DNA of 64,000 nucleotides from Devosia nanyangense (lineage in GTDB: Bacteria; Pseudomonadota; Alphaproteobacteria; Rhizobiales; Devosiaceae). A model generated the notes under the pieces. That model saw only the letters and a list, made by a program, of their open reading frames with translations. It did not search any database and was not told the origin of the DNA. The DNA lies in assembly GCA_016213505.1 (NCBI GenBank), contig JACRAF010000027.1, positions 1 to 64,000 on the forward strand, given 5' to 3'. Shown piece by piece: positions 1 to 64,000 of this stretch. Each line of letters begins with the position of its first letter. Position 1 is the stretch's first letter. The position numbers and the translations under genes are program-made.

Positions 1-49
1 GAGATAAGTTACGGCCGTCATAGGCCAATCCCCGCAAGGCCCGCCCGCT

Positions 50-85
50 GCCCGGCGCGCGAGCCGTGGGGGCTCAGCGCCGGGC
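50..85. other. Strong GC-rich hairpin near the left edge
   Basis: Bases 50-58 pair perfectly with 77-85, and 61-65 with 71-75, leaving a 5-base loop. No T-run follows, so a rho-independent terminator is not well supported. It could be the 3' part of a structured RNA or a terminator for a gene left of the window. Nothing else recognisable was seen in 1-228: no tRNA and no convincing coding frame. Confidence 0.4.
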
Positions 86-228
86 TATCCTGACCCAAAA
101 TCTCAAAGTCAGAACAGCCGCTGCAAAGATGTAATCCCCGCTTTCGCGATGTACGCTCCTCAGGTCGCCGCTTGCGCCCGGGCGGCGGATGGGCGAGGTT
201 TCGCGCGGCATCTCAGGGGACTCTCGGC

Positions 229-978
229 ATGTTGGACGATCTGAAGGGCAAGCGGGCGCTGGTGACCGGCTCGTCGACGGGCATCGGGGCGGCGGTAGCG
301 CGGGAATTGGCGCGGCTCGGCGCCAAAGTCGTCATTCACGGCAACAAGAACGTCGAGGCGGCCAACGCGATCGCCAAGGAGATCGGCGCGGCGGGCGTGG
401 TGCTGGGCGATGTCGGCGACAGCGCCGCGGCGCAGCGGATCGTCGACGAGGCGGCCAAGGCGCTGGGCGGGCTCGATATCCTGATCAACAATGCCGGAGC
501 GATCCACGAGCGCGTCACCAATGCCGGCTGGGACGAGGCAATGTACGAGCGGGTCTACGACACCAATGTGCGCTCGGTGCTGGCGGTGACCAAGGCGGCC
601 TACCCGTACCTCAAGGCGGCGGGCGGCGGCGCGATCGTCAACACCGGGTCGATCGCGGGACGGTTCGGGGGCTTTCTGGGCTCGAGCGTCTATGCCTCGG
701 CCAAGGCGGCGGTGCACTCGATCACCCGCAATGCGGCGCGCGAGTTCGCCGACGACAAGATCCGGGTCAATGTCGTGGCGCCGGGCTTCATCATAACGCC
801 GTTCCACGACAAGACGCCAGAATCGGTGCGGCAGGCGGCGGCGGCGCAAATCCCGATGAAGCGGCTGGGCACCGCCGAGGACTGCGTCGGTGCCTACATC
901 TTCCTTTGCTCGGATGCGATGTCGGGCTACGTCACCGGGCAGATCATCGACGTGAATGGCGGCCAGTTGATGGTCTAG
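229..978 (+). CDS. SDR family oxidoreductase
   Basis: A 249-residue classical short-chain dehydrogenase/reductase, a cytosolic NAD(P)-dependent oxidoreductase of unknown substrate. The Rossmann motif TGSSTGIG is at residues 13-20, NNAG at 87-90, and the catalytic Ser141, Tyr155 and Lys159 (YASAK) are all present. The C-terminal region (LCSDAMSGYVTGQIIDVNGG) is typical of the 3-oxoacyl-ACP reductase/sugar dehydrogenase branch. The ATG at 229 is preferred over an in-frame ATG at 172 because AGGGGA lies just upstream and the protein then begins right before the Rossmann fold. Its stop overlaps the stop of the convergent yacG by 3 bases. The neighbours give no hint of the substrate. Confidence 0.88.
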   Translation: MLDDLKGKRALVTGSSTGIGAAVARELARLGAKVVIHGNKNVEAANAIAKEIGAAGVVLGDVGDSAAAQRIVDEAAKALGGLDILINNAGAIHERVTNAGWDEAMYERVYDTNVRSVLAVTKAAYPYLKAAGGGAIVNTGSIAGRFGGFLGSSVYASAKAAVHSITRNAAREFADDKIRVNVVAPGFIITPFHDKTPESVRQAAAAQIPMKRLGTAEDCVGAYIFLCSDAMSGYVTGQIIDVNGGQLMV

Positions 979-1193
979 GGCTCGTCGTCCTCCTCGGAGG
1001 GCGCCGGGACTTCGGCGGCTTCGTCCTCGGCCTCGGGCTCGTCCTTGGCCGGGATGACGTAGCTGCCGCTCAGCCAGCGGTTGAGGTCGATGTCCTGGCA
1101 GCGGCCGGAGCAGAAGGGGTGGTGGGCCTGCGACGAGGGCTTGCCGCAGATCGGGCATGGGCGGGTGGTTTTGAGGCGGATGACATCAGCCAT
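975..1193 (-). CDS. yacG: DNA gyrase inhibitor / zinc-binding protein YacG
   Basis: A 72-residue protein with the YacG zinc motif: CPICGK near the N-terminus and FCSGRC about 15 residues later, which supply four cysteines for one zinc. It continues into DLNRWLSGSYVIP and an acidic tail, all typical of the family. YacG of E. coli binds GyrB and inhibits gyrase. It ends the minus-strand block with maf and hisD, as in many rhizobia. The ATG at 1193 is chosen because a longer in-frame start would run into a repeat element. Confidence 0.88.
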   Translation of the reverse strand: MADVIRLKTTRPCPICGKPSSQAHHPFCSGRCQDIDLNRWLSGSYVIPAKDEPEAEDEAAEVPAPSEEDDEP

Positions 1194-1208
1194 TGAACCT
1201 CTCCGTGG

Positions 1209-1258
1209 TCGCGCGTTCGAACCGGAAAACCGCTGCACACTTTTCCTGAACCCGCTCC
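1209..1258. repeat. Dispersed intergenic repeat, family B copy 1
   Basis: About 50 bp between yacG and maf, sharing the blocks TTCGAACCGGAAAACCGCT and TTTTCCTG with copies at 27911-27983 and 49466-49515. The halves GGAAAA and TTTTCC are partly complementary. The word TTCGAACC resembles a tRNA T-loop but no cloverleaf surrounds it. It resembles an intergenic repeat widespread in rhizobia (recollection, not verified here). Confidence 0.6.
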
Positions 1259-1262
1259 TAGC

Positions 1263-1901
1263 CTAGACCGCCGTCAGCGTCGACTGGTTGAGCCAGTTGA
1301 AATGCACCGGATAGCCCTCGCCCGAAAGGAGGCCGACCGTTTCGTTGAGCGGCAGGCCGACGACGGCGGAATAGGAGCCGACGAGTTTGACCACGAAGGC
1401 TCCGGCGATGCCCTGGATGGCGTAGCCGCCGGCCTTGTCGCGCCATTCGGCGCTGGCCAGGTAGCTCTCGATCTCGCGGTTGGAGAGCCGCTTGAAGCGG
1501 AGCCGGGTCTCGACGAGACGGCGGCGGGTGGCGCCCGAGGGGGTGAGCATCGAGACGGCGGTGAAGACGCGATGGTTGCGGCCCGAGAGCAGGCGAAGGC
1601 AGGCGCTGGCCTCCTCCATGGTCTCGGCCTTGGGCAGGATGCGGCGGCCGACCGCAACGACCGTGTCGGCGGCCAGCACCAGCGCGTTGCCGGCGATGCC
1701 GGCAGCGCGCGCCTTCTGCTGGGCGGCGATGGCCTTTTCGTCGGCGAGGCGCTGGGCGAGCTTGCGCGGCAGCTCGTTCTTTTCCGGCGTCTCGTCGATA
1801 TGGGCCGGCACCAGATGCTCGGGCTCGATGCCGATCTGGTTGAGCAGCGCCAGCCGGCGCGGCGAGGCCGAGGCCAAAATCAGCTCTGGGCGGCTCGCCA
1901 T
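1263..1901 (-). CDS. maf: Maf-family nucleoside triphosphate pyrophosphatase
   Basis: A 212-residue Maf/HAM1-like protein that hydrolyses modified or non-canonical nucleotides to monophosphates. The N-terminal [14 protein letters not shown] motif, the central LAADTVV and the C-terminal KAGGYAIQG are family signatures. Starting at the ATG at 1901 puts the SASPRR motif about 9 residues in, as in other Maf proteins. It begins 31 bases after the UPF0262-phosphatase gene in the same direction, so cotranscription is likely. In the usual rhizobial order infA would lie between these two genes; here there is no room for it. Confidence 0.88.
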
Positions 1902-1932
1902 GGGACGTCCTCGGGCGGTGAATTGGGCGCTG

Positions 1933-2910
1933 TCATACTGGAACGCGGCCGGTTTGTGAACCTGCCGCGACCAGCGGCTCGAGCCGCTCGCGCACCCGCT
2001 TCTGCAGTGTGTCCCTGAGCGTGCGGTAGGCGCTGAGCACCGCCTCGCGGTTGCCCTCGACGGTGGTCGGATCGGGCGTCGGCCAGTGTTCGATCGCCCC
2101 CATCTCGAGGCCGCGCCGCTTGACCGCTTCGTCGGCATCGGCCGACAGCGTCACCACAAGGTCGAAGCGGTTGGCGACCAGCTCGTCCATGGTGTGCGGG
2201 GTATGGACCGACATATCGACGCCGATCTCCTCCATCACCTCGTGCACGAAGCCATCGGCCTTGCCGGAGCGGACGCCGGCGGAGCGGGCGATGACGCGGC
2301 CGGGGAAAAATTTGCGGGCGAGCGCCGCGGCGATGGGCGAGCGCACCGAATTCATCGAGCAGACGAAGAGCACGGTGGGCAGGGTCGATTCGCGCTCGTC
2401 GATGCGGCGCGCATAGGGCTGCACGGCGCAGATCAGGGTGAACAGCCGGCGCGCCGTGTTGAGGTCGATCTCGAGCTTGTTGTCGAGCCGGGTGCGCAGC
2501 AGCTCGGCGGCGTCGTTGTGGAGGCCGCGCCGGGCCATGTCGACCGTTTCGATCTGATAGGTCGAGGCGTTCTTGATGGCCTCGTAGTAGCTGTCGCGGA
2601 TGCGGAAATAGTCGCGGATCAACCGGCGGAACGGGGTCAGCGACAGATAGTGCGCGGCGATCGGCTCGTAGGTGTCGGGGTTGCGCACGTCGAGCACGAT
2701 GTAGTTGGCGACGATCGAGACGTGGAGCGCATAGGGGCCGTGCGAGGTCACCCTTGCGGGGTGGAACTGGTTGGTCTCGACCAGATCGTAGATGGCGATC
2801 CGCCACTCATGCACCTCGTCGGGATCGATCGAGGTGATGGTATTGGGGTCAAGCGTCACGGCAATGACACGGTCGGTCTTCGCGTCGAAGACGTGCGGGG
2901 TCAGCGCCAT
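1933..2910 (-). CDS. UPF0262 - low-molecular-weight phosphatase fusion
   Basis: A continuous 325-residue frame with two modules that are separate adjacent genes in most rhizobia. Residues 1 to about 168 match UPF0262 (landmarks [38 protein letters not shown]-like). Residues 178 to about 305 form a low-molecular-weight protein-tyrosine phosphatase/arsenate-reductase-like domain with a CX5R loop, Cys184-SMNSV-Arg190-S, and a late DPT acid motif. The function of UPF0262 is unknown; the phosphatase loop looks intact. It starts 13 bases after hisD ends. The joined frame suggests loss of the ancestral UPF0262 stop codon. Confidence 0.8.
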
Positions 2911-2923
2911 CAGAGCCGGGCCA

Positions 2924-4216
2924 TCAGCGGTTGAGCCTTATCGATATCGAGCGGCCATGCGCCGACAATCCCTCCACTTCGGCGAGGGCGATTGCGGCGG
3001 GGGCGAGCTCGGCGAGCGCAGATGGATCGCAGCCCAGCAGCGACGTACGCTTCATGAAATCGAGCACGCCGAGGCCGGAGGCGTAGCGGGCCGAGCGGGC
3101 GGTGGGTAGAACGTGGTTCGAACCGCCGACATAGTCGCCGATGGCTTCCGGCGTGTGATGGCCGAGAAAGATGGCGCCGGCGTTGCGGATTTTCGGCTGC
3201 AGGGTCAGCGGCGCGTCAATCATCAGCTCGACGTGTTCGGAGGCGATGCGGTTGGCGAGCTCGACCGCCTCGGCCAGGGACTGGACGAGGATGATGGCGC
3301 CGAATTCGTCCCAGCCGTCGCGGGTCAGCTCGGCGCGCGGCAGCAGCGCGACCTGCCGCCCGACCTCGATGGCGACGCTATCGGCGAGCGCCGCATCGGT
3401 GGTGACGAGGATGGACTGGGCCCCTCCCCCGTGCTCGGCCTGGGCGAGGAGATCGGCTGCGATCCAGGACGGGTTGGCCGATCGGTCGGCGATGATCAGC
3501 ACCTCCGAGGGGCCGGCGATCATGTCGATGCCGACGGTGCCGAAGACCTGGCGCTTGGCGGCGGCGACGTAGGCGTTGCCGGGGCCGACGATCTTGCTCA
3601 CCGGCTTGATGGTCTCGGTGCCGTAGGCGAGCGCGCCGATCGCCTGGGCGCCGCCGATCCGGTAGATCTCGGTGACGCCGGCGATCCTGGCCGCCGCGAG
3701 CACGGCGGGATTGACCTCGCCGCGCGGCGTCGGCACCACCATGGCGATGCGGGTAACGCCGGCGACCTTGGCTGGAACGGCGTTCATCAGCACCGACGAG
3801 GGATAGGACGCCGTGCCGCCCGGCACATAGATGCCGACGGCTTCGACCGGCGTCCAGATCGTGCCGAGGGTGACGCCGAGATGGTCCTGATAGACGTGAT
3901 CGAGCGGCTTCTGCTTTTGGTGATGCGCGGTGATGCGGTCATGGGCGACGTGAAGCGCGGCGCGCACCTCGCCCGAAATCGCCGCCTCGGCGGCGTCGAT
4001 CTCGGCGGCGGTGAAGGCGATCGTCGCGGCGGTCAGCGGCAACTGGTCGAAGCGGTCGGTATAGGCGAGCACGGCCTCGTCGCCGCGGGCTTTGACGTCG
4101 GCGAGGATCGCGGCAACGGTCGCGCCGACTTCCTCGGACGCCTCGCGCTTACTGCCGAGCAGCGTCTCGAACTCTTCGGCGAAGCCGCCGTGGCTTGTGT
4201 CGAGCCGGACCGGCAT
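2924..4216 (-). CDS. hisD: Histidinol dehydrogenase
   Basis: A 430-residue HisD, the usual length. It carries out the last two steps of histidine biosynthesis, the zinc-dependent NAD oxidation of histidinol to histidine. Recognisable segments include YVPGGTASYPSSVLMNAVPAKVAGV, RIGGAQAIGALAYGT, KIVGPGNAYVAAAKR, DMIAGPSEVL, QAEHGGGAQS and SEHVEL, with the zinc and catalytic Glu/His residues in the GPSE, AEHG and EH segments. Its ATG overlaps the upstream DUF2948 stop in a TGATG junction, so translation is probably coupled. No other his gene lies nearby. Confidence 0.95.
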   Translation of the reverse strand: MPVRLDTSHGGFAEEFETLLGSKREASEEVGATVAAILADVKARGDEAVLAYTDRFDQLPLTAATIAFTAAEIDAAEAAISGEVRAALHVAHDRITAHHQKQKPLDHVYQDHLGVTLGTIWTPVEAVGIYVPGGTASYPSSVLMNAVPAKVAGVTRIAMVVPTPRGEVNPAVLAAARIAGVTEIYRIGGAQAIGALAYGTETIKPVSKIVGPGNAYVAAAKRQVFGTVGIDMIAGPSEVLIIADRSANPSWIAADLLAQAEHGGGAQSILVTTDAALADSVAIEVGRQVALLPRAELTRDGWDEFGAIILVQSLAEAVELANRIASEHVELMIDAPLTLQPKIRNAGAIFLGHHTPEAIGDYVGGSNHVLPTARSARYASGLGVLDFMKRTSLLGCDPSALAELAPAAIALAEVEGLSAHGRSISIRLNR

Positions 4217-4638
4217 CAGGCGGAGTGCGCCGGCACGGCCTTGGCCGCCCAGGCGGCGCCGAGGTCCTTGAGCCGCGCCTCGAGGCATTCGACGGCGAGC
4301 CGCACGGTGCCGCCGCCGGCGAAGGCGAGCTCGACGGTCCCGGCCGGGGCGTCGGCCTCGGTGAAGCTTATGGTCAAGAGCTCGAGCACGCCCTCGATGG
4401 CGGTGAGGTCGATGCCGGCGACCTTGACCTCGGTGACGCGGTCGAAATGGAGCGCGGCGCGCTTGCGCTGCCGGGTCTTGCCGGACTCTTCCCAGGCAAA
4501 GCGATTCATCAGGAGGGCAAAGCGGCTGTCGGCCTTGGCAAAGCCCATGTCGCCGACGCGGACCACGGCGTCCTGGGTGGCGGCGGCGATGACCTCGAGG
4601 TCTTCGGTGTCGAGCGCCAGCAGTTTGAGATCGGGCAT
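4216..4638 (-). CDS. DUF2948 family protein
   Basis: A 140-residue protein of the alphaproteobacterial DUF2948 family. It begins MPDLKLLALDTEDLEVIAAATQDAV and contains the conserved RFALLMNRFAWEE and RRAALHFDRV segments. Function is unknown; it sits immediately before hisD in rhizobia, often after murA, which is absent here. The ATG at 4638 is preferred over a longer frame that starts in repeat-like DNA. Cytosolic, with no signal or membrane segment. Confidence 0.8.
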   Translation of the reverse strand: MPDLKLLALDTEDLEVIAAATQDAVVRVGDMGFAKADSRFALLMNRFAWEESGKTRQRKRAALHFDRVTEVKVAGIDLTAIEGVLELLTISFTEADAPAGTVELAFAGGGTVRLAVECLEARLKDLGAAWAAKAVPAHSA

Positions 4639-5478
4639 CGGTTCGTGTCCGTAATGAGGGTGGTTGGCGCTCAGATGGTCGTTTGCCTGCCGATCTACAA
4701 GCTTGGGGGTTTTGGGGCAAGCGCGGTCCCTGTTGTCGTGCTTCGTCAAGCGCAGCACGAAGAACCGGACGGACATGAGTCCTCCGGGTTTTGCCTTGCC
4801 GTGGCCAAGAGGGGGCCACGGACGGAGAGCGCGGAGCGCCTCCGAGATTTGGTTTGCAGAGCGAGACGCTCCGCGCTTCTCCGCGGCGGGGGTGTCGGAA
4901 CCGTTCGGTCAAAGCGGCAAGAGCCGGTAAGCCGAAGAAACCCAAGCGATGCGACCACCGCCCCCGTCACGTCCACCGGCACTTCGTCGGTACCCCGCGC
5001 TAGAGGGTGAACGCGGGGGCATTATGCACTCATCGCAAAGCGCGGGGATAAGTCGGTGTGTCGGGGGGATAAGGGACTGATGCTGCGTGCGTTTTTGAGG
5101 GGACCAAGAGTCACCTTCGGCGCACGTGGCCGCCCCCTCCACCAGCTTCGCTGGCCATTCGAGCGTAGCTCTCATGGCCTTCTCCCCTCAAATCGCGCCA
5201 CTGGCGCGATTTGCCCTACGGGACGGCTCGAAGCCCCGCGACGTCGTCGCAGGGGAGGAGAGAAGGGGGCGCCTCCGCCACTGCTGTGCCCTAAAGTCGC
5301 GCCAACGGCGCGACTTGCCCGGTGGGACGGCTCGACGCCCCATGAAGGGGAGGAGGGATATCCCGACTGAGCCCTCTGGGTGGGGGCGGCCGCGCGAAAC
5401 TGATGAGGCGTTCGAGAAGGCGGCCCCTGCACATGGGCTGCGACGCCGGCGTTCGGAAAACGCTAACAATTCCGGCGC
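4639..5478. other. Long non-coding region with hairpins and mosaic repeats
   Basis: No convincing gene is found in about 840 bp. Open frames here have arginine- and proline-rich translations and look like GC noise. Notable structures: an 8-bp hairpin (4799-4806 with 4814-4821), a 10-bp perfect hairpin (4829-4838 with 4867-4876), and the mosaic repeat at about 5127-5360. The promoter of the DUF2948-hisD block must lie in its left part. Confidence 0.6.
5127..5360. repeat. RIME-like mosaic repeat with a duplicated hairpin module
   Basis: Contains two near-identical hairpins, 5190-5199 with 5203-5212 and 5294-5303 with 5307-5316. Each has a 10-bp stem, a 3-base loop and the core TCGCGCC/GGCGCGA, and each is followed by a related GGGACGGCTCGA tract. 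CTTCTCCC/GGAGAAGG-type words link it to the longer mosaic repeats elsewhere in the window. Confidence 0.6.
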
Positions 5479-5685
5479 ATGATTCTCGGCATGAGCATTC
5501 CGGTTCCGCAATTGCAGCCGTCGAGCCACGCCGTCGCCGCGTTCATCGAACGCCACGACACGCTGCGCATGGTGATGGAATGGATCGCCGACCGCTTCGC
5601 CGATGCGCCCGAGCCCGATACCTCGATCGACTGGGAAGACGGCGAGGAGCATGAGGACGAGCTGATGCCGCCGCCCGAGAGTTGA
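5479..5685 (+). CDS. Small acidic hypothetical protein
   Basis: A 68-residue frame (or 64 from the ATG at 5491) with a helical N-terminal half (AAFIERHDTLRMVMEWIADRF) and a very acidic tail (DWEDGEEHEDE). There is no membrane segment or cysteine. It lies 7 bases before another small gene on the same strand, and the pair may be cotranscribed. No family was recognised. The regular amino-acid composition and the tight spacing support it only moderately. Confidence 0.5.
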   Translation: MILGMSIPVPQLQPSSHAVAAFIERHDTLRMVMEWIADRFADAPEPDTSIDWEDGEEHEDELMPPPES

Positions 5686-5692
5686 CGGTGCG

Positions 5693-5911
5693 ATGGACCA
5701 GATCACGGCGTTCCAGGCGTGGATCGGCGCGCCGGTGATCGGGCTCCTTCAGAGCTACTGGACCGTGATTGCCATCCTCGCGCTTGCGGTCGTGGCCTGG
5801 TTCGTGCGTCCCCGAGCCGTCCGGAACGACGGCGCGGATGTCAATTTGCTCGGCAGCGAGGATAGCAGCGACGGAGACGGGGGCGACGGCGGCGGGGGCA
5901 GCGGAGACTAG
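5693..5911 (+). CDS. Small single-pass membrane protein, Asp/Gly-rich tail
   Basis: A 72-residue hypothetical protein. One hydrophobic segment at about residues 17-38 (LLQSYWTVIAILALAVVAWFV) is followed by positive charges (RPRAVR), which suggests the tail is cytoplasmic. The last 20 residues are low-complexity Asp/Gly/Ser. It follows the previous small acidic protein by 7 bases. Its stop overlaps the stop of the convergent glutathione transferase. No family recognised. Confidence 0.5.
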   Translation: MDQITAFQAWIGAPVIGLLQSYWTVIAILALAVVAWFVRPRAVRNDGADVNLLGSEDSSDGDGGDGGGGSGD

Positions 5912-6603
5912 GTCTTCGGCTTCGCCCGCAGATCCGCCGTCCATTCGCCGGAGGCCCCGGCGTCGGCTTCGTGGCCGGGCTCGCGGAAATCCTCACTGAG
6001 CGCGGCGGCGTACCACTCCCGCATGGCGGGCAGCGCCAGCAGGCGGTCGACATAGGCGCGGGCGAGACCGCCGAGCGGCAGGCCATAGGTCTGGACGCGG
6101 AAAGCGACGGGGCAGAAGAAGGCGTCCACCGCAGTGAAGGACTTGCCGGCGAGGAAGGGGCCGCCGAAGCGGTCGAGGCCGTCGGCCCAGAGTTCCTCGA
6201 TGCGGGCGAGGTCGCGCCCGACGGCGTCGGGGATGGCCGGAAGCGTCACGCGGATACCGCAGTTCATGCCGCAGGTGCTGCGGAGACTGGAGAAGCCGGC
6301 GTGCATTTCGGCGGCGGCAGAGCGGGCCCAGTCGCGGGCGCGCTGATCGGCGGGCCAGATGCCGGGGTGGCGGTCGGCGAGATACTCGACGATGCCGAGC
6401 GACTCCCAGGCGCGCCAATCGCCGTCCTCGAGGACAGGCACCAGTCCGGTCGGCGAGAAATGCCTGAACTCGGGGTAGGAGGGGCGATCGGCCGGAAAAC
6501 GGTGCAGCTTCTCCTCGAACGGGATGCCCAGGGTTTTGAGCAGCACCCAGGGGCGGAGCGACCAGGACGAGTAGTTTTTGTTGGCGATGTGAAGGGTATA
6601 CAT
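5908..6603 (-). CDS. Glutathione S-transferase family protein
   Basis: A 231-residue GST. The N-terminal thioredoxin-fold domain carries NKNYSSWSLRPWVLLK, which places a Ser rather than Tyr in the glutathione-activating position, then the cis-Pro loop (SPTGLVPVLED) and the ESLGIVEYLAD motif that binds the glutathione gamma-glutamyl group. An all-helical C-terminal domain follows from about residue 85. It resembles the YfcF/maleylacetoacetate-isomerase-like group; the substrate is unknown. Transcribed alone, with a copy of the palindromic family C repeat upstream at 6679-6723. Confidence 0.85.
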   Translation of the reverse strand: MYTLHIANKNYSSWSLRPWVLLKTLGIPFEEKLHRFPADRPSYPEFRHFSPTGLVPVLEDGDWRAWESLGIVEYLADRHPGIWPADQRARDWARSAAAEMHAGFSSLRSTCGMNCGIRVTLPAIPDAVGRDLARIEELWADGLDRFGGPFLAGKSFTAVDAFFCPVAFRVQTYGLPLGGLARAYVDRLLALPAMREWYAAALSEDFREPGHEADAGASGEWTADLRAKPKT

Positions 6604-6678
6604 GGGGGATTCCGTGGCGCCGATCTATCGCTTGTCTCACATGACGCGGAGCGTGGGCACCCCATGTTTTCTTGTTGC

Positions 6679-6723
6679 GCTCTGGACCGATCGATCCCAA
6701 GAGGGCTCGATCGGCCAACCGCT
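6679..6723. repeat. Palindromic repeat, family C copy 1 (intergenic)
   Basis: A 45-bp element starting GCTCTGG and ending GATCGGCCAACCGCT, with arms built around CGATCG. It closely matches two tandem copies inside hemF (50267-50310 and 50324-50367). This copy lies between the GST and PuuE-UraD genes and ends just before the latter's stop codon. Confidence 0.7.
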
Positions 6724-6728
6724 GAGCG

Positions 6729-8150
6729 CTAGACCTCCGGAAGAATGGCGCGCAGGCGGAGGAGCGCGATGCGCTCGACCTGGCCGCAGGCGACGTTGAA
6801 CTCGGTGTGCCGGTCATTGCCGATGCGCTCGTGCATGGCGGCGAGGATCATCGGCTTGGTGTTGTCGCGGACGGCGATGATGAAGGGGAAGCCGAACCTC
6901 GCCATGTAGGCGGCGTTGAGCTCGGCGAACTGGCCGCGCTCGTGATCGGTGAGGGCGTCGAGGCCGGCGGAGGCCTGCTCGGCGGTCGAGGCCTCGGTGA
7001 GCCGGCGGGCGGCCGCGAGTTTTCCCGCGAGATCGGGGTGGGCGGTGAGGACGCCGATGCGCTCGTGCTCGCTGGCCATGCGGAACTGGGAGCGAAGGGC
7101 GAAATGGAGGCCCGAGGCCGTGTCGTTGACCGGGCCGAGTTCGCCGTCGAAGGCACGCTCGGCGATCCACGTCGAGTGCTCGAAGATCGAGCCGAAATGG
7201 CCGACGAACGCGGTGCGGTCCATCGCCGAGGGGACGAGGCCGGGCGCCTGGTAGGGGTGATGCTGGGCCCAGTGGCGGGCGATGTCGACGCGGCGGGCGA
7301 TCCAGACCCTGTCCTTACCCTGAATGTACTCGATGAAGCGTTTGAGGCCGGCGGCGCGGCCGGGCATGCCGGCGAGCCGGCAGTGCAGCCCGATCGACAT
7401 CATCTTGGGCGAGCCGAGCCGGCCCTCCTCGTAGAGGGTGTCGAAACTGTCCTTGAGGAACTGGAAATAGGCCTCGCCGTGCTGAAAGCCCGAGGCGGTG
7501 ACAAAGCGCATGTCGTTGGCGGCGAGGGTATAGGGGATGATGAGCTGGGCCCGGCCCTGGTGCGGCCGCCAATAGGGCAGGTCGTCGTCATAGGTGTCCG
7601 AGACGTACTCGAAGCCGCCCTCCTCGGAGACGAGGTCGACGGTGTTGAGCGAGCAGCGGCCGGTGTACCAACCGGTGGGCCGTTCGCCGGTGGCGATGGT
7701 GTGGAGCCGGATGGCCTCGGCGATCTGCGCCCGCTCGGTTTCGGGCGGCATGTCCTTGTGCTCGACCCATTTCAGGCCGTGGGACGCGATCTCCCAACCG
7801 GCCTCCTGCATGGCGGCGAGCTGTTGCGGCGCGCGCATCAGGGCGGTGGCGACGCCGTAGACGGTGACCGGAATATTGTGCCCGGTGAGCAGCCGATGGA
7901 GCCGCCAGAAGCCGGCGCGGGCGCCGTATTCGTACATCGACTCGACGTTCCAGTGGCGCTTGTCCGGCCACGGCGCGGCGCCGATGACGTCGACGAGGAA
8001 GGCCTCGGACGCGGCGTCGCCGTGGAGGATGTTGTTCTCGCCGCCCTCCTCGTAATTGAGCACGATCTGCACCGCGACGTAGGCGCCGCCGGGCCATTTC
8101 GGATCGGGCGGGGTGCGGCCGTAACCGAGCATGTTGCGGGGATAGCGCAT
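6729..8150 (-). CDS. puuE: Allantoinase (PuuE) - OHCU decarboxylase (UraD) fusion
   Basis: A 473-residue bifunctional protein. Residues 1 to about 300 are the metal-independent allantoinase of the polysaccharide-deacetylase (NodB) fold, opening with YPRNMLGYGRTPPDPKWPGG and containing LNYEEGGE, EIASHG and GWYTGR. Residues from about 303 to the end are 2-oxo-4-hydroxy-4-carboxy-5-ureidoimidazoline decarboxylase, with FGSIFEHSTW, LTAHPDLAGK and FGFPFIIAVR. It would convert OHCU to S-allantoin and open the allantoin ring to allantoate. Such fusions are known in alphaproteobacteria. The ATG at 8150 has GGAGG 5 bases upstream; a start 39 bases earlier is unlikely. Divergent from uraH, with which it shares a control region. 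Confidence 0.92.
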   Translation of the reverse strand: MRYPRNMLGYGRTPPDPKWPGGAYVAVQIVLNYEEGGENNILHGDAASEAFLVDVIGAAPWPDKRHWNVESMYEYGARAGFWRLHRLLTGHNIPVTVYGVATALMRAPQQLAAMQEAGWEIASHGLKWVEHKDMPPETERAQIAEAIRLHTIATGERPTGWYTGRCSLNTVDLVSEEGGFEYVSDTYDDDLPYWRPHQGRAQLIIPYTLAANDMRFVTASGFQHGEAYFQFLKDSFDTLYEEGRLGSPKMMSIGLHCRLAGMPGRAAGLKRFIEYIQGKDRVWIARRVDIARHWAQHHPYQAPGLVPSAMDRTAFVGHFGSIFEHSTWIAERAFDGELGPVNDTASGLHFALRSQFRMASEHERIGVLTAHPDLAGKLAAARRLTEASTAEQASAGLDALTDHERGQFAELNAAYMARFGFPFIIAVRDNTKPMILAAMHERIGNDRHTEFNVACGQVERIALLRLRAILPEV

Positions 8151-8303
8151 GGAACCTCCGGGGATCGGGCGTTTATGCGCGGCGGCCACGGCGCAGACAA
8201 GATGCGCAAAAATGGACCAATTGGTAAAATATCGGCGCCGCCCCCCTTGGAATGTGACGGATTATTTTCGATAGTCGGCTGAACAGAGAAGAAAGGGACC
8301 GGA
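8151..8303. promoter_or_regulatory. Divergent control region puuE-uraD / uraH-xdh
   Basis: An AT-richer 150-bp gap between two divergent purine-catabolic units. It holds the perfect 10-bp palindrome ACCAATTGGT at 8216-8225, a plausible operator for a GntR- or LysR-type regulator of both units. No regulator gene lies beside it. The sequence TTGGAA near 8249 could be a -35 box for the rightward promoter, but the -10 is unclear. Confidence 0.45.
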
Positions 8304-8660
8304 ATGGCGGGCACTCCGCGCCTGACGACCCATGTCCTCGACAGCATGCGCGGCAAGCCGGCCGCGGGCATGCGCTTTGACCTGTTGATGCTGCATGGCG
8401 ACCACAGCCACCATCTGCTCACCTCCCACACCAACGAAGACGGGCGCGCCGACGGGCCGCTGCTCGAAGGCGACACGTTCCACCTGGGCACGTACGAGCT
8501 GATCTTTCACGTCGGGCAGTATTACGAGCAGTTGGGCATCGACATCGAGACGCCGTTCCTCGACCTGGTGCCGATCCGCTTCACGATGAGCGAGCAATCG
8601 CACTACCACGTGCCGCTGCTGGTCTCGCCGTTCGGCTACTCGACCTATCGGGGCAGCTGA
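8304..8660 (+). CDS. uraH: 5-hydroxyisourate hydrolase
   Basis: A 118-residue transthyretin-related protein that hydrolyses 5-hydroxyisourate to OHCU, the product of urate oxidation. It has the N-terminal LTTHVLDSMRGKPA motif with the catalytic His, the central HLGTYELIFHVGQYY, and the family-defining C-terminal YRGS. Its substrate would come from PuuD and its product goes to the UraD half of the divergent fusion. The stop overlaps the xdhA start in a TGATG junction. Confidence 0.95.
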   Translation: MAGTPRLTTHVLDSMRGKPAAGMRFDLLMLHGDHSHHLLTSHTNEDGRADGPLLEGDTFHLGTYELIFHVGQYYEQLGIDIETPFLDLVPIRFTMSEQSHYHVPLLVSPFGYSTYRGS

Positions 8661-10126
8661 TGAGCGCGACGACGAACACCCTTCGCTTCATCCTCAACGA
8701 CGAGGAGGTGGCGCTTACCGAGCTCAGGGCGACGGAGACGCTGCTCGACTATCTGAGGCTGAGCAAGCGGCTGAGGGGGTCGAAGGAGGGGTGCGCGGAG
8801 GGCGATTGCGGGGCGTGCACGGTGCTGGTCGGGCGGCTCAAGGGCGGCGAGCTCCGCTATGAGAGCATCAACGCCTGCATCGCGTTCATGGGCTCGCTGC
8901 ACGGCACGCATGTGGTGACGATCGAGCACCTCAGCGCCGCCAACGGGCCGCTGCATCCGGTGCAGCAGGCGATGGTGGATTTCCACGGCAGCCAGTGCGG
9001 CTTCTGTACGCCGGGGATCGTGATGTCGCTCTACGGGCTGTGGATGGAAGAACCGAGGCCGGGTGTCGCCGCGATCGAGAAGGCGCTGCAGGGCAATCTC
9101 TGCCGCTGCACCGGCTATTCGCCGATCGTCAGGGCCGGGCAGGCGATCTCGAGCTATGGCGCGGCGGAGGCTGATCCGCTGGTCGCCGAACGCGCGGCCA
9201 TGAAGGCGAAGCTCGCGGCGCTGCACGATGGGAGGACTGTCGAGATCGGCGAGGGCACCGACCGGCTGATCGTGCCGGCGACGGTGGACGATCTAGCCGA
9301 GATCTATGCGGCCAATCCGGGCGCGACGCTGGTCTCGGGGGCGACCGATGTCGGGCTCTGGGTGACCAAGTTCATGCGCGATATCGGGCCGGTGATCACC
9401 ATCGGACATTTGCAGGAACTGCATTCTATCGCCGAGACCGAGGGCGCGCTGGTGCTCGGCGCGGGCGTCACTTACACCGAAGCAAGCGGCGCCATCGCGC
9501 GGCACTTCCCGCAATTGAGCGAGCTCTGGGACCGGATCGGCGGGGCGCAGGTGCGCAATGCCGGCACCATCGGCGCCAACATCGCCAACGGCTCGCCGAT
9601 CGGCGACACGCCGCCGCCGCTGATCGTCCTGGGCGCGTCGATCACGCTCAGGCGGGGCAATGAGCGGCGCGAGGTGAAGCTCAAGGATTTCTTCATCGCC
9701 TATGGCAAGCAGGACCGGCAACCGGGCGAGTTCGTCGAGAGCGTGACGATCCCCTATCTGCCGGCGGGCGAGCTGCTGGCCTGCTACAAGATCACCAAGC
9801 GCAAGGACGAGGATATCTCGGCGCTGTGCGGGGCGTTCCGGGTGTTCGTCAACGACGACGGCAAGGTCGGCATGGCGCGGATTGCCTTTGGCGGCATGGC
9901 GGCGACGCCGAAGCGGGCGAAGGCGGTGGAAGAGGCGCTGCTCGGTCAGCCCTGGAGCGCAGCGACGATCGAGGCGGCGTTGCCGGCGTTTGGGGTGGAT
10001 TTCCAGCCGATCAGCGACATGCGGGCGAGCAAGGAGTACCGGCTGCTGGCGGCGCAGAACCTGCTCAGGCGGTTCCACCTGGAGACGGTGGGCGAAGGCC
10101 AGCGGCTGGTGAGGGCGGTGGCGTGA
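8660..10126 (+). CDS. xdhA: Xanthine dehydrogenase small subunit (2Fe-2S and FAD)
   Basis: A 488-residue XdhA. The plant-type 2Fe-2S domain has Cys45, Cys50, Cys53 and Cys73, and the second cluster uses Cys113, Cys116, Cys148 and Cys150 (CGFC...CRC). From about residue 235 the CO-dehydrogenase-type FAD-binding domain begins (LVSGATDVGLWVTK, RNAGTIGANIANGSPIGDTPP). With XdhB it hydroxylates hypoxanthine and xanthine to urate using NAD. Translationally coupled to uraH. Separated from xdhB by about 100 bp containing a palindromic repeat, which is unusual inside this operon. Confidence 0.95.
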   Translation: MSATTNTLRFILNDEEVALTELRATETLLDYLRLSKRLRGSKEGCAEGDCGACTVLVGRLKGGELRYESINACIAFMGSLHGTHVVTIEHLSAANGPLHPVQQAMVDFHGSQCGFCTPGIVMSLYGLWMEEPRPGVAAIEKALQGNLCRCTGYSPIVRAGQAISSYGAAEADPLVAERAAMKAKLAALHDGRTVEIGEGTDRLIVPATVDDLAEIYAANPGATLVSGATDVGLWVTKFMRDIGPVITIGHLQELHSIAETEGALVLGAGVTYTEASGAIARHFPQLSELWDRIGGAQVRNAGTIGANIANGSPIGDTPPPLIVLGASITLRRGNERREVKLKDFFIAYGKQDRQPGEFVESVTIPYLPAGELLACYKITKRKDEDISALCGAFRVFVNDDGKVGMARIAFGGMAATPKRAKAVEEALLGQPWSAATIEAALPAFGVDFQPISDMRASKEYRLLAAQNLLRRFHLETVGEGQRLVRAVA

Positions 10127-10148
10127 TGATGTCCGGCTTCGAGCGCGT

Positions 10149-10226
10149 GTCTCCCCCCCTCCGAGCTTCGCTTAGGGCCTTCGGCCCTAGCTTCGCTACC
10201 TCCCCCGCGAAGGGGGGAGGTGAAGA
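10149..10226. repeat. RIME-like palindromic repeat between xdhA and xdhB
   Basis: Two hairpins: TAGGGCC/GGCCCTA (10173-10179 with 10183-10189) and a CCTCCCCC/GGGGGAGG stem at about 10199-10220. It belongs to the family of mosaic repeats in the window and ends just before the xdhB start. The second stem places GGAGG 5-8 bases ahead of the xdhB ATG, so the repeat probably supplies, and may mask, the ribosome binding site. Confidence 0.65.
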
Positions 10227-12554
10227 GTGAACAAGCTCGACGTCGTCAGCACGTCCGGACGGCTGCACGAATCCACCCCGCACGATTCGGCGGCCAAGCA
10301 GGTGGCGGGGCGGGCGGAGTATGTCGACGATCTGACCGAGCCCGAGGGGACGCTGCACGCGTATCTCGGGCTGTCGACGAAGGCGCATGCGGAGATCGCC
10401 TCACTCGATCTGAGCGCGGTGCGGGCGGCGGCCGGCGTCGTCGGCGTGCTGACGGCGGAGGATATTCCGGGCGTCAACGACGTCAGCTCGGTGCACAAGC
10501 ACGACGAGCCGCTGCTGGCCGAGCGCGTGGTCAAATACTGGGGCCAGCCGCTCTTTGCGGTGATCGGGGTGACGCGCGAGGCGGCGCGGCGGGCGAGCAG
10601 ACTGGCAAAGATCGACTATCGCGAGCTGCAGCATGCGACCGATGTCGCGGCGGCGCTCAATGCCGGCGGGGCGCTGGTGACCGAGCCGCTGAAGCTCGAG
10701 CGCGGCGACGTCGCGGCGGGGCTCGCGGCGTCGGAGCATCGCGCCAAGGGCACGGTGACGATCGGCGGGCAGGAGCATTTCTATCTCGAGAGCCAGGTGG
10801 CGCTGGCGATCCCGGGCGAAGACGACGAGGTGACGATCCAGGCCTCGACGCAGCACCCGACGGAAATCCAGGTGATGACGGCGCAGGTGCTGGGCGTGCC
10901 GCACAACGCCATCACGGTCAACATGCGGCGCATGGGTGGCGGCTTCGGCGGCAAGGAGACGCAGGGCAATCTGTTCGCGGCGGTGGTGGCGCTGGCGGCG
11001 AAAAAGTACGGCCGGGCGGTGAAAATCCGGCCCGACCGCGACGACGATTTCTCGATCACCGGCAAGCGCCACGATTTCGTGGTGAGCTACGACGTCGGCT
11101 ACAATGGCGACGGCAAGATCCAGGCGGTGGCGGCGACGTTCGCGGCGCGCTCGGGGTTCTCGGCCGACCTTTCGGGTCCGGTGACGGACCGGGCGCTGTT
11201 TCACGCCGACAACGCCTACTGGTATCCGGCGGTGCGGGTGGAATCGCTGCCGCTGTTCACCAACACGCCGAGCAACACGGCGTTCCGCGGCTTCGGCGGA
11301 CCGCAGGGGGTCATCGCGGCGGAGCGCTGGATCGAGCACATCGCCTATGCGCTGGGCAAGGATCCGCTCGACATCCGCAAGGCCAATTTCTACGGCACCG
11401 ACAGCAACAACGTCACGCCGTATCACCAGGTGGTGGAAGACAATATCATCCACCGCGTGGTCGACGAGCTGGAACGTGGTTCCGAGTATCAGCGCCGGCG
11501 GGCGGAGATTGTTGCGTTCAACAAGACCAGCCGCATCCTCAGGAAGGGCATCGCGCTGACGCCGGTGAAGTTCGGCATCTCGTTCACCGCGACCTGGCAC
11601 AACCAGGCAGGCGCGCTGGTGCATGTCTATCGCGACGGCTCGATTCACCTCAGCCACGGCGGCACCGAGATGGGGCAGGGGCTCCATATCAAGGTGGCGC
11701 AGGTCGTGGCCGAGGCGTTCGGGGTGCCGCTGGACCGGGTGAAGATTTACGCCAGCAACACCGGCAAGGTACCGAACACCTCGGCGACGGCGGCGTCGTC
11801 GGGCACCGATCTCAACGGCATGGCGGCGCTCAATGCCTGCGAACAGATCAAGGCGCGGATGGAGGCAAATGCCGCCAAGGCCTGCGGCGTCGATGCCAAG
11901 GACGTGCATTGGGAATTCGGCGGCATCCGCGCCGGCCAGCAGTTCGTGCCGTTTGCCGACCTGGCGAATTCGTGCTGGATGAACCGGGTGCAGCTCAGCG
12001 CCACGGGGTTCTACTCGACCCCGAAAATCCACTGGGACCGGGCGAGCGGACGGGGGCATCCGTTCTACTATTTCGCCTATGGCGCGGCGGCGTCGGAAGT
12101 GACCATCGACACGCTCACCGGCGAGTACCAGATCGATCGGATCGACGCACTCGAGGATGTGGGCCGTTCGCTCAATCCGGCGATCGATGTCGGGCAGGTG
12201 GAGGGCGGCATCATCCAGGGCGCGGGCTGGCTGACCACCGAGGAGCTGGTGTGGGACGACAAGGGGCAACTGCGGACGCACGCGCCCTCGACGTACAAAA
12301 TTCCGCTGGCCTCCGACGTACCGCCGATCTTCAACGTGAGGCTCGCCGAATGGTCGATCAACAAGGAGCCGGCGATCGGACGCTCAAAGGCCGTGGGCGA
12401 GCCGCCGCTCTGTCTTGCGGTCTCGGTGGTCGAGGCGCTGTCGATGGCGGTGGCATCGGTCGCCGACTACAGGATCGCGCCGCATCTCGACATGCCGGTG
12501 ACGCCGGAGAGGGTGCTGATGGGGGTTGAGCGGATGCGGGAGGGGGGACTGTGA
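10227..12554 (+). CDS. xdhB: Xanthine dehydrogenase molybdopterin subunit
   Basis: A 775-residue large subunit with the molybdopterin-cytosine/guanine-type folds of the xanthine oxidase family. Recognisable segments: QEHFYLESQ, GGGFGGKE (pterin contact), AFRGFGGPQG with the substrate-facing Arg, GTEMGQGLHIKVAQ, and the active-site Glu segment SKAVGEPPL near the C-terminus. These indicate a purine-specific enzyme rather than an aldehyde or CO dehydrogenase. The start follows a repeat element; the GTGAAC context and the length fit the family. Followed after 5 bases by xdhC. Confidence 0.95.
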   Translation: MNKLDVVSTSGRLHESTPHDSAAKQVAGRAEYVDDLTEPEGTLHAYLGLSTKAHAEIASLDLSAVRAAAGVVGVLTAEDIPGVNDVSSVHKHDEPLLAERVVKYWGQPLFAVIGVTREAARRASRLAKIDYRELQHATDVAAALNAGGALVTEPLKLERGDVAAGLAASEHRAKGTVTIGGQEHFYLESQVALAIPGEDDEVTIQASTQHPTEIQVMTAQVLGVPHNAITVNMRRMGGGFGGKETQGNLFAAVVALAAKKYGRAVKIRPDRDDDFSITGKRHDFVVSYDVGYNGDGKIQAVAATFAARSGFSADLSGPVTDRALFHADNAYWYPAVRVESLPLFTNTPSNTAFRGFGGPQGVIAAERWIEHIAYALGKDPLDIRKANFYGTDSNNVTPYHQVVEDNIIHRVVDELERGSEYQRRRAEIVAFNKTSRILRKGIALTPVKFGISFTATWHNQAGALVHVYRDGSIHLSHGGTEMGQGLHIKVAQVVAEAFGVPLDRVKIYASNTGKVPNTSATAASSGTDLNGMAALNACEQIKARMEANAAKACGVDAKDVHWEFGGIRAGQQFVPFADLANSCWMNRVQLSATGFYSTPKIHWDRASGRGHPFYYFAYGAAASEVTIDTLTGEYQIDRIDALEDVGRSLNPAIDVGQVEGGIIQGAGWLTTEELVWDDKGQLRTHAPSTYKIPLASDVPPIFNVRLAEWSINKEPAIGRSKAVGEPPLCLAVSVVEALSMAVASVADYRIAPHLDMPVTPERVLMGVERMREGGL

Positions 12555-12559
12555 AGTAG

Positions 12560-13414
12560 ATGCGCTCATCGGACCTCATCGCCTTCATCGCCACCCATCC
12601 TTCGGCCATCGTCGCTGAGCTGACGAATGTCCGTGGCTCGAGTCCGCGCGAGGCGGGGACGGTGATGGTGATCGCGAGCGACGCCCTCATTGGGACGATC
12701 GGGGGCGGGGCGCTCGAATATCTGGTGATCGCGCGGGCGCGGCAGGCGCTCAGGGACGGGGTGGAGCCCGAGGGGCTCGATATTCCACTGGGGCCCGAGA
12801 TCGGGCAGTGCTGCGGCGGGCGGGTCGAGGTGGCGCTGAAGGTGCTGACGGAGGTGCAGGCGGATGCGCTGGCGGCGCAGCTGGCGGCTGAGGAAACCAA
12901 GCGGCCGCGTGTCTATCTGTTCGGCTCGGGGCATGTGGGCAAGGCGCTGGCGCGGGCGCTGGCGGCGCTGCCGCTCAGCGTGCATGTGATCGACACGCGG
13001 CCCGACGAGCTGCACGATCTGCCCGAGGGGGTCGAGGCGAGGGCGGTGCCGATGCCGGAGGCGGTGGTGCGCGCAGCGCCCGCGGGCAGCGCGTTCGTGA
13101 TCCTGACGCATGACCACGCGCTCGATTTCCTGATCGCGATGGAAGCGCTGAAGCGCACCGATGCGTGCTACGTCGGCATGGTTGGATCGAAGACCAAGCG
13201 GGCGAAGTTTTCGAGTTGGTATCTCGCCGAGGGCGGCGCGCGCGATGCGCTGCGACGACTTGTCCTGCCGATCGGCGCGTTCGGGCTCGTGGATAAGCGA
13301 CCGGAAGTGATTGCGGCTCTGGCGGCGGCGGAAATTATGGTCCACATTGGCCGCCGGGAAGCTTTGATCGTGCGTGCGCCGGACTCCAATTTTGCCTTGG
13401 GAGCCGTTCGTTGA
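12560..13414 (+). CDS. xdhC: Xanthine dehydrogenase accessory protein XdhC
   Basis: A 284-residue XdhC. This chaperone binds molybdopterin, promotes its sulfuration and inserts it into XdhB. The N-terminal half has VRGSSPREAGTVMVI and IGGGALEY and the CGG motif (GQCCGGRVEV); the C-terminal half is a Rossmann fold (VYLFGSGHVGKALA) with GMVGSKTKRAKF. Its TGA overlaps the TTG start of the transporter ATPase gene, so enzyme maturation and purine uptake appear to be one transcript. Confidence 0.93.
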   Translation: MRSSDLIAFIATHPSAIVAELTNVRGSSPREAGTVMVIASDALIGTIGGGALEYLVIARARQALRDGVEPEGLDIPLGPEIGQCCGGRVEVALKVLTEVQADALAAQLAAEETKRPRVYLFGSGHVGKALARALAALPLSVHVIDTRPDELHDLPEGVEARAVPMPEAVVRAAPAGSAFVILTHDHALDFLIAMEALKRTDACYVGMVGSKTKRAKFSSWYLAEGGARDALRRLVLPIGAFGLVDKRPEVIAALAAAEIMVHIGRREALIVRAPDSNFALGAVR

Positions 13415-14970
13415 CCGACACCCCGCCGCGCCTCGGCCTTCGCGGCATTTCCAAGCGCTTTCCCGGCGTCCTCGCCAACGACGATGTCAGCTTCGACGTG
13501 GCGCCGGGTGAAATCCATGCGCTTCTGGGCGAGAACGGCGCCGGCAAATCGACGCTGGTGAAAATGATCTACGGCATCATGCAGCCCGATGCCGGCACGA
13601 TCGCGTGGAACGGCCAGCAGGTGACGATCGCCAACCCCAAGGCGGCGCGAAAACTCGGCATCGGCATGGTGTTCCAGCACTTCTCGCTGTTCGAGGCGCT
13701 GACCGTGCTCGAGAACATCGCTCTGGGCATGGACGCCAAGATTCCGCAGCGTGAGCTCGAGGGCAAGATTCGCGAGGTGATGACGCGCTACGGGCTGAAG
13801 CTCGAGCCGAGCCGGCAGGTCTCGACGCTCTCGGTGGGCGAGCGGCAGCGCATCGAGATCGTGCGCGCGCTGCTGCTCAACCCGACGCTGTTGATCATGG
13901 ACGAGCCGACCTCGGTGCTGACGCCGCAGGAGGTGGAGCAGCTGTTCGTGGTGCTGCGGCAGCTGGCCAAGGACGGCTGCTCGATCCTCTACATTTCGCA
14001 CAAGCTGCATGAGATCAAAGCGCTCTGCGACACGGCGACGATCCTGCGCGGCGGCAAGCTGGTCGACACCTGCGATCCAAAAGTCGAGACGTCGCGCTCG
14101 ATGGCCGAGAAGATGATCGGCGGCAACCTCAAGACCATCCAGAAACCGGCGGATCGCGCCTTCGGCAAGGAGCGGTTCGTCGTCAACGAGCTCAGCATGG
14201 CCGGCGCCGGGCATTTCGGCGTGGCGCTCAAGGACATCAGCTTTTCCGTCCGCGCCGGCGAGATTTTCGGCATCGCAGGGGTCGCCGGCAACGGACAGAC
14301 GGCGCTGCTGCTGGCGCTCTCGGGCGAGGAAACGACACACGATGCGCAGGCCATCACCATCGATGGCGAACCGCTTGGCCAGCTCAACGCCAAGGCGCGG
14401 CGGCTCAAGGGTCTCGCCAGCGTGCCCGAGGAGCGGAACGGCCATGCCTCGGTGCCGGACTTCACGCTCTCGGACAATTCCGTGCTCACCGGACGGGACC
14501 GGCTGGGGCTGTCGGTGTCAGGGTTCCTGCGCCCGCGGGCGGCGCGCAAATATACTGGCGAGGTGATCGATGCCTTCGCGGTGAAGGCGACGGGGTCGGA
14601 AGCCATGGCGGGCTCGCTCTCGGGTGGGAACCTGCAGAAATACATCATGGGCCGCGAAATCCTGCAGAAGCCGGGCGTGCTGGTGGTGGGCCAGCCGACC
14701 TGGGGCGTCGACGCGGGCGCCGCCGCGGCGATCCACCAGGCGCTGGTCGACCTCGCGGCGGCGGGCTCGGCGATCGTGGTCATCAGCCAGGACCTCGATG
14801 AGCTGCTGTCGCTCTGCGATACGCTGGCGGTGATCAACGAGGGGCGGCTGAGCAAGCCGATGAAGGTGAGCGAGGCCGACATCGAGGAGATCGGCCTCTT
14901 GATGGGCGGCATCCACGGCGATGCCGAGGCGACGCGGCAGGCGGAGGAAGTTCACCACCATGCGGCTTAA
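13411..14970 (+). CDS. BMP-type nucleoside/purine ABC transporter ATPase
   Basis: A 519-residue tandem ATPase with two nucleotide-binding domains. The first is complete: Walker A GENGAGKST, signature LSVGERQRIEI, Walker B LLIMDEPTSVL. The second has a degenerate Walker A (GVAGNGQT), signature LSGGNLQKYIMGRE and LVVGQPTWGVD, as in YufO/NupA-type transporters of the basic-membrane-protein class. It probably powers import of nucleosides or purine bases. It uses a TTG start overlapping the xdhC stop, and its 3' end overlaps the first permease by 11 bases. Confidence 0.88.
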   Translation: MTDTPPRLGLRGISKRFPGVLANDDVSFDVAPGEIHALLGENGAGKSTLVKMIYGIMQPDAGTIAWNGQQVTIANPKAARKLGIGMVFQHFSLFEALTVLENIALGMDAKIPQRELEGKIREVMTRYGLKLEPSRQVSTLSVGERQRIEIVRALLLNPTLLIMDEPTSVLTPQEVEQLFVVLRQLAKDGCSILYISHKLHEIKALCDTATILRGGKLVDTCDPKVETSRSMAEKMIGGNLKTIQKPADRAFGKERFVVNELSMAGAGHFGVALKDISFSVRAGEIFGIAGVAGNGQTALLLALSGEETTHDAQAITIDGEPLGQLNAKARRLKGLASVPEERNGHASVPDFTLSDNSVLTGRDRLGLSVSGFLRPRAARKYTGEVIDAFAVKATGSEAMAGSLSGGNLQKYIMGREILQKPGVLVVGQPTWGVDAGAAAAIHQALVDLAAAGSAIVVISQDLDELLSLCDTLAVINEGRLSKPMKVSEADIEEIGLLMGGIHGDAEATRQAEEVHHHAA

Positions 14971-16054
14971 GCTCGAAAAGCGCCCGGAGCCGAGCCGGCT
15001 GATGGTGGTGGCGACACCGATCGCCTCGGTGCTGCTGACCATGCTGATCGGCGTGGTCGTGTTCGATGCCATCGGTATCAATGGGCAGAAGGCGGTGGTC
15101 GACATCTTCCTTACGCCGCTGCTCGCCTCCTACAAATGGCAGGACGTGGCGACCAAGGCGGCGCCGCTCATCATCATCGCGCTGGGCCTGTCGATCGGCA
15201 ACCGCGCCAATGTGTGGAACATCGGGGCCGAGGGGCAATATGTCATCGGCTCGCTGTGCGCGGCGGGCGTCGGCATTGCGGCCGGCGGTGGCGGCGGCGG
15301 GCTGATCATCACCGCGATGATCCTGTCCGGCGTCGTCGGCGGTGCGGCCTGGGCGGCGATCCCGGCGGTGCTGCGGACGCGGTTCTCGGTCAACGAAATC
15401 CTGTCGAGCCTGATGCTCACCTATGTGGCGCTGCAGGTGCTGGGGTACCTGGTGGGCGGGCCGTGGAAGGACCCGAACGGGCGCAACTTCCCGGCGACGG
15501 CGCCGCTGACGGCAGAGCAGAGCCTGCCGATCCTGTTCCCTGGAACGACCGTGCATCTGGGGATCGCCATCGCGCTGGTGCTGCCGTTCGTCTTCTGGCT
15601 GGTGACGGCGCGCTCGGTGTTCGGCTTCCAGATCCGGGTGGTGGGCAGCGCGCCGCATGCCGCAAGGCACGGCGGCTTCGACAGCAAGCAGACGATCTGG
15701 CTGGCGATGCTGATCGGCGGCGGTATGGCGGGGCTCGCCGGAGCGCTCGAATTCACCGGGGCGCTGAAAGCGATCAATCTCGGCTTTCCGTCGGGCTACG
15801 GGTTCACGGCGATCATCGTGAGCTTCCTCGGGCGGCTGCATCCTATCGGCTGCCTGATCGCGGGGATCGTCCTTGCGGTGACCTATGTGGGCGGACAAGT
15901 GGCGCAGACGACGGTGCATATTCCCAACGCCACTGCCGGGATTTTCCAGGCGATGATGCTGTTCTTCATCCTCGCCAGCGACATCCTCGTGCGCTACCGG
16001 GTGCGGATCGTGCGCAACCCAAAAAATGCGCCCGCACCGGCCGCGGGAGAGTGA
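14960..16054 (+). CDS. Nucleoside/purine ABC transporter permease 1
   Basis: A 364-residue inner-membrane permease of the BPD_transp_2 type (YufP/NupB-like). Multiple hydrophobic segments begin at about residue 18, with the landmarks PLIIIALGLSIGNRANVWNIGAEGQYVIG and FSVNEILSSLMLTYVA. The ATG at 14960, inside the end of the ATPase gene, is preferred because the longer frame adds only an arginine-rich stretch. Just before the stop is a short polar tail. Confidence 0.88.
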   Translation: MRLKLEKRPEPSRLMVVATPIASVLLTMLIGVVVFDAIGINGQKAVVDIFLTPLLASYKWQDVATKAAPLIIIALGLSIGNRANVWNIGAEGQYVIGSLCAAGVGIAAGGGGGGLIITAMILSGVVGGAAWAAIPAVLRTRFSVNEILSSLMLTYVALQVLGYLVGGPWKDPNGRNFPATAPLTAEQSLPILFPGTTVHLGIAIALVLPFVFWLVTARSVFGFQIRVVGSAPHAARHGGFDSKQTIWLAMLIGGGMAGLAGALEFTGALKAINLGFPSGYGFTAIIVSFLGRLHPIGCLIAGIVLAVTYVGGQVAQTTVHIPNATAGIFQAMMLFFILASDILVRYRVRIVRNPKNAPAPAAGE

Positions 16055-16055
16055 G

Positions 16056-16997
16056 ATGAGCATCGAGGTCCTCATCCTTACCATCATCACCATTGTCGGC
16101 ATCTCGACGCCCATCCTGCTGGCGGGGCTGGGCGAACTGGTGGTGGAAAAGGCCGGCGTGCTGAACCTGGGCGTCGAAGGCATGATGCTGATCGGGGCCA
16201 TCGCCGGTTTCGCGACAACGGTTATCACCGGCAGCCCGTGGCTCGGCATGATCGGCGCCGCGGCGGCGGGCGCACTCGCGGCGCTGCTGTTCGGGTTTCT
16301 CGTCCTGGCGCTCAATTCCAACCAGGTCGCGACGGGTCTCGCGCTCACCATCTTCGGGACTGGCCTATCATCGCTGATCGGACTCTCGTTCCAGGGCAGG
16401 ATCGTCGCACCGTTCGGCTCGATCTTTCCGCCGGCCCTGTCCCGCGACCCCTTCCTCAAGGTGTTGTTCGGCTACAGCCCGATCGTCTATTTCGCACTGA
16501 TCATGGTGGTGCTGGTCACATGGTTCCTCAAATCGACGCGCGGCGGGCTGATCCTCCGGGCGGTCGGCGAGAACGATCTTTCGGCGCACTCGATCGGCTA
16601 TTCGGTGGTCGGCGTGCGCTACGCGGCAATTGCCTTCGGCGGCGCCATGGCGGGCATCGGCGGCGCCTATTTTTCGCTCGTCATCACCCCGATGTGGGCC
16701 GAGCGCATGACCGCGGGCCGGGGCTGGATCGCCCTGGCGCTGGTGGTGTTCGCGAGCTGGCGCGCCCCGCGGCTGCTGGTCGGAGCGTATTTCTTCGGCC
16801 TGCTGATGTGGCTGGAACTCTACGCCAAGGGTGGCGGGCTCAACGGCCTGCCGATCATCCCGGCCATCCCGTCGCAGTTCTGGGCAGCGATGCCCTACCT
16901 CATGACCGTTGTCGTGCTCGCGCTGATCTCGGTACGCGATCGCGCCGGCAGCAACGCGCCTGCTTGCCTCGGCAAGCCCTTTCTTACGTCAAACTAG
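16056..16997 (+). CDS. Nucleoside/purine ABC transporter permease 2
   Basis: A 313-residue second permease (YufQ/NupC-like) with about eight membrane segments. Landmarks are STPILLAGLGELVVEKAGVLNLGVEGMMLIGA and the C-terminal GRGWIALALVVFASW. It starts 1 base after permease 1 ends, with GAGAGTGAG as a likely ribosome site. The two permeases would form a heterodimeric channel with the dual ATPase. Confidence 0.88.
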   Translation: MSIEVLILTIITIVGISTPILLAGLGELVVEKAGVLNLGVEGMMLIGAIAGFATTVITGSPWLGMIGAAAAGALAALLFGFLVLALNSNQVATGLALTIFGTGLSSLIGLSFQGRIVAPFGSIFPPALSRDPFLKVLFGYSPIVYFALIMVVLVTWFLKSTRGGLILRAVGENDLSAHSIGYSVVGVRYAAIAFGGAMAGIGGAYFSLVITPMWAERMTAGRGWIALALVVFASWRAPRLLVGAYFFGLLMWLELYAKGGGLNGLPIIPAIPSQFWAAMPYLMTVVVLALISVRDRAGSNAPACLGKPFLTSN

Positions 16998-17023
16998 AAA
17001 CGCCACCAACAGGAGACGTCTAA

Positions 17024-18106
17024 ATGGCTATTCTAACCCGCCGCAATTTCATCCAGGCTGCCGGCGCAGCTGCAGCGCTGCCGATGCTCGGCAGCAGAGC
17101 CTTCGCGCAGGACAAGCTCAAGGTCGGCTTCGTGTTCCTGGGGCCGATCGGCGACTATGGCTGGACCTGGGCCCACAACAAGGGCCGCGAGGCCATGCAG
17201 ACGGCGCTCGGCGACAAGATCGAGAGCGTCTATGTCGAGAACGTCGCCGAAGACGCGAGCGCCATCCCGGTCATTCGCGATCTCGCCAACCAGGGCTGCA
17301 AGCTGATTTTCACAACCTCGTACGGCTATATGGATCAGACGATCCAGGTCGCCGGCGAATTCCCCGACGTGAAGTTCGAGCATTGCACCGGCTTCAAGCT
17401 CGCCGACAACGTGTCGGTCTATAACTCGCGCTTCCATGAGGGCCGCGCCGTGCTCGGCACGATCTCGGGCATGATGAGCAAGTCGGGCACGCTCGGCTAT
17501 CTCGGCTCGTACAAGGTGCCGGAGGTGGTGCTCGGCGTGAACTCGTTCCCGCTCGCCGCACAGAAGAAGAATCCGGCCGCGACGCTGAAGGTCGTGTTCA
17601 TCGATTCGTGGTTCGATCCCCCGAAGGAAGCCGCCGCCACCGAGACGCTGCTCAATCTCGGTGCCGACATCGTCACCACCCACACCGACAGCCCGGCGCC
17701 GCTGCAGAGTCTCGAGCAGCGCGGCCTCCACGGCTTCGGCCAGGGCGCCGACATGTCGAGCTTTGCGCCGAACGCCCATCTCACCGCGATCGAAGACATC
17801 TGGGGCCCGCACTATACGCGGCGCGCACAAGCCGTACTCGATGGAACGTGGAAATCCTCGAACATCTGGGAAGGCATGGTCGACGGCACCGTCGTGATCT
17901 CGCCGTACAGCGCCGCGGTTCCGGCCGATGTCGTTGCTGAGGCCGACAAGATCAAGGCCGGCTACATGGACGGCTCGTTCGACATCTTCACCGGCCCGAT
18001 CTACGACACCGAGGGCAAGCTGAAGGTCGAGGACGGCAAGACGCTGACCCTCGACGAGCTGGCCGTGATGGACTGGTTCGTCAAGGGCGTCGAAACCGCG
18101 GCGTAA
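17024..18106 (+). CDS. BMP family substrate-binding protein
   Basis: A 360-residue periplasmic binding protein of the basic membrane lipoprotein (PnrA/TmpC) family, which binds purine nucleosides or bases. The N-terminus TRRNFIQAAGAAAALPMLGSRAFAQ looks like a twin-arginine signal with cleavage after AFAQ, and there is no lipobox Cys. Family landmarks are VGFVFLGPIGDYGWTWAHNKG and the FEHCTGFK segment. It ends the xdh-transporter operon; AGGAG precedes its ATG. The exact ligand (xanthine, guanine, urate or a nucleoside) cannot be read from the sequence. Confidence 0.88.
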   Translation: MAILTRRNFIQAAGAAAALPMLGSRAFAQDKLKVGFVFLGPIGDYGWTWAHNKGREAMQTALGDKIESVYVENVAEDASAIPVIRDLANQGCKLIFTTSYGYMDQTIQVAGEFPDVKFEHCTGFKLADNVSVYNSRFHEGRAVLGTISGMMSKSGTLGYLGSYKVPEVVLGVNSFPLAAQKKNPAATLKVVFIDSWFDPPKEAAATETLLNLGADIVTTHTDSPAPLQSLEQRGLHGFGQGADMSSFAPNAHLTAIEDIWGPHYTRRAQAVLDGTWKSSNIWEGMVDGTVVISPYSAAVPADVVAEADKIKAGYMDGSFDIFTGPIYDTEGKLKVEDGKTLTLDELAVMDWFVKGVETAA

Positions 18107-18160
18107 GGACAGGATTTGGCGGGGCGGGCCGGTGGTCCGCCTCCTCCTCATGCGTGTGGC

Positions 18161-18331
18161 CTCCCCCTCATCCGCCCTTCGGGCACCTTCTCCCACAAGG
18201 GCAGAAGGCGACCGAACCGAGGGTTCTGAGTGTTGGCCTTCTCCGATCGAGGGAGGGCATGACTGAGAAACTGCCGGCTCCTTGGCCTTCTGCCCTTATG
18301 GGAGAAGGTGCCCAACGGGCGGATGAGGGGT
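18161..18331. repeat. RIME-like mosaic repeat, family A (complete copy)
   Basis: About 170 bp between the binding-protein gene and puuD. The outer arms of about 32 bases (18164-18195 and 18299-18330) are nearly perfect inverted repeats, with CCCCTCATCCGCCC at one end and GGGCGGATGAGGGG at the other. CTTCTCCC/GGGAGAAGG words repeat inside. A transcript would fold into a long hairpin, so it may act as a terminator or stabiliser between the two units. Confidence 0.75.
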
Positions 18332-18363
18332 GAGCCCACACACTGGCCTAAGGTGACTTAGTA

Positions 18364-19587
18364 ATGCCCGACTACGCGATCTTCTGGGAATGGCTGAGTT
18401 TTGCCGTGCGGTGGGTGCACGTGATCACGGCCGTCGCCTGGATCGGAGCGTCGTTCTATTTCATCGCGCTCGACCTGGGGCTCAGGAAGACGCCGAGCCT
18501 GCCGCCGCTGGCTTCGGGCGAGGAGTGGCAGGTGCATGGCGGCGGGTTCTATCACATCCAGAAATACCTGGTGGCGCCGGAGTTCTTGCCCGAGCACCTG
18601 ACCTGGTTCAAATGGGAGAGCTATTTCACCTGGCTCAGCGGCTTCGTGCTGATGGTCATGGTCTACTATTTCGGCGCCGACCTGTTCCTCATCGACAGGC
18701 ACGTGCTGGATGTTCCCAACTGGGTGGGCATCCTGATCTCGATCGGCTCGATCGTGGTGGGCTGGTACGCTTATGACCTGTTGTGCAAATCGCCGATCGG
18801 CAAGTCGACCGGCGGCCTGATGGTGGCGCTGTTCGCGGTGCTGACGGCGATGTCGTGGGCGTACACGCAGGTGTTCACCGGCCGGGCGGCGATGCTGCAC
18901 ATGGGCGCGTTCACCGCGACGATCATGGCGGCGAACGTGGCGATGATCATCATCCCCAACCAGAAGATCGTGGTCGGCGACCTGAAGGCCGGGCGCGTGC
19001 CGGATGCGAAATACGGGTACGTCGCCAAGCAGCGCTCGCTGCACAACAACTACCTGACGCTGCCGGTGATCTTCTTCATGCTGTCGATCCACTACCCGCT
19101 GGCGTTCGCGACGCAGTGGAACTGGCTGATCGCCGCGCTGATCTTCCTCGAAGGGGCGGTGATCAGGCACTGGTTCAATACGCATCACGCGCGGAAGGGA
19201 AATCCGCATTGGACGTGGGGCGTGGCCGTGGTCATCTTCCTCGTCATCGCGTGGCTGTCGTCGGCGGGCAAGCCCGGCGACGCGCGGGAGGAGGTGGCGT
19301 CGGCGGGCGCCGGGCCGTTTCTGGCAGCAAGTCATTTCCCCGCCGTCCGCGACGTGATCCTCGGGCGCTGCTCGATGTGCCACGCGGCGGCACCGAGCTA
19401 TGAGGGCATCTACGAGGCACCCCGGAACGTGCACCTCGACAGCGACGCGGCGATCGCCAACCACGCCGAGCTGATTGCGCTGCAGGCGGGATATTCGGCG
19501 GCGATGCCGCCCGGCAACGTCACCGAGATCACGCCGGAAGAGCGGGCGCTGATCGTTGCCTGGTACCGCGAGGCGACGCACTCGTGA
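18364..19587 (+). CDS. puuD: Urate hydroxylase PuuD (membrane, cytochrome c domain)
   Basis: A 407-residue integral membrane protein with about eight or nine transmembrane helices (residues 10 to about 320) containing conserved HVI and HYPLAF-type histidines, followed by a periplasmic cytochrome c domain. The heme site is Cys336-SM-Cys339-His340, with Met381 (AMPPGN) a likely axial ligand. PuuD oxidises urate to 5-hydroxyisourate and passes electrons to the respiratory chain, replacing soluble uricase. Located between the xanthine uptake/oxidation operon and guaD; its TGA overlaps the guaD start in a GTGA junction. Confidence 0.93.
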   Translation: MPDYAIFWEWLSFAVRWVHVITAVAWIGASFYFIALDLGLRKTPSLPPLASGEEWQVHGGGFYHIQKYLVAPEFLPEHLTWFKWESYFTWLSGFVLMVMVYYFGADLFLIDRHVLDVPNWVGILISIGSIVVGWYAYDLLCKSPIGKSTGGLMVALFAVLTAMSWAYTQVFTGRAAMLHMGAFTATIMAANVAMIIIPNQKIVVGDLKAGRVPDAKYGYVAKQRSLHNNYLTLPVIFFMLSIHYPLAFATQWNWLIAALIFLEGAVIRHWFNTHHARKGNPHWTWGVAVVIFLVIAWLSSAGKPGDAREEVASAGAGPFLAASHFPAVRDVILGRCSMCHAAAPSYEGIYEAPRNVHLDSDAAIANHAELIALQAGYSAAMPPGNVTEITPEERALIVAWYREATHS

Positions 19588-20897
19588 GCCCGCATCCGAC
19601 CGAGGTGAAGGTGCTGCGCGGGCGGGTGCTGAGCTTCATCGACGAGCCCCAGGCGATCGACGACGCAAAGAGCTACCGCTACATCGCGGACGGCGCCGTG
19701 GTGATCGGCGACGGCAAGATCGTGATGATCGGCGAATTCAACCCCAGGGCGGCGGCGCATCACGAGGTGATCGACCACCGGCCCAACCTGATCATGGCGG
19801 GGTTCATCGACCCGCATATCCATTTCCCGCAGATGCAGGTGATCGGCTCTTATGCCGCCAATTTGCTCGAGTGGCTCAACACCTACACCTTCGTCGAGGA
19901 GCAGAAATTCGGCGACGAAGCGCATGCCCAGCGGATCGCGTCAAAATTCTTCGACGAGCTGATCCGGCACGGGACGACCACGGTGGCGAGCTATTGTTCG
20001 GTGCATCCGCAATCGGTCGATGCGTTCTTTGCCGAGGCGGGCAAGCGCGACATGCTGATGCTCGGCGGCAAGGTGATGATGGACCGCAACGCGCCGGCGG
20101 CGCTCTGCGACACGCCGCAAGCGAGTTATGACGACAGCAAGCGGCTGCTCGAGACCTGGCACGGCAAGGGCCGCGCGCACTACGCGATCACGCCGCGCTT
20201 CGCCATCACCTCGAGCCCCGAGCAGATGGAGATGGCCGAGGCTTTGGCGCGCGAGTATCCCGACATCCACATCCAGACGCATGTCGACGAGAACCTCGCC
20301 GAGGTCGAGCTGGCGCGCGAGCTCTATCCCAACCTCAAGGATTATCTGGGCATCTACGAGCGCTATCATCTGCTGGGGCCGAAGACGCTGCTCGGGCACT
20401 GCATCCACCTGACGCACCGCGAATGCGAGGTGCTGGCGGCGACGCGGTCGGTCGCGGTGTGGTGTCCGACGAGCAATCTGTTCATCGGCTCGGGCATGTT
20501 CGACCACGACCGGCTGGCGTCGCATGGCGCCCGCATCGCGGTGGCGACGGACGTGGGGGGCGGTACGTCGTACTCGATGCTGCGCACGCTCGACGAGGGC
20601 TACAAGGTGCTGCAGTCGCGCGGCCAACGGCTCAATCCGCTGCGATCGTTCTACATGATGACGCTGGGCAATGCCCGGGCGCTGTCGCTGGACGGGCGGA
20701 TCGGTTCGCTGGAGCCGGGGGCCGATGCCGATCTGGTGGTGCTCGATGCCCGGGCGACGCCGCAGATGGCCCTACGAATGGAGGCCGTCGGCAGCCTTGC
20801 CAATGAGCTGTTCCTGCTGCAGACCTGCGGCGACGACCGGGCGGTGGTGGAGACGTATGTGATGGGGAAGGCGATGAAGTCGGCACTGGCGGGCTAG
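19584..20897 (+). CDS. guaD: Guanine deaminase
   Basis: A 437-residue amidohydrolase that deaminates guanine to xanthine and so feeds XdhAB. The zinc motif HIHFPQ (after GFIDP) is at about residue 75, with further metal ligands in TIDQTHVDE-like QTHVDEN, GHCIHL and the ATDVGGG segment. SYAANLLEWLNTYTF is typical of guanine deaminases. It starts with GTG inside the puuD stop, so the two are translationally coupled. Cytosolic. Confidence 0.93.
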   Translation: MSPHPTEVKVLRGRVLSFIDEPQAIDDAKSYRYIADGAVVIGDGKIVMIGEFNPRAAAHHEVIDHRPNLIMAGFIDPHIHFPQMQVIGSYAANLLEWLNTYTFVEEQKFGDEAHAQRIASKFFDELIRHGTTTVASYCSVHPQSVDAFFAEAGKRDMLMLGGKVMMDRNAPAALCDTPQASYDDSKRLLETWHGKGRAHYAITPRFAITSSPEQMEMAEALAREYPDIHIQTHVDENLAEVELARELYPNLKDYLGIYERYHLLGPKTLLGHCIHLTHRECEVLAATRSVAVWCPTSNLFIGSGMFDHDRLASHGARIAVATDVGGGTSYSMLRTLDEGYKVLQSRGQRLNPLRSFYMMTLGNARALSLDGRIGSLEPGADADLVVLDARATPQMALRMEAVGSLANELFLLQTCGDDRAVVETYVMGKAMKSALAG

Positions 20898-20916
20898 GGG
20901 CGTTTGTGGCAAAGGC

Positions 20917-21034
20917 CCCCTCATCGGGCCTTCGGCCACCTTCTCCCCCATAGGGAGAAGGACAGGAGCCGCGATGCTAGTGTGTCGGCCTTCTCCCCCG
21001 GGGGGAGAAGGTGCCCAACGGGCGGATGAGGGGG
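20917..21034. repeat. RIME-like mosaic repeat, family A
   Basis: About 118 bp between guaD and glcB, flanked by CCCCTCATCGGG and GGGCGGATGAGGGG, with internal CTTCTCCCCC and GGGGGAGAAGG arms. The reading frame of glcB is open back into this repeat, so automated start calls may wrongly include it. Confidence 0.72.
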
Positions 21035-21058
21035 CCTTGCCCCGACGAGGATCTTGCG

Positions 21059-23203
21059 ATGGCCAACTATCTCAACAAATCCGGCCTCGAGGTCGATGCG
21101 CAGCTGGTGAGCTTCATCGAGACGGAGGCGCTGCCGGGGACGGGGGTTGCGGCCGAGGCGTATTGGGCGGGGCTGGCGGGGCTGGTCGAAAAATTCATGC
21201 CGCGCAACCGCGAGCTGCTGGCGATCCGCGACCGGATGCAGAAGCAGATCGACGACTGGCACCACGCGCACGGGCCGGTGGCGAAGGACCCGGCGGGGTA
21301 TGAGACGTTCCTCCGCGAGATCGGCTATCTCGTGCCGGAGCCGGCCGATTTCGCCATTGAAACTACGGGCCTCGACCCGGAGCTGTCGACGATCTGCGGG
21401 CCGCAGCTGGTGGTGCCGGTCAGCAACGCCCGTTACGCGCTCAATGCCGCGAATGCCCGCTGGGGGTCGCTCTATGACGCGCTCTACGGCACCGACGCGA
21501 TTTCGCGGGACGGGGAGCTGGCGCCGGGCAAGGGGTTCAATCCGAAGCGCGGCGCAGCGGTGGTGGCGCGGGGGGCAGAATTCCTCGACGAGGCGTTTCC
21601 GCTGACACGCGGCAGCCATGAACATGTCTCACGTTATCTCCCGGCCGGCGGCACGCTGATGATCGACACGGCGGATGGGGCGGCGGCTCTGGCCGATCCG
21701 ACCCAGTTCGTCGGCTACGGGCAGGGGCAGATCGTGCTCCGGCATCATGGGCTGCACGCCATCCTCCATATCGATCCACAGAACCCGATCGGGGCGACGC
21801 ATGCGGCGGGGCTCGCCGACATCATCATCGAGAGCGCGCAGACGACGATCCAGGACTGCGAGGATTCGGTCGCGGCGGTGGACGCCGAGGACAAGATCGG
21901 GGTCTATCGCAACTGGCTCGGACTGATGCAGGGCACGCTCAGCGATACGTTCGAGAAGGGCGGCAAGACCGTTCACCGCTCGCTCAACGCGGACAGGGTC
22001 TTCACCGGCGCCGACGGCCAGAAGCTGACGCTCAAGGGCCGGGCGCTGCTGCTGGTGCGCAATGTCGGGCATTTGATGACGACGCGGGCCGTGCTCGACA
22101 AGACTGGAACGCCGATCGGAGAGGGACTGCTCGATGCGGCGGTGACGACGCTCTGCGCGATGCACGATACCGGCAATTCGCGCACCGGCGCGGTCTACAT
22201 CGTCAAGCCCAAGATGCACGGGCCGGACGAGGTGGCGTTCGCCTGCGAGATGTTCGGGGCGGTCGAGGCCATGCTGGGGCTCAGGCCCGAGACGATCAGG
22301 ATCGGCATCATGGACGAGGAGCGGCGGACTTCGGCCAACCTCAAGGCGGCGATCTACGCCGCACGCAAGCGGGTGTTCTTCATCAACACCGGCTTCCTCG
22401 ATCGCACCGGCGACGAAATCCACACCTCGATGGAGGCGGGGCCGGTGCTGCGCAAGGACGACGTGAAGTCGGAGGCGTGGATCAGGGCGTACGAGGATCG
22501 CAACGTGCTGATCGGGCTCGCCACCGGGTTTTCCGGCAAGGCGCAGATCGGCAAGGGCATGTGGGCGCGGCCGGACGACATGGCGGCGATGCTGGCGAGC
22601 AAGGCGGCGCACCCCAACGCCGGCGCCAATACGGCGTGGGTGCCCTCGCCGACGGCGGCGACGCTGCATGCGCTCCACTATCACGAGGTCGACGTGTTCG
22701 CGGCGCAGCAGCGGCGGCACAACCAGCCGACGCCGGGCTTAAGCGAGCTGTTCTCGATGCCGGTGCTGGACGCGAGCAAGCTCGATCGGGCGGCGATCAC
22801 CGCCGAGGTCGAGAACAATGCGCAAGGGATTCTGGGCTATGTGGTGCGCTGGGTGGACGAGGGAGTCGGCTGCTCGAAGGTGCCGGATATTCACGACGTC
22901 GGGCTGATGGAGGACCGGGCGACCTGCCGCATCTCCTCGCAGGCGATCGCCAACTGGCTCAGGCACGGGCTGGTGACGAAGGACGAGGTGATCGCGGTGT
23001 TCGAACGCATGGCCGCGGTGGTCGACAAGCAGAACGCGGGAGATGCGAACTATATTCCAATGAGCGGCAATTTCGGCTCGATCGCGTTTCAGGCGGCGCT
23101 GGATTTGGCGCTGCGCGGGGCCGACCAGCCGTCGGGGTATACGGAGCCGCTGCTGCATGCGGCGCGGGTAAGGGTGAAGGCCGAGGGCGAGAAGCGGGGG
23201 TAG
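21059..23203 (+). CDS. glcB: Malate synthase G
   Basis: A 714-residue isoform-G malate synthase, the usual length. It condenses glyoxylate and acetyl-CoA to malate in the cytosol. Landmarks are NARYALNAANARWGSLYDALYGTD, the substrate-binding EDSVAAVDAEDK segment, GRSLLLVRNVGHLMT-like KGRALLLVRNVGHLM, and IGIMDEERRTSANLKA. The ATG at 21059 begins MANYLNKSGLEVD, as in other GlcB proteins; an ATG 48 bases upstream lies in the repeat. Its place after guaD fits disposal of the glyoxylate made from ureidoglycolate at the end of purine breakdown, although genes for those last steps are not in the window. Confidence 0.95.
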   Translation: MANYLNKSGLEVDAQLVSFIETEALPGTGVAAEAYWAGLAGLVEKFMPRNRELLAIRDRMQKQIDDWHHAHGPVAKDPAGYETFLREIGYLVPEPADFAIETTGLDPELSTICGPQLVVPVSNARYALNAANARWGSLYDALYGTDAISRDGELAPGKGFNPKRGAAVVARGAEFLDEAFPLTRGSHEHVSRYLPAGGTLMIDTADGAAALADPTQFVGYGQGQIVLRHHGLHAILHIDPQNPIGATHAAGLADIIIESAQTTIQDCEDSVAAVDAEDKIGVYRNWLGLMQGTLSDTFEKGGKTVHRSLNADRVFTGADGQKLTLKGRALLLVRNVGHLMTTRAVLDKTGTPIGEGLLDAAVTTLCAMHDTGNSRTGAVYIVKPKMHGPDEVAFACEMFGAVEAMLGLRPETIRIGIMDEERRTSANLKAAIYAARKRVFFINTGFLDRTGDEIHTSMEAGPVLRKDDVKSEAWIRAYEDRNVLIGLATGFSGKAQIGKGMWARPDDMAAMLASKAAHPNAGANTAWVPSPTAATLHALHYHEVDVFAAQQRRHNQPTPGLSELFSMPVLDASKLDRAAITAEVENNAQGILGYVVRWVDEGVGCSKVPDIHDVGLMEDRATCRISSQAIANWLRHGLVTKDEVIAVFERMAAVVDKQNAGDANYIPMSGNFGSIAFQAALDLALRGADQPSGYTEPLLHAARVRVKAEGEKRG

Positions 23204-23250
23204 GGACCGCACTCCAGGTTCGTGTTTGCTCTTGGTCCGGAGGGTGTGGC

Positions 23251-23372
23251 CTCCCCCTCATCCGGCTTCGCCACCTTCTCCCACGAGGGGAGAAGGCAAT
23301 CGAGCCGAGAGGCCGGAGGTAGTGACCTTCTCCCCTCGTGGGAGAAGGTGCCCGGAGGGCGGATGAGGGGGA
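23251..23372. repeat. RIME-like mosaic repeat, family A
   Basis: About 122 bp between the convergent glcB and GT87-like genes. The ends CTCCCCCTCATCCGG and GGCGGATGAGGGGGA are inverted, as are the inner CACCTTCTCCCACGAGGGGAGAAGG and CCTTCTCCCCTCGTGGGAGAAGG blocks. The long symmetrical hairpin could serve as a bidirectional terminator here. Confidence 0.72.
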
Positions 23373-23397
23373 GGCGGCTGCGCGAGGCCATCGGGTT

Positions 23398-24504
23398 CTA
23401 GTCCGCGGCGGGTACCGAGCCTCGCAAATACGCCACCAGCATCCACGCCCCCAGCACAAAACTCGGGACGCCCACCACGTCGTTCACCCAGAGCCATGGA
23501 CCGAGATAGTATTGCGGCTGCAGGACGACGTAGCCGAGTTCGAACAGGCTGAGGAAGATCGCGTAGGGCCAGCTCAGGCGGGCGAGGCGGTCGGCGTCGG
23601 GGGTGCCCAGCAGGGGCAGGGCGGCGACCAGTGCCAGCCATGACACCCAGAATTGCGGGTTGCCGACCTTGTAGGTGAGGAGCACCGCAAAGAGGCCCCA
23701 GCACGCGCTGGTGAGCCAATTGTCGCGGCGGAGCCAGGCGGCCCAGACCGCGGCGAGCCAGACCAGCAGCACCAGCGGGCCGTTGAAGCGGACGAGAAGA
23801 TCGACGGCATCGCCCATGCCGAGATTGCGTCCGGCGACGACGATGGGGCGGAGGATCGAGAGGATGGTGGCGTCGCGGCTGACGCCGTAGGCGATGGCTT
23901 CGAACAAGGCGCTGCCCCAGATGACGAAGGCGGCGGCGATGCCGATGGCGATGGTCGCGGCAGCTGCGAGCAGCAGGCGGGGCTGGATCAGGCGCGCGTC
24001 GAGGGCGAAGAAGGGGATCAGAAGCGCCGGGTAGTACTTGTCGAGCGTCGCGAGGCCGAGCAGCACGCCGGCGAGGATGAAGCGGCCGTCACGCCGGGCC
24101 AGCACCGCGCCGAGGATCAGCGCGGCGACGAAGGCATCGTTGAGGCCGAACCAGAAGGCGCTGACGAGGACCAGCAGGTTGGCGCCGAAGGCGACGAAAT
24201 AGGTGGTCCGCCATTGGGCCAAGGGGCGGGTGTAGAACAGCGTCAGAAACAGCAGGCCATTGGCGGCGAGGAGGCTGATGGCGATGACGATCTTGGGCGC
24301 CAGCGGGCGGATCGGCAACAGCAGCGCGAAGGCGTTGTGCAGCGGACCGTAGGCGTTGTTGGTGCTCCACGGATTGTCGCCGCCCAGCACCAGCGCCCAT
24401 TGCTTCAGGTAGTCGCCATAGTCGTGACGGATGCCGCCGCCGATGCTGAGCATCAGCGCCAGCGCCGAGAGGGCGAGCAGAATGGGGAGCGGGCGGGCCG
24501 TCAC
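23398..24504 (-). CDS. GT87/DUF2029-like integral membrane protein
   Basis: A 368-residue polytopic protein with roughly ten hydrophobic segments. The first periplasmic loop has DYGDYLKQWALVLGGDNPW and a conserved-looking YGPLHNAF motif, as in lipid-linked glycosyltransferases of the GT-C fold (alpha-mannosyltransferase-like, DUF2029), where an Asp in that loop is catalytic. It starts with GTG overlapping the stop of the hydrolase (GTGA), so the two are coupled. The substrate is unknown; no polysaccharide genes lie nearby. Confidence 0.65.
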   Translation of the reverse strand: MTARPLPILLALSALALMLSIGGGIRHDYGDYLKQWALVLGGDNPWSTNNAYGPLHNAFALLLPIRPLAPKIVIAISLLAANGLLFLTLFYTRPLAQWRTTYFVAFGANLLVLVSAFWFGLNDAFVAALILGAVLARRDGRFILAGVLLGLATLDKYYPALLIPFFALDARLIQPRLLLAAAATIAIGIAAAFVIWGSALFEAIAYGVSRDATILSILRPIVVAGRNLGMGDAVDLLVRFNGPLVLLVWLAAVWAAWLRRDNWLTSACWGLFAVLLTYKVGNPQFWVSWLALVAALPLLGTPDADRLARLSWPYAIFLSLFELGYVVLQPQYYLGPWLWVNDVVGVPSFVLGAWMLVAYLRGSVPAAD

Positions 24505-26135
24505 AGCTCGTAGACGGGCAGGTGGATGGCGCTCGGCCGCGCCGGATCGTGGAAGATCTCGATGTCGACGGGCAACAGGTGAGTTGCCGTTCCGAACGGC
24601 TCGTCGGTGCCGGTATTGCGGGCGTAACGCGGATGGGCGCCGCTGGCGACGATCAGGCGGAGCCGGTGGTCGCGCCTGAAGCAATAGGCCGTGGCGTTGA
24701 GTTTGAGGCTCAGCTTCCAGACGTCGTCGGGCACCGCCGGATCGGCCGAGGTCTTGCGGATGATGCCGTCGCAGACGTTGATCGAGAGGCCCTTCTCGTC
24801 GACGTCGCAGAGCTTCACGAAGAGATCGGCATTGGGCAGGCTGGCCCGCGCGTAGATCACGGCGCGGACGTTGCCGATGATCGAGATGTCGGAAAACAGC
24901 GGCTCGGAGGTGAACAGCAGAACGTCGTTCCGCCGCTCCAGCTTGGCCTGATCGATCGGCCCGGCGCCGGTGAAGGCGAACATGTTGCCGCCGAAATTGG
25001 GAGTCGGTTTCGCCGGATCGTAAGTGTAACGGTTGGGCGGCGAGGCCTTGACCGGCCGCTGCGACAGCACCTTGTCGGGATGCAGGTGCCAGACCTGGAT
25101 GTCGGGCGGTCCCGGCGGATAGGCATCGAAATCGCGCCACTCGCTGCGGCCGCCGATGTGGAGCCGGACCGGTTTGTCGCCGAGCCCCGAGCGGTCGCCG
25201 AGCAGTTCGGCGTTCATCCAGCCGAGGGTGTCGCGGATGCTCTCGGTCTGCAGCTCTGGGCTGACGTGGACCCACGGCCCGACCGTGAGCCGCACCCTGC
25301 AACCGGCATCGGCGAGGGTCTCGTGGTCGCGCAGCAGCTGGTCGAGCATGAAATCGTACCAGCCGGAGACAAAGCTCGTCGGCGGGGTGCGGGCGCCGAG
25401 GCGGTGGGTGTGATCGAGCGGCTCCCAGAACGCGTCGTTGCCGACCGACTCGCCGAGCCAGCCCTGCCAGAACGGCACCTTGCGGCCGGTAAGGCGCTGG
25501 TCGGCATCGATCAGCGGCAGCTTCATCGAGACGCGCAGGGTGCGCCGCTCGATGTCGCCCGAGGCCATGCGGCGCGCCGCCAGCACGGGGTTGCGCTGGA
25601 TGCCGTCGATGACCTGCATCCAGCCCAGCCATAGGCCGAGCTGGAAGGCGCCGCCAGGAAAGACGATGCTGCGGAACTCGGCGCTCGTCACCTTCACCGC
25701 CATCGCCGATTGCTTGGGCAGGGCGTCGGAGATCGCCCATTGGGCGTAGCCGAGATAGCTCGGGCCGGAGAGGCCGAGCCGGCCGTCGAACCAGGGCTGG
25801 GCCTTGATCCAGGCGAGGGTGGCGAGGCCGTCGTCCCGCTCGTTGCGCAGCGGCTCGAAATCGCCGCCGGATTTGCCGGTGCCGCGGCAGGCCTGGATGA
25901 CGACGTTGTAGCCGCGCTCGGCATAGACCTCGGCGACGGTCGAAAACCCGGTGAGGCCGTAGGGGATGCGCATCAGGAGCGTCGGGTGTTTGCCGGCCTG
26001 GGCGGGGGTGAACAGCTCGGTCTCGAGCTCGACGCCGTCGGCCATCGCCAGGCGAATGCCGCGAGTGCGGCGCGCGGCGCACAGGCGCCGGGGCAAGCCC
26101 ACGCTGCGGGCGAGAAAGTAACTGCCGAGGCTCAT
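24501..26135 (-). CDS. CocE/NonD family hydrolase (X-Pro dipeptidyl-peptidase S15)
   Basis: A 544-residue serine hydrolase. The N-terminal alpha/beta-hydrolase domain has GYNVVIQACRGTGKSGG, the nucleophile elbow LGLSGPSYLGYAQ (GxSYxG), and later SFVSGWYDFML and GPWVH, which supply the acid and His. The C-terminal jelly-roll (X-Pro_dipeptidyl-peptidase C-terminal) starts at about residue 330 with FTGAGPIDQAK. Members cleave esters, amides or acyl-proline bonds. No clear signal peptide is seen. The frame is open a little further upstream, and the ATG at 26135 is the best candidate. Confidence 0.85.
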   Translation of the reverse strand: MSLGSYFLARSVGLPRRLCAARRTRGIRLAMADGVELETELFTPAQAGKHPTLLMRIPYGLTGFSTVAEVYAERGYNVVIQACRGTGKSGGDFEPLRNERDDGLATLAWIKAQPWFDGRLGLSGPSYLGYAQWAISDALPKQSAMAVKVTSAEFRSIVFPGGAFQLGLWLGWMQVIDGIQRNPVLAARRMASGDIERRTLRVSMKLPLIDADQRLTGRKVPFWQGWLGESVGNDAFWEPLDHTHRLGARTPPTSFVSGWYDFMLDQLLRDHETLADAGCRVRLTVGPWVHVSPELQTESIRDTLGWMNAELLGDRSGLGDKPVRLHIGGRSEWRDFDAYPPGPPDIQVWHLHPDKVLSQRPVKASPPNRYTYDPAKPTPNFGGNMFAFTGAGPIDQAKLERRNDVLLFTSEPLFSDISIIGNVRAVIYARASLPNADLFVKLCDVDEKGLSINVCDGIIRKTSADPAVPDDVWKLSLKLNATAYCFRRDHRLRLIVASGAHPRYARNTGTDEPFGTATHLLPVDIEIFHDPARPSAIHLPVYEL

Positions 26136-26312
26136 GGCAGCCGGCCCGTTCGCGCGCCCAACTCACTCAAACCCATCGACCCGGCCCCGCCCCCGAAGCA
26201 TGCCCGAGGTTCGGCTGGCGGCATCCGCGGGTCAAGCCCCGCCGGAACTGCGTAGCGGCCGGGGCGTTGGTTTTGGTGAAACTCCCGAACGAATGGGAAA
26301 ACGGAGGGTTCG

Positions 26313-26480
26313 ATGAAAACCTATGATGCCCACAAGACCGCCACGGAAGCTCGCCAAGGCAGCCCGCGGCTCGACAATTTCTGGGTGCTGATCATCTCGA
26401 CCGCGCTGGTCATCGCGCTGTTCGCCATCATCTTCCTGGTGTTCTTCGTGACCACGCCGGTTGCAGCGATGGCGCTTTAG
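26313..26480 (+). CDS. Small single-pass membrane protein (55 aa)
   Basis: A short gene with a good ribosome site (ACGGAGGG, 6 bases before the ATG). The protein starts MKTYDAHKTATEARQ, then one long hydrophobic helix at about residues 23-50 (NFWVLIISTALVIALFAIIFL), and ends MAL. No family recognised. Its stop overlaps the stop of the convergent GGDEF gene by 4 bases. Confidence 0.6.
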   Translation: MKTYDAHKTATEARQGSPRLDNFWVLIISTALVIALFAIIFLVFFVTTPVAAMAL

Positions 26481-27883
26481 GCGGCGCGCGCCAGCCGGTC
26501 GAACACGCGGAAGGTGTTGCGGCCGGATTCCTTGGCGTCGTAGAGGGCGAAATCGGCGCGCGAGACGAGATCCTTGCGTTCATCGGCGACGGCGGTGGCG
26601 ATGCCGACGCTGACGCCGATCTGCGCCGTGTCGCGTCCGATACGGAACGGCTCCGAGATCGCGGCGACGATGGTCCCGGCGAGCGTTGCGAGTGCGGCGC
26701 TGTCGGCGGTGCCGGAAACGAGGATCATGAACTCGTCGCCGCCGAGCCGAGCGACGGTGTCGGTGGCCCGGACGAGCGCCAGCAGGCGGCCGGACACCTG
26801 CCGCAGAAGATCATCGCCCGCCTCGTGGCCGAGGGTGTCGTTCACCGCCTTGAAGCGATCGAGATCGAGGGCGAGCAGCGCCAGCGGCAGGGGCGCGCGC
26901 TCGAGCCGCTCGGTGAAGAGGGCCCGATTGGCGAGCCCGGTCAGCGGATCGTGGGTGGCGCGGAACAGCGCCTCGACCCGAGCCTTGTCGAGCGCGGCGG
27001 TGGAGCGGGCGAGAAACGCCAGCAGCAGCCCAATGATTGCCGCGACCACGACGAGAAGCCCGCCGCTGGCCGGGAGCGTCTCGCGCAGCAGGTCCTGTCC
27101 CGGGCGCTCGGGCTGCCACTTGAAGAAGGCGACGAAGCGCCCCTCGGCGTTGGCGATGGGGACCACGGCCTCGCCGGGCAGGGTGTTGGCGACGGTGTCG
27201 AAATGCGCGCCGGCGAGCAGGTACTGATCCATCAGGTCATCGGCGACGTCGCTGCCGAGGAATTTGACGGCGACGTGGAGATAGAAATGGCCGGGCGCCT
27301 GTTCCTGCCCTTCCCAATCGGAGACGATGGGCAGGACGGCGACCATCGCCGCCCGGCCGCCCAGATCGACGATGTCGGAGACCTGCGGCGGCCAGTCGCT
27401 GCTGCCGTCCTGATAGGCGGCAATCTGCGCTGCGCGTTCGGGCGAGCGGAACCGCACGGCGAGCGGATCGATAGCGGCGCGGTCCTGGTCATAGGCCGAA
27501 ACGCCGGCGCTCTCGCCGTCGCGCGCGGCGTAGATGGGGGTCAGCGAAGGATCAAGGACGTAGACGCGATCATGGCCGAAATCGTCGTATCCGGCGGCGC
27601 CGAAACTGGACTCGATCCAATCGGTGTCGGGGGTATCGCCGAGAAAGGCCTCGACGGCGTCGTAGCGGAGGACCTCGGTGCCCTGCGTGCCTTCGAAGTC
27701 GGAACGGGCGCCGGCGATCATATGGGCGGCGAGCGCCTGCTGCTGCTCGAGCGCGCGTTCGTCGGTGCGCGAGGCCGACCACAGGATGAAGCCGGCAGTC
27801 AGCGCCAGCGTCACCAGCACCGCCGCCGCGACGGGCAGCAGCACGGCGACGGAGAACTTCCAGCGAGATTCGGTCATGTGCAT
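26477..27883 (-). CDS. CHASE4-GGDEF diguanylate cyclase
   Basis: A 468-residue membrane sensor. A transmembrane helix (about 10-35) is followed by a periplasmic CHASE4-like domain (about 40-265), a second helix (about 275-300) and a GGDEF domain. The catalytic motif GGDEF is at 381-385, preceded nine residues upstream by RATD, a canonical inhibitory I-site. It should make cyclic di-GMP and be subject to product inhibition. The ATG at 27883 has GAGG at a good distance; upstream the frame enters a repeat. The next gene upstream encodes a paralogue with an added EAL domain. Confidence 0.88.
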   Translation of the reverse strand: MHMTESRWKFSVAVLLPVAAAVLVTLALTAGFILWSASRTDERALEQQQALAAHMIAGARSDFEGTQGTEVLRYDAVEAFLGDTPDTDWIESSFGAAGYDDFGHDRVYVLDPSLTPIYAARDGESAGVSAYDQDRAAIDPLAVRFRSPERAAQIAAYQDGSSDWPPQVSDIVDLGGRAAMVAVLPIVSDWEGQEQAPGHFYLHVAVKFLGSDVADDLMDQYLLAGAHFDTVANTLPGEAVVPIANAEGRFVAFFKWQPERPGQDLLRETLPASGGLLVVVAAIIGLLLAFLARSTAALDKARVEALFRATHDPLTGLANRALFTERLERAPLPLALLALDLDRFKAVNDTLGHEAGDDLLRQVSGRLLALVRATDTVARLGGDEFMILVSGTADSAALATLAGTIVAAISEPFRIGRDTAQIGVSVGIATAVADERKDLVSRADFALYDAKESGRNTFRVFDRLARAA

Positions 27884-27910
27884 GAACGCCTCAGCCCTGC
27901 GTCTCCGATT

Positions 27911-27983
27911 GTCGCGCTTCCGAACCGGAAAACCGCTTCGCATCCTCGCGTTCGCAAGGACATGCTTTTCCTGGAAACGCTCC
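27911..27983. repeat. Dispersed intergenic repeat, family B copy 2 (with insert)
   Basis: Matches the copies at 1209 and 49466: GTCGCGCTTCCGAACCGG at one end and TTTTCCTGGAAACGCTCC at the other. It has about 23 extra bases (CATCCTCGCGTTCGCAAGGA region) in the middle. Lies between the two GGDEF genes. Confidence 0.65.
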
Positions 27984-28064
27984 GGACCGGCGCCATGCTA
28001 AGCGAACGGCGTTGGAACGGAGTTTCACATGAGAGGGATATCGCGGGCGACGGTAAATGCGGCG

Positions 28065-30296
28065 TTAAGCGACCTTGGCGTCGTCGACGTGGCGAACCGG
28101 ATGGCCAAGCATCGCCTCCAGAGCCGCGGCGGTGATCGGCGGCGACAGCAAGAAGCCCTGAAAAATGTTGCAGCCAAGATCGGTGAGCACCTTGACCTGC
28201 TCTTCGGTCTCGACGCCTTCGGCCGTGACCTCGATCTTGAGGGCGTGAGCGAGGCGCACCATGGCCTCGACGATCGCCACCGAGACGTGACCGGGGGCGA
28301 GCTGGCTGACGAAGGAGCGGTCGATCTTGATCCGGTCGACGGGGTAGCGCTTGAGATAGTTCAGCGAGGAATAGCCGGTGCCGAAATCGTCGAGCGCGAT
28401 GCGGATGCCGGACGAACGGAAGATGTGGAGCGCCTCGGACGCGATGGAGGCGTCTTCGAGCAGGATCCCCTCGGTGATTTCGAGTTCGAGATCTCCCGGA
28501 CGCATGCCCGTCTCGCGCAGCACGGCGAACACCTCCTGGGGGAAACGCGGGTTGCGCAACTGCACCGGCGACATGTTGACGGCGATGGTGCGGCCGGGCC
28601 ATTTCGCCCCCAGCTCACAGGCCTGGCGCAGCACGAACTGGCCGAGCCTCTCGATGAGCCCGCTGGATTCGGCGATCGAGATGAAATGCGCTGGAGAAAC
28701 CTGGCCAAGCCGCGGGTTGTGCCAGCGCGCCAACGCCTCCGCTCCGATCATGCTGGTGTGGTCGGCGCCATAGAGCGGCTGGAAGGCGACGGAGAGCTGG
28801 TCATCCCGCCGCAGCGCCTCGCGCAGTTCGCCCTCGATCATGTGCCGGTTCTGCAGGAGCTCGCTCATCGACTCTTCGAAGAACACCGCGCGATTGCGCC
28901 CGGTGGCCTTGGCCTCATAGAGCGCAATGTCCGCCTTGCGGGCGACTTCGCGCGAGTCGGCTTCGCCGCCCTCGGCGGTGGCAATGCCGATGCTGGCGCC
29001 GACGAATGCCTCGCTGCCATGGACGTCGAACGGTTTGCCGAGCGCCTCGATGATGCGTTTGCTCAGAGCAAGCGGATCGTCGGGCCCGGGGGCGTGAAAG
29101 TGGATCAGGGCGAATTCGTCGCCGCCCAGGCGCGCCAGATGGTCTCCCGGCGCGACGAGCTGGCGCAGGCGCTGGCTGACGGCGCGGATCAGGTCGTCGC
29201 CGGCGCGGTGTCCGAGGGTGTCGTTGACGGCCTTGAAGCGGTCGAGATCGAGCATCAGCAGGCTGATGCGCCGCTCGCGCGTGGGGCGCTCGGCCAGGAC
29301 GTGGGCGAGTTCGGCCTCGAAATTGGCGCGGTTGGGCAGGCCGGTCAGCCGGTCGTGGCGGGCCTGATGCTCGGCGTCGGCGCGGCCGGCTTCGAGGGCG
29401 CGCGATTTGCGCCAGAGCTGATCGACGAGAAGGAAAGCAATGATGCCGGCGATGAGAAAGGCGCCGGCGATGGCCGGGATCGTCTGGTTGAGCATCGCCT
29501 GGCCCGGACTGGTCCGGGTCCATTCGAGGAAGGTGATGAAGCGGCCGGCGCGGTTGGAGAGCGGCAGCATCGCCCGGTCGGGAACGCCGGACGCGGCCTC
29601 CGTGAAGCTGGCGTCGGGGATCAGGTACTCCTCGCCCAGGCGGCCGGCGTAGGCGGCGGCCAGATGCACCATGCTGACGTGGATGTATTCGGTGCCGCGC
29701 GCCTGAACGATGTCGCCGGAATCGCTGATGATGGGCGTCATGCTGACGAGCGAGAGCACGCCGTGCACGACGACGAGGTCGGAAGCACGCGGCGGATTGG
29801 GCGCGGTGCCCGCCTCGTAGGCGTCGAGGCCGCCGCCCGAGATCTTGCGCCGGAGTTCGGAGATCAGCGGATTGAGGGTGGGAAGGGCGTCCCTGGCCGC
29901 CTCGAGCCCGGTCATCTCGCCCTCGGCCATCGCATAGATCGGCCGGTTGGATGCGTCGAGAACGATCACTTCGTCATGGCCGAAGAAGTCGCTCATCCAG
30001 ACGCCGAGGTTGACGTCGACCCAGTGGGTGTCGAGGGCGGGCTTCAGGTGGTTGATGGAATCGTCCCAGATCGTCACGCTTTCCTGATCATGGGGAATGC
30101 GATCGAGCTGGGCGGAGATGACGTGGCGAGCCAGATTGATTTCGTGCTCGAGGCTGCGTTCGTCGACGCCCTGCGCCGACCACAGAATGAATCCCAGGGT
30201 CACAGCCGCGGTTGTCACAAGGCCGATTGTGACTGCTGTCATAGTCCTAGCGGAAGACCACGAACGTTCCGGCGACTCAGCTTTCTTGGTGACCAT
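28065..30296 (-). CDS. CHASE4-GGDEF-EAL signalling protein
   Basis: A 743-residue membrane protein: helix at about 20-40, CHASE4 periplasmic sensor (about 45-265), helix at about 272-293, GGDEF domain and EAL domain. GGDEF is intact at 391-395, but the I-site position holds APGD (382-385) instead of RxxD, so product inhibition is probably lost. The EAL domain has EAL at 520-522, the NMSP segment, DDFGTGYSSL and EGVET, so a phosphodiesterase is plausible. Whether it makes or degrades cyclic di-GMP in the cell cannot be told. The N-terminal half is clearly related to the downstream GGDEF protein. Confidence 0.9.
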   Translation of the reverse strand: MVTKKAESPERSWSSARTMTAVTIGLVTTAAVTLGFILWSAQGVDERSLEHEINLARHVISAQLDRIPHDQESVTIWDDSINHLKPALDTHWVDVNLGVWMSDFFGHDEVIVLDASNRPIYAMAEGEMTGLEAARDALPTLNPLISELRRKISGGGLDAYEAGTAPNPPRASDLVVVHGVLSLVSMTPIISDSGDIVQARGTEYIHVSMVHLAAAYAGRLGEEYLIPDASFTEAASGVPDRAMLPLSNRAGRFITFLEWTRTSPGQAMLNQTIPAIAGAFLIAGIIAFLLVDQLWRKSRALEAGRADAEHQARHDRLTGLPNRANFEAELAHVLAERPTRERRISLLMLDLDRFKAVNDTLGHRAGDDLIRAVSQRLRQLVAPGDHLARLGGDEFALIHFHAPGPDDPLALSKRIIEALGKPFDVHGSEAFVGASIGIATAEGGEADSREVARKADIALYEAKATGRNRAVFFEESMSELLQNRHMIEGELREALRRDDQLSVAFQPLYGADHTSMIGAEALARWHNPRLGQVSPAHFISIAESSGLIERLGQFVLRQACELGAKWPGRTIAVNMSPVQLRNPRFPQEVFAVLRETGMRPGDLELEITEGILLEDASIASEALHIFRSSGIRIALDDFGTGYSSLNYLKRYPVDRIKIDRSFVSQLAPGHVSVAIVEAMVRLAHALKIEVTAEGVETEEQVKVLTDLGCNIFQGFLLSPPITAAALEAMLGHPVRHVDDAKVA

Positions 30297-30382
30297 CCAC
30301 TTGTACCCGGAGCAGTCTTCGGTGCGACCCTAGGCCGCGCCGGCTTGCTGATCGGTTACCAAAACGGCGGGCGCCGCACGGG

Positions 30383-31621
30383 TCAGGCGTTTTCCTTGAA
30401 CAGGACTTCACGGTCCTGGGTGAAATTGGCGAGCAGCGGCAGCGACGCCCCACCCATCGCCCGGGCGGCGTTGCCGATCGATCCCTCGACCAGGCGGAAG
30501 GGGGAGAGCCCCTGCTGGTTGATCCGGGCCAGCGCCGCACGGGTCTGCTCGATGATCCGGCGGCGGACCGAAACAGGGAAGGCGCCGTCGATAATGACGG
30601 TCTCGACGTCGATCACGGCGATCGCGGCGACGATGGCGTAGGCGACGCTGCCGGCGACTTCGCCGATCCACTCGTCGAGCGCATCGCCCAGGCTGTCGCC
30701 CCAATCGTCCGGCGATTGCCAGAGGATGCTGGCATCGCGCCCCTGAGCCCGGAGCTTGCGCTCCAGCACGTAGATCGAGGCGATGTTCATGAGCTGCGGG
30801 GTGCGGCTGCCGCCGGCGGCGGGGTGTTGCGGCGGCATGGAGCCGAGTGCGCCGGCGTTCTGGGTGCGGCCGGGAAACAGGTGGCCGTCGAGCACTAGGC
30901 CGCCGCCGATGAAGGATCCGATGAAGATATACAGGTAGTCGATGTAGTCACCGCCATGGCCGAACATCAGTTCGGCAGCGCAGGCGGCGGTGATGTCGTT
31001 GGCGAAATACACCGGCCAGGGACAGAGTCTGGCGATGTCGGCGCGCATGTCGATGGTGCGCCAGGCGTCGATCTCCTCTTTAGGGGCACCGATCTCCTCG
31101 TGCCAGGTCCACATCTCGTAGGGGGCCGCGATGCCGAGGCCGGCGATGCGGGCCTGCCGGGCCGGCGTGAGATCGGAAAGGATCGCATCGATCCCCTGCC
31201 GGGCGAAGGCGCGGATGCCGTCGGGCGTCGGATAGACGTAGGTCTGGTGCAGCGCCTTGATGATCTCGCCGGTGAAATTGATGAGATAGAGATCGACGCT
31301 GCGGCGGCCGATCTTCAGCCCGAACGACAAGGCGCCCTCGGGATTGAGCGAGTAGGGGACCGAAGGCTGGCCGACGCGGCCGCGGGTGGGTCGGCCCTTC
31401 TGCAGCAGCCCGTCCTCCGTCAGCTGGTTCATGATGATCGAGATGGTCTGCGGGGACAGACCCGTGAGCCGCGCGATATCGGCCTTGGGCAGTTCGCCAT
31501 GCAGGCGGATCAGCGACAGCACGAGGCGCTCGTTGTAGAGGCGCACGCCGATCTGGTTGGTGCCCCGGTTCGATGCTCCGGGGCGCGCCATCCGCTGATT
31601 GCCGTCGGCGGTCTGTGCCAC
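30383..31621 (-). CDS. ROK family transcriptional repressor (FrcR-like)
   Basis: A 412-residue ROK protein with an N-terminal winged helix (LIRLHGELPKADIARLTGLSPQTISIIMNQL, about residues 30-75) and a sugar-kinase-like fold after it (IGSFIGGGLVLDGHLFPG, NAGALG). The usual zinc cysteines of ROK proteins are not evident. A GTG start at 31621 is chosen because AAGGAG lies exactly 6 bases upstream; an ATG 27 bases earlier has no ribosome site. Divergent from an frcB-like gene, so it most likely represses the transporter operon and responds to its sugar. Confidence 0.85.
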   Translation of the reverse strand: MAQTADGNQRMARPGASNRGTNQIGVRLYNERLVLSLIRLHGELPKADIARLTGLSPQTISIIMNQLTEDGLLQKGRPTRGRVGQPSVPYSLNPEGALSFGLKIGRRSVDLYLINFTGEIIKALHQTYVYPTPDGIRAFARQGIDAILSDLTPARQARIAGLGIAAPYEMWTWHEEIGAPKEEIDAWRTIDMRADIARLCPWPVYFANDITAACAAELMFGHGGDYIDYLYIFIGSFIGGGLVLDGHLFPGRTQNAGALGSMPPQHPAAGGSRTPQLMNIASIYVLERKLRAQGRDASILWQSPDDWGDSLGDALDEWIGEVAGSVAYAIVAAIAVIDVETVIIDGAFPVSVRRRIIEQTRAALARINQQGLSPFRLVEGSIGNAARAMGGASLPLLANFTQDREVLFKENA

Positions 31622-31923
31622 GCCTAACTCCTTAACGATCGCGTCCATTCGCCGATGAATGGAGGTCGGCCGCAAGCGCGCCGTTCTGGCCCGCCAGCGG
31701 CGAAAATGCAATCGATTACATAGGGTTCCTCGTCCCTCCGCTGCCCAGACTGCGACCGCGACCGCCGATCTGTCAATTACTAAATCAAGTGGATTAATTA
31801 ATTGACAGGCGGAGGGGCTTGCGCTGTATGTAGCGCGACGACGGGGGAGGAAAACCTTCCCGTCAGCGTCTGCCGCAAAGCGGCCTGTGGCTGCATTGCG
31901 GTGCAACCCAACGGGAGGAAGAT
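31622..31923. promoter_or_regulatory. Divergent control region with a large inverted repeat
   Basis: The 300-bp gap between the ROK gene and frcB holds an AT-rich island. Arms CTGTCAATTA (31770-31779) and TAATTGACAG (31799-31808) are perfect inverted repeats 19 bases apart, with further AATTA words between them. This size, spacing and AT-richness fit a ROK operator. GGGAGGA just before the frcB ATG is its ribosome site. Confidence 0.6.
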
Positions 31924-32943
31924 ATGGGAATGAAACTTCTGAGGATGGCCTTGGCCGGAGCCGTCGTGCTCGGCGCCATGGCGACCTCGGCAGCCCTGGC
32001 TCAGGGCATCACGGTGGGCCTCATCACCAAGACCGAGACCAACCCGTTCTTCGTGAAGATGCGCGAAGGCGCCCAGGCGAAGGCCAAGGAACTCGGGCTC
32101 ACCCTGATCTCCGCCGCCGGCAAGTTCGACGGCGACAATGACGGCCAGGTGGCTGCCATCGAGAACCTGATCTCGGCCGGCGCCAAGGGCTTTGCCATCG
32201 TGCCCAGCGACTCCAAGGCGATCGTGCCCACCATCAAGAAGGCGCGCGACGCCGGGCTGATGGTGATCGTGCTCGATACGCCGCTCGATCCGATGGACGC
32301 GGCGACCGCGACGTTCGCGACCGACAACCGCAAGGCCGGGCTGCTGATCGGCCAGTGGGCCGCCGGCACGCTGGGCGACAAGGCCAAGGACGCCAGCATC
32401 GTGCTGCTCGACCTCGCCACCAACCAGCCGACGGTGGATTACCTGCGCGACCAGGGCTTCATGGCCGGCTTCGGCATCGACGTGAAGGATCCCAACAAGT
32501 ACGGCGACGAAGACGATCCGCGTATCTGCACGCACGAAATCAGCCAGGGCGACCAGGAGAAGGGTCGCACGGCGATGGAGAACGCGCTGCAGAAATGCCC
32601 GAACGTCAACGTGGTCTACACCATCAACGAGCCGGCCGCGGCCGGCGCGTGGGAAGCGCTCAAGGCGGTCGGCAAGGACGACGGCTCCGTGCTGATCGTC
32701 TCGGTCGACGGCGGCTGCCCGGGCGTTGCCAACGTCAAGGCGGGCGTGATCGGCGCCACCAGCCAGCAGTATCCGCTGAAGATGGCGGCCATGGCTCTCG
32801 AAGCGATCGCCTCCGGCACCCTGCCGGCGATCGATCCGGCGGCCGGCTTCCTCGACACCGGGGCGACGCTGGTGACCGACAAGCCGGTGGCCGGCGTCGA
32901 GTCGATCGATACCGCCAAGGGCACCGAGCTCTGCTGGGGCTAG
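31924..32943 (+). CDS. frcB: FrcB-like sugar ABC substrate-binding protein
   Basis: A 339-residue periplasmic binding protein of the ribose/fructose class (Peripla_BP_4). A signal peptide with cleavage near AALAQG (about residue 26) is followed by [30 protein letters not shown], and later [12 protein letters not shown] and VSVDGGCPG. It resembles FrcB of Sinorhizobium, which binds fructose, mannose and ribose; the true ligand may be a related sugar or polyol. Followed by a stem-loop before the permease gene. Confidence 0.82.
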
Positions 32944-32985
32944 TGGCTTCATAAGCGGCCGCCGCGCCGCTATGGTGAGAATGTG

Positions 32986-33007
32986 AAGGGGCGCTTCGGC
33001 GCCCCTT
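32986..33007 (+). terminator. Stem-loop between frcB and frcC (attenuator/processing site)
   Basis: A perfect 9-bp stem AAGGGGCGC/GCGCCCCTT with a TTCG tetraloop, lacking a long T-run. Located after the binding-protein gene, it may raise frcB mRNA over the permease genes by partial termination or by blocking 3' decay. Confidence 0.55.
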
Positions 33008-33037
33008 CCGCAGAAGGCTCTGGGGGAGGAGTGCCTA

Positions 33038-34153
33038 ATGAGTGACGATGCGTCCGGCGTGGCCACGGCTGAGCGCGGGCTGAAAGGCGCCGAACAGGCT
33101 GTCGCCAGCTTCGAGGAAGAAGACCGTGGCGCGGTGCGCCGCCTGCAGGGCTTCCTGCACCGGTTTCCAACGACAATCCCGCTAATCGTGCTGCTGATCG
33201 GCGTGGTGATCTTCGCCTTCGCCGCGCCGGGAAAGTTCCTGTCGCCGCTGAACCTGTCGGTGGTGCTGCAGCAGGTGACGATCGTCGCGATCCTGGGCAT
33301 CGCGCAGACGCTGGTGATCCTGACGGCGGGCATCGACCTCAGCGTCGGCCTGATCATGATCCTCTGCTCGGTGGTGATGGGACGCACGGCCGTGGTCTAC
33401 GGTGTGCCCCTGATCGTCGCCTTCCCGCTGGGGCTGGCCGCCGGCTTCGCCTGCGGTTTCGTCAACGGATTGATCGTCACCATGCTGCGGCTGCCGCCGT
33501 TCATCGTGACGCTGGGCACCTGGAGCATCTTCGGTGCGCTCAACGTCTTCTACTCGCGGTCGGAAACGATCCGGCAGCAGGACATCGAGGCGATGGCGCC
33601 GTTCCTGCAATGGACCGGAACACTGATCAAACTCTACGACGTCGGAAAGGCGCTCGGGCTCGACCTGCTGTTCCTCAAGGGCTGGGTGGTCACCTACGGC
33701 TCGATCCTGATGGTCGTGGTGGCGATCGTGGTGTGGTACATCCTGTCGCGCACCGCGTTCGGGCGGCACGTCTATGCCACCGGCGACGATCCGGATGCGG
33801 CGCGCCTCTCCGGCATCAACACCAACAAGACGCTGATCGCGGTCTATGCGCTGGCCGGCCTCATCTGCGCCATCGCCGCGTGGGTGCTGATCGGCCGCAT
33901 CGGCGGCGTCAGCCCGCAGGCCGGGCAGACGGCGAACCTCGATTCGATCACCGCCGTGGTGATCGGCGGCACATCGCTGTTCGGCGGCCGCGGTTCGATC
34001 ATCGGGACGCTGTTCGGCGCGCTCATCGTGGGCGTGTTCCGCAACGGCCTGGCGCTCTCCGGACTCGAACTGCTGTGGCAGGATTTCGCGGTGGGCGTCT
34101 TGATCATCGTCGCGGTGACGATCGACCAGTGGATCAGGAAGATCTCGGCATGA
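33038..34153 (+). CDS. frcC: FrcC-like sugar ABC permease
   Basis: A 371-residue permease of the BPD_transp_2 family. An N-terminal cytoplasmic tail of about 45 residues ([14 protein letters not shown]) precedes eight to ten helices. Landmarks are [17 protein letters not shown] (residues about 85-100), [14 protein letters not shown] and [16 protein letters not shown]-like [11 protein letters not shown]. The tail and the helices resemble rhizobial FrcC. Its stop overlaps the ATPase start (ATGA), so they are translationally coupled. GGGGGAGGAG precedes the ATG. Confidence 0.85.
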
Positions 34154-35010
34154 GCGACTCGACCGGTATGGGCGTGCCGTCCGGCAACGCCGGGGACATC
34201 GTCCTCGAGGCGCGAGGCCTCAACAAGCGCTACGGCAAGGTCGTGGCACTCGACAGTGCCGATTTCGAGCTCAGGCGCAACGAAATCCTGGCCGTGATCG
34301 GCGACAATGGCGCCGGCAAGTCGACGCTGATCAAGGCGCTGTGCGGCGCCGTGATCCCGGACGCGGGCGAGGTCCTGCTGGGCGGGCAGGTGGTGCATTT
34401 CCGCTCGCCGATGGAGGCACGGCTCGCCGGCATCGAGACGGTGTACCAGAACCTCGCTCTATCGCCGGCGCTGTCGATCGCCGACAACATGTTTCTCGGC
34501 CGCGAGATGCGGCGGAGGGACATCTTCGGCCAGCTGTTCCGCACACTCGATCGTTCGGCGATGAACAAGATCGCCCGCGACAAGCTCAGCGAACTGGGGC
34601 TGATGACCATCCAGAATATTTCGCAGTCGGTGGAGACGCTGTCGGGCGGCCAGCGGCAGGGCGTCGCGGTGGCGCGCGCGGCGGCGTTCGGCTCGCGGGT
34701 GATCATCATGGACGAGCCGACGGCAGCGCTCGGCGTCAAGGAAAGCCGGCGGGTGCTCGAGCTGATGCTCGACGTCAAGCGCCGCGGACTGCCGATCGTG
34801 CTCATCTCGCACAACATGCCACACGTGTTCGAGGTCGCCGACCGGATTCACATCCACCGGCTGGGAAAGCGCATTGCGGTGATCGACCCGAAGCAATATT
34901 CGATGTCGGACGCGGTGGCGATCATGACCGGGGCGATGAAGCCGCCGGTAGAAGGCGCGACCGGTCCGGCCCAGCACTACACAGTCGGCGAGGAAGGTCC
35001 GCACCCCTGA
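34150..35010 (+). CDS. frcA: FrcA-like sugar ABC ATPase (single domain)
   Basis: A 286-residue ATPase with one nucleotide-binding domain, unlike the double-domain RbsA type. Walker [11 protein letters not shown]-loop [22 protein letters not shown], signature [14 protein letters not shown], Walker [12 protein letters not shown] and switch His in LISHNMPHV are all intact. It is very similar in layout to rhizobial FrcA. Overlaps frcC by 4 bases and the dehydrogenase gene by 1 base (TGATG). Confidence 0.87.
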
Positions 35011-36056
35011 TGACGAGCATGCGCGCCCTGGTGCTGGAAAAGCAGCACGAACTCAGCCTCCGCGACATCGACCTGCCGATGGACGTCGGTCCGGGGATGG
35101 TGAAGATCAAGATCCACACCGTCGGCGTCTGCGGCTCGGACGTGCACTACTACACCCATGGCAGGATCGGTCCCTTCGTGGTCAACGATCCGATGGTGCT
35201 GGGGCACGAGGCGGCGGGGACGATCGTCGAGATCGGCGCCGGGGTGACCAGCCTCAAGGTCGGCGACCGGGTGTGCATGGAGCCGGGCGTGCCGGACGCC
35301 AGTTCGCGGGCCAGCCGGCTGGGGATGTACAATGTCGATCCGGCAGTGACGTTCTGGGCGACGCCGCCGATCCATGGCATCCTGACGCCGTACACGGTGC
35401 ATCCGGCCAACTACACCTTCAAGCTGCCCGACCATGTGAGCTTCGCCGAAGGCGCCATGGTCGAGCCGTTCGCGGTGGGCATGCAGGCCGCGACCAAGGC
35501 GAAGATCACGCCGGGCGACACCGCGGTGGTGCTCGGCGCCGGGCCGATCGGCACGATGGTGGCGATCGCAGCGCTGGCGGGCGGCTGCGCGCGGGCGATC
35601 GTCGCCGATCTGGCTCAGCCGAAACTCGATATCGCAGCGACGTACCAGGGCGTGATCCCGGTCAACATCCGCGAGAAGAACATCGTTTCGGAGGTCAAGC
35701 GCCTGACTGAAGGGTGGGGCGCCGATGTGGTGTTCGAGTGCTCGGGGTCGCCCAAGGCATGGGAGACCATCGCCGACCTGCCGCGGCCGGGCGGCTGCAT
35801 CGTGGTCGTCGGGCTGCCGGTCGATCCGGTCAAGTTCGACGTGGCGGGCCTGTCGGTCAAGGAGTTGAGGATCGAGTCGGTGTTCCGCTATGCGCACCAA
35901 TACGACCGGGCGATCGCGCTGATGGGCTCGGGGAAGGTCGACCTGAAGCCGCTGATCTCGGAGACGTTTGCGTTCGAGAAATCGATCGAGGCGTTCGACC
36001 GGGCGGTCGAGGCAAGGCCGGGCGATGTGAAGCTGCAGATCAGGATGGACGTGTAG
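35010..36056 (+). CDS. Polyol (sorbitol/xylitol) dehydrogenase, MDR family
   Basis: A 348-residue medium-chain dehydrogenase. The catalytic zinc site is indicated by [13 protein letters not shown] (Cys), GHEAAG (His-Glu) and VEPFAV (Glu), and the NAD site by [13 protein letters not shown]. The segment [19 protein letters not shown] is typical of sorbitol/xylitol/L-iditol dehydrogenases. The four structural-zinc cysteines are absent, as in other sorbitol dehydrogenases. Coupled to frcA, it probably oxidises the imported polyol to a ketose, in the place where frcK (kinase) follows frcBCA in Sinorhizobium. Confidence 0.85.
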
Positions 36057-36130
36057 GGTCGGGGTCTCGCGCGAGCGGCCCCAGCCTCCTCCGGCCGGAG
36101 CCTGCCCTCGGGCGCGACGCGACCCGTGGG

Positions 36131-36232
36131 GCCACCTTCTCCCATCAAGGGAGAAGGCCACAACTCGAAACCCTCGGCTCGATTGCCTTCTCCCCACGTG
36201 GGAGAGGGTGCCCAGCGGGCGGATGAGGGGGA
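36131..36232. repeat. RIME-like mosaic repeat, family A
   Basis: About 100 bp between the dehydrogenase and the SDR, containing CCACCTTCTCCC and GGGAGAAGG arms and ending GGGCGGATGAGGGGGA. The left outer arm is shorter or lost. It separates two genes of the same operon. Confidence 0.65.
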
Positions 36233-36248
36233 GCAACGGGAGCGGAAC

Positions 36249-37034
36249 ATGGACCTCGGACTCAGAGACAAGGTCGCGATCGTCACCGGCGGCAGCGTCG
36301 GGATCGGGCTGGCGGTGGCGGAGGCGTTCGCGGCCGAGGGCGCGCGGGTGATCTTGGCGGCGCGCGGCGAGGAGCGCGTTGTCGCCGAGGCGGAGCGGAT
36401 CGCGGCGACCTACGGCGTCATGACGCACGGGGTGGCGGCGGACGTCGCGACCTGGGAGGGCTGCAACGCCGTGATCGAAGCGGCCCAGAACGGCTTCGGC
36501 GGCGCCGATATCCTCATCAACAATGCCGGCACCGGCTCGAACGAGACCATCGCCGAGGCCAGCGACGACAAGTGGCAGTATTACTGGGACCTGCATGTGA
36601 TGGCGGCGGTGCGGCTGGCGCGCGGGATCGTGCCGCAGATGAAGCGGCGCGGCGGTGGAGCGGTGATCCACAACGCCTCGATCTGCGCCGTGCAGCCGCT
36701 GTGGTATGAGCCGATCTACAACACCACCAAAGCGGCGCTGATGATGTTTTCCAAGACCCTCGCCAACGAGGTGGTGGGCGACAACATCCGGGTCAACACC
36801 ATCAATCCCGGCCTGATCCTGACGCCGGACTGGGTCAAGACCGCCAAGCAGATCGCGGGCGAGGACGGCTACGAAAAGCACCTGCAGGGCGTCGCCGACG
36901 AGGCAGGCGGCATGAAGCGGTTCGGCACGCCCGAGGAACTGGCGAATTTCTTCGTCTTCCTCTGCTCGGACAGAGCGAGCTACTCGACCGGCAGCACGTA
37001 CTTCGTCGACGGCGGCTGGCTGCGGACGGTTTGA
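36249..37034 (+). CDS. SDR family oxidoreductase in the polyol operon
   Basis: A 261-residue short-chain dehydrogenase. Rossmann motif TGGSVGIG at about residues 13-20, NNAG at about 90, and a catalytic YNTTK in place of the common YSASK; a Ser (HNASIC) precedes it. The WVKTAKQIAGEDGYEKHLQ insert is typical of sugar or polyol dehydrogenase-type SDRs. The ATG at 36249 follows GAGCGGAAC; a start 123 bases earlier lies in repeat DNA. Its context suggests a second oxidation step for the imported sugar. Confidence 0.82.
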   Translation: MDLGLRDKVAIVTGGSVGIGLAVAEAFAAEGARVILAARGEERVVAEAERIAATYGVMTHGVAADVATWEGCNAVIEAAQNGFGGADILINNAGTGSNETIAEASDDKWQYYWDLHVMAAVRLARGIVPQMKRRGGGAVIHNASICAVQPLWYEPIYNTTKAALMMFSKTLANEVVGDNIRVNTINPGLILTPDWVKTAKQIAGEDGYEKHLQGVADEAGGMKRFGTPEELANFFVFLCSDRASYSTGSTYFVDGGWLRTV

Positions 37035-37036
37035 GG

Positions 37037-38461
37037 CTACTCTGCCGGTTCCACGGCAAGGCTCGGCGCCGTGCGCACAACGCGCCAGGCGAACGGGATG
37101 GCGAGTGCCGTGACGGCCGCAAAGACCCAGAACAACCAGCGCGCGGCCCCTTCGACACCGGCGATGTCGGTCGCAAGCGGCAGGCCGGCGGCGTTGACGA
37201 CGACGCCGCCGATTGCGGCGCCGATGCCGCTCGCGAAGAGCTGCACCATCCCCAGCGTTGCCGAGACGCGGTCATTGTCGGCGGCCGAGCCGGTGGCCAG
37301 CACGATCGTTGCGAGGTGCTGGAAGGCAATACCGATGCCCACACCCAGAGCGAAAAGGCAAAGGCCCGGGAGAACGATGTCGACCGCGTTGCCATCGGGA
37401 TTGGCGCTCGCCAACCACAGGGCCATTCCGATCGTCGAGGCGGTCATCACCCAGGGCGCGACGATGATCGCGGTCTGGACGCGCGCGCCCGTGAATCCCG
37501 ACGTCGTGACGGCTGCCACGGTCCAGCCGGCCGCCACCAGTGCGGTCAGATAGCCTGCCCAGAGCGGCGTCAGCCCGTGCAGTCTCTGCAGGAACAGCGG
37601 GGCGAAGATGTCGCTGGTGATCGACATGCCGAGGAGGAGGATGGTGACCAGCACCATGCCGAGCGGGCTACGCGGCGACAGTGCGCCCCCGGGCAGGAGG
37701 CGGAGTTTCGAGCGCCCTTCGACGATGCCGAGGGCGGCGATGGTCAACCCGGCGAGGCCGAGCAGCCCGGCGGCGAGAGCGGGATTCCCGGTCAGCAGGC
37801 TGCCGATCGAGATCAGCAGAATAGCGAGGATGATCAGGGCGATCTGGGGGATCGGCGCGCCTGGTTGCACCGCGGCCTCGCGGCGCGGCAGGACCATCAC
37901 GGCGCCGAACGCCAGTAGCGCGGCGAGCGGGACGATCGACAGGAAGGCCCAGCGCCAGAGGTCGTAGTTGGCGAAGATGCCGCCGACGGCGGGGCCGAGC
38001 AGCGTCGCGACCCCCCACACCATGGCGTTGAGCGACATGGCGCGGGGCCACATCGATTGCGGAAAGACGATGCGGATCATCGCGAGGGTCGTCGCAACGA
38101 TGAGCCCCGCGCCAAAGCCCTGGATGGTGCGGCCGAGCAGCAGCACGACCATGCTCGGTGCGAGGCCGCAGAGCAGGCTGCCGGCGCCGAACGCCATGGC
38201 GGCAATGACATAGACATCGCGCGGGCCGATATGAGCCGGCCGCACCGCCGCGAACACGCTGGCGGCGATCGAGGCGACGATGAACAGCGTGGTGTTCCAG
38301 GCAAAGTAGTCGATGCCGCCGATGTCGCGAACGACCGTCGGCAGCATGGCCGAGCCGATGAAGCCCTCCATCGCCTGCAGCGAGACGCCGCCGACGAAGA
38401 TCACGATGGCGACGCCGCCCGTGCGGAAGAAGGCGCGCCAGCTGTTATCGGTCGTCGTCAT
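37037..38461 (-). CDS. MFS transporter, DHA2-like
   Basis: A 474-residue major facilitator protein with about 14 hydrophobic segments. The first helix contains FVGGVSLQAMEGFIGSAMLPTVV and the loop between helices has a weak motif A (ARPAHIGPRDVY). Helix 5 has the antiporter-like motif C form GPAVGGIFAN. This suggests drug or small-molecule efflux by proton antiport. Convergent with the SDR, only 2 bases apart, and without a nearby regulator; the substrate is unknown. Confidence 0.82.
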   Translation of the reverse strand: MTTTDNSWRAFFRTGGVAIVIFVGGVSLQAMEGFIGSAMLPTVVRDIGGIDYFAWNTTLFIVASIAASVFAAVRPAHIGPRDVYVIAAMAFGAGSLLCGLAPSMVVLLLGRTIQGFGAGLIVATTLAMIRIVFPQSMWPRAMSLNAMVWGVATLLGPAVGGIFANYDLWRWAFLSIVPLAALLAFGAVMVLPRREAAVQPGAPIPQIALIILAILLISIGSLLTGNPALAAGLLGLAGLTIAALGIVEGRSKLRLLPGGALSPRSPLGMVLVTILLLGMSITSDIFAPLFLQRLHGLTPLWAGYLTALVAAGWTVAAVTTSGFTGARVQTAIIVAPWVMTASTIGMALWLASANPDGNAVDIVLPGLCLFALGVGIGIAFQHLATIVLATGSAADNDRVSATLGMVQLFASGIGAAIGGVVVNAAGLPLATDIAGVEGAARWLFWVFAAVTALAIPFAWRVVRTAPSLAVEPAE

Positions 38462-38854
38462 GAGCTCTTCCTATCATCTCTCGCGACTGCGGCGCGCCGC
38501 GATCGTGCGGCACGCCTACAACCTCAACATCGGTTGAGGTAAAGCAGAATCTTCGATGCAGGGGGGAACGCCAGCTCGGCAGGGATGGCGGCTATCGGGA
38601 ATCACGCGATCGGCCGGCGAGAAAGCCCGGCGTGGCGCCGGCGCGGGATGACGAGTTCAAGGACGCGACGGTCGTGGGAGGGAGGTACCACGACCGTCGC
38701 GGTCCAGTCTGGCCGCGCGCCCAGTGCAGGGCGCACGCCCGGATTGCCGCGTCGGGGGACACGGCAAGAGTGCGGGGAACGGCGCTGGGAATGCCGTGAC
38801 GGTTGCCCGTCGAGCACGCCGCTCCCCGCGGCAGCCTGAGCCCCTTACGGAGTT
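38462..38854. other. Non-coding region, probably repeat-derived
   Basis: No supported gene in about 390 bp. The stretch from about 38625 to 38800 has inverted GC-rich words (GGTCGTGGGA / CCACGACC; CCGCGTCGG) and resembles an old dispersed repeat. The MFS promoter should lie in its left part. Confidence 0.4.
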
Positions 38855-39295
38855 TCAGGCGCCAACTGCGTCGAGGCGCTGGTTGCGCACCCAGAAGGAA
38901 ACGATGCTGGCCGCCTCGCGGCGATAGAGCTCGAGGTCGGCGTGGCGCTCGAAGACCGCCGCAGCGCCGGCGTCGAGCAGCGTGTTGCGGGTGTCGCGAT
39001 CGAGCGAGGGCGCCATGGCGACGACCAAGAGCGAGGGAACCTCGCGCTTCAGCCGCACGATGAAATCGCCGGTCGCGGCAGACGAGGATTTGAGATCGAC
39101 GAGCACCATGGGCTGGACCGTGTCCGACGCGGCGCCGGCAGCAGCGGTGAGGTTCGCCGCCGCTTCGTCGGGATCGGCAATGCGGCGGACGGGCGGGCCG
39201 TCGTGAGCCGCCAGCATCCGCGTCATGAGGCGGGCCGAATGGTGGTCATCGTCAACCAGCACGATCGCCGGTTGGCTCGAGGCAAGAATCGTCAT
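38855..39295 (-). CDS. Stand-alone response-regulator receiver protein, atypical
   Basis: A 146-residue single-domain protein with a receiver-like fold: an acidic triad VLVDDDHHS (Asp15-17), a phospho-acceptor at Asp67 (VLVDLKSSS), and a switch Ser in VVAMAPS. The conserved Lys near the end of beta-5 is missing (AVFERHADL), so phosphorylation chemistry may be altered. The DNA-binding output domain is absent. It diverges from a large membrane protein gene; a partnership is possible but unproven. Confidence 0.65.
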   Translation of the reverse strand: MTILASSQPAIVLVDDDHHSARLMTRMLAAHDGPPVRRIADPDEAAANLTAAAGAASDTVQPMVLVDLKSSSAATGDFIVRLKREVPSLLVVAMAPSLDRDTRNTLLDAGAAAVFERHADLELYRREAASIVSFWVRNQRLDAVGA

Positions 39296-39580
39296 CGCTT
39301 GTCCTTTTCCGCGCCGCGCGGGGAGGAGTGGCCGTCAGGTCGAGTTCTTTGTGCCGCCGGCCCTGGGAGCGTGACGGATCGCGGAGGGAGGTCCGGGATC
39401 GCAACCGTCCCGAGGGCAAAACGAGCCACAGGACAGTCCACGCTGTGCAGCGAACGGGCCGGATATGCTGGTCTATCAGGCTCCCGCCAAGGGTCACCGG
39501 GGTTACGTCCGGGTAACGGCCTTGCGTTTTACATGTAAATTCGACACCCTGTGGCTTGGCAGGACGAGGGGAAGTCCACC
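39296..39580. promoter_or_regulatory. Divergent control region with a perfect palindrome
   Basis: Between the receiver gene and the membrane protein. It contains the 12-bp perfect palindrome TTTACATGTAAA at 39528-39539, 41 bases before the chosen GTG start, and a short GTTAC/GTAAC inverted repeat (39502-39506 with 39513-39517). Both could be regulator sites. Confidence 0.45.
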
Positions 39581-41299
39581 GTGCCGAAAGTCGCTCCCAG
39601 CGCGGAGCAGGTGCGCGCCGCCTTGGACGAACTCCTTGGCTGGCAAGGAATTTCTCGGTCGCCGCAGATCGCCGAGTTGCTTCGCTACGTGGTCGAAAAG
39701 CGCCTGGCCGGCGAAGAGGCGTCGATCAAGGCCTACTCGATCGCCGTCGACGTTCTGGGCCGGCCGCAGAGCTTCGATCCGCAGGCCGATCCGATCGTGC
39801 GGGTGCAGGCGCGGCGGCTGAGGACGCTGCTGGAGCAGTTCTACGAGATCGGCCGGGTGCGCGCCGCGGTGCGAATCACCATGCCGCTCGGGCGCTACGT
39901 GCCGGAGTTCACGCTGATCGAGGCGGCCCCGCCCGATGCACCTGCCGGCTCGGGGCCGCCGGCGGCCAGGCGGGGTGGATGGCGGTTGCCGAGGATCCTG
40001 CAACTGGGGCTGCTCGGGCTCGGCTTCACCGTGATCGGGGTGGCGCTGACGGTGGCGATCGTTCGCTGGATGCTGCCCGAGATGCGGCCGCCACCCGAAG
40101 CCACTCTCCCCGAAGTGCCGCGGATCGCGGTCGGGGCGTTCGACAATCTCACGGGGGACAGCGAACTCGATGGGTTGGTGGCCGGGCTGGGGCCGCAGAT
40201 CGGCACGAGCCTGTCACGCTTCGACACGCTGAGCGTCGTCACCGACAGCGGCCTCATGTTGCGCGGCTCGGTGCAGGAAACCGGCGGACAATTCGAGATC
40301 AGCGCCATCCTCGCGCAGCACGACGCGGGCGGCCCGATCTGGAGCGATAAGATCGTGGCACCCACCGGTGTCGACGCCGCCGCGGCGCTTGCCGACCTGG
40401 CGACGGCGCTGGCGGCGCGGCTGGGCAATTCCGGCGGCCCGCTCTATGCCCCCGGCCGGCTGTGGCTGGCGCAGCAGGGCACGACGCCCGAGCAGCCGAG
40501 CCTCTATGTGTGCCAGTTGCAGTTCATGGCCTGGCGCGACAACAACCGGCTCGAGGACGATCTGGCCGGCACCGACTGCTTCGAGCGGATTCTCGCGGCG
40601 GAGCCGAACAACGCCATCGCCCGGGCGGGCAGGGCGAGCCTCAAAGCCTGGCGGGTGCAAAACGAGGCGGCGCCGGGCACGCAGTTGGCGGACCTGCTGG
40701 CCGACGAGATGGCGGCGATCTCGCGGGCAGTGGGGATCGGGTCGCAGAGCAGCTTCGTTTACGAACAGCAGGGGCTGATCCTGGCGCGCGCGGGGTCCGC
40801 CGACGCGGCGTTCGGGGCGCTGCATAAGGCGCGGGAACTCAACCCCGCCAACATGGACGCCGAGGCGGAAGAGGGCCTGCTGCGCTGGCTCGACGGGCAG
40901 TTCGACGGCGGCGCGGTGCTGGCGGAAGCGGCAATTGCCGCGGTGGCCTCGCCGCCGCCCTGGTACTACACGACGCGGGTGTTCGAAGCGCTGCGCGAGC
41001 TGCGCTATTTCGATGCGATCGAAGCGGCACAGGCATTGGCGGCCGGAGACGACGAGTTCGGGCCGGTGATCGCGCTGGCGGCGGCGCCGCGCGTCGGCCG
41101 TAACGATCTGGTCGATCGCTACCGGCCGGTGGTGCTGGGCCACCCCCGGTTCCAGGCCGCCGGCATCCTGCCGCGGCTGGGCATGTTCGTCCACCAGCAG
41201 GTGCTGCTCGACCGCATCCGCGACGGCCTGACGCTGGCGGGGATTCCCCCCAATGCGCTGATCAAGCCGTTCAACCCGGACGGGACGGAGAAGAAGTAG
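39581..41299 (+). CDS. Membrane protein: N-terminal helical domain, TM, TPR-like tail
   Basis: A 572-residue protein. Residues about 8-110 form a conserved helical domain (VRAALDELLGW, LLRYVVEKRLAG, KAYSIAVDVLGR, DPIVRVQARRLRTLL) found at the start of many predicted rhizobial adenylate-cyclase-like or regulatory membrane proteins. One transmembrane helix spans about 138-163. Next is a FlgO/TolB-like segment (RIAVGAFDNLTGDSELDGLV), then helical TPR-like repeats from about 300. There is no cyclase domain. The GTG at 39581 has GAGGGGA upstream; another GTG 30 bases earlier has none. Probably a sensor or regulator; function not established. Confidence 0.65.
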   Translation: MPKVAPSAEQVRAALDELLGWQGISRSPQIAELLRYVVEKRLAGEEASIKAYSIAVDVLGRPQSFDPQADPIVRVQARRLRTLLEQFYEIGRVRAAVRITMPLGRYVPEFTLIEAAPPDAPAGSGPPAARRGGWRLPRILQLGLLGLGFTVIGVALTVAIVRWMLPEMRPPPEATLPEVPRIAVGAFDNLTGDSELDGLVAGLGPQIGTSLSRFDTLSVVTDSGLMLRGSVQETGGQFEISAILAQHDAGGPIWSDKIVAPTGVDAAAALADLATALAARLGNSGGPLYAPGRLWLAQQGTTPEQPSLYVCQLQFMAWRDNNRLEDDLAGTDCFERILAAEPNNAIARAGRASLKAWRVQNEAAPGTQLADLLADEMAAISRAVGIGSQSSFVYEQQGLILARAGSADAAFGALHKARELNPANMDAEAEEGLLRWLDGQFDGGAVLAEAAIAAVASPPPWYYTTRVFEALRELRYFDAIEAAQALAAGDDEFGPVIALAAAPRVGRNDLVDRYRPVVLGHPRFQAAGILPRLGMFVHQQVLLDRIRDGLTLAGIPPNALIKPFNPDGTEKK

Positions 41300-41439
41300 G
41301 TTCTAGCGATGAGGGGCGTGTTTGGAGGTTACGACGTTCGCCTCCGTTGGATGGAGTGGGTCGGTCCAGGCTGGTCCAGCGCGAACCGCGTCTGGCGACT
41401 CGCCACTCTCGGGGCGGAAGATGGGCACCGACTCCGTGA

Positions 41440-41772
41440 CTACTCGATCTTGAGCCTTCCCGCACGCCACTCCCGTAGCGTCACGTCTGCCTCGAAAGCG
41501 ATGAGCCGGATGCCACCCTTGGAGACCTCTTCGAGCGCCGAAATTGCCTCTTGCTCCCTGAGCGGGAGAAGATGTAGCGCCGCCCAGACGACCATTGACG
41601 GATCAGGGTCACCTAGCAGACCCGAAAGGAATTCAGTGCCCTTGTCTGGTGCCTTGCGCAATTCCTTCAGAGAGACCAGGAGCGACTTGTACGCTCTATT
41701 CGCCGCGCCGCTGTCGCCGTCCAGCGTGCTGATACCATGCTGTCGAGCCGCGACGATGTACTGCTGCTCTGA
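41440..41772 (-). pseudogene. DUF2019-like frame without a proper start codon
   Basis: An open frame of about 110 codons reading SEQQYIVAARQHGISTLDGDS, then GLLGDPDPSMVVWAALHLLPL and ending LREWRAGRLKIE, a clear match in style to DUF2019 (HEAT-like) proteins. No ATG, GTG or TTG lies between the murD stop region and residue 38; the first is a TTG at 41661, which would remove the N-terminal third. The frame is also open into murD without a start. Either it is a start-lost pseudogene or uses a rare start codon. It is the last frame of the murL operon. Confidence 0.5.
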
Positions 41773-41794
41773 AGCGGGATCGTGGTCTGCGGCT

Positions 41795-43120
41795 TCAGGG
41801 ACTGTCCTCCCCGCCGAACAGCTCCGTCGCGATGCGGATGAAGGCGCGGCCGCGTTCCTCGAAGTCCTTGAAGACGACGTCGGGGCGTTCGAGCTGGCCG
41901 TAGGAGGGGGCGCCGGGGGAGAGGATGACGGTATCGAATTTGTCGCGGCGGGCGGCCAGCGCGATGAGCCCTGACTCTAGCGTGCCGGCCTCGATGACCT
42001 CGATCTGCGGGGCGGCGGCGTAGGTGGCGGTGGCCAGCCGGTCGCCGGTGACGGGGAGGGTCACCAGGACGGTGACGCCGCGCGGGGCGAGCAGCGAGGC
42101 GAGCTCGGTGTAGTCCTGCTGGCGCTCGTGGCCACCGGCGATCAGCGCGATGCGCTTGCCCTGGTAGGCGGCGAGGGCCGCCTTGGTGGCTTCGGGCGTG
42201 GTCGAGATGGAATCGTTGACGACGGTCAGGCCGCCGATGGTGTGTTCCTCGAGCCGGTGCGGCAGCGGGACGAACGCGCCGATGCCGCGGATGATGCCTT
42301 CGAGTCCGGCCCCGGCGGCCAGCGCGACCTGCGCGGCGAGTTTGGCGTTGTCGAGATTGTGGGCGCCCTTGAGGCGCGAGCGGGCGACCGCCGAGGCGAG
42401 CCGATCCTCGATGAAGGGAGCGAGCGGCGGCAGCATGCGCCGCATGTCGCGCAGCGCCGCCAGCACCAGCGCGTTGTCGCGCGCGCCGGCCCCGAGCCCG
42501 ACTGGAAAGGGCGTGTCGCGGTCGATCAGGTTGAGCTTGTCGGAAAAATAGCGCTCGGTGGCGCGGTGCCAGTCGGTGTGCTCGGGGGTGAGGTTGGTGA
42601 CCGCCGCGATATCGGGCGAGAACGCCATATCGGCGGTCTGGTAGCTCGAGAGCTCGAACACCACGATCCTGTTGCGGTCGGCGATCTCGAGCGGGGCGAG
42701 GCCGACATTGCCGGCGAGCCCGGCATCGAGCCCCGATTGGGTCAGCATCAGGTGCAGCAGCGTCGCGGTGGTCGATTTGCCCTTGGTGCCGGTGACGGCG
42801 ATGACGGTGCGGTCCTCGCGAAAATACTCGCCCCAGAGATTGAGGTTGGAGGTGACGGCGATGCCGGCCTCGCGGGCGACGAGGAAGATCGGCCGGTAGC
42901 GCGACACGCCCGGCGATTTGACGATGGTGCCGAAGCGCCTGGCGGCGATGGCCGCCTGCAGTTCGGTGGGCGGCAGGAACTCCGCATCCTCGATATCGAC
43001 GGCGCCGCTGTCGGCGGTGACGAAGATTTTTTGGTCCGGCGCCCGCGCCTTGAGGAAGGCACGGGTCGAGCGCGCCTCGCGGCCGGCGCCATAGAGCAGG
43101 ACGGGCTGGTCAAAGCGCAT
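41795..43120 (-). CDS. murD: MurD-type UDP-MurNAc-L-Ala:L-Glu ligase (MurD2)
   Basis: A 441-residue Mur ligase. The N-terminal UDP-binding Rossmann-like region (VLLYGAGREARST) is followed by the ATPase domain with GTKGKST at 111-117, then ELSSYQ, NLTPEHTDWH and a C-terminal domain with ALIAGGHERQQDYTEL. It would add glutamate to UDP-MurNAc-L-Ala in the cytosol. Paired with murL and overlapping it by 11 bases, it most likely is the MurD2 type that adds L-glutamate, whose product MurL epimerises. Distinguishing it from standard MurD (D-Glu) rests on the context. Confidence 0.8.
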   Translation of the reverse strand: MRFDQPVLLYGAGREARSTRAFLKARAPDQKIFVTADSGAVDIEDAEFLPPTELQAAIAARRFGTIVKSPGVSRYRPIFLVAREAGIAVTSNLNLWGEYFREDRTVIAVTGTKGKSTTATLLHLMLTQSGLDAGLAGNVGLAPLEIADRNRIVVFELSSYQTADMAFSPDIAAVTNLTPEHTDWHRATERYFSDKLNLIDRDTPFPVGLGAGARDNALVLAALRDMRRMLPPLAPFIEDRLASAVARSRLKGAHNLDNAKLAAQVALAAGAGLEGIIRGIGAFVPLPHRLEEHTIGGLTVVNDSISTTPEATKAALAAYQGKRIALIAGGHERQQDYTELASLLAPRGVTVLVTLPVTGDRLATATYAAAPQIEVIEAGTLESGLIALAARRDKFDTVILSPGAPSYGQLERPDVVFKDFEERGRAFIRIATELFGGEDSP

Positions 43121-44438
43121 GGGGCGCGATCCTTTCGGCGATCGCCGGCGGGATGTGGTGATCCGTGCTGTCGATCATAAGCTCGTTGAGCGCCGCGGCA
43201 AGGCGCGGCCGCCCGTACTGGGCGACGAGATCGTCCCGAAGGCCGGCAACGACGGCGGCGCTGTCCCACTCCGGCCGGCTGGTCAGGAGATAGAGGCAGG
43301 CCGCGGCTTCCTCGATCTCGCCGACGCACTCCCAGGGTTTCTGGCCGGCGAGGCCCGTGAGCTCGCGGAACGCGCGTTCGTTGGCGGCGATGTCGAGCAG
43401 GTTCTTGCCGAAGATGCCGATCAACCGGGCCTTGTCCATCACCGGGGCGAGGATGAGGAAGGTGAAGTGGCATTTCGGGCATTCGCCGCACCACAGCGGG
43501 CCGTCATGGCCACTGAGCCTGAAGTTGCGATTACAGCTCGAAAAGACGTGATCGAAGCGCGTTTCACGGGCGAAGAGTTTTGCGATCCGTGCCTCGGAGT
43601 AAGGGCGGAGCAGCGAGAAATAGGAGAGGGCGCTACCCGTCGCCTGCTTCAGCACGTCGGCGATGCGGACTTCGAAATCGAGCGACTTCGAGTATTGGTG
43701 GTTCACCTCGCGGCCGTCATGGACGGCGTTACCTTCGCTGGCGGAGCGCTCGTTGGAAAAGACGATGCGGGAATAGGAAAACAGCAGGGCTGAGAGCGCG
43801 GCGATCATCGAGTTGATGGCAGTCGAAGGGACGTGGCCGTTGAGATAGCCGGGTTCCGAGCTCAGCCGGATCATCTGTGGGTCGAGCGTGCGGGTCACGT
43901 AGAGCGGTGTTCTATCGATCTTGCCCACCGAGGAGAGGATCGGGCCCTTGGGGTTCACCGCGAAGGGCGAGTAGTCGAGACCGGCGGCTTCGAGCAGTTC
44001 CACCGAGACCAGCGAGTCCTTGCCGCCGCCGATCGGCAGCAGGGCGCGGTCCCTGAGGATCGGAGCGGGGCGGGCGCGGCTGCGGTCGAGGGGAGCCTCG
44101 ACTTCGATGGTGCCGAAATGATTGAGGTTGTTGCGGGCGTAGAACTCGCCGAGGCCGTTCGAGTAGACGTCGAGAGCGAAGTCGCGCTCGGTTGCCGTCA
44201 GCGGGAAGCCGGCGGCGATGCGGCGCGGGGCTTTGAGCTTGAAATAGCTGACGCCGAGGACGACCGCCGTGAGCTCGAGCAATTTGGCGAAGGCAGGGCT
44301 CGCCGCGGCATCGGCATCGCCGCCGTCGGGGAATTTCAGGATTTCGGTGAAGCGCAGTGTGCCGAGCGAAAAGGGAAACCGCGCCGCACCGCTGGTGGCA
44401 TCGAAGGACGGTTTCTCGATGCGGAAGATGTCGCTCAC
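43110..44438 (-). CDS. murL: UDP-MurNAc-L-Ala-L-Glu epimerase MurL
   Basis: A 442-residue protein with features of the MurL family described in Xanthomonas. It has a PP-loop-like GGGKDS (137-142), FSNERSASEGN, EVNHQYSKS (244-252), and a late cysteine cluster, Cys317, Cys320 and Cys323 (CGECPKC). MurL uses ATP to invert the L-Glu of UDP-MurNAc-L-Ala-L-Glu to D-Glu, which bypasses glutamate racemase. Start overlaps nothing; it lies 2 bases after the metallophosphoesterase gene. The assignment is from motif recall, not a search. Confidence 0.75.
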   Translation of the reverse strand: MSDIFRIEKPSFDATSGAARFPFSLGTLRFTEILKFPDGGDADAAASPAFAKLLELTAVVLGVSYFKLKAPRRIAAGFPLTATERDFALDVYSNGLGEFYARNNLNHFGTIEVEAPLDRSRARPAPILRDRALLPIGGGKDSLVSVELLEAAGLDYSPFAVNPKGPILSSVGKIDRTPLYVTRTLDPQMIRLSSEPGYLNGHVPSTAINSMIAALSALLFSYSRIVFSNERSASEGNAVHDGREVNHQYSKSLDFEVRIADVLKQATGSALSYFSLLRPYSEARIAKLFARETRFDHVFSSCNRNFRLSGHDGPLWCGECPKCHFTFLILAPVMDKARLIGIFGKNLLDIAANERAFRELTGLAGQKPWECVGEIEEAAACLYLLTSRPEWDSAAVVAGLRDDLVAQYGRPRLAAALNELMIDSTDHHIPPAIAERIAPHAL

Positions 44439-44440
44439 CC

Positions 44441-45334
44441 TCAGTAGATTCTCAGACTCAGCCGCAGCACAATATCGGGGCTGAGGCGCTGAAAACCAAA
44501 TTCACGCATGGTGCAGCTCCAGGCGGTACCGAGCCGTTCGATCCGGAACAGATTGTAGCGTGCCGGATCTTCGCCCGTGTCCTCGCTTTGCGCCGCGCCC
44601 GCGGCGGCGACGCCGACCACCGGCACGTCGCCGGTCTTACCGGGGATGGCGTAGATCGTCGATTTGTGGGTGTGGCCGTGCAGGATCAATTCGGCGCCGT
44701 GTTCGGCCACCGCGTCGCGGAACAGCCGTGCGCCGTAAAGGCCGAGCCGCGGATGGCGGGCTTCGAGGTTGGGCGGGTGGTGGATGAGGATGACGCGGAA
44801 ATACCCGGCTTCACCCATGAGCTTAAGGATGCGCGACAGGCGCGCCGCCTGGTCCGGCCCGAAGCGGCCAAGCGCAAAGCCGATGCCGCTCGCCACCGAA
44901 CTCGAGCAGGAGATGACTGCCATGTCGCCGACGCGGCGCACGAACGGGAACTGCGCCTCGTCCAGGGTCTCGCCGCGCATGTAGTCGCCCCAGCGCTCGG
45001 CGTTGAAGCCGAAGGAGGGCTTCAGGTAGGAATCGTGATTGCCGGGCGAAATGCAGACGCTGGCGGTGTCGCCGACGGTCTGCAGCCAGTTGTAGGCAGT
45101 ATTGGCCTCGGTCTCGAGGCCCAGATTGACCAGATCGCCGGTGACCGCGGTGAAATCCGGGTTCTGATCCTGCATGTGGCGGACGAGGTTGGTCAGCCCC
45201 TCGCCCGAGAGGCTCGCCTGCCGCTTGAACCGCCAGTTGAGGTAACCGGTGATGCGCTTGTTGGCGAGTTCCGTCCATCGGACCGGTGGCAGCGGCGCCA
45301 AATGGATGTCCGAAATGTGGGCGAGGGTGATCAT
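44441..45334 (-). CDS. Calcineurin-like metallophosphoesterase
   Basis: A 297-residue cytosolic phosphoesterase with all five signature blocks: HISDIHL (near residue 6), GDLVNLG, GNHD, IHHPP and HGHTH. These bind two metals. The substrate is unknown; such proteins include cyclic-nucleotide and UDP-sugar pyrophosphatases. The ATG at 45334 starts MITLAHISDIH, as usual; a GTG 18 bases upstream is possible. First gene of an apparent operon with murL and murD, which suggests a possible but unproven link to cell-wall nucleotides. Confidence 0.82.
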   Translation of the reverse strand: MITLAHISDIHLAPLPPVRWTELANKRITGYLNWRFKRQASLSGEGLTNLVRHMQDQNPDFTAVTGDLVNLGLETEANTAYNWLQTVGDTASVCISPGNHDSYLKPSFGFNAERWGDYMRGETLDEAQFPFVRRVGDMAVISCSSSVASGIGFALGRFGPDQAARLSRILKLMGEAGYFRVILIHHPPNLEARHPRLGLYGARLFRDAVAEHGAELILHGHTHKSTIYAIPGKTGDVPVVGVAAAGAAQSEDTGEDPARYNLFRIERLGTAWSCTMREFGFQRLSPDIVLRLSLRIY

Positions 45335-45433
45335 TGTGGGGCGTAATGCCACGAGGCGCGTGGCAAGAAAATGGCTGTTGTCACGAAGCTGCCATTTTGC
45401 GGCGGGGGGCGCGCTGCTAGCCTTGGAGGCAGG

Positions 45434-45913
45434 ATGAACGATACGCTCCGCCTCACCCCCTTACAGCGGCTCCGGACCCGGCTGCACCTGTTCTCGGTCG
45501 CGGTGCGCAAGCGCCTGACGGTCGGCGTCCGGGCCGTGCTGGTCAAAGAGCGGAAGGTCCTGCTGGTCCGGCACACCTATCTGCCGGGCTGGCATTTCCC
45601 CGGTGGCGGGGTCGAGCCGTTCGAGTCGGCCGAACTGGCCGCGGCGCGCGAGACGATGGAAGAGACGGGCTATGCCGTCGAGGGGCGGCCCCAGCTTCTC
45701 GGCCTCTTTCTCAACCGGGCGAATGGCGGACGCGACCATGTCGCGGTCTATATCTGGCGGGAGTTCCACACCCAGCTCGAATTCGCGCCGAACATGGAAA
45801 TTGCCGAGCTCGACTGGTTCGAAATGGACGCATTGCCGTCCGGTGTGGAGGGCGGGACGGCGCGGCGGATCGCCGAGATCGCCGGGGCGAAGCCGCCGGC
45901 GGCGGAGTGGTGA
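45434..45913 (+). CDS. Nudix hydrolase
   Basis: A 159-residue Nudix protein. The Nudix box (G-x5-E-x7-RE-x2-EE-x-G) reads GGVEPFESAELAAARETMEETG. The N-terminal part (RLTVGVRAVLVKERKVLLVRHTYLPGWHFPGGG) fits nucleotide-diphosphate hydrolases. The ATG at 45434 has GGAGGCAGG before it. Substrate unknown. Divergent from the metallophosphoesterase. Confidence 0.82.
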   Translation: MNDTLRLTPLQRLRTRLHLFSVAVRKRLTVGVRAVLVKERKVLLVRHTYLPGWHFPGGGVEPFESAELAAARETMEETGYAVEGRPQLLGLFLNRANGGRDHVAVYIWREFHTQLEFAPNMEIAELDWFEMDALPSGVEGGTARRIAEIAGAKPPAAEW

Positions 45914-45949
45914 GGGGGTTGATCGGATGTCTCCCGTAGGATACATTTA

Positions 45950-46258
45950 ATGATCAAGGTTCTGCGAACAGACACCTTCATCACCTGGTTTCATCGCCTA
46001 AGGGACGAGGAGGCAAAAGCGCGGATCGTCACCAGGATTGATCGTCTTGCGCTAGGCAATCCTGGCGACGTCAAGGCGGTCGGCGGTGGTATCAGCGAAC
46101 TGCGGATCGCATATGGACCGGGATATCGCCTCTATTGCACCTGGCGAGGCGCGGAGCTTGTGATCCTGCTGTGCGGCGGGGATAAATCCGACCAGCGGCG
46201 AGACATAGAGACTGCAAAAATGCTTCTTCGGGAGATTGGAAAGACATGGTCGAACTGA
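45950..46258 (+). CDS. RelE/ParE-superfamily toxin (HigB-like)
   Basis: A 102-residue protein of the addiction-module killer type: MIKVLRTDTFITWFHRLRDEEAKARI, RIDRLALGNPGDVKAVGGGISELRI, YGPGYRLYCTW, LLCGGDKSDQRRDI and AKMLLRE. The K(S/D)QxxDI segment is typical of this branch, whose members inhibit translation or gyrase. It precedes and overlaps the antitoxin gene by 13 bases, the toxin-first order of HigBA-type modules. Confidence 0.82.
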   Translation: MIKVLRTDTFITWFHRLRDEEAKARIVTRIDRLALGNPGDVKAVGGGISELRIAYGPGYRLYCTWRGAELVILLCGGDKSDQRRDIETAKMLLREIGKTWSN

Positions 46259-46524
46259 AGGAATGGGATACAGCCGACTACCTCAAGACGAAGGAAGCCA
46301 TCGTGGCTTATCTCGAGGCGGTGTTCGAGGATGGCGATGCGGCCCTCATCACGCATGCGTTGGGTGTCATTGCCCGCTCCGAGGGCATGACCGAGGTGGC
46401 CAAGGCGACCGGGCTGACGCGCGCCAGCCTCTACAAGGCGTTGTCTGCCGACGGGCATCCGGAGTTTGCGACGGTGCTCAAGGTGATCCAGGCGCTGGGC
46501 CTCAAGATGACCGTCGCCGCTTGA
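46246..46524 (+). CDS. Addiction-module antitoxin (HigA-like, HTH)
   Basis: A 92-residue DNA-binding antidote protein. LKEWDTADYLKTKEAIVAYLEAVFEDGD binds the toxin in this family. A helix-turn-helix follows (EVAKATGLTRASLYKALSADGHPEFATVLKVIQALG), ending KMTVAA. It should neutralise the toxin and repress its own promoter. Confidence 0.85.
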   Translation: MVELKEWDTADYLKTKEAIVAYLEAVFEDGDAALITHALGVIARSEGMTEVAKATGLTRASLYKALSADGHPEFATVLKVIQALGLKMTVAA

Positions 46525-46622
46525 TTGTCCGTCCGGAGACGGCGTTCGCGTCGGGCTATCCGGCCTTTTGCGCAAGACGGTCACGCCGAGGTCTTGAAAT
46601 GCCCGGTCCAGTCCATGATTTT

Positions 46623-46643
46623 GCGTTTACGCGTTTACGCGTT
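46623..46643. repeat. Short tandem repeat GCGTTTAC x2.6
   Basis: Two perfect 8-base units plus GCGTT, about 40 bases upstream of the structured leader RNA. May form part of the promoter region of the GNAT gene. Confidence 0.4.
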
Positions 46644-46683
46644 GCCGCCTTGGTGCTAATGCGGATTTCAGACGTCAGGAGGC

Positions 46684-46787
46684 GTCCAGGATGGAGAACG
46701 TCGTTCACGTGACCCGACGACCGTAAAGGTCGGGAGCCGGCTTGCCGCCGGCGCGTTAGTCCTCACTCTTTTTCCTGGACTCGTCAC
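46684..46787 (+). ncRNA. Structured leader RNA (speF-leader-like) before GNAT gene
   Basis: Base pairing is clear. An 8-bp closing stem GTCCAGGA (46684-46691) with TCCTGGAC (46773-46780) encloses a hairpin CGACC-GTAAA-GGTCG (46718-46732) and a 6-bp hairpin GCCGGC/GCCGGC (46736-46741 with 46747-46752). The 3' stem ends 8 bases before the GNAT ATG, so folding could hide the start, which has no visible Shine-Dalgarno. The layout and sequence recall the alphaproteobacterial speF leader, seen upstream of ornithine decarboxylase genes; the family assignment is tentative. Confidence 0.55.
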
Positions 46788-47348
46788 ATGATCGCTCCTT
46801 CCGTGTTCTCGGCCGCGCCGTCGGCCCCTCCGCAACCTGGCATGCCCTCCATCCGCTTCGCGACCCCCGACGACGACAAGTTCGTCGAGGATCTGCAGGA
46901 GCTGGCTTTCGGCCCCGGACGTTTCGCCCGGACGGCCTACCGGGTGCGCGAACGCTTCCCGATCGACCCCTCCCTCTCCCTCATCGCCGAAGTCGACGGC
47001 ACCCCGTGCGGGTCGGTGTGGATGACGCCGATCAGCGTCGGCGGCATCGACGGCTACATGCTCGGCCCGCTGGCGACCCACCCGAACTTCCGCAAGCGCG
47101 GCGCCGGCAAGATGCTGGCCAGGGAGGTCACCCGCATCGCGCTCGAGCGCGGCAAGGGCAGTTTTGTGCTGCTGGTGGGCGACCAGGACTATTATGGCCC
47201 GCTCGGCTGGCAGCCGACGACGCTGGGCGCGATCGAATTTCCCGGGCCGGTCGACCCCAACCGCGTTCTGCTCTATTCTGACGACAAGATGCTGGCGGCA
47301 AGGCTCAAGGGCCGGATCGCTGCGTTCGGAGCGAAGCAGACCTCCTGA
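46788..47348 (+). CDS. GNAT family N-acetyltransferase
   Basis: A 186-residue acetyltransferase with the acetyl-CoA-binding motif LATHPNFRKRGAGKMLAREV (motif A, RxxGxG/A form) and an aromatic LVGDQDYYGPLGW region. Residues 1-18 are proline/alanine-rich, so an internal ATG at 46842 (MPSIRFATPDD) is an alternative start. The substrate is unknown; in rhizobia similar genes lie next to ornithine/lysine decarboxylase. Here the decarboxylase is missing and the structured leader is directly upstream. Confidence 0.8.
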   Translation: MIAPSVFSAAPSAPPQPGMPSIRFATPDDDKFVEDLQELAFGPGRFARTAYRVRERFPIDPSLSLIAEVDGTPCGSVWMTPISVGGIDGYMLGPLATHPNFRKRGAGKMLAREVTRIALERGKGSFVLLVGDQDYYGPLGWQPTTLGAIEFPGPVDPNRVLLYSDDKMLAARLKGRIAAFGAKQTS

Positions 47349-47356
47349 GTGAGCAT

Positions 47357-47986
47357 GTGGCAGCCGCCGACGAGCTGATCGAGAGAATCACCCAAAGGCT
47401 GCTGCCCGCGCCCGAGCCGACCGACAAGCCCGATTCCTACACTCCCGACTGGATGCCGGAGGGCGGTTTCGACCGCCCGCCGCGCGATGCGGCGGTGCTG
47501 ATCGCGCTGGTGCGGAGGGGCGAGGAGCTGTCGGTGCTCTATACCGAGCGCTCGCCCGAGTTGCGCTCGCATTCGGGGCAGATCGCCTTTCCGGGCGGCA
47601 AGCTCGACGCGGGCGATTCGGGCCCGGGCGCGGCGGCATTGCGCGAGGCGTGGGAGGAGGTGGCGCTCGATCCGGCCGATGCACGGATCCTGGGCTACAT
47701 GCCGGCCTATTTTACCGGCACGAACTACCTCATCACGCCGGTGGTCGCGGTGGTGACGCCGCACCGGCAATTCGTCGGCAATCCGGGCGAGGTGAAATCG
47801 GTGTTCGAGGTGCCGCTGCCGATGCTGATGCGGGAGGAAAGCTTCGGCACCTTCCACATCCGGCGCAAGAACCTCGAGGGGACCAGCTGGCAGATCGAAC
47901 ATGAGGGGCTTGTCATCTGGGGGATAACCGCCAATCTCACGCGGCGCTTCTACGAACTGGTGCTGAAGGACGAGATTCCGTGGTGA
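47357..47986 (+). CDS. Nudix hydrolase, CoA pyrophosphatase type
   Basis: A 209-residue protein with the coenzyme A pyrophosphatase signature LYTERSPELRSHSGQIAFPGG followed by the Nudix box GGKLDAGDSGPGAAALREAWEEVAL. It would cleave CoA or acyl-CoA to 4'-phosphopantetheine and 3',5'-ADP. A GTG start at 47357 is used. It begins 8 bases after the GNAT gene and its stop overlaps the start of the CCA-adding enzyme gene, so the three are probably cotranscribed. Confidence 0.85.
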   Translation: MAAADELIERITQRLLPAPEPTDKPDSYTPDWMPEGGFDRPPRDAAVLIALVRRGEELSVLYTERSPELRSHSGQIAFPGGKLDAGDSGPGAAALREAWEEVALDPADARILGYMPAYFTGTNYLITPVVAVVTPHRQFVGNPGEVKSVFEVPLPMLMREESFGTFHIRRKNLEGTSWQIEHEGLVIWGITANLTRRFYELVLKDEIPW

Positions 47987-49176
47987 TCCCGAACGCAGTC
48001 GCGCAGCGCCTGAAGCAGGCCCCCTGGCTTCGCAGAGGCGAGACGCAGCGGTTGTTCGCCTTGCTCGACGGGGCCGCAGGCAGGACGCGTGCGGTGGGCG
48101 GCATCGTTCGCGACACGCTGCTGGAGCGGCTGCGCGAGGCACCCGAGATCGATTTTGCCACCGAGCTGTTGCCCGACGAGGTGATGCGGCGGGCCGGCGA
48201 GGCCGGCATCGGCGTCTATCCGACGGGGATCGAGCACGGCACGGTGACGCTGAAGCTCGGCGATCTCGTTGCCGAGGTGACGACGCTGCGAGAGGACGTC
48301 GAGACCGACGGCCGCCGCGCCAAGGTCAGGTTCGGCACCGACTGGCGGCACGACGCCGGGCGGCGCGACTTCACCCTCAACGCGCTCTACGCATCGATGG
48401 ACGGCGACCTGTTCGATCCCATCAACGGCGGCGAGGACTGTCTCGCCGGGCGGGTGCGGTTCATCGGCGATCCCGACCAGCGGATCGTCGAGGACCGGCT
48501 CAGGGTGTTCCGGTTCTTCCGGTTTTCGGCGAGCCATGGGCAGGAGCGGCTCGATGCCGACGGGCTGGCAGCAGTGACGCGGGCGTCCGGCGATCTTGGA
48601 GGCGTCTCCGCCGAGCGGGTGGGCCACGAGATGCGGCGCGTGCTCGGCTTAGCGCGCATCGCCAAGACCCTGCGTGCCATGACCAGGGCCGGGATACTGA
48701 CCATCGCGGAGCCGCTGCTCGAGCAGTTAGGGGCTTACGAGCGCCGGGCCCATAAGCCGAATTTCGTCGCCCGGTTGTCGCTGTTGCTGGCCGGACACTC
48801 TCAGGGGGTCGTCAAGGACAGGTGGCGCCTCTCCAATGACGAGATCACCGACGCCGAGACGATTCTCGCGGCGGCGCAGCTGCTGATCGCCTTTCGTCTC
48901 AATGAGGCGGCGTACCGATATCCGGCGGCCTTAGCCGACGCGGTGGAGATTGCCGCAACGCTCGCCGGCTGGACCGAAGCGGGGAAATCGGCGGTGGTCC
49001 AGCATCTCGGCAAGATCGACGTGCCGCACTTTCCGCTGAGCGGAGGCGACCTCGTGGCGCGCGGCATGAGGCCTGGGCCGGAACTCGGTGCCGAGCTGGA
49101 CAGGCTCGAGCGCATCTGGATCGAGAGCGGATTCGCCCTCGATCGGGATGCGTTGCTGAAGCAGGCCCAGCGCTAG
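47980..49176 (+). CDS. CCA tRNA nucleotidyltransferase
   Basis: A 398-residue class II nucleotidyltransferase that adds or repairs the CCA end of tRNAs. The head domain has AVGGIVRDTLLER, PTGIEHGTVTL, EVTTLREDVETDGR and RRDFTLNALY (motifs A to D), and an RNA-binding segment GDPDQRIVEDRLRVFRFFRF follows. One of the two catalytic carboxylates reads Glu-Ile-Asp rather than Asp-x-Asp. Start is GTG at 47980, or the next GTG at 47983, which overlaps the Nudix stop as GTGA. Confidence 0.87.
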   Translation: MVIPNAVAQRLKQAPWLRRGETQRLFALLDGAAGRTRAVGGIVRDTLLERLREAPEIDFATELLPDEVMRRAGEAGIGVYPTGIEHGTVTLKLGDLVAEVTTLREDVETDGRRAKVRFGTDWRHDAGRRDFTLNALYASMDGDLFDPINGGEDCLAGRVRFIGDPDQRIVEDRLRVFRFFRFSASHGQERLDADGLAAVTRASGDLGGVSAERVGHEMRRVLGLARIAKTLRAMTRAGILTIAEPLLEQLGAYERRAHKPNFVARLSLLLAGHSQGVVKDRWRLSNDEITDAETILAAAQLLIAFRLNEAAYRYPAALADAVEIAATLAGWTEAGKSAVVQHLGKIDVPHFPLSGGDLVARGMRPGPELGAELDRLERIWIESGFALDRDALLKQAQR

Positions 49177-49356
49177 CTACTGCGCCGCCGCCGGCTGGTG
49201 GATGCGCTGCTTGATGCGCTCGACCATTTCGGGCCGCACGACTGCCTCGTCGTGCACTTCGCGCAGATGCTCGGCGGCCCGGCGGACGATTTCCGCCTCA
49301 TCCTTGGCCTCGGTGTGCCATTCGCAGCCGGGTACGAGGCATTCATATTGTTTCAT
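49177..49356 (-). CDS. DUF1059 family small protein
   Basis: A 59-residue protein opening MKQYECLVPGCEWHTEAKDEAEI, with two cysteines (ECLVPGCEWH) and a His-rich helix (AAEHLREVHDEAV), the DUF1059 pattern. Likely metal-binding or membrane-peripheral; function unknown. AGGAGG lies 5 bases before the ATG. Convergent with the CCA-adding enzyme gene, whose stop abuts its own. Confidence 0.75.
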   Translation of the reverse strand: MKQYECLVPGCEWHTEAKDEAEIVRRAAEHLREVHDEAVVRPEMVERIKQRIHQPAAAQ

Positions 49357-49419
49357 CGCGTCCTCCTGGTGATGCGCAGGAGGAAAACGGCGAACCGACA
49401 GGGGAGTTCCCCCGGAGCA

Positions 49420-49515
49420 CTCACGTTCCGATGGAATCGGAACGAGTGCTCCAGGTTTCTGAGTTGTCGCGTTTCCGAACCGAAAGACCGCTTCGCAATT
49501 TTCCTGGAAACGCTC
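49420..49515. repeat. Intergenic hairpin plus family B repeat copy 3
   Basis: An inverted repeat, AGCACTC(A)CGTTCCGAT with ATCGGAACGAGTGCT, is followed by the family B element at 49466-49515 (GTCGCGTTTCCGAACC ... TTTTCCTGGAAACGCTC). The second element ends in the hemF stop codon. It may serve as the hemF terminator. Confidence 0.65.
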
Positions 49516-50474
49516 TACGGCCAGCGCACTTCGGGCGGCATCGAGGAGAGGATGGCTTCGACATTGCCGCCGGTCCTGAGGCCGAAGGTCGTGCCGCGAT
49601 CGTAGAGCAGGTTGAACTCGACATAGCGGCCGCGGCGAATGAGCTGCTCGTTGCGGTCGGCTTCGGTCCAGGGCGTCTCGAAATTGCGGCGGACGAGCTT
49701 GGGATAGACGTCGAGGAAGGCGCGACCGACGTCCTGGGTGAAGGCAAAATCGGCGTCCCAATCGCCGCTGTCGTGGTTGTCGTAGAAGATGCCGCCGACG
49801 CCGCGTGGCTCATTGCGGTGCTTAAGGAAGAAGTACTCGTCGCACCACGTCTTGAAGCGCTGGTAGTCGATGCCGGGATGGGCGTCGCAGGCGGCCTTGT
49901 AGGCGGCATGAAAATCGAGGCTGTCGGGATCGGTCTGGGTGCGCCGGCGGTCGAGCACCGGGGTGAGGTCGCCGCCGCCGCCGAACCAGGTGCGGCCAGT
50001 GACGATCATGCGCGTGTTCATGTGCGCGGCGGGGACGTTGGGGTTCCAGGGATGGATAATGACCGAGACGCCGGCGCTCCAGAACTCGGCGCCGGCCTCG
50101 GTGTGGGGCATCTGCCGGGCGAACTCTTCGGTGAAGCGGCCGTGGACCACCGAGATGTGGACGCCGGCCTTTTCGAACACCCGGCCATGGAGGAGACCGA
50201 TCTCACCGCCGCCGCCCTCGGGGCGCGACCACGGCTTGATCTCGAAGCGGGAAGGGGTTTGCTTCTGCTCTGGCCGATCGGACCGAAACTGGTCCGATCG
50301 TCCAACCGCGAGGGCTTCTTTGTGCTCTGGCCGATCGGCCCCAAACGGGTCCGATCGGCCAACCGCTGGGTCGGCCTCGATCGATTCGAGGCGGGCGCAG
50401 AGGTCGTCGCGGACCTGCCGGAACCAGGCGGCGGCTGTGGCTTTTTTCGTTTCGGTGTCGGTGGGGAGGTTCAA
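49515..50474 (-). CDS. hemF: Oxygen-dependent coproporphyrinogen III oxidase with repeat insert
   Basis: A 319-residue HemF that oxidatively decarboxylates coproporphyrinogen III in heme synthesis. Landmarks include the residues after [71 protein letters not shown] and [14 protein letters not shown]. Residues about 37-73 are not part of the family: they are two tandem 19-residue units ([19 protein letters not shown] and [18 protein letters not shown]) encoded by the palindromic repeat. The insert falls in an N-terminal loop before [15 protein letters not shown], so the enzyme may well be active. TTG start inside the trmL stop. Confidence 0.9.
50267..50370. repeat. Two tandem in-frame copies of palindromic repeat C in hemF
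   Basis: Units start at 50267 and 50324, 57 bases apart, and differ at about four of the first 44 bases. Each is a near-perfect palindrome, TGGCCGATCGGACC against GGTCCGATCGTCCA. A third copy lies at 6679-6723 between genes. Unit length is a multiple of 3 and contains no stop in the hemF frame. Confidence 0.8.
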
Positions 50475-50941
50475 TTGAGGCCTGCAAATCCATCTGACTG
50501 GCGTTTGGCCTCACCCAACACCAAAGCGGCAGCGACGGCCACATTGATCGAGCGCAGTCCCTCGCGCATGGGAATGCGGACGCGCAGGTCGGCATCGGCG
50601 GCAACGCTGTCGGGCACACCGGCGCTTTCGCGGCCGGCCAGCAGGACATCGTCGGTCGAGTAGGTCACGGTGTAGGCCGAGTCGGTCGCCTTGGTGCTCA
50701 GCAGCACCAGTCGGCCGCCGGCGTCGCGCCGCCAGGAATCGAAATGGGCGTAGCTGTCGTGCTCGACGATCTCGGCCAGATCGAGATAGTCGAGCCCGCC
50801 GCGCCGGAGTTCCTTCCTGGAGAACGCGAAGCCAGTCGGATGAATGATGTGGACCCGCACCCCGAGGCAGGCGCCGAGCCGCAGCAGCGTGCCGGTATTC
50901 TGGGCGATGTCGGGCTGGTAGAGCGCAAGTTGGACGGGCAT
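50471..50941 (-). CDS. trmL: tRNA (cytidine/uridine(34)-2'-O)-methyltransferase TrmL
   Basis: A 156-residue SPOUT methyltransferase that methylates the wobble ribose of tRNA-Leu with S-adenosylmethionine. Family segments are [23 protein letters not shown] near the start, [20 protein letters not shown] (motif 2) and [20 protein letters not shown] (motif 3). It overlaps the hemF start by 4 bases. Its upstream region is shared with the divergent petABC operon. Confidence 0.92.
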
Positions 50942-51153
50942 GAAGGTGTTCCTGACGGAGGGTCTGGTCGAAGCCAGTGGGTATAGTGTCGCATCCCTGT
51001 TTTCGCCGGGTCCGCGAGGCTGGACAAGTGGTGAGGAGAGTGCAAAAAGACAGCCAAATCACGCGCAGTTGAGGGCGGGTGAGGTCCATCTTGCGCGCGT
51101 GGCGGGCTCCGCCAGCAGGCGCGAATTCAGGCACCAGGCAGGGATATTCGACC

Positions 51154-51696
51154 TTGGCGACAGAATCGAATTTGGCGCATGACGATACGCCGAACGCAGG
51201 ACGGCGCGACTTTCTCTATGTCGCGACGACGGCAGTGGGCATTGTCGGTGTGGGGGCGGTGGTCTGGCCGCTGATCAACCAGATGAACCCGGACGCTTCG
51301 GTGCTGGCCTTGTCCTCCACCGAATTCGACCTCAGCGGCGTCGAAGAGGGCGCGTCGGTCACCATCAAGTGGCGTGGCTCGCCGGTGTTCGTGCGGCACC
51401 GCACGCAAAAGGAGATCGACGAGGCGCGGGCTGTGCCGATGTCGGACCTCAAAGATCCGCAGACCGACGAGGCGCGCGTTGTGGCCGGCCATGAGCAGTG
51501 GCTGATCATGGTCGCGCTGTGCACCCATCTGGGCTGCATTCCGGTGGGCGAGTCGGGCGAGTATGACGGCTGGTTCTGTCCCTGCCACGGCTCGCAATAC
51601 GATACCTCGGGCCGCATCCGCAAAGGTCCCGCGCCGACGAACCTGATCGTGCCGCCGTACAAGTTCCTGAGCGACACCGTCGTGCAGATCGGTTGA
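51154..51696 (+). CDS. petA: Ubiquinol-cytochrome c reductase Rieske subunit
   Basis: A 180-residue Rieske protein of the cytochrome bc1 complex. The N-terminal [24 protein letters not shown] is a twin-arginine signal anchor. The 2Fe-2S ligands are Cys123-T-His125-LG-Cys128 and Cys142-P-Cys144-His145... in the CTHLGC and CPCHGS motifs. A TTG start at 51154 with AGGGA upstream is chosen by length and family; an upstream GTG at 51079 is possible. First gene of petABC. Confidence 0.92.
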
Positions 51697-51710
51697 GGGG
51701 GAAGATCGAT

Positions 51711-52988
51711 ATGTCCGCGCACGAGAGCAAATACACGCCCGCGAACCCGGTCCTCAGGTGGGTCGAGGACCGCCTGCCGATCCTGGGCTTTGCCAAGTCG
51801 ACGCTGGTCGACTACCCGACGCCCAAGAACCTCAACTACTGGTGGACGTTCGGCGCCATTCTCGCCTTCATGCTGGGCGTGCAGATCGTCACCGGCATCG
51901 TGCTCGCCATGCACTACACCCCGGAAGCGTCGCTGGCCTTCGACTCGGTCGAAGCGATCAAGCGCGACGTGGTCGGCGGCCGCATCATCCAGGCGGTGCA
52001 CTCGACCGGCGCCTCGATGTTCTTCTTTGCCGTGTACATCCACATCTTCCGCGGCCTCTATTTCGGCTCGTACAAGGCGCCGCGCGAGATCCTGTGGATC
52101 CTCGGCGTCATCATCTTCCTGTTGATGATGGCCACGGCGTTCTTCGGCTATGTGCTGCCGTGGGGCCAGATGAGCTTCTGGGCCGCAGCGGTGATCACCA
52201 ACATCTTCGCCGCGATCCCGATCATCGGCGATCCGATCCTGCAGCTGCTGCGCGGCGGCTTTGCGGTCGACAACCCGACCCTCAACCGCTTCTTCTCGCT
52301 GCACTACCTGCTGCCGTTCATCATCGCGGCGGTGGTGTTCCTCCACATCTGGGCGCTGCACGTGCCGGGCAACAACAACCCGATCGGCGTCGAGGTCAAA
52401 TCCGAGCGCGATACGGTGCCGTTCCACCCGTACTACACGATGAAGGATTTCTTCGCGGTGGTGGTGTTCTGCATCCCGTTCGCGTGGTTCGCGTTCTTTG
52501 CGCCGGACATCCTCGGACACCCCGACAACTACATCCAGGCCAACCCGCTGGTGACGCCGCCGCACATCGTGCCGGAGTGGTACTTCCTGCCGTTCTACGC
52601 CATCCTGCGCGCCATCGATTTCAACTTCATCCTCGACAGCAAGCTGCTCGGCGTTATCGCCTTCGGCGGCTCCATCCTGATCCTGTTCTTCCTGCCGTGG
52701 CTCGATACGGCCAAGGTGCGCTCCGGTACGTTCCGGCCCGCCTTCAAGTGGTTCTACTGGCTGTTCGCGGTCAACTTCCTGCTGCTGATGTGGTACGGCG
52801 CGCAGACCCCGGACATGAAGGTGGTCGGGCCATTCACGGTGGCGGACGTCTCGAAGCTCTCGGTGGCCTACTACTTTCTCTACTTCATCGTCATCCTGCC
52901 GCTGCTCAGCCGGTTCGAGAAGCCGCGGCCGCTGCCCAACTCGATCTCGGAGCCGGTGCTGGGCAAGCCTGCACAGGCCACGACGTGA
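51711..52988 (+). CDS. petB: Cytochrome b of the bc1 complex
   Basis: A 425-residue integral membrane cytochrome b with eight helices, not fused to cytochrome c1. The heme b histidines lie in [19 protein letters not shown] and [20 protein letters not shown], and the quinol site PEWY is present ([16 protein letters not shown]). It moves electrons from ubiquinol through two hemes. GAGGGGGAAG precedes the ATG at 51711; an ATG 18 bases earlier is less likely. Confidence 0.95.
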
Positions 52989-53008
52989 CCCTCCAGGACC
53001 GCACCAGA

Positions 53009-53872
53009 ATGATCAAGATCACGACCATTTTCGCTGCCGCCCTGATCGGTCTCGGCCTCGCTGCTCCGGTGACGGCGCAGGAGGCCGGGCACACCGAAGC
53101 CGCCAAGCAGCACTGGAGCTTTGCCGGCATTTTCGGCACCTACGATCAGAACCAGCTGCAGCGCGGCTTCCAGGTGTTCCGCGAGGTGTGCGCGAGTTGT
53201 CACTCGGCGCGCCTCCTGGCGTTCCGCAATCTGGCCGAAGAGGGCGGGCCGGCCTTCTCCGAGGGGCAGGTCAAGGAGCTTGCGGCCCAGTACGAAGTCA
53301 GCGACGTCACCGTTGCTGGCGGCAAGCGCAAAGCGCTGCCGGCCGATCATTGGCCGTCGCCGTTTGCGACCGAACTCGACGCGCGCGACGCCAATGGCGG
53401 AGCCTTTCCGCCCGACATGAGCGTGCTGGCCAAGGCGCGCAGCATCGAGGACGGCTTCCCGGGCTGGGTGTTCAACTACTTCACCACCTATGCCGAGGGC
53501 GGGCCAGACTACATTCACGCGCTGCTCAACGCGTATAGCGAAGAAGTGCCCGCCGGGGTGACCAATTCCGATGGGACGCCCTTCACGCTACCGGAGGGCA
53601 AGTACTTCAACGCAGTGTTTCCCAGCAATTCGATCGGCATGCCGCCGCCGCTGAGCGACGGCCAGATCGAATACGCCGCGGCGGCGGACGGGACCACGGT
53701 TCCGCTGACGGTGGAACAGTATTCCAAGGATGTCTCCGCCTTCCTGATGTGGGTGGCGGAGCCGCATCTCGACAACACCAAATCGGCGGGGTTCAAGGTG
53801 CTGGCCTTCCTGCTGCTGTTCGCGGCCTTGATGTACCTGGTCAAGCAGCGGCTGTGGCGCAAGGTGCACTGA
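53009..53872 (+). CDS. petC: Cytochrome c1
   Basis: A 287-residue cytochrome c1. A signal peptide (IKITTIFAAALIGLGLAAPVTAQ, cut near residue 24) leads to the heme motif CASCH, followed by an axial Met in NSIGMPPPL and a C-terminal membrane anchor (VLAFLLLFAALMYLVKQRLW). It passes electrons from Rieske to soluble cytochrome c in the periplasm. It follows petB by 20 bases. A perfect terminator lies 23 bases downstream. Confidence 0.95.
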   Translation: MIKITTIFAAALIGLGLAAPVTAQEAGHTEAAKQHWSFAGIFGTYDQNQLQRGFQVFREVCASCHSARLLAFRNLAEEGGPAFSEGQVKELAAQYEVSDVTVAGGKRKALPADHWPSPFATELDARDANGGAFPPDMSVLAKARSIEDGFPGWVFNYFTTYAEGGPDYIHALLNAYSEEVPAGVTNSDGTPFTLPEGKYFNAVFPSNSIGMPPPLSDGQIEYAAAADGTTVPLTVEQYSKDVSAFLMWVAEPHLDNTKSAGFKVLAFLLLFAALMYLVKQRLWRKVH

Positions 53873-53895
53873 TCGTACCGCGGGCACGAGATTCG

Positions 53896-53919
53896 AAAGG
53901 GCGCTTCGGCGCCCTTTTT
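53896..53919 (+). terminator. Rho-independent terminator of petABC
   Basis: Stem AAAGGGCGC/GCGCCCTTT (9 bp) with a TTCG loop, followed by TTTTTG. It is nearly identical to the stem-loop after frcB. Confidence 0.85.
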
Positions 53920-53999
53920 GTTTGCCCGGGCGGGACTACGCGCCGCTCTTTCATCGGCCCCGCCGGTGCGCTAGAGTTGGGCGAACGAGGAGTCACCTC

Positions 54000-54191
54000 A
54001 TGTCGCCCATCCGCACTGCCGCGACCGTGATCGGAGTTGCCGTCGCCGTCGCCCGCCACCCGATGGTGCGCGCTGCCGTTCGTGCCGCGCCGCTGCTGAT
54101 CACGCCGAAAATGCGGGCGGCCGCGACCGAGGCGACACTTGAGACCGCATTCCGCGCCGGCGCCCTCGCCCGGAAGATCGCCCGCCGGTAG
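54000..54191 (+). CDS. Small basic hypothetical protein
   Basis: A 63-residue protein rich in Ala, Arg and Val: MSPIRTAATVIGVAVAVARHPMVRAAVRAAPLL, then a helical basic C-terminus. GAGGAG stands 8 bases before the ATG. The N-terminal half might be a weak amphipathic or membrane helix. No family recognised; lies between petC and apt. Confidence 0.5.
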   Translation: MSPIRTAATVIGVAVAVARHPMVRAAVRAAPLLITPKMRAAATEATLETAFRAGALARKIARR

Positions 54192-54193
54192 GC

Positions 54194-54299
54194 AGGTGAA
54201 TGGTGAATTGTGAATCGTGAATGGATAGGGTGAATTGATCTCGTCTTCGGATTTGACCATTCTTCCCATTCACAACTCACCATTGTCCATTCACCTTCC
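54194..54299. promoter_or_regulatory. Large inverted repeat before apt
   Basis: Outer arms AGGTGAATGG (54194-54203) and CCATTCACCT (54287-54296) are perfect inverted repeats; inner arms are partly matched, based on GTGAAT words. The right arm ends 3 bases before the apt ATG, which has no visible Shine-Dalgarno, so the hairpin may control apt translation. It could also be a dispersed GAATGGTGAAT-type repeat. Confidence 0.5.
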
Positions 54300-54830
54300 A
54301 TGCTCGACCTCAAATCGCTGATCCGCACTATCCCGGACTATCCCAAGCCCGGCATCCTGTTTCGCGACATCACCACGCTGATCGAACACCCCCAAGGGTT
54401 CAAGGAAAGCGTCGAGCGGCTGGCGGAGGTACACCGCGGGCTCGGCATCACCCATGTCGCGGGGATCGAGGCGCGGGGGTTCATCTTCGGAGCCGGGGTC
54501 GCCATCGCGCTCGGCGTCGGCTTCGTGCCCATCCGCAAGCGCGGCAAGCTGCCCGGCGCGACGATCGGGCAGAACTACACGCTGGAGTACGGCGTCGACA
54601 CCATCGAGATCCACGCCGACGTGCTGAGCAATATGCACAAGGTGCTGCTGATCGACGACCTGATCGCGACCGGCGGTACGGCGGTCGCGGCGGTGGGCCT
54701 GCTGCGCAGGACCGGCGCCACCATCGAAAACGCGGGGTTCGTGATCGACCTCTTCGATCTGGGCGGGGCCGAAAAGCTCAGGGCGCTCGGGGTCGAGATC
54801 GTGAGCCTCGTGCCCTACGAGGGGCACTGA
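54300..54830 (+). CDS. apt: Adenine phosphoribosyltransferase
   Basis: A 176-residue type I phosphoribosyltransferase that salvages adenine to AMP with PRPP. PKPGILFRDITTL near the N-terminus, GIEARGFIFG, and the PRPP-binding LLIDDLIATGGTA are intact. Length is normal. It stands apart from the purine catabolic island, as expected for a housekeeping salvage gene. Confidence 0.95.
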   Translation: MLDLKSLIRTIPDYPKPGILFRDITTLIEHPQGFKESVERLAEVHRGLGITHVAGIEARGFIFGAGVAIALGVGFVPIRKRGKLPGATIGQNYTLEYGVDTIEIHADVLSNMHKVLLIDDLIATGGTAVAAVGLLRRTGATIENAGFVIDLFDLGGAEKLRALGVEIVSLVPYEGH

Positions 54831-54832
54831 CC

Positions 54833-55666
54833 TCAGGCGAGGCGCAGGGTCGCTGCGCCGAGCGCGATGACCAAGACTGCCGCCAGTCGCATCTGGGTCA
54901 CTTTTTCCTTGAGCACGAACGCGGCAATCGCCGTTCCGAACAGGATCGAGGTCTCGCGCAGTGCCGCAACGACCGGTATCGGCGCCTCGGTCATGGCCCA
55001 TAGCGCGAGCCCATAGGAGGCGAGGGTGCCGACGGCGCCGACCAACCCATAAGCCCAGTTGTGGATCGCATAAATGCGGACCTCGGGGCGCCAAAGCAGC
55101 GCCCAGAGCGCCATTGGAACGCCGTTCGCGACGAAGATCCACATCACATAGGTGGCAGGTGCTCCGGAAAGACGCACACCGGCGCCGTCGACGAGAGTGT
55201 AGGCGGCGATGACCAGTGCATTGAGCGCCGCGAGCCGCATGCCGCGCGGATCGCTGACGCCCCCGGTCGCGAGCAACAGGCTCAGGAGCCCCGCTGAGAT
55301 CAACCCGACGCCGATCCAGGCTGTAACCGACAGCGTCACCCCGAGCGCAACGGTCGAGGCAACGGCCACGAGCACCGGCGGCATGCCACGCATGAGCGGG
55401 TATGTGCGGCTCATGTCGCTGATGCGGTAGGCGCCGGCGACGAGTGCGTAGTAGACGATCTGCAGGACGGCGGAAATGCAGATGTAGCCCCAACTCGCCG
55501 CTGCCATCGGTGGCAGGAACGGCAGCAAGCAGAGCGCGATCACCGCGGCGAAGCCTGCGATCAGAACGGCGGTCAGCAGTGTGTCGCTGGCACCTTTGAC
55601 CACTGCGTTCCAGCCAGCATGCAGCGCGGCCGCGAAGAGCACGATAGCAAAGACCGACAGGGACAT
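54833..55666 (-). CDS. EamA/DMT superfamily transporter
   Basis: A 277-residue protein with ten hydrophobic segments in two EamA repeats (LHAGWNAVVKG near the start; PVVAALRETSILFGTAIAAFVLKEKVTQMRL in the second). Members export amino acids, nucleobases or metabolites; the substrate is unknown. Convergent with apt, with 2 bases between the stops. Confidence 0.82.
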   Translation of the reverse strand: MSLSVFAIVLFAAALHAGWNAVVKGASDTLLTAVLIAGFAAVIALCLLPFLPPMAAASWGYICISAVLQIVYYALVAGAYRISDMSRTYPLMRGMPPVLVAVASTVALGVTLSVTAWIGVGLISAGLLSLLLATGGVSDPRGMRLAALNALVIAAYTLVDGAGVRLSGAPATYVMWIFVANGVPMALWALLWRPEVRIYAIHNWAYGLVGAVGTLASYGLALWAMTEAPIPVVAALRETSILFGTAIAAFVLKEKVTQMRLAAVLVIALGAATLRLA

Positions 55667-55702
55667 CGACGCTCCGGCGGGTGGGTGGCCACGGCCGTGT
55701 CG

Positions 55703-56077
55703 TTAGCGCGGCGTGCAGACCAGCACGGCCTTTTCGGGATTGTAGAGAGTCAGCACATCCTTGCCTTCGGCATCGAAGGTGACAAGGCCATAGCCGATGC
55801 CGACGGTTGCGAGATTGCCGTCGAGGAATTTCACGCCGTCCGAGCCCATCTCGGCATTGCCGGTGCCGGAGGCGGCAGAGCCGAAATTGGCCGAGGCGTA
55901 GCCGTAGCTGCCGGCGAAGATCGTCAGCAGGCCAGCCTTGGTATTGTCGATCAGCGCGATGCAGCCCCAATTGCCCTCAGCCGGGCTGATCGTCACCGGT
56001 TGCGCGTCCTGCGCGACGGCGGGCGCGGCGAGCATCAGGAGGCCGAGGGTGAGGGCGAGACGGCGCATGAGGGTCAT
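55703..56077 (-). CDS. Secreted hypothetical protein
   Basis: A 124-residue protein with a clear signal peptide (MTLMRRLALTLGLLMLAAPAVAQ, cut near residue 23) and two cysteines in the mature part (WGCIALID and VLVCTPR), which may form a disulfide. No family recognised. The ATG at 56077 overlaps the stop of the upstream MaoC gene as ATGA, so it is probably translationally coupled. Confidence 0.65.
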   Translation of the reverse strand: MTLMRRLALTLGLLMLAAPAVAQDAQPVTISPAEGNWGCIALIDNTKAGLLTIFAGSYGYASANFGSAASGTGNAEMGSDGVKFLDGNLATVGIGYGLVTFDAEGKDVLTLYNPEKAVLVCTPR

Positions 56078-56634
56078 CCGTTCCGAGGAGCGAGCAATTT
56101 CCCCAAAACGGGGAGTCGGGTCAACGCCATCAGCAGACGCAGCCTGAGTGGCATTTCGTAGTCGCGCAGCTTCGAGAAGCCGACGAGTTCGGCATGATAG
56201 ACCAGCTCGCCGCGCTGGTTCGCGGCCTCGATGGTGTTGAACAGGATGCCCCAGCCCGGAATGGAGTTCGACGGGCGCTTGCCGGTGACGGTAAGGGTGT
56301 AGCTCACGGTGTCGCCGGGGCGGACCGGGGCCCTGAACTCCATCTTGTTGACGCCGGGGGAGGGGCCGGAGACGCCGGGTTCCTGGCCGAGACCGCGCAG
56401 CCGCTCCTCCTCGGCGAACAGCGCATCGACCATGTAGCGGTGACCGACGGTGACGGTGTGCCAGCCGGAGGCGACGAGGCCGCCGAAATGGCTGTGCCGC
56501 GCGGCCTCGGGATCGACGTGGAAGTACTGCGGATCGTAGAGCTGTCCGAAGCGGATGATCTCGGCCTCGGTGAACGCGTGGCTGCCGAGCGGAAACGCCT
56601 CGTCGATGGTGATGTCCTCGAACCAGCGGGTCAT
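56074..56634 (-). CDS. MaoC family dehydratase 1
   Basis: A 186-residue hot-dog-fold protein of the R-specific enoyl-CoA hydratase type. FGQLYDPQYFHVDPEAARHSHFGGLVASGWHT carries the catalytic Asp-His (D..HxD) and the SGWH segment. The C-terminal tail after residue about 150 (VYHAELVGFSKLRDYEMPLRLR) is longer than usual. Likely acts on an acyl-CoA; substrate unknown. Next to a second MaoC gene. Confidence 0.82.
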   Translation of the reverse strand: MTRWFEDITIDEAFPLGSHAFTEAEIIRFGQLYDPQYFHVDPEAARHSHFGGLVASGWHTVTVGHRYMVDALFAEEERLRGLGQEPGVSGPSPGVNKMEFRAPVRPGDTVSYTLTVTGKRPSNSIPGWGILFNTIEAANQRGELVYHAELVGFSKLRDYEMPLRLRLLMALTRLPVLGKLLAPRNG

Positions 56635-56670
56635 GCGACGGGCTCTTGCGGCTCACGGAGGGACAAGCTT

Positions 56671-56716
56671 GCCTCATCCGGCGCTACGCGCCACCTTCTC
56701 CCCTCAGGGGACAAGA
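56671..56716. repeat. Partial RIME-like repeat
   Basis: About half a family A element (CCTCATCCGGCGCTACGCGCCACCTTCTCCCC...) between the two MaoC genes. The matching right arm is missing. Confidence 0.55.
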
Positions 56717-56740
56717 AGACCGTGCCAGCCGTAGCGCTCA

Positions 56741-57229
56741 TCATTCCGCTGCCTCCAAGGGGGCCGACGGATCACGCAGTTCGATGAGGTTGGCCAGCCG
56801 CATGGTCATCACCGGCTCGCGCTTGTGGTTGCGGATATCGAAATCGAGGGTGACGATGCCGCGTTCGGGGTGGTGACGCGAGCGGCGCAACGCGGTGATC
56901 GTGGCGGTGCCGCCGATGGTATCGCCGACCATCACCGGCTTGATCCATTTGAGGTCGGAAAAGCCGAGCCCGCCCATCGAGGCGATGGTGTTGAGAAAGC
57001 TGTCGGCGAGCATCTTGAGGCTGATCGCCGCGGTCTGCCAGCCGCTCGAGGCGAGGCCGCCCAGCAGGGAGGCCTTCGCCGCTTCCTCGTCGAGGTGGAA
57101 CGGGAAGGGATCGAACTCGGTGGCGAAGGAGATGATCATCTCCTTGCTGACCGTGGTCGTGCCGAGGTCGACGACTTCGCCGACGGCGAGGTCTTCATAG
57201 TGCCGGCGATTTGCGGTGACGGGATTCAT
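56741..57229 (-). CDS. MaoC family dehydratase 2
   Basis: A 162-residue MaoC protein with the same motifs (FATEFDPFPFHLDEEAAKASLLGGLASSGWQT), so it has the Asp but a Leu/Gln changed His environment relative to MaoC 1. Further landmarks are VMVGDTIGGTATI and FDIRNHKREPVMTM. Possibly forms a heterodimer with the first, as in some two-gene hydratase systems. Same strand, with a repeat fragment between. Confidence 0.8.
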   Translation of the reverse strand: MNPVTANRRHYEDLAVGEVVDLGTTTVSKEMIISFATEFDPFPFHLDEEAAKASLLGGLASSGWQTAAISLKMLADSFLNTIASMGGLGFSDLKWIKPVMVGDTIGGTATITALRRSRHHPERGIVTLDFDIRNHKREPVMTMRLANLIELRDPSAPLEAAE

Positions 57230-57278
57230 CGGCGGGGTTCATAGCGCGCGCCGCCGCCGATTGCCACCGATCACACAA

Positions 57279-57587
57279 TCACGGGCTGGCCGGCACTTCG
57301 ACGACGGTCGAGCCGGACACCGGGTCGGTGACGCCGAGGCCGTCGCCGAGATCCTCGAGCAGCGGGCGGGCGTCGTCGAGGATCGCAATCATGGCCGGCC
57401 GCGCGGCGACGATGTCGTCGAAACTCTTCCACTGGCCGATGAAGCAATAGGTGCGATCGCCGGTCTTGATCAGGCCACCGCCCAGAAAACCCTTCATCGG
57501 CTGTGCCATGGTGCGGCGCTGGCTGTCGATGAAGGCTTGGTCCTTGCCGGGCTTCACCCGGAAGCGAACTGAATTGTAGGCCGTCAT
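57279..57587 (-). CDS. Antibiotic biosynthesis monooxygenase (ABM)-like protein
   Basis: A 102-residue ferredoxin-fold dimeric alpha/beta-barrel protein: NSVRFRVKPGKDQAFIDSQRR, KTGDRTYCFIGQWKSFDDIVAARP. The pattern fits ABM or stress-responsive barrel proteins. No catalytic residue is certain. GGGAGG lies 8 bases before the ATG at 57587. Confidence 0.65.
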   Translation of the reverse strand: MTAYNSVRFRVKPGKDQAFIDSQRRTMAQPMKGFLGGGLIKTGDRTYCFIGQWKSFDDIVAARPAMIAILDDARPLLEDLGDGLGVTDPVSGSTVVEVPASP

Positions 57588-57652
57588 ATGGATGCCTCCC
57601 TCAATCACCTTACGCTGTAAGGGTACGCTGGAAGCAGGACGCCCGCAAGGCG

Positions 57653-58753
57653 TCAGGTATTGAACCGGAACAGCATCACGTCGCCGTCCTTGACCACGTA
57701 CTCCTTGCCTTCGTCGCGGGCCTTGCCGGCCTCCTTGGCGGGGACTTCGCCGCCGAGCGCAATGTAGTCGTCGAAGGCGATGGTCTGGGCGCGGATGAAG
57801 CCGCGCTCGAAGTCGGAGTGGATGACGCCGGCCGCCTGCGGGGCGCGGTCGCCCTTGTGGATGGTCCAGGCCCGCGCCTCCTTCGGTCCGGCGGTGAAAT
57901 AGGTTTGCAGGCCAAGCAGTTTGTAGCCCTCGCGGATCAGCTTGTTGAGCGCCGGTTCGTCGAGGCCGAGGGTGGCCAGGAACTCGGCCTCCTCGGCATC
58001 GGGGAGCTGCGCCAACTGGCTTTCGATCTCGGCCGAGATCACGACGCAGCCGGCATTGTGGGTTCTGGCGTAGTCCTCGACCAGTTTCGAATACTCGTTG
58101 CCGGTGGCGGCCGAGGCTTCGTCGACATTGCAGACATAGAGCGCGGGTTTGGCGGTCAGCAGCTGCAGTTCGCGGAAGGCTTTTTCCTCCTCGGCATCGG
58201 CGGGTTTCACCAGCCGGGCCGACTTGCCGTCGCGGAGCAGGGCGAGCGCTCGGTTTACGAGGCCGAGGCTGATCCTGGCCTCCTTGTCGCCCTGCTTTGC
58301 CCTCTTATCGAGGCCGTTGACGCGCTTTTCGAGGCTTTCGAGATCGGCCAGCATCAGCTCGGTTTCGACCACTTCGGCATCGGAGATCGGATCGATCGCG
58401 TTGGCGACGTGGATGACGTTTGGATCATCGAAACAACGCAGCACATAGATCACCGCGTCGCATTCGCGGATGTTGCCGAGGAACTGGTTGCCCAGCCCCT
58501 CGCCCTTGCTGGCGCCCTTCACCAGCCCGGCGATGTCGACAAAGCTCATCCGCGCCGGGACCAGGTGCTGCGACTTGGCAACCCTGGCGAGCTTTTCGAG
58601 CCGCGCGTCGGGGATCGCCACCTCGCCGATGTTGGGCTCGATGGTGCAGAACGGAAAATTCGCCGCCTGCGCGGCGGCGGTGCGGGTCAGGGCGTTGAAG
58701 AGCGTCGACTTGCCGACATTGGGCAGGCCGACGATGCCGATCTTGAGGCCCAT
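57653..58753 (-). CDS. ychF: Redox-regulated ATPase YchF (Obg family)
   Basis: A 366-residue P-loop protein with G1 GLPNVGKST, G2/G3 FVDIAGLV, the NVDE in place of the usual NKxD (YchF prefers ATP over GTP), a coiled-coil insert in the middle, and the C-terminal TGS domain (LQTYFTAGPKEARAWTIHKG ... FERGFIRAQTIAFDDYI). Ribosome-associated translation/stress factor. Upstream is a mosaic repeat and pth. Confidence 0.95.
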   Translation of the reverse strand: MGLKIGIVGLPNVGKSTLFNALTRTAAAQAANFPFCTIEPNIGEVAIPDARLEKLARVAKSQHLVPARMSFVDIAGLVKGASKGEGLGNQFLGNIRECDAVIYVLRCFDDPNVIHVANAIDPISDAEVVETELMLADLESLEKRVNGLDKRAKQGDKEARISLGLVNRALALLRDGKSARLVKPADAEEEKAFRELQLLTAKPALYVCNVDEASAATGNEYSKLVEDYARTHNAGCVVISAEIESQLAQLPDAEEAEFLATLGLDEPALNKLIREGYKLLGLQTYFTAGPKEARAWTIHKGDRAPQAAGVIHSDFERGFIRAQTIAFDDYIALGGEVPAKEAGKARDEGKEYVVKDGDVMLFRFNT

Positions 58754-58824
58754 TGGTGTCTCCGGAAGAAGTTGCGCCTCACATCGGGGAAGGGGGCGGG
58801 GAAGTCAATGCTGGTGCACGCCGG

Positions 58825-58954
58825 CCCCTCACCCGGCGCTTCGCGCCTCCCTCTCCCCGAAGGGGCGAGAGGACCCGACTGAGGTTTCGGTTCGAGCTGC
58901 CTCCCCTCGCCGCTCTGGGGAGAGGGTGCCGAGCGAAACGAGGCGGATGAGGGG
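58825..58954. repeat. RIME-like mosaic repeat, variant of family A
   Basis: About 130 bp between pth and ychF. Ends CCCCTCACCCGGCG and GGCGGATGAGGGG; inner arms CTCTCCCC/GGGGAGAG rather than CTTCTCCC. Degenerate but the same layout. Confidence 0.65.
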
Positions 58955-58971
58955 CGGCGAGGTGCGCGGCC

Positions 58972-59703
58972 CTACTCGTCCTTCTTGCCGAACACTTTTG
59001 CCAGCATCGCCGCCATTGGGCCGGTTTCGGGCGCCTTTGCCTGCGGCGCCTTCGGGCGGGCAGCGCGGACGTGGCTCTGGGCTTTCTTGCGGGTCGGGTC
59101 GGCGGTCTCGGGGCGCTGGTCGCGCTCGGCGCCATCGCCAGCGACTGCGATGGCCAGCTTGTTCATCAGCGCGTTGTCGTCGCGCTTGAGCAGGATGTCG
59201 GCGTTTTCGGCGAGGGCGGCGAGGAGCGGCTCGAGCCACTCGCGGTCGGCTTTCGAGAAATCGCCGAGCACCCAGTGCATCACCGCCTCCTTGTGGCCGG
59301 GGTGGCCGACACCGAGCCGGACGCGGCGGTAGTCGGTGCCGATACGCGGATCGATGGAACGCAGGCCGTTGTGGCCGCCATTGCCACCGCCGGTCTTGAT
59401 CCGCACCTTGCCGGGGATGAGGTCGATCTCGTCGTAGATGACGGTGATGTCGGCGGGCGCGAGCTTGTAGAACTGCGCCACGGACTCGACGCTGTCGCCG
59501 GACGAATTCATGAAGGTCAGCGGCTTGAGGATCAGGACCTTCTCGCCGCCGATCGTGCCCTCGGCGATGACGCCCTTGAACTTTTCGCGGAACGGCGGAA
59601 AGCCATGGCGCGACGCGATGGCGTCGGCGGCCATGAAGCCGATGTTGTGGCGGTTGTTGCGGTATTTGTCCCCGGGATTGCCGAGGCCGACGATCAGGTG
59701 CAT
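58972..59703 (-). CDS. pth: Peptidyl-tRNA hydrolase
   Basis: A 243-residue Pth that recycles peptidyl-tRNA. The catalytic region is at the start (VGLGNPGDKYRNNRHNIGF, His19), then FMNSSG, VIYDEIDL (Asp) and GGGNGGHNGLRS. The domain ends near residue 187. A 55-residue Ala/Pro/Lys-rich tail follows (KAQSHVRAARPKAPQAKAPE), ending MAAMLAKVFGKKDE, as in several rhizobia. Follows rplY by 59 bases. Confidence 0.95.
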   Translation of the reverse strand: MHLIVGLGNPGDKYRNNRHNIGFMAADAIASRHGFPPFREKFKGVIAEGTIGGEKVLILKPLTFMNSSGDSVESVAQFYKLAPADITVIYDEIDLIPGKVRIKTGGGNGGHNGLRSIDPRIGTDYRRVRLGVGHPGHKEAVMHWVLGDFSKADREWLEPLLAALAENADILLKRDDNALMNKLAIAVAGDGAERDQRPETADPTRKKAQSHVRAARPKAPQAKAPETGPMAAMLAKVFGKKDE

Positions 59704-59762
59704 CGCCTCCCTCCCGACAGGTCAGGTGAGGGGGACGGCGCGACGGCCGTCCCCGACAGGTC

Positions 59763-60476
59763 TTACTTCTTGGCAGGAGCGGCGGGGGCCGCGCCCTTGG
59801 CAGGGGCAGCGCCCTTTGCCGGAGCGGCGCCGGCGGCCGGAGCTGCAGCGGCGCCGGCGGCGGGGGTCGCAGCGGCTTCCGCGGCAGGAGCCGCAGCTTC
59901 TTCCGACTTCAGTGCCGACGGGGCGGCGACGGTGGCGATCGTCAGATCCTGCTCATGCGTGCGGACCGAAACACCCGGCGGCAGCGTGATCGAGGAAATG
60001 TGGATCGAGTCGCCGATGTCCTTGCCGGTGAGATCGACCAGGATCTCCTCGGGGATGGCGTCGGCGGGGCAGCTCAGCTCGACCGTGTGATGGACGATGT
60101 TCAGCACGCCGCCCTTCTTGAGGCCGGGGCTCTCGAGCTCGTTGATGAAGTGCACGTGCACCTGAACGTTGAGCTTGGTGTGGGCGCCGATGCGGAGGAA
60201 ATCGACATGCACCGCGGTGTCTTTGACCGGATCCAGTTGATAGTCGCGCGGGATGACGCGGTGCTTCTTGCCGTCGACGTCGAGCGTGATGACGTGGCTC
60301 AGGAAGCCGCCGGCATAGATCGACTTCATCGCCTCGTTGTACGAGATCGAGATGGGGAGCGGGGTTTGCTTGTCGCCGTAGATAACGGCAGGAATCCAGC
60401 CTTCACGACGCAGTGCACGAGCGGCCCCCTTGCCCACCCCGCCCCGCGCCTTGGCCTTCAGTTCTGCAGAAGCCAT
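59763..60476 (-). CDS. rplY: 50S ribosomal protein L25 (Ctc form)
   Basis: A 237-residue L25/general stress protein Ctc. The L25 domain (about 1-95; RGGVGKGAARALRREGWIPAVIYG, PKDYQLDP-like PRDYQLDPVKDTAVHVDF) is followed by the TL5/Ctc beta domain (about 100-190) and an Ala/Pro-rich low-complexity tail of about 45 residues (repeated APAKGAAPAKG). It binds 5S rRNA. Usual rhizobial neighbour of pth. Confidence 0.95.
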   Translation of the reverse strand: MASAELKAKARGGVGKGAARALRREGWIPAVIYGDKQTPLPISISYNEAMKSIYAGGFLSHVITLDVDGKKHRVIPRDYQLDPVKDTAVHVDFLRIGAHTKLNVQVHVHFINELESPGLKKGGVLNIVHHTVELSCPADAIPEEILVDLTGKDIGDSIHISSITLPPGVSVRTHEQDLTIATVAAPSALKSEEAAAPAAEAAATPAAGAAAAPAAGAAPAKGAAPAKGAAPAAPAKK

Positions 60477-60679
60477 GGAACGTGTCCTTGGGTTGGTGCG
60501 ACCTATGAAAATAGGACGCGCGCCCGTCCTCCAGGGGTGACAGGCGCTTCATGGCGGCGGGATATAGAGGAAAGGGGGGAACCCGGCAAGGGCGCATGAA
60601 CGGGAGCCAAACCGGCCGATTCGCCGGAGTTCAGGCGCGAAGGGACAGCATCGCGATATCCGAACCAAAGGAGACCAAG

Positions 60680-61033
60680 ATGCGCCTCACCAGCCTGATC
60701 CTCTCCGCCTCACTGTTCGCCGCCGCCGTGCCAGCCGCCAGCGCCGCCGACGTCATCGAGACCACGATTTCGATGAGCACGTTCATGCATCGCTGCACCA
60801 GCATGGGCGGCACCATCGACACCGGCGGCACCGCCTACATCAAGATCTGCCGGCTGCCGAACGGCCAGTCCGTCGCCTGCGACTTCAGCACCTCGCCCGC
60901 CTACTGCGACGTCTACCGGCCCACCCAGCCGATCCGCGACATGCTGGGGACGCCACCGGTGTCGATGAACCCGGACATGGGAACCAAGACCGGTCCCAAG
61001 CTCGACGTCGGCGGGCCCGACACCGTGAAGTGA
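60680..61033 (+). CDS. Secreted hypothetical protein
   Basis: A 117-residue protein with a signal peptide (MRLTSLILSASLFAAAVPAASA, cut near residue 22) and four cysteines in the mature part (RCTSMGG, KICRLP, VACDF, YCDVY) that may form two disulfides. AAAGGAGACC precedes the ATG; the earlier open frame lacks a ribosome site. No family recognised. Confidence 0.65.
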   Translation: MRLTSLILSASLFAAAVPAASAADVIETTISMSTFMHRCTSMGGTIDTGGTAYIKICRLPNGQSVACDFSTSPAYCDVYRPTQPIRDMLGTPPVSMNPDMGTKTGPKLDVGGPDTVK

Positions 61034-61050
61034 CGGTTCAGCCGGGGGGG

Positions 61051-61190
61051 CGTAGCCCTTCCCCCTTTTCCAGCGGCGACCGCATCAGCCGCACTCGAAG
61101 AAGACGAGGTCGCCATAGCGGTAGGGTTTTCGGAGCCCAAGGGTCTTTTCGTAGAAGGCCTCGGAGCGGTCGGTGTTGCTGACCGCAAGG
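61051..61190 (-). pseudogene. Truncated duplicate of the glyoxalase gene
   Basis: About 140 bp nearly identical to codons 13-55 of the complete glyoxalase gene at 62002-62397 (AV.NTDRSEAFYEKTLGLRK.YRYGDLVFF). A deletion of about 10 bases where the intact gene reads GCCGGGGTGCGA causes a TGA right after residue FFECG. The 3' tail word GCGTAGCCCTT matches the end of the intact gene, so the middle was probably deleted. No start codon remains. Lies between a secreted protein and the lipoprotein gene. Confidence 0.75.
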
Positions 61191-61200
61191 GAGCCGCGGC

Positions 61201-61914
61201 CTATATGGCGCCCGTCGCATCCTGAATCGCCTGAACCAGCTTTCGCTCCTCGTCCGCCCGCTCGATCTGGGTGGTGAGGGACTCCGTGATCGCCTTCGCG
61301 TCCTTGGTGATCTTGGTGAAGGCCACGGTGATGACGTTCTCGTCGGTTCGGCTCGCATTGCTCCCGTCGAACTTGAAGTCGACCGACATCACCGAGAATG
61401 TCAGGTTACCGCCGACCGAGCGGGAGACCGTGAACGTGCCCGTGTAGGTCATGTCCGAGATATCGGCGGGCTCGATCCCCCTCACAGCAGCTGCGTCGTG
61501 AACCAAGCTTGCGGCAATTCCGAGCCCCTTGGAGAATTCGCTGGGGTTTGCCGGACAGCCCGCTACGGCTGATTTTGAAAGTGTCGTGAATTGCCGGCTG
61601 ACGTTCACTGCACTCGCGACGCTGTTGGTGACCGAGGCAGACGGTGAGACCGACACCGTTGCGGCGCCATAGGTGGCGCTCCAGTCGGCTCCCGGCGCTA
61701 TTGTAACGGCGTCGGTTCTGCCCAGACTTAGTTTCGCCAGCGCGCTCCAAAGGCCTACTTCAGAGTCGATCGCCACCGCGCTCGCCAATTCGCAGGCGAT
61801 AGCCGTGAAGATCTCTTCCGAGGAAATTGGGACAGTGCCGATGGACTTTGGCAGTGTCGTGCATCCAGCTAGAGTCAACGCAGCCGATACTGCTGCGACA
61901 AATGAAATCCTCAT
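61201..61914 (-). CDS. Putative lipoprotein
   Basis: A 237-residue protein with a lipobox (signal LTLAGC, Cys at about residue 18), then a Ser/Thr/Ala-rich mature part of predicted beta character (SATYGAATVSVSPSASVTNSVASAV, YTGTFTVSRSVGGNLTF). The C-terminus is helical (ESLTTQIERADEERKLVQAIQ). Outer-membrane lipoprotein by this signal; no family recognised. The ATG at 61914 has GGGGG upstream. Base composition is slightly lower in GC than its neighbours. Confidence 0.7.
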   Translation of the reverse strand: MRISFVAAVSAALTLAGCTTLPKSIGTVPISSEEIFTAIACELASAVAIDSEVGLWSALAKLSLGRTDAVTIAPGADWSATYGAATVSVSPSASVTNSVASAVNVSRQFTTLSKSAVAGCPANPSEFSKGLGIAASLVHDAAAVRGIEPADISDMTYTGTFTVSRSVGGNLTFSVMSVDFKFDGSNASRTDENVITVAFTKITKDAKAITESLTTQIERADEERKLVQAIQDATGAI

Positions 61915-62001
61915 GGCCAAGCCCCCGCTGCCAAATGAAGAAAGTATTCGTTAACAAGCGTTGACCATATCTTTGCAGGAAGCGCGAGTAAAGGCGGAAA
62001 C

Positions 62002-62397
62002 TTATCGGGGCTGCTGGAGCGCGTAGCCCTTCGGCGCCTCCATCATCAGGCCGATGAGGTGGCCGTCCGGATCGCGGATGAAGGCCATCCAGAGGTCGTG
62101 ATCGGGCATGGGCGAAACGAGGTGCGGTTCGCTCTCGATGGCGATGCCCTTGCTCCGCAGCTCGCTTGCGGCCAACAGCAGGTCGGGAACGCGGAAGTAA
62201 ATGGCGCCCTGGGCAATGGTCACCGGCTGCCCCTTTTCCGGCGGCGACAGCATTAGTCGCACCCCGGCGCAGTCGAAGAAGACGAGGTCGCCATAGCGGT
62301 AGAGTTTTCGGAGCCCGAGGGTCTTTTCGTAGAAGGCCTCGGAGCGGTCGGTGTTGCCGACGGCGAGGGCAATCTGGCCAATCTGGCTGAGGTTCAT
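62002..62397 (-). CDS. Glyoxalase/VOC family protein
   Basis: A 131-residue vicinal-oxygen-chelate protein with two betaalphabetabetabeta units: GQIALAVGNTDRSEAFYEKTLGLRK and AIYFRVPDLLLAASELRSKG, ending FIRDPDGHLIGLMMEAP, a typical metal-binding Glu near the end. It may be a lactoylglutathione lyase-like or dioxygenase-like enzyme; substrate unknown. A truncated duplicate of its 5' half lies 0.9 kb downstream. Confidence 0.85.
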   Translation of the reverse strand: MNLSQIGQIALAVGNTDRSEAFYEKTLGLRKLYRYGDLVFFDCAGVRLMLSPPEKGQPVTIAQGAIYFRVPDLLLAASELRSKGIAIESEPHLVSPMPDHDLWMAFIRDPDGHLIGLMMEAPKGYALQQPR

Positions 62398-62446
62398 GTG
62401 TTCCTCCCCTCAGGGAAAGCTAGCGGGCTTTGCGCGGGCGGGGAAG

Positions 62447-63688
62447 TCAGCCGTCCAGCGTCGCGGCAAGCTGCCGGTGGAGGTAGGCGCGGACGGCATC
62501 GTCGGCGGAAAGGCCGATGGCGAGGGTGAAGGCTTCCGCTGCTGCGGCGGCACGGCCGGCGCGCGCCAGAAGATGGCCGCGGGCGGCCCAGTAGGGCTGG
62601 TAGCTGGCCATGCGCTTATCGGCGGCGAGCACCTCGATTGCGGCGAGGGCGGCGTCGGCGCCGTCGCGTTCGGCGAGAGCCACGGCGCGGTTGAGGACGA
62701 CCACGGGCGAGCCGGTGAGCGCCAGCAGGTGATCGTAGAGCTGCACGACGGCCGGCCAGTTCGGGATGCCGGTCATTCGCCTCGCGGTGTGGGCCGACTG
62801 GATGGCGGCCTCGATCTGGAATCGGCCGCTGGGGCCGCCGGCATTGGCCTCGCGCAGCAGAGTCTCGGCCATCCCGATCAGCGAGTCGTCCCAGAGGCTT
62901 GTGTCCTGTTGTTCCAGTGGCACATAGGCGCCGTTGGCGTCGCGGCGGGCCGGCCGGCGGGCTTCGGCGTAGAGCATCAGCGCCAGCATGCCCTTGGCCT
63001 CGGGCTCGGCGGGGAGCAGCGAAACCAGGAGGCGTCCGAGCCAGATCGCCTCATCGGCCAGGTCGGGCGTTCCGGCCTCGCCGATCTCGGTCCAGCCCTT
63101 GGTGTAGGCGGCGTAGATGGCGTCGAGAACGACGTCGAGCCGCTCCGCCAGTTCCTCCTTGTCGGGGACGCGGAACGGGATGCCGGCGTCGTGGATGCGG
63201 GATTTGGCGCGCACCAGCCGCTGGCCCATCGTCGCGGGTGGGATGAGGAAGGCGGCGGAGATGTTGAGGGCGGTCAGCCCGAGGACGGTCTGCAGGATCA
63301 GCGGCGCGCGCATGCCGCGCTCGATGGCCGGGTGGGCGCAGGCGAACATCAGCGCCAGGCGGCGGTCGGGAATGGCCTCGGGCTCGGCGGAGGCCGCTTC
63401 GATCTCATCGGCGATCAGCATCACGTGCTCTTCCCCGGATTTGCGCGTCTTGCGGCGGCGGAGCGCGTCGGTCTGCCGGCGCCGCGCCACGGTCAGCAGC
63501 CAGGCGTCGGGATTGTCCGGCACGCCGTCCGTGGGCCACATGCGGAGGGCGGCGGCGAACGCCTCGCCGAGGGCGTCCTCGGCTCCGGCGACGTCGCGCG
63601 TCCGCGCGGCGAGGAAGGCCACGAGGCGGCCGTAGCTGTCGCGCGCGACGCGCTCGGCGGCGCGGCCGGCCTCGGTGCTCTCCGTCAC
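62447..63688 (-). CDS. ECF sigma factor with C-terminal TPR-like domain (ECF42 type)
   Basis: A 413-residue sigma factor. Sigma-2 (RLVAFLAARTRDVAGAEDALGEAFAAALRMWP) and sigma-4 (LTALNISAAFLIPPATMGQRLVRAKSRI) regions are followed by a DUF6596/TPR-like C-terminal half (about 190-413, PYWAARGHLLARAGRAAAAAEAF). This architecture and a DGPF/YCII neighbour define ECF42. It uses GTG at 63688 overlapping the stop of the DGPF gene (GTGA), so both are one unit. No anti-sigma factor is seen; the extra domain may regulate it. Confidence 0.85.
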   Translation of the reverse strand: MTESTEAGRAAERVARDSYGRLVAFLAARTRDVAGAEDALGEAFAAALRMWPTDGVPDNPDAWLLTVARRRQTDALRRRKTRKSGEEHVMLIADEIEAASAEPEAIPDRRLALMFACAHPAIERGMRAPLILQTVLGLTALNISAAFLIPPATMGQRLVRAKSRIHDAGIPFRVPDKEELAERLDVVLDAIYAAYTKGWTEIGEAGTPDLADEAIWLGRLLVSLLPAEPEAKGMLALMLYAEARRPARRDANGAYVPLEQQDTSLWDDSLIGMAETLLREANAGGPSGRFQIEAAIQSAHTARRMTGIPNWPAVVQLYDHLLALTGSPVVVLNRAVALAERDGADAALAAIEVLAADKRMASYQPYWAARGHLLARAGRAAAAAEAFTLAIGLSADDAVRAYLHRQLAATLDG

Positions 63689-64000
63689 TTCCAGTTGCCC
63701 GCCGTCTCGACGTAGAGGGGGCGGATCTCGATCGAGCCGTATTTCGAACTCGGGCAACGCGCCGCCCAGGCGATGGCCTGGTCGAGGTCGGGGACATCGA
63801 CGAAGAAGTACCCGGCGAACTGCTCCTTGGTGTCGGCATAGGGGCCGTCGAGCACGCCGGTCTTGCCGCTGTCGACGCGCACCGTGGTGGCGGCCGAACT
63901 CGGCTGCAGCCGTTCGCCCGAGGTGTGGCCCGCGCCGGCCTTGGCAAGCGCTTCGTTGAAGGCCGCGTAGTCGGACCAAAGTTCCTTCTGCGGTGCCTTG
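63685..64000 (-). CDS. YCII/DGPF domain protein (cut by the window edge)
   Basis: The C-terminal 104 residues of a YCII-related protein: KAPQKELWSDYAAFNEALAKAG, then the DGPF-type motif DGPYADTKEQFAGYFFVDVPDLDQAIAWAARCP and ending EIRPLYVETAGNWK. These small proteins are typical partners and targets of ECF42 sigma factors; function unknown. The 5' end lies beyond base 64000. Confidence 0.82.
   Translation of the reverse strand, partial: KAPQKELWSDYAAFNEALAKAGAGHTSGERLQPSSAATTVRVDSGKTGVLDGPYADTKEQFAGYFFVDVPDLDQAIAWAARCPSSKYGSIEIRPLYVETAGNWK

Follow-up and report, generated by a model that had tools for sequence, protein, structure and literature searches.

Two copies of a short palindrome stand in tandem inside the hemF gene of Devosia nanyangense, and this palindrome is very probably a non-autonomous, REP-like element of about 57 bp whose copies have multiplied in one clade of Devosia and in the phage of that clade. 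Its copies form a repeat family with conserved ends, a covarying stem and head-to-tail arrays, and relatives have empty sites corresponding to the insertions in hemF, hrpB and ycjX. The window referred to below is the whole 64,000-nucleotide stretch of contig JACRAF010000027.1 (assembly GCA_016213505.1) that was analysed, and the genome to which it belongs is designated G000.

The element and its insertion in hemF

A covariance model matched the element at three places in the window (Table 1). As originally predicted, two 57-base palindromic units are present in tandem inside hemF and the element recurs between genes near 6679-6723. The E-values of these three copies are flattered because the model was built from them and 23 other copies. 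In a check that did not rely on the model, a search for the 15-base core that allowed at most two mismatches gave 91 matches in the genome, compared with 35 for the reversed pattern.

Table 1. The hemF gene and the copies of the element in the window.
Feature	Position	Strand	Details
hemF, oxygen-dependent coproporphyrinogen III oxidase, host of the insertion	49515..50474	minus	319 aa, TTG start; PF01218, E 4.8e-88
Unit 1, first in hemF: A-GCGGTTGG-hairpin-CCAGAGC and A-rich tract	50313..50367	minus	covariance model, E 4.4e-12
Unit 2, the tandem copy, starting 57 bp later in hemF	50256..50309	minus	covariance model, E 2.3e-9
Intergenic copy, hairpin 6679-6722	6675..6726	plus	covariance model, E 9.2e-12

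The hairpins in hemF, at 50267-50309 and 50324-50366, are arranged head to tail with their starts 57 bp apart, and the two units are 85% identical over 55 bp. Each hairpin has one flank that is T-rich on the plus strand and hence A-rich on the hemF strand (50256-50266 and 50313-50323), and each unit encodes a peptide of 18 residues. The CCAACCGC end of the intergenic copy adjoins the stop codon of its right-hand neighbour, a minus-strand gene, with a gap of 2 nt past the edge of the model.

Alignment of 26 copies from G000 gave the plus-strand consensus GCTCTG[G/T]CCGAtCG..loop..CGcTCGGCCAACCGC. Read in the sense of hemF, a profile of 57 loci from Devosia sp. 67-54 (G006) consists of AGCGGTTGG, the stem, a loop of 4-5 nt, CCAGAGC and then about 10 nt of A-rich sequence. 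The stem has up to 14 pairs, two of which are often mismatched and mostly unpaired. Across the 26 copies of G000, 86% of the cells were paired over the 14 positions; pairs 2 and 3 are C-G and G-C in every copy, and pair 1 is C-G in 23. Sliding the partner strand lowered both the pairing and the number of double changes, the best alternative slide leaving 56.9% of cells paired. The stem also covaries. Double changes were counted in 35 cells, against a mean of 11.6 after shuffling, and none of 500 shuffles reached this value. The RNA of the three window copies is predicted to fold with -28 to -33.6 kcal/mol (z -3.5 to -4.7), the values for the first and second hemF units being -33.2 kcal/mol (z -4.7) and -28 kcal/mol (z -3.5), respectively. 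An outer stem around the element showed no excess in G006 (mean 4.63 vs. 4.76 shuffled) and a slight one in Hyphomicrobiales bacterium PMG_193 (G008; 4.94 vs. 4.80), where 26 of 200 shuffles were equally high. Ten element loci scanned against Rfam gave nothing above the curated threshold; when the threshold was relaxed, five loci had no match and the other five gave two sub-threshold matches, which were taken as chance.

The insert has no counterpart in any of the 16 other HemF proteins of the genus whose sequence spans the site; the fragments L100, L104 and L105, which stop short of the site, were left out of this comparison and G010 gave no HemF match. To this extent residues 37-73 or so are foreign to the family, as had been claimed. 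However, the net gain is smaller than two whole units: HemF is 29-36 residues longer than its eight fully aligned relatives, and 30 residues longer than the nearest of them, from the sister genome G012. Since this falls short of the 38 residues that two 57-base units would supply, some residues of the ancestral linker are evidently missing or overwritten. The PF01218 match begins at residue 72, directly past the insert, and the nine solved HemF sequences found align only from residue 70-80 onward. An AlphaFold2 model of modest confidence (mean pLDDT 65.9, nine sequences) assigns pLDDT values below 50 to residues 43-47 and 49-74, between a helix at 7-34 and a strand at 78-83, and draws residues 49-57, part of the insert, as a helix. 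In this model the insert is a low-confidence and probably flexible loop that separates the N-terminal helix from the first strand, and it appears to add a loop rather than to break the gene.

The prediction that the unit is free of stop codons in the hemF frame, and that the reading frame is kept, was borne out. This property is not peculiar to hemF. When 88 single units were translated in six frames, 85-93% were open in each frame, compared with 57-65% of mononucleotide shuffles. Survival of the hemF frame is better explained by selection acting on an element most of whose frames are open than by anything specific to hemF.

Distribution, placement and arrays

The core does recur across the genome, and neither this result nor the comparison with other HemF proteins refuted the original interpretation. 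In G000, 41 covariance-model matches at E <= 0.1 were reduced to 39 copies by removing two opposite-strand echoes, and the weakest copy kept has an E-value of 0.009. At E <= 0.05, G006 has 109 matches (108 without one echo), PMG_193 has 84, of which 78 were used, and the remaining carriers G005, G012, G001 and G018 have 14, 2, 1 and 1, respectively, all copy counts being lower bounds with the best 150 candidates scored per genome. Matches at E <= 0.01 were found in 7 of the 19 genomes of the genus, several of the genomes compared being drafts or MAGs. The same seven, all in one of 16 genera, matched in a family-wide search of 136 genomes, and none was found outside this genus under the stricter filters of that search, which lose weak matches. 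An exact-pattern scan of named genomes returned 32 stretches, in Devosia sp. 67-54, in PMG_193 and once in Devosia sp. 66-22.

On a tree of HemF and HrpB from 15 genomes, the five genomes with at least two copies cluster at a node without a support value, and G001 and G018 fall outside this group. These two share one copy, which adjoins the same neighbour gene as a copy in PMG_193. Because some copies have a common neighbour gene across species, not all of the spread can be recent.

Genes were called with a custom gene finder that took its codon usage from the window, and the coding calls beyond the compared genes depend on it; in G006, 53 of the 57 loci were intergenic and four were inside genes. 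The intergenic loci comprise 19 in convergent gaps, 29 in codirectional and 5 in divergent ones. The CCAACCGC end is turned toward a gene 3' end in 36 of the 53 (median 2 nt past the model edge, and no more than 15 nt in 29 of these loci) and the other end in 31 (median 17 nt). A strong orientation bias of the intergenic copies was considered and rejected, as a gene 3' end lies at the one side in 36 and at the other in 31 of the 53 loci. In PMG_193, where 67 of 68 loci were examined, one is inside a gene and the others are intergenic or near contig edges; none of the 13 matches examined in G005 (of 14) is inside a gene.

Arrays of 2-7 units account for 24 of the 57 loci in G006, with periods of 46-64 bp and a single one of 96 bp. 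Adjacent units have the same orientation, head to tail, in all 61 pairs from G006 and PMG_193. Units of G006 are 82% identical to one another inside an array, compared with 62% for units of different arrays. Among the arrays listed, the spacers resemble by eye the T-rich sequence that flanks the first unit, and the repeated module seems to be the flank plus the hairpin.

The closest known repeats are the CGTC REPs of alphaproteobacteria. The accessible part of PMC3733652 describes these as small hairpins close to gene 3' ends that lack a transposase, carry an unpaired CGTC (or TGTC, CCTC) at the foot of a stem of 8-9 bp whose first two pairs are A-T, and form mainly head-to-head dimers, the head-to-tail arrangement being negligible; intragenic copies, including those in uvrB of R. 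conorii and in RNA helicases, are already reported there. The Devosia element is likewise a small hairpin in an alphaproteobacterium, present in many copies, at gene 3' ends and within genes, with no dedicated transposase found. That it is a classical member of this super-family is possible, though doubtful. TGTC, an accepted variant of CGTC, precedes the stem on the plus strand in 37 of the 101 heads counted in G006 and in 42 of the 61 from PMG_193, the loop has the expected 4-5 nt and CCA follows the core stem, but TGTC is confined to part of the copies (TGGC stands there in 40 of 101 and 6 of 61, all four counts taking in only heads with an exact CTCTG), and the element ends in GCGGTTGG / CCAGAGC. 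Moreover, its stem opens with G-C rather than A-T pairs and is longer than 8-9 bp, it carries an A-rich tract, and its units stand head to tail in arrays of 2-7, whereas CGTC REPs are mostly head to head. The best reading is that of a new, lineage-restricted REP-like element of a kind already known from intragenic REPs and from the palindromic elements of Rickettsia.

Copies inside host genes and in a prophage

In addition to hemF of G000, the element lies in frame within hrpB of both G000 and G006, ycjX of G006 and, less surely, uvrB of PMG_193. The HrpB loop between GKTTR and LEPRRLAARAA has 34 residues in 14 genomes, 33 in G017, 53 in G000 and 74 in G006; G009 was dropped from this count as the wrong segment had been picked, and a separate comparison showed its site to be empty. 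The single unit in hrpB of G000 adds 19 codons, and DNA alignment with G012 and PMG_193 gave an insertion of 57 nt. In G006, two units add 40 residues (120 nt) at a position that, in the alignment, precedes the G000 site by about 6 codons. Two independent insertions into the HrpB loop fit best, because the site is empty in G012 (the sister of G000), in G005 (the sister of G006) and in PMG_193; a single insertion with later losses is a less likely alternative. The YcjX loop has 48 residues in G006, compared with 27-29 in 17 other genomes and 35 in G004, a gain of 19-21 codons (57-63 nt) over most relatives and of 13 codons over G004. In uvrB of PMG_193, two units 60 bp apart lie in a linker, and this case is weak since the length of the linker varies anyway, with extremes of 68 and 135 residues among the other 13 genomes of the comparison.

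The five host cases share one sense and, judging from the peptides inspected, all three frames are used. The other two in-gene loci of G006, L169 and L170, are homologues of prophage proteins, and the opposite sense inside genes was seen in L169 and in the ParB-like copies of the G000 prophage described below. The in-gene array periods of 57, 54 and 60 are all multiples of 3, an outcome with a chance probability of about 0.04-0.06, 20 of the 51 array periods in G006 being multiples of 3; taken alone, this is modest evidence.

The original prediction likened the element to the Rickettsia palindromic elements, which are about 150 bp long and inserted in frame in unrelated metabolic genes according to the accessible parts of PMC10969869 and PMC3733652. 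The parallel holds insofar as palindromes occur in frame in unrelated genes, here with empty sites for hemF, hrpB (in two genomes) and ycjX. It does not extend to size or placement, as far as those sources go: the Devosia element is about 57 bp long, mostly intergenic by gene 3' ends and often in tandem arrays, and REP elements are closer. The two are set apart by description rather than by sequence comparison. No palindromic element was found for Devosia among the open-access papers searched, which agrees with the earlier statement that none was known to have been described; in the accessible text of a comparison of Devosia genomes (PMC6981132), the word 'palindromic' refers to CRISPR alone.

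A prophage of about 40 kb occupies contig C5 of G000 from before or near 15042, the stretch examined beginning at 15001, to about 54 kb. It encodes a terminase, portal, major head protein, tape measure, primase, ParB-like protein, methyltransferase and helicase, and this stretch, about 1% of the genome, accounts for 15 of the 39 G000 copies. The copy in the primase is in frame and amounts to an insertion of 25 residues (75 nt) relative to the G006 homologue. A further two copies lie within the ParB-like protein, and there are others at the ends of genes. The unit does not have one strict length, since the gain is 25 codons rather than 19 in the primase and, in ycjX, 19, 20 or 21 according to which relative is compared. 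Most prophage copies have an outer GGGGCCCC/GGGG arm in place of the A-rich tract, with GTGGGG or GCGGGG at that position. A related phage, represented by an IMG/VR contig, carries a single copy, which stands between two genes of the structural region; its junction differs from those of all G000 prophage copies, and its flanks equal those of copy L171 in G006. A 14-bp direct repeat, CTCACGGCAACACC, flanks the element at L171 (G006:C5:569612) and at L236:9312-9362, and the flanks in an IMG/VR contig are the same; at L171 this repeat is the longest candidate for a target-site duplication. Searches of known phages gave partial matches only, the eight listed of 76 mycobacteriophage records covering 25-26 bases with E-values of 0.1 or worse, and plasmids gave no match.

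The repeat-rich prophage also encodes a NusG/RfaH-like antiterminator (phrog_6386, E 1.4e-20) at G000:C5:34310-34972 (L031:19310-19972), and the GCGGTTG of the element bears a loose resemblance to the RfaH ops motif. The element could accordingly be conceived as a phage regulatory site, for example of such an antiterminator, that escaped to the host. The antiterminator homologue, the concentration of copies in one prophage and the location of the IMG/VR copy between structural-region genes are in keeping with this idea, which is nevertheless improbable: relative to phage transcription, 11 of the 15 prophage copies point one way and 4 the opposite way, several are within genes, and the IMG/VR copy is at a different junction.

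Mode of spread

No Y1 transposase (Y1_Tnp, PF01797, IS200/RAYT) was found in the 19 genomes of the genus, compared with 5 of 14 controls, and no RVT_1 reverse transcriptase scored above the cut-off in the same 19, compared with 3 of 14 controls; one weak, sub-threshold RVT_1 match occurred in the non-carrier G013 and none in the seven carriers. Neither a resident RAYT nor an RVT_1 reverse transcriptase therefore explains the spread. The GTAG REPs that are mobilised by RAYT, in the available description (PMC3733652), resemble the element in being short hairpins with conserved unpaired ends, but there is no GTAG at the foot of the stem in the alignment and the search for the Y1 enzyme in the 19 genomes found none. 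Inspection by eye of the 25 largest clusters among 541 neighbour proteins revealed no recurrent neighbour gene resembling a mobiliser. Furthermore, the flanking target-site duplications expected of a MITE are not general, since in 80 of 88 single copies the two flanks have no run longer than 6 nt in common. The other eight share 7-14 nt, compared with about 3.5 expected from shuffled pairs, which is a small excess. With neither a mobiliser of the families searched nor a general target-site duplication found, we infer transposition itself from the empty sites.

A retroposed small RNA, with the A-rich tract past CAGAGC in the 57-locus G006 profile as its tail, is a very unlikely origin, as the tract stops at a fixed point about 10 nt past CAGAGC, most prophage copies have a G-rich arm there instead, and the seven carrier genomes are without an RVT_1 match. 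It is still harder to credit that the hairpins are translational bypassing elements over which ribosomes hop; those in hemF would be stable enough to suggest it, at -28 and -33.2 kcal/mol, but the in-gene copies compared are stop-free and keep the frame (hrpB gains 57 and 120 nt, ycjX 57-63 nt over most relatives and the phage primase 75 nt), which bypassing would not need. An intragenic tandem duplication, or minisatellite, of hemF's own linker that resembles the repeat by chance would account for two tandem units with a 57-bp period and is refuted by the 37 further copies in the genome with a covarying stem and by the absence of the insert from the 16 other HemF proteins.

For the preferred reading, a REP-like element spread by copying, the following route is suggested. 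A trans-acting activity may recognise the hairpin and place new copies, and arrays may then enlarge locally by slippage or unequal recombination; such local growth is suggested by the greater similarity of units within arrays than between them. Selection would leave copies beside stop codons or, rarely, in frame in flexible loops. A minority of insertions into genes would survive, since the unit usually has a length close to 57 and can be read through in most frames. A further possibility, advanced tentatively, is that the phage-borne element, moved by neither a Y1 transposase nor a reverse transcriptase, repeatedly supplies flexible linkers to host and phage proteins through insertions of about 57 nt, with independent hits in the HrpB loop. 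The exactly bounded host insertion is 19 codons and the phage insertion is longer.

Devosia is a free-living group with cultured members. Its closely related carriers and non-carriers, empty sites, tandem arrays and possible phage vehicle allow coding palindromes to be studied outside Rickettsia. Two questions become directly testable, namely how REP-like repeats without a transposase move and whether the proteins they decorate stay functional.

Other repeats were observed in the course of the analysis. A second palindromic family, CCTTCTCCC..GGGAGAAGGTGCCC..GGGCGGATGAGGGG, is present in the window at 18159-18330, 20912-21038, 23269-23375 and 36130-36233, and the element is nested inside members of this family at L028 and L029 of G000 and at L257, L269 and L285 of PMG_193. 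A larger repeated composite, CCCTCCCC..element..GGAGGGGGGACC, occurs in PMG_193 at loci that include L266, L273, L286, L295, L308 and L313. The window also contains a 32-nt direct repeat (GTCGCGC..CGAACCGGAAAACCGCT) at 1208-1239, 27911-27942 and 49466-49497, with 78-88% identity to the reference copy, and a 120-nt direct repeat at 61090-61209 and 62268-62387, the two copies being 88% identical and 1178 bp apart.
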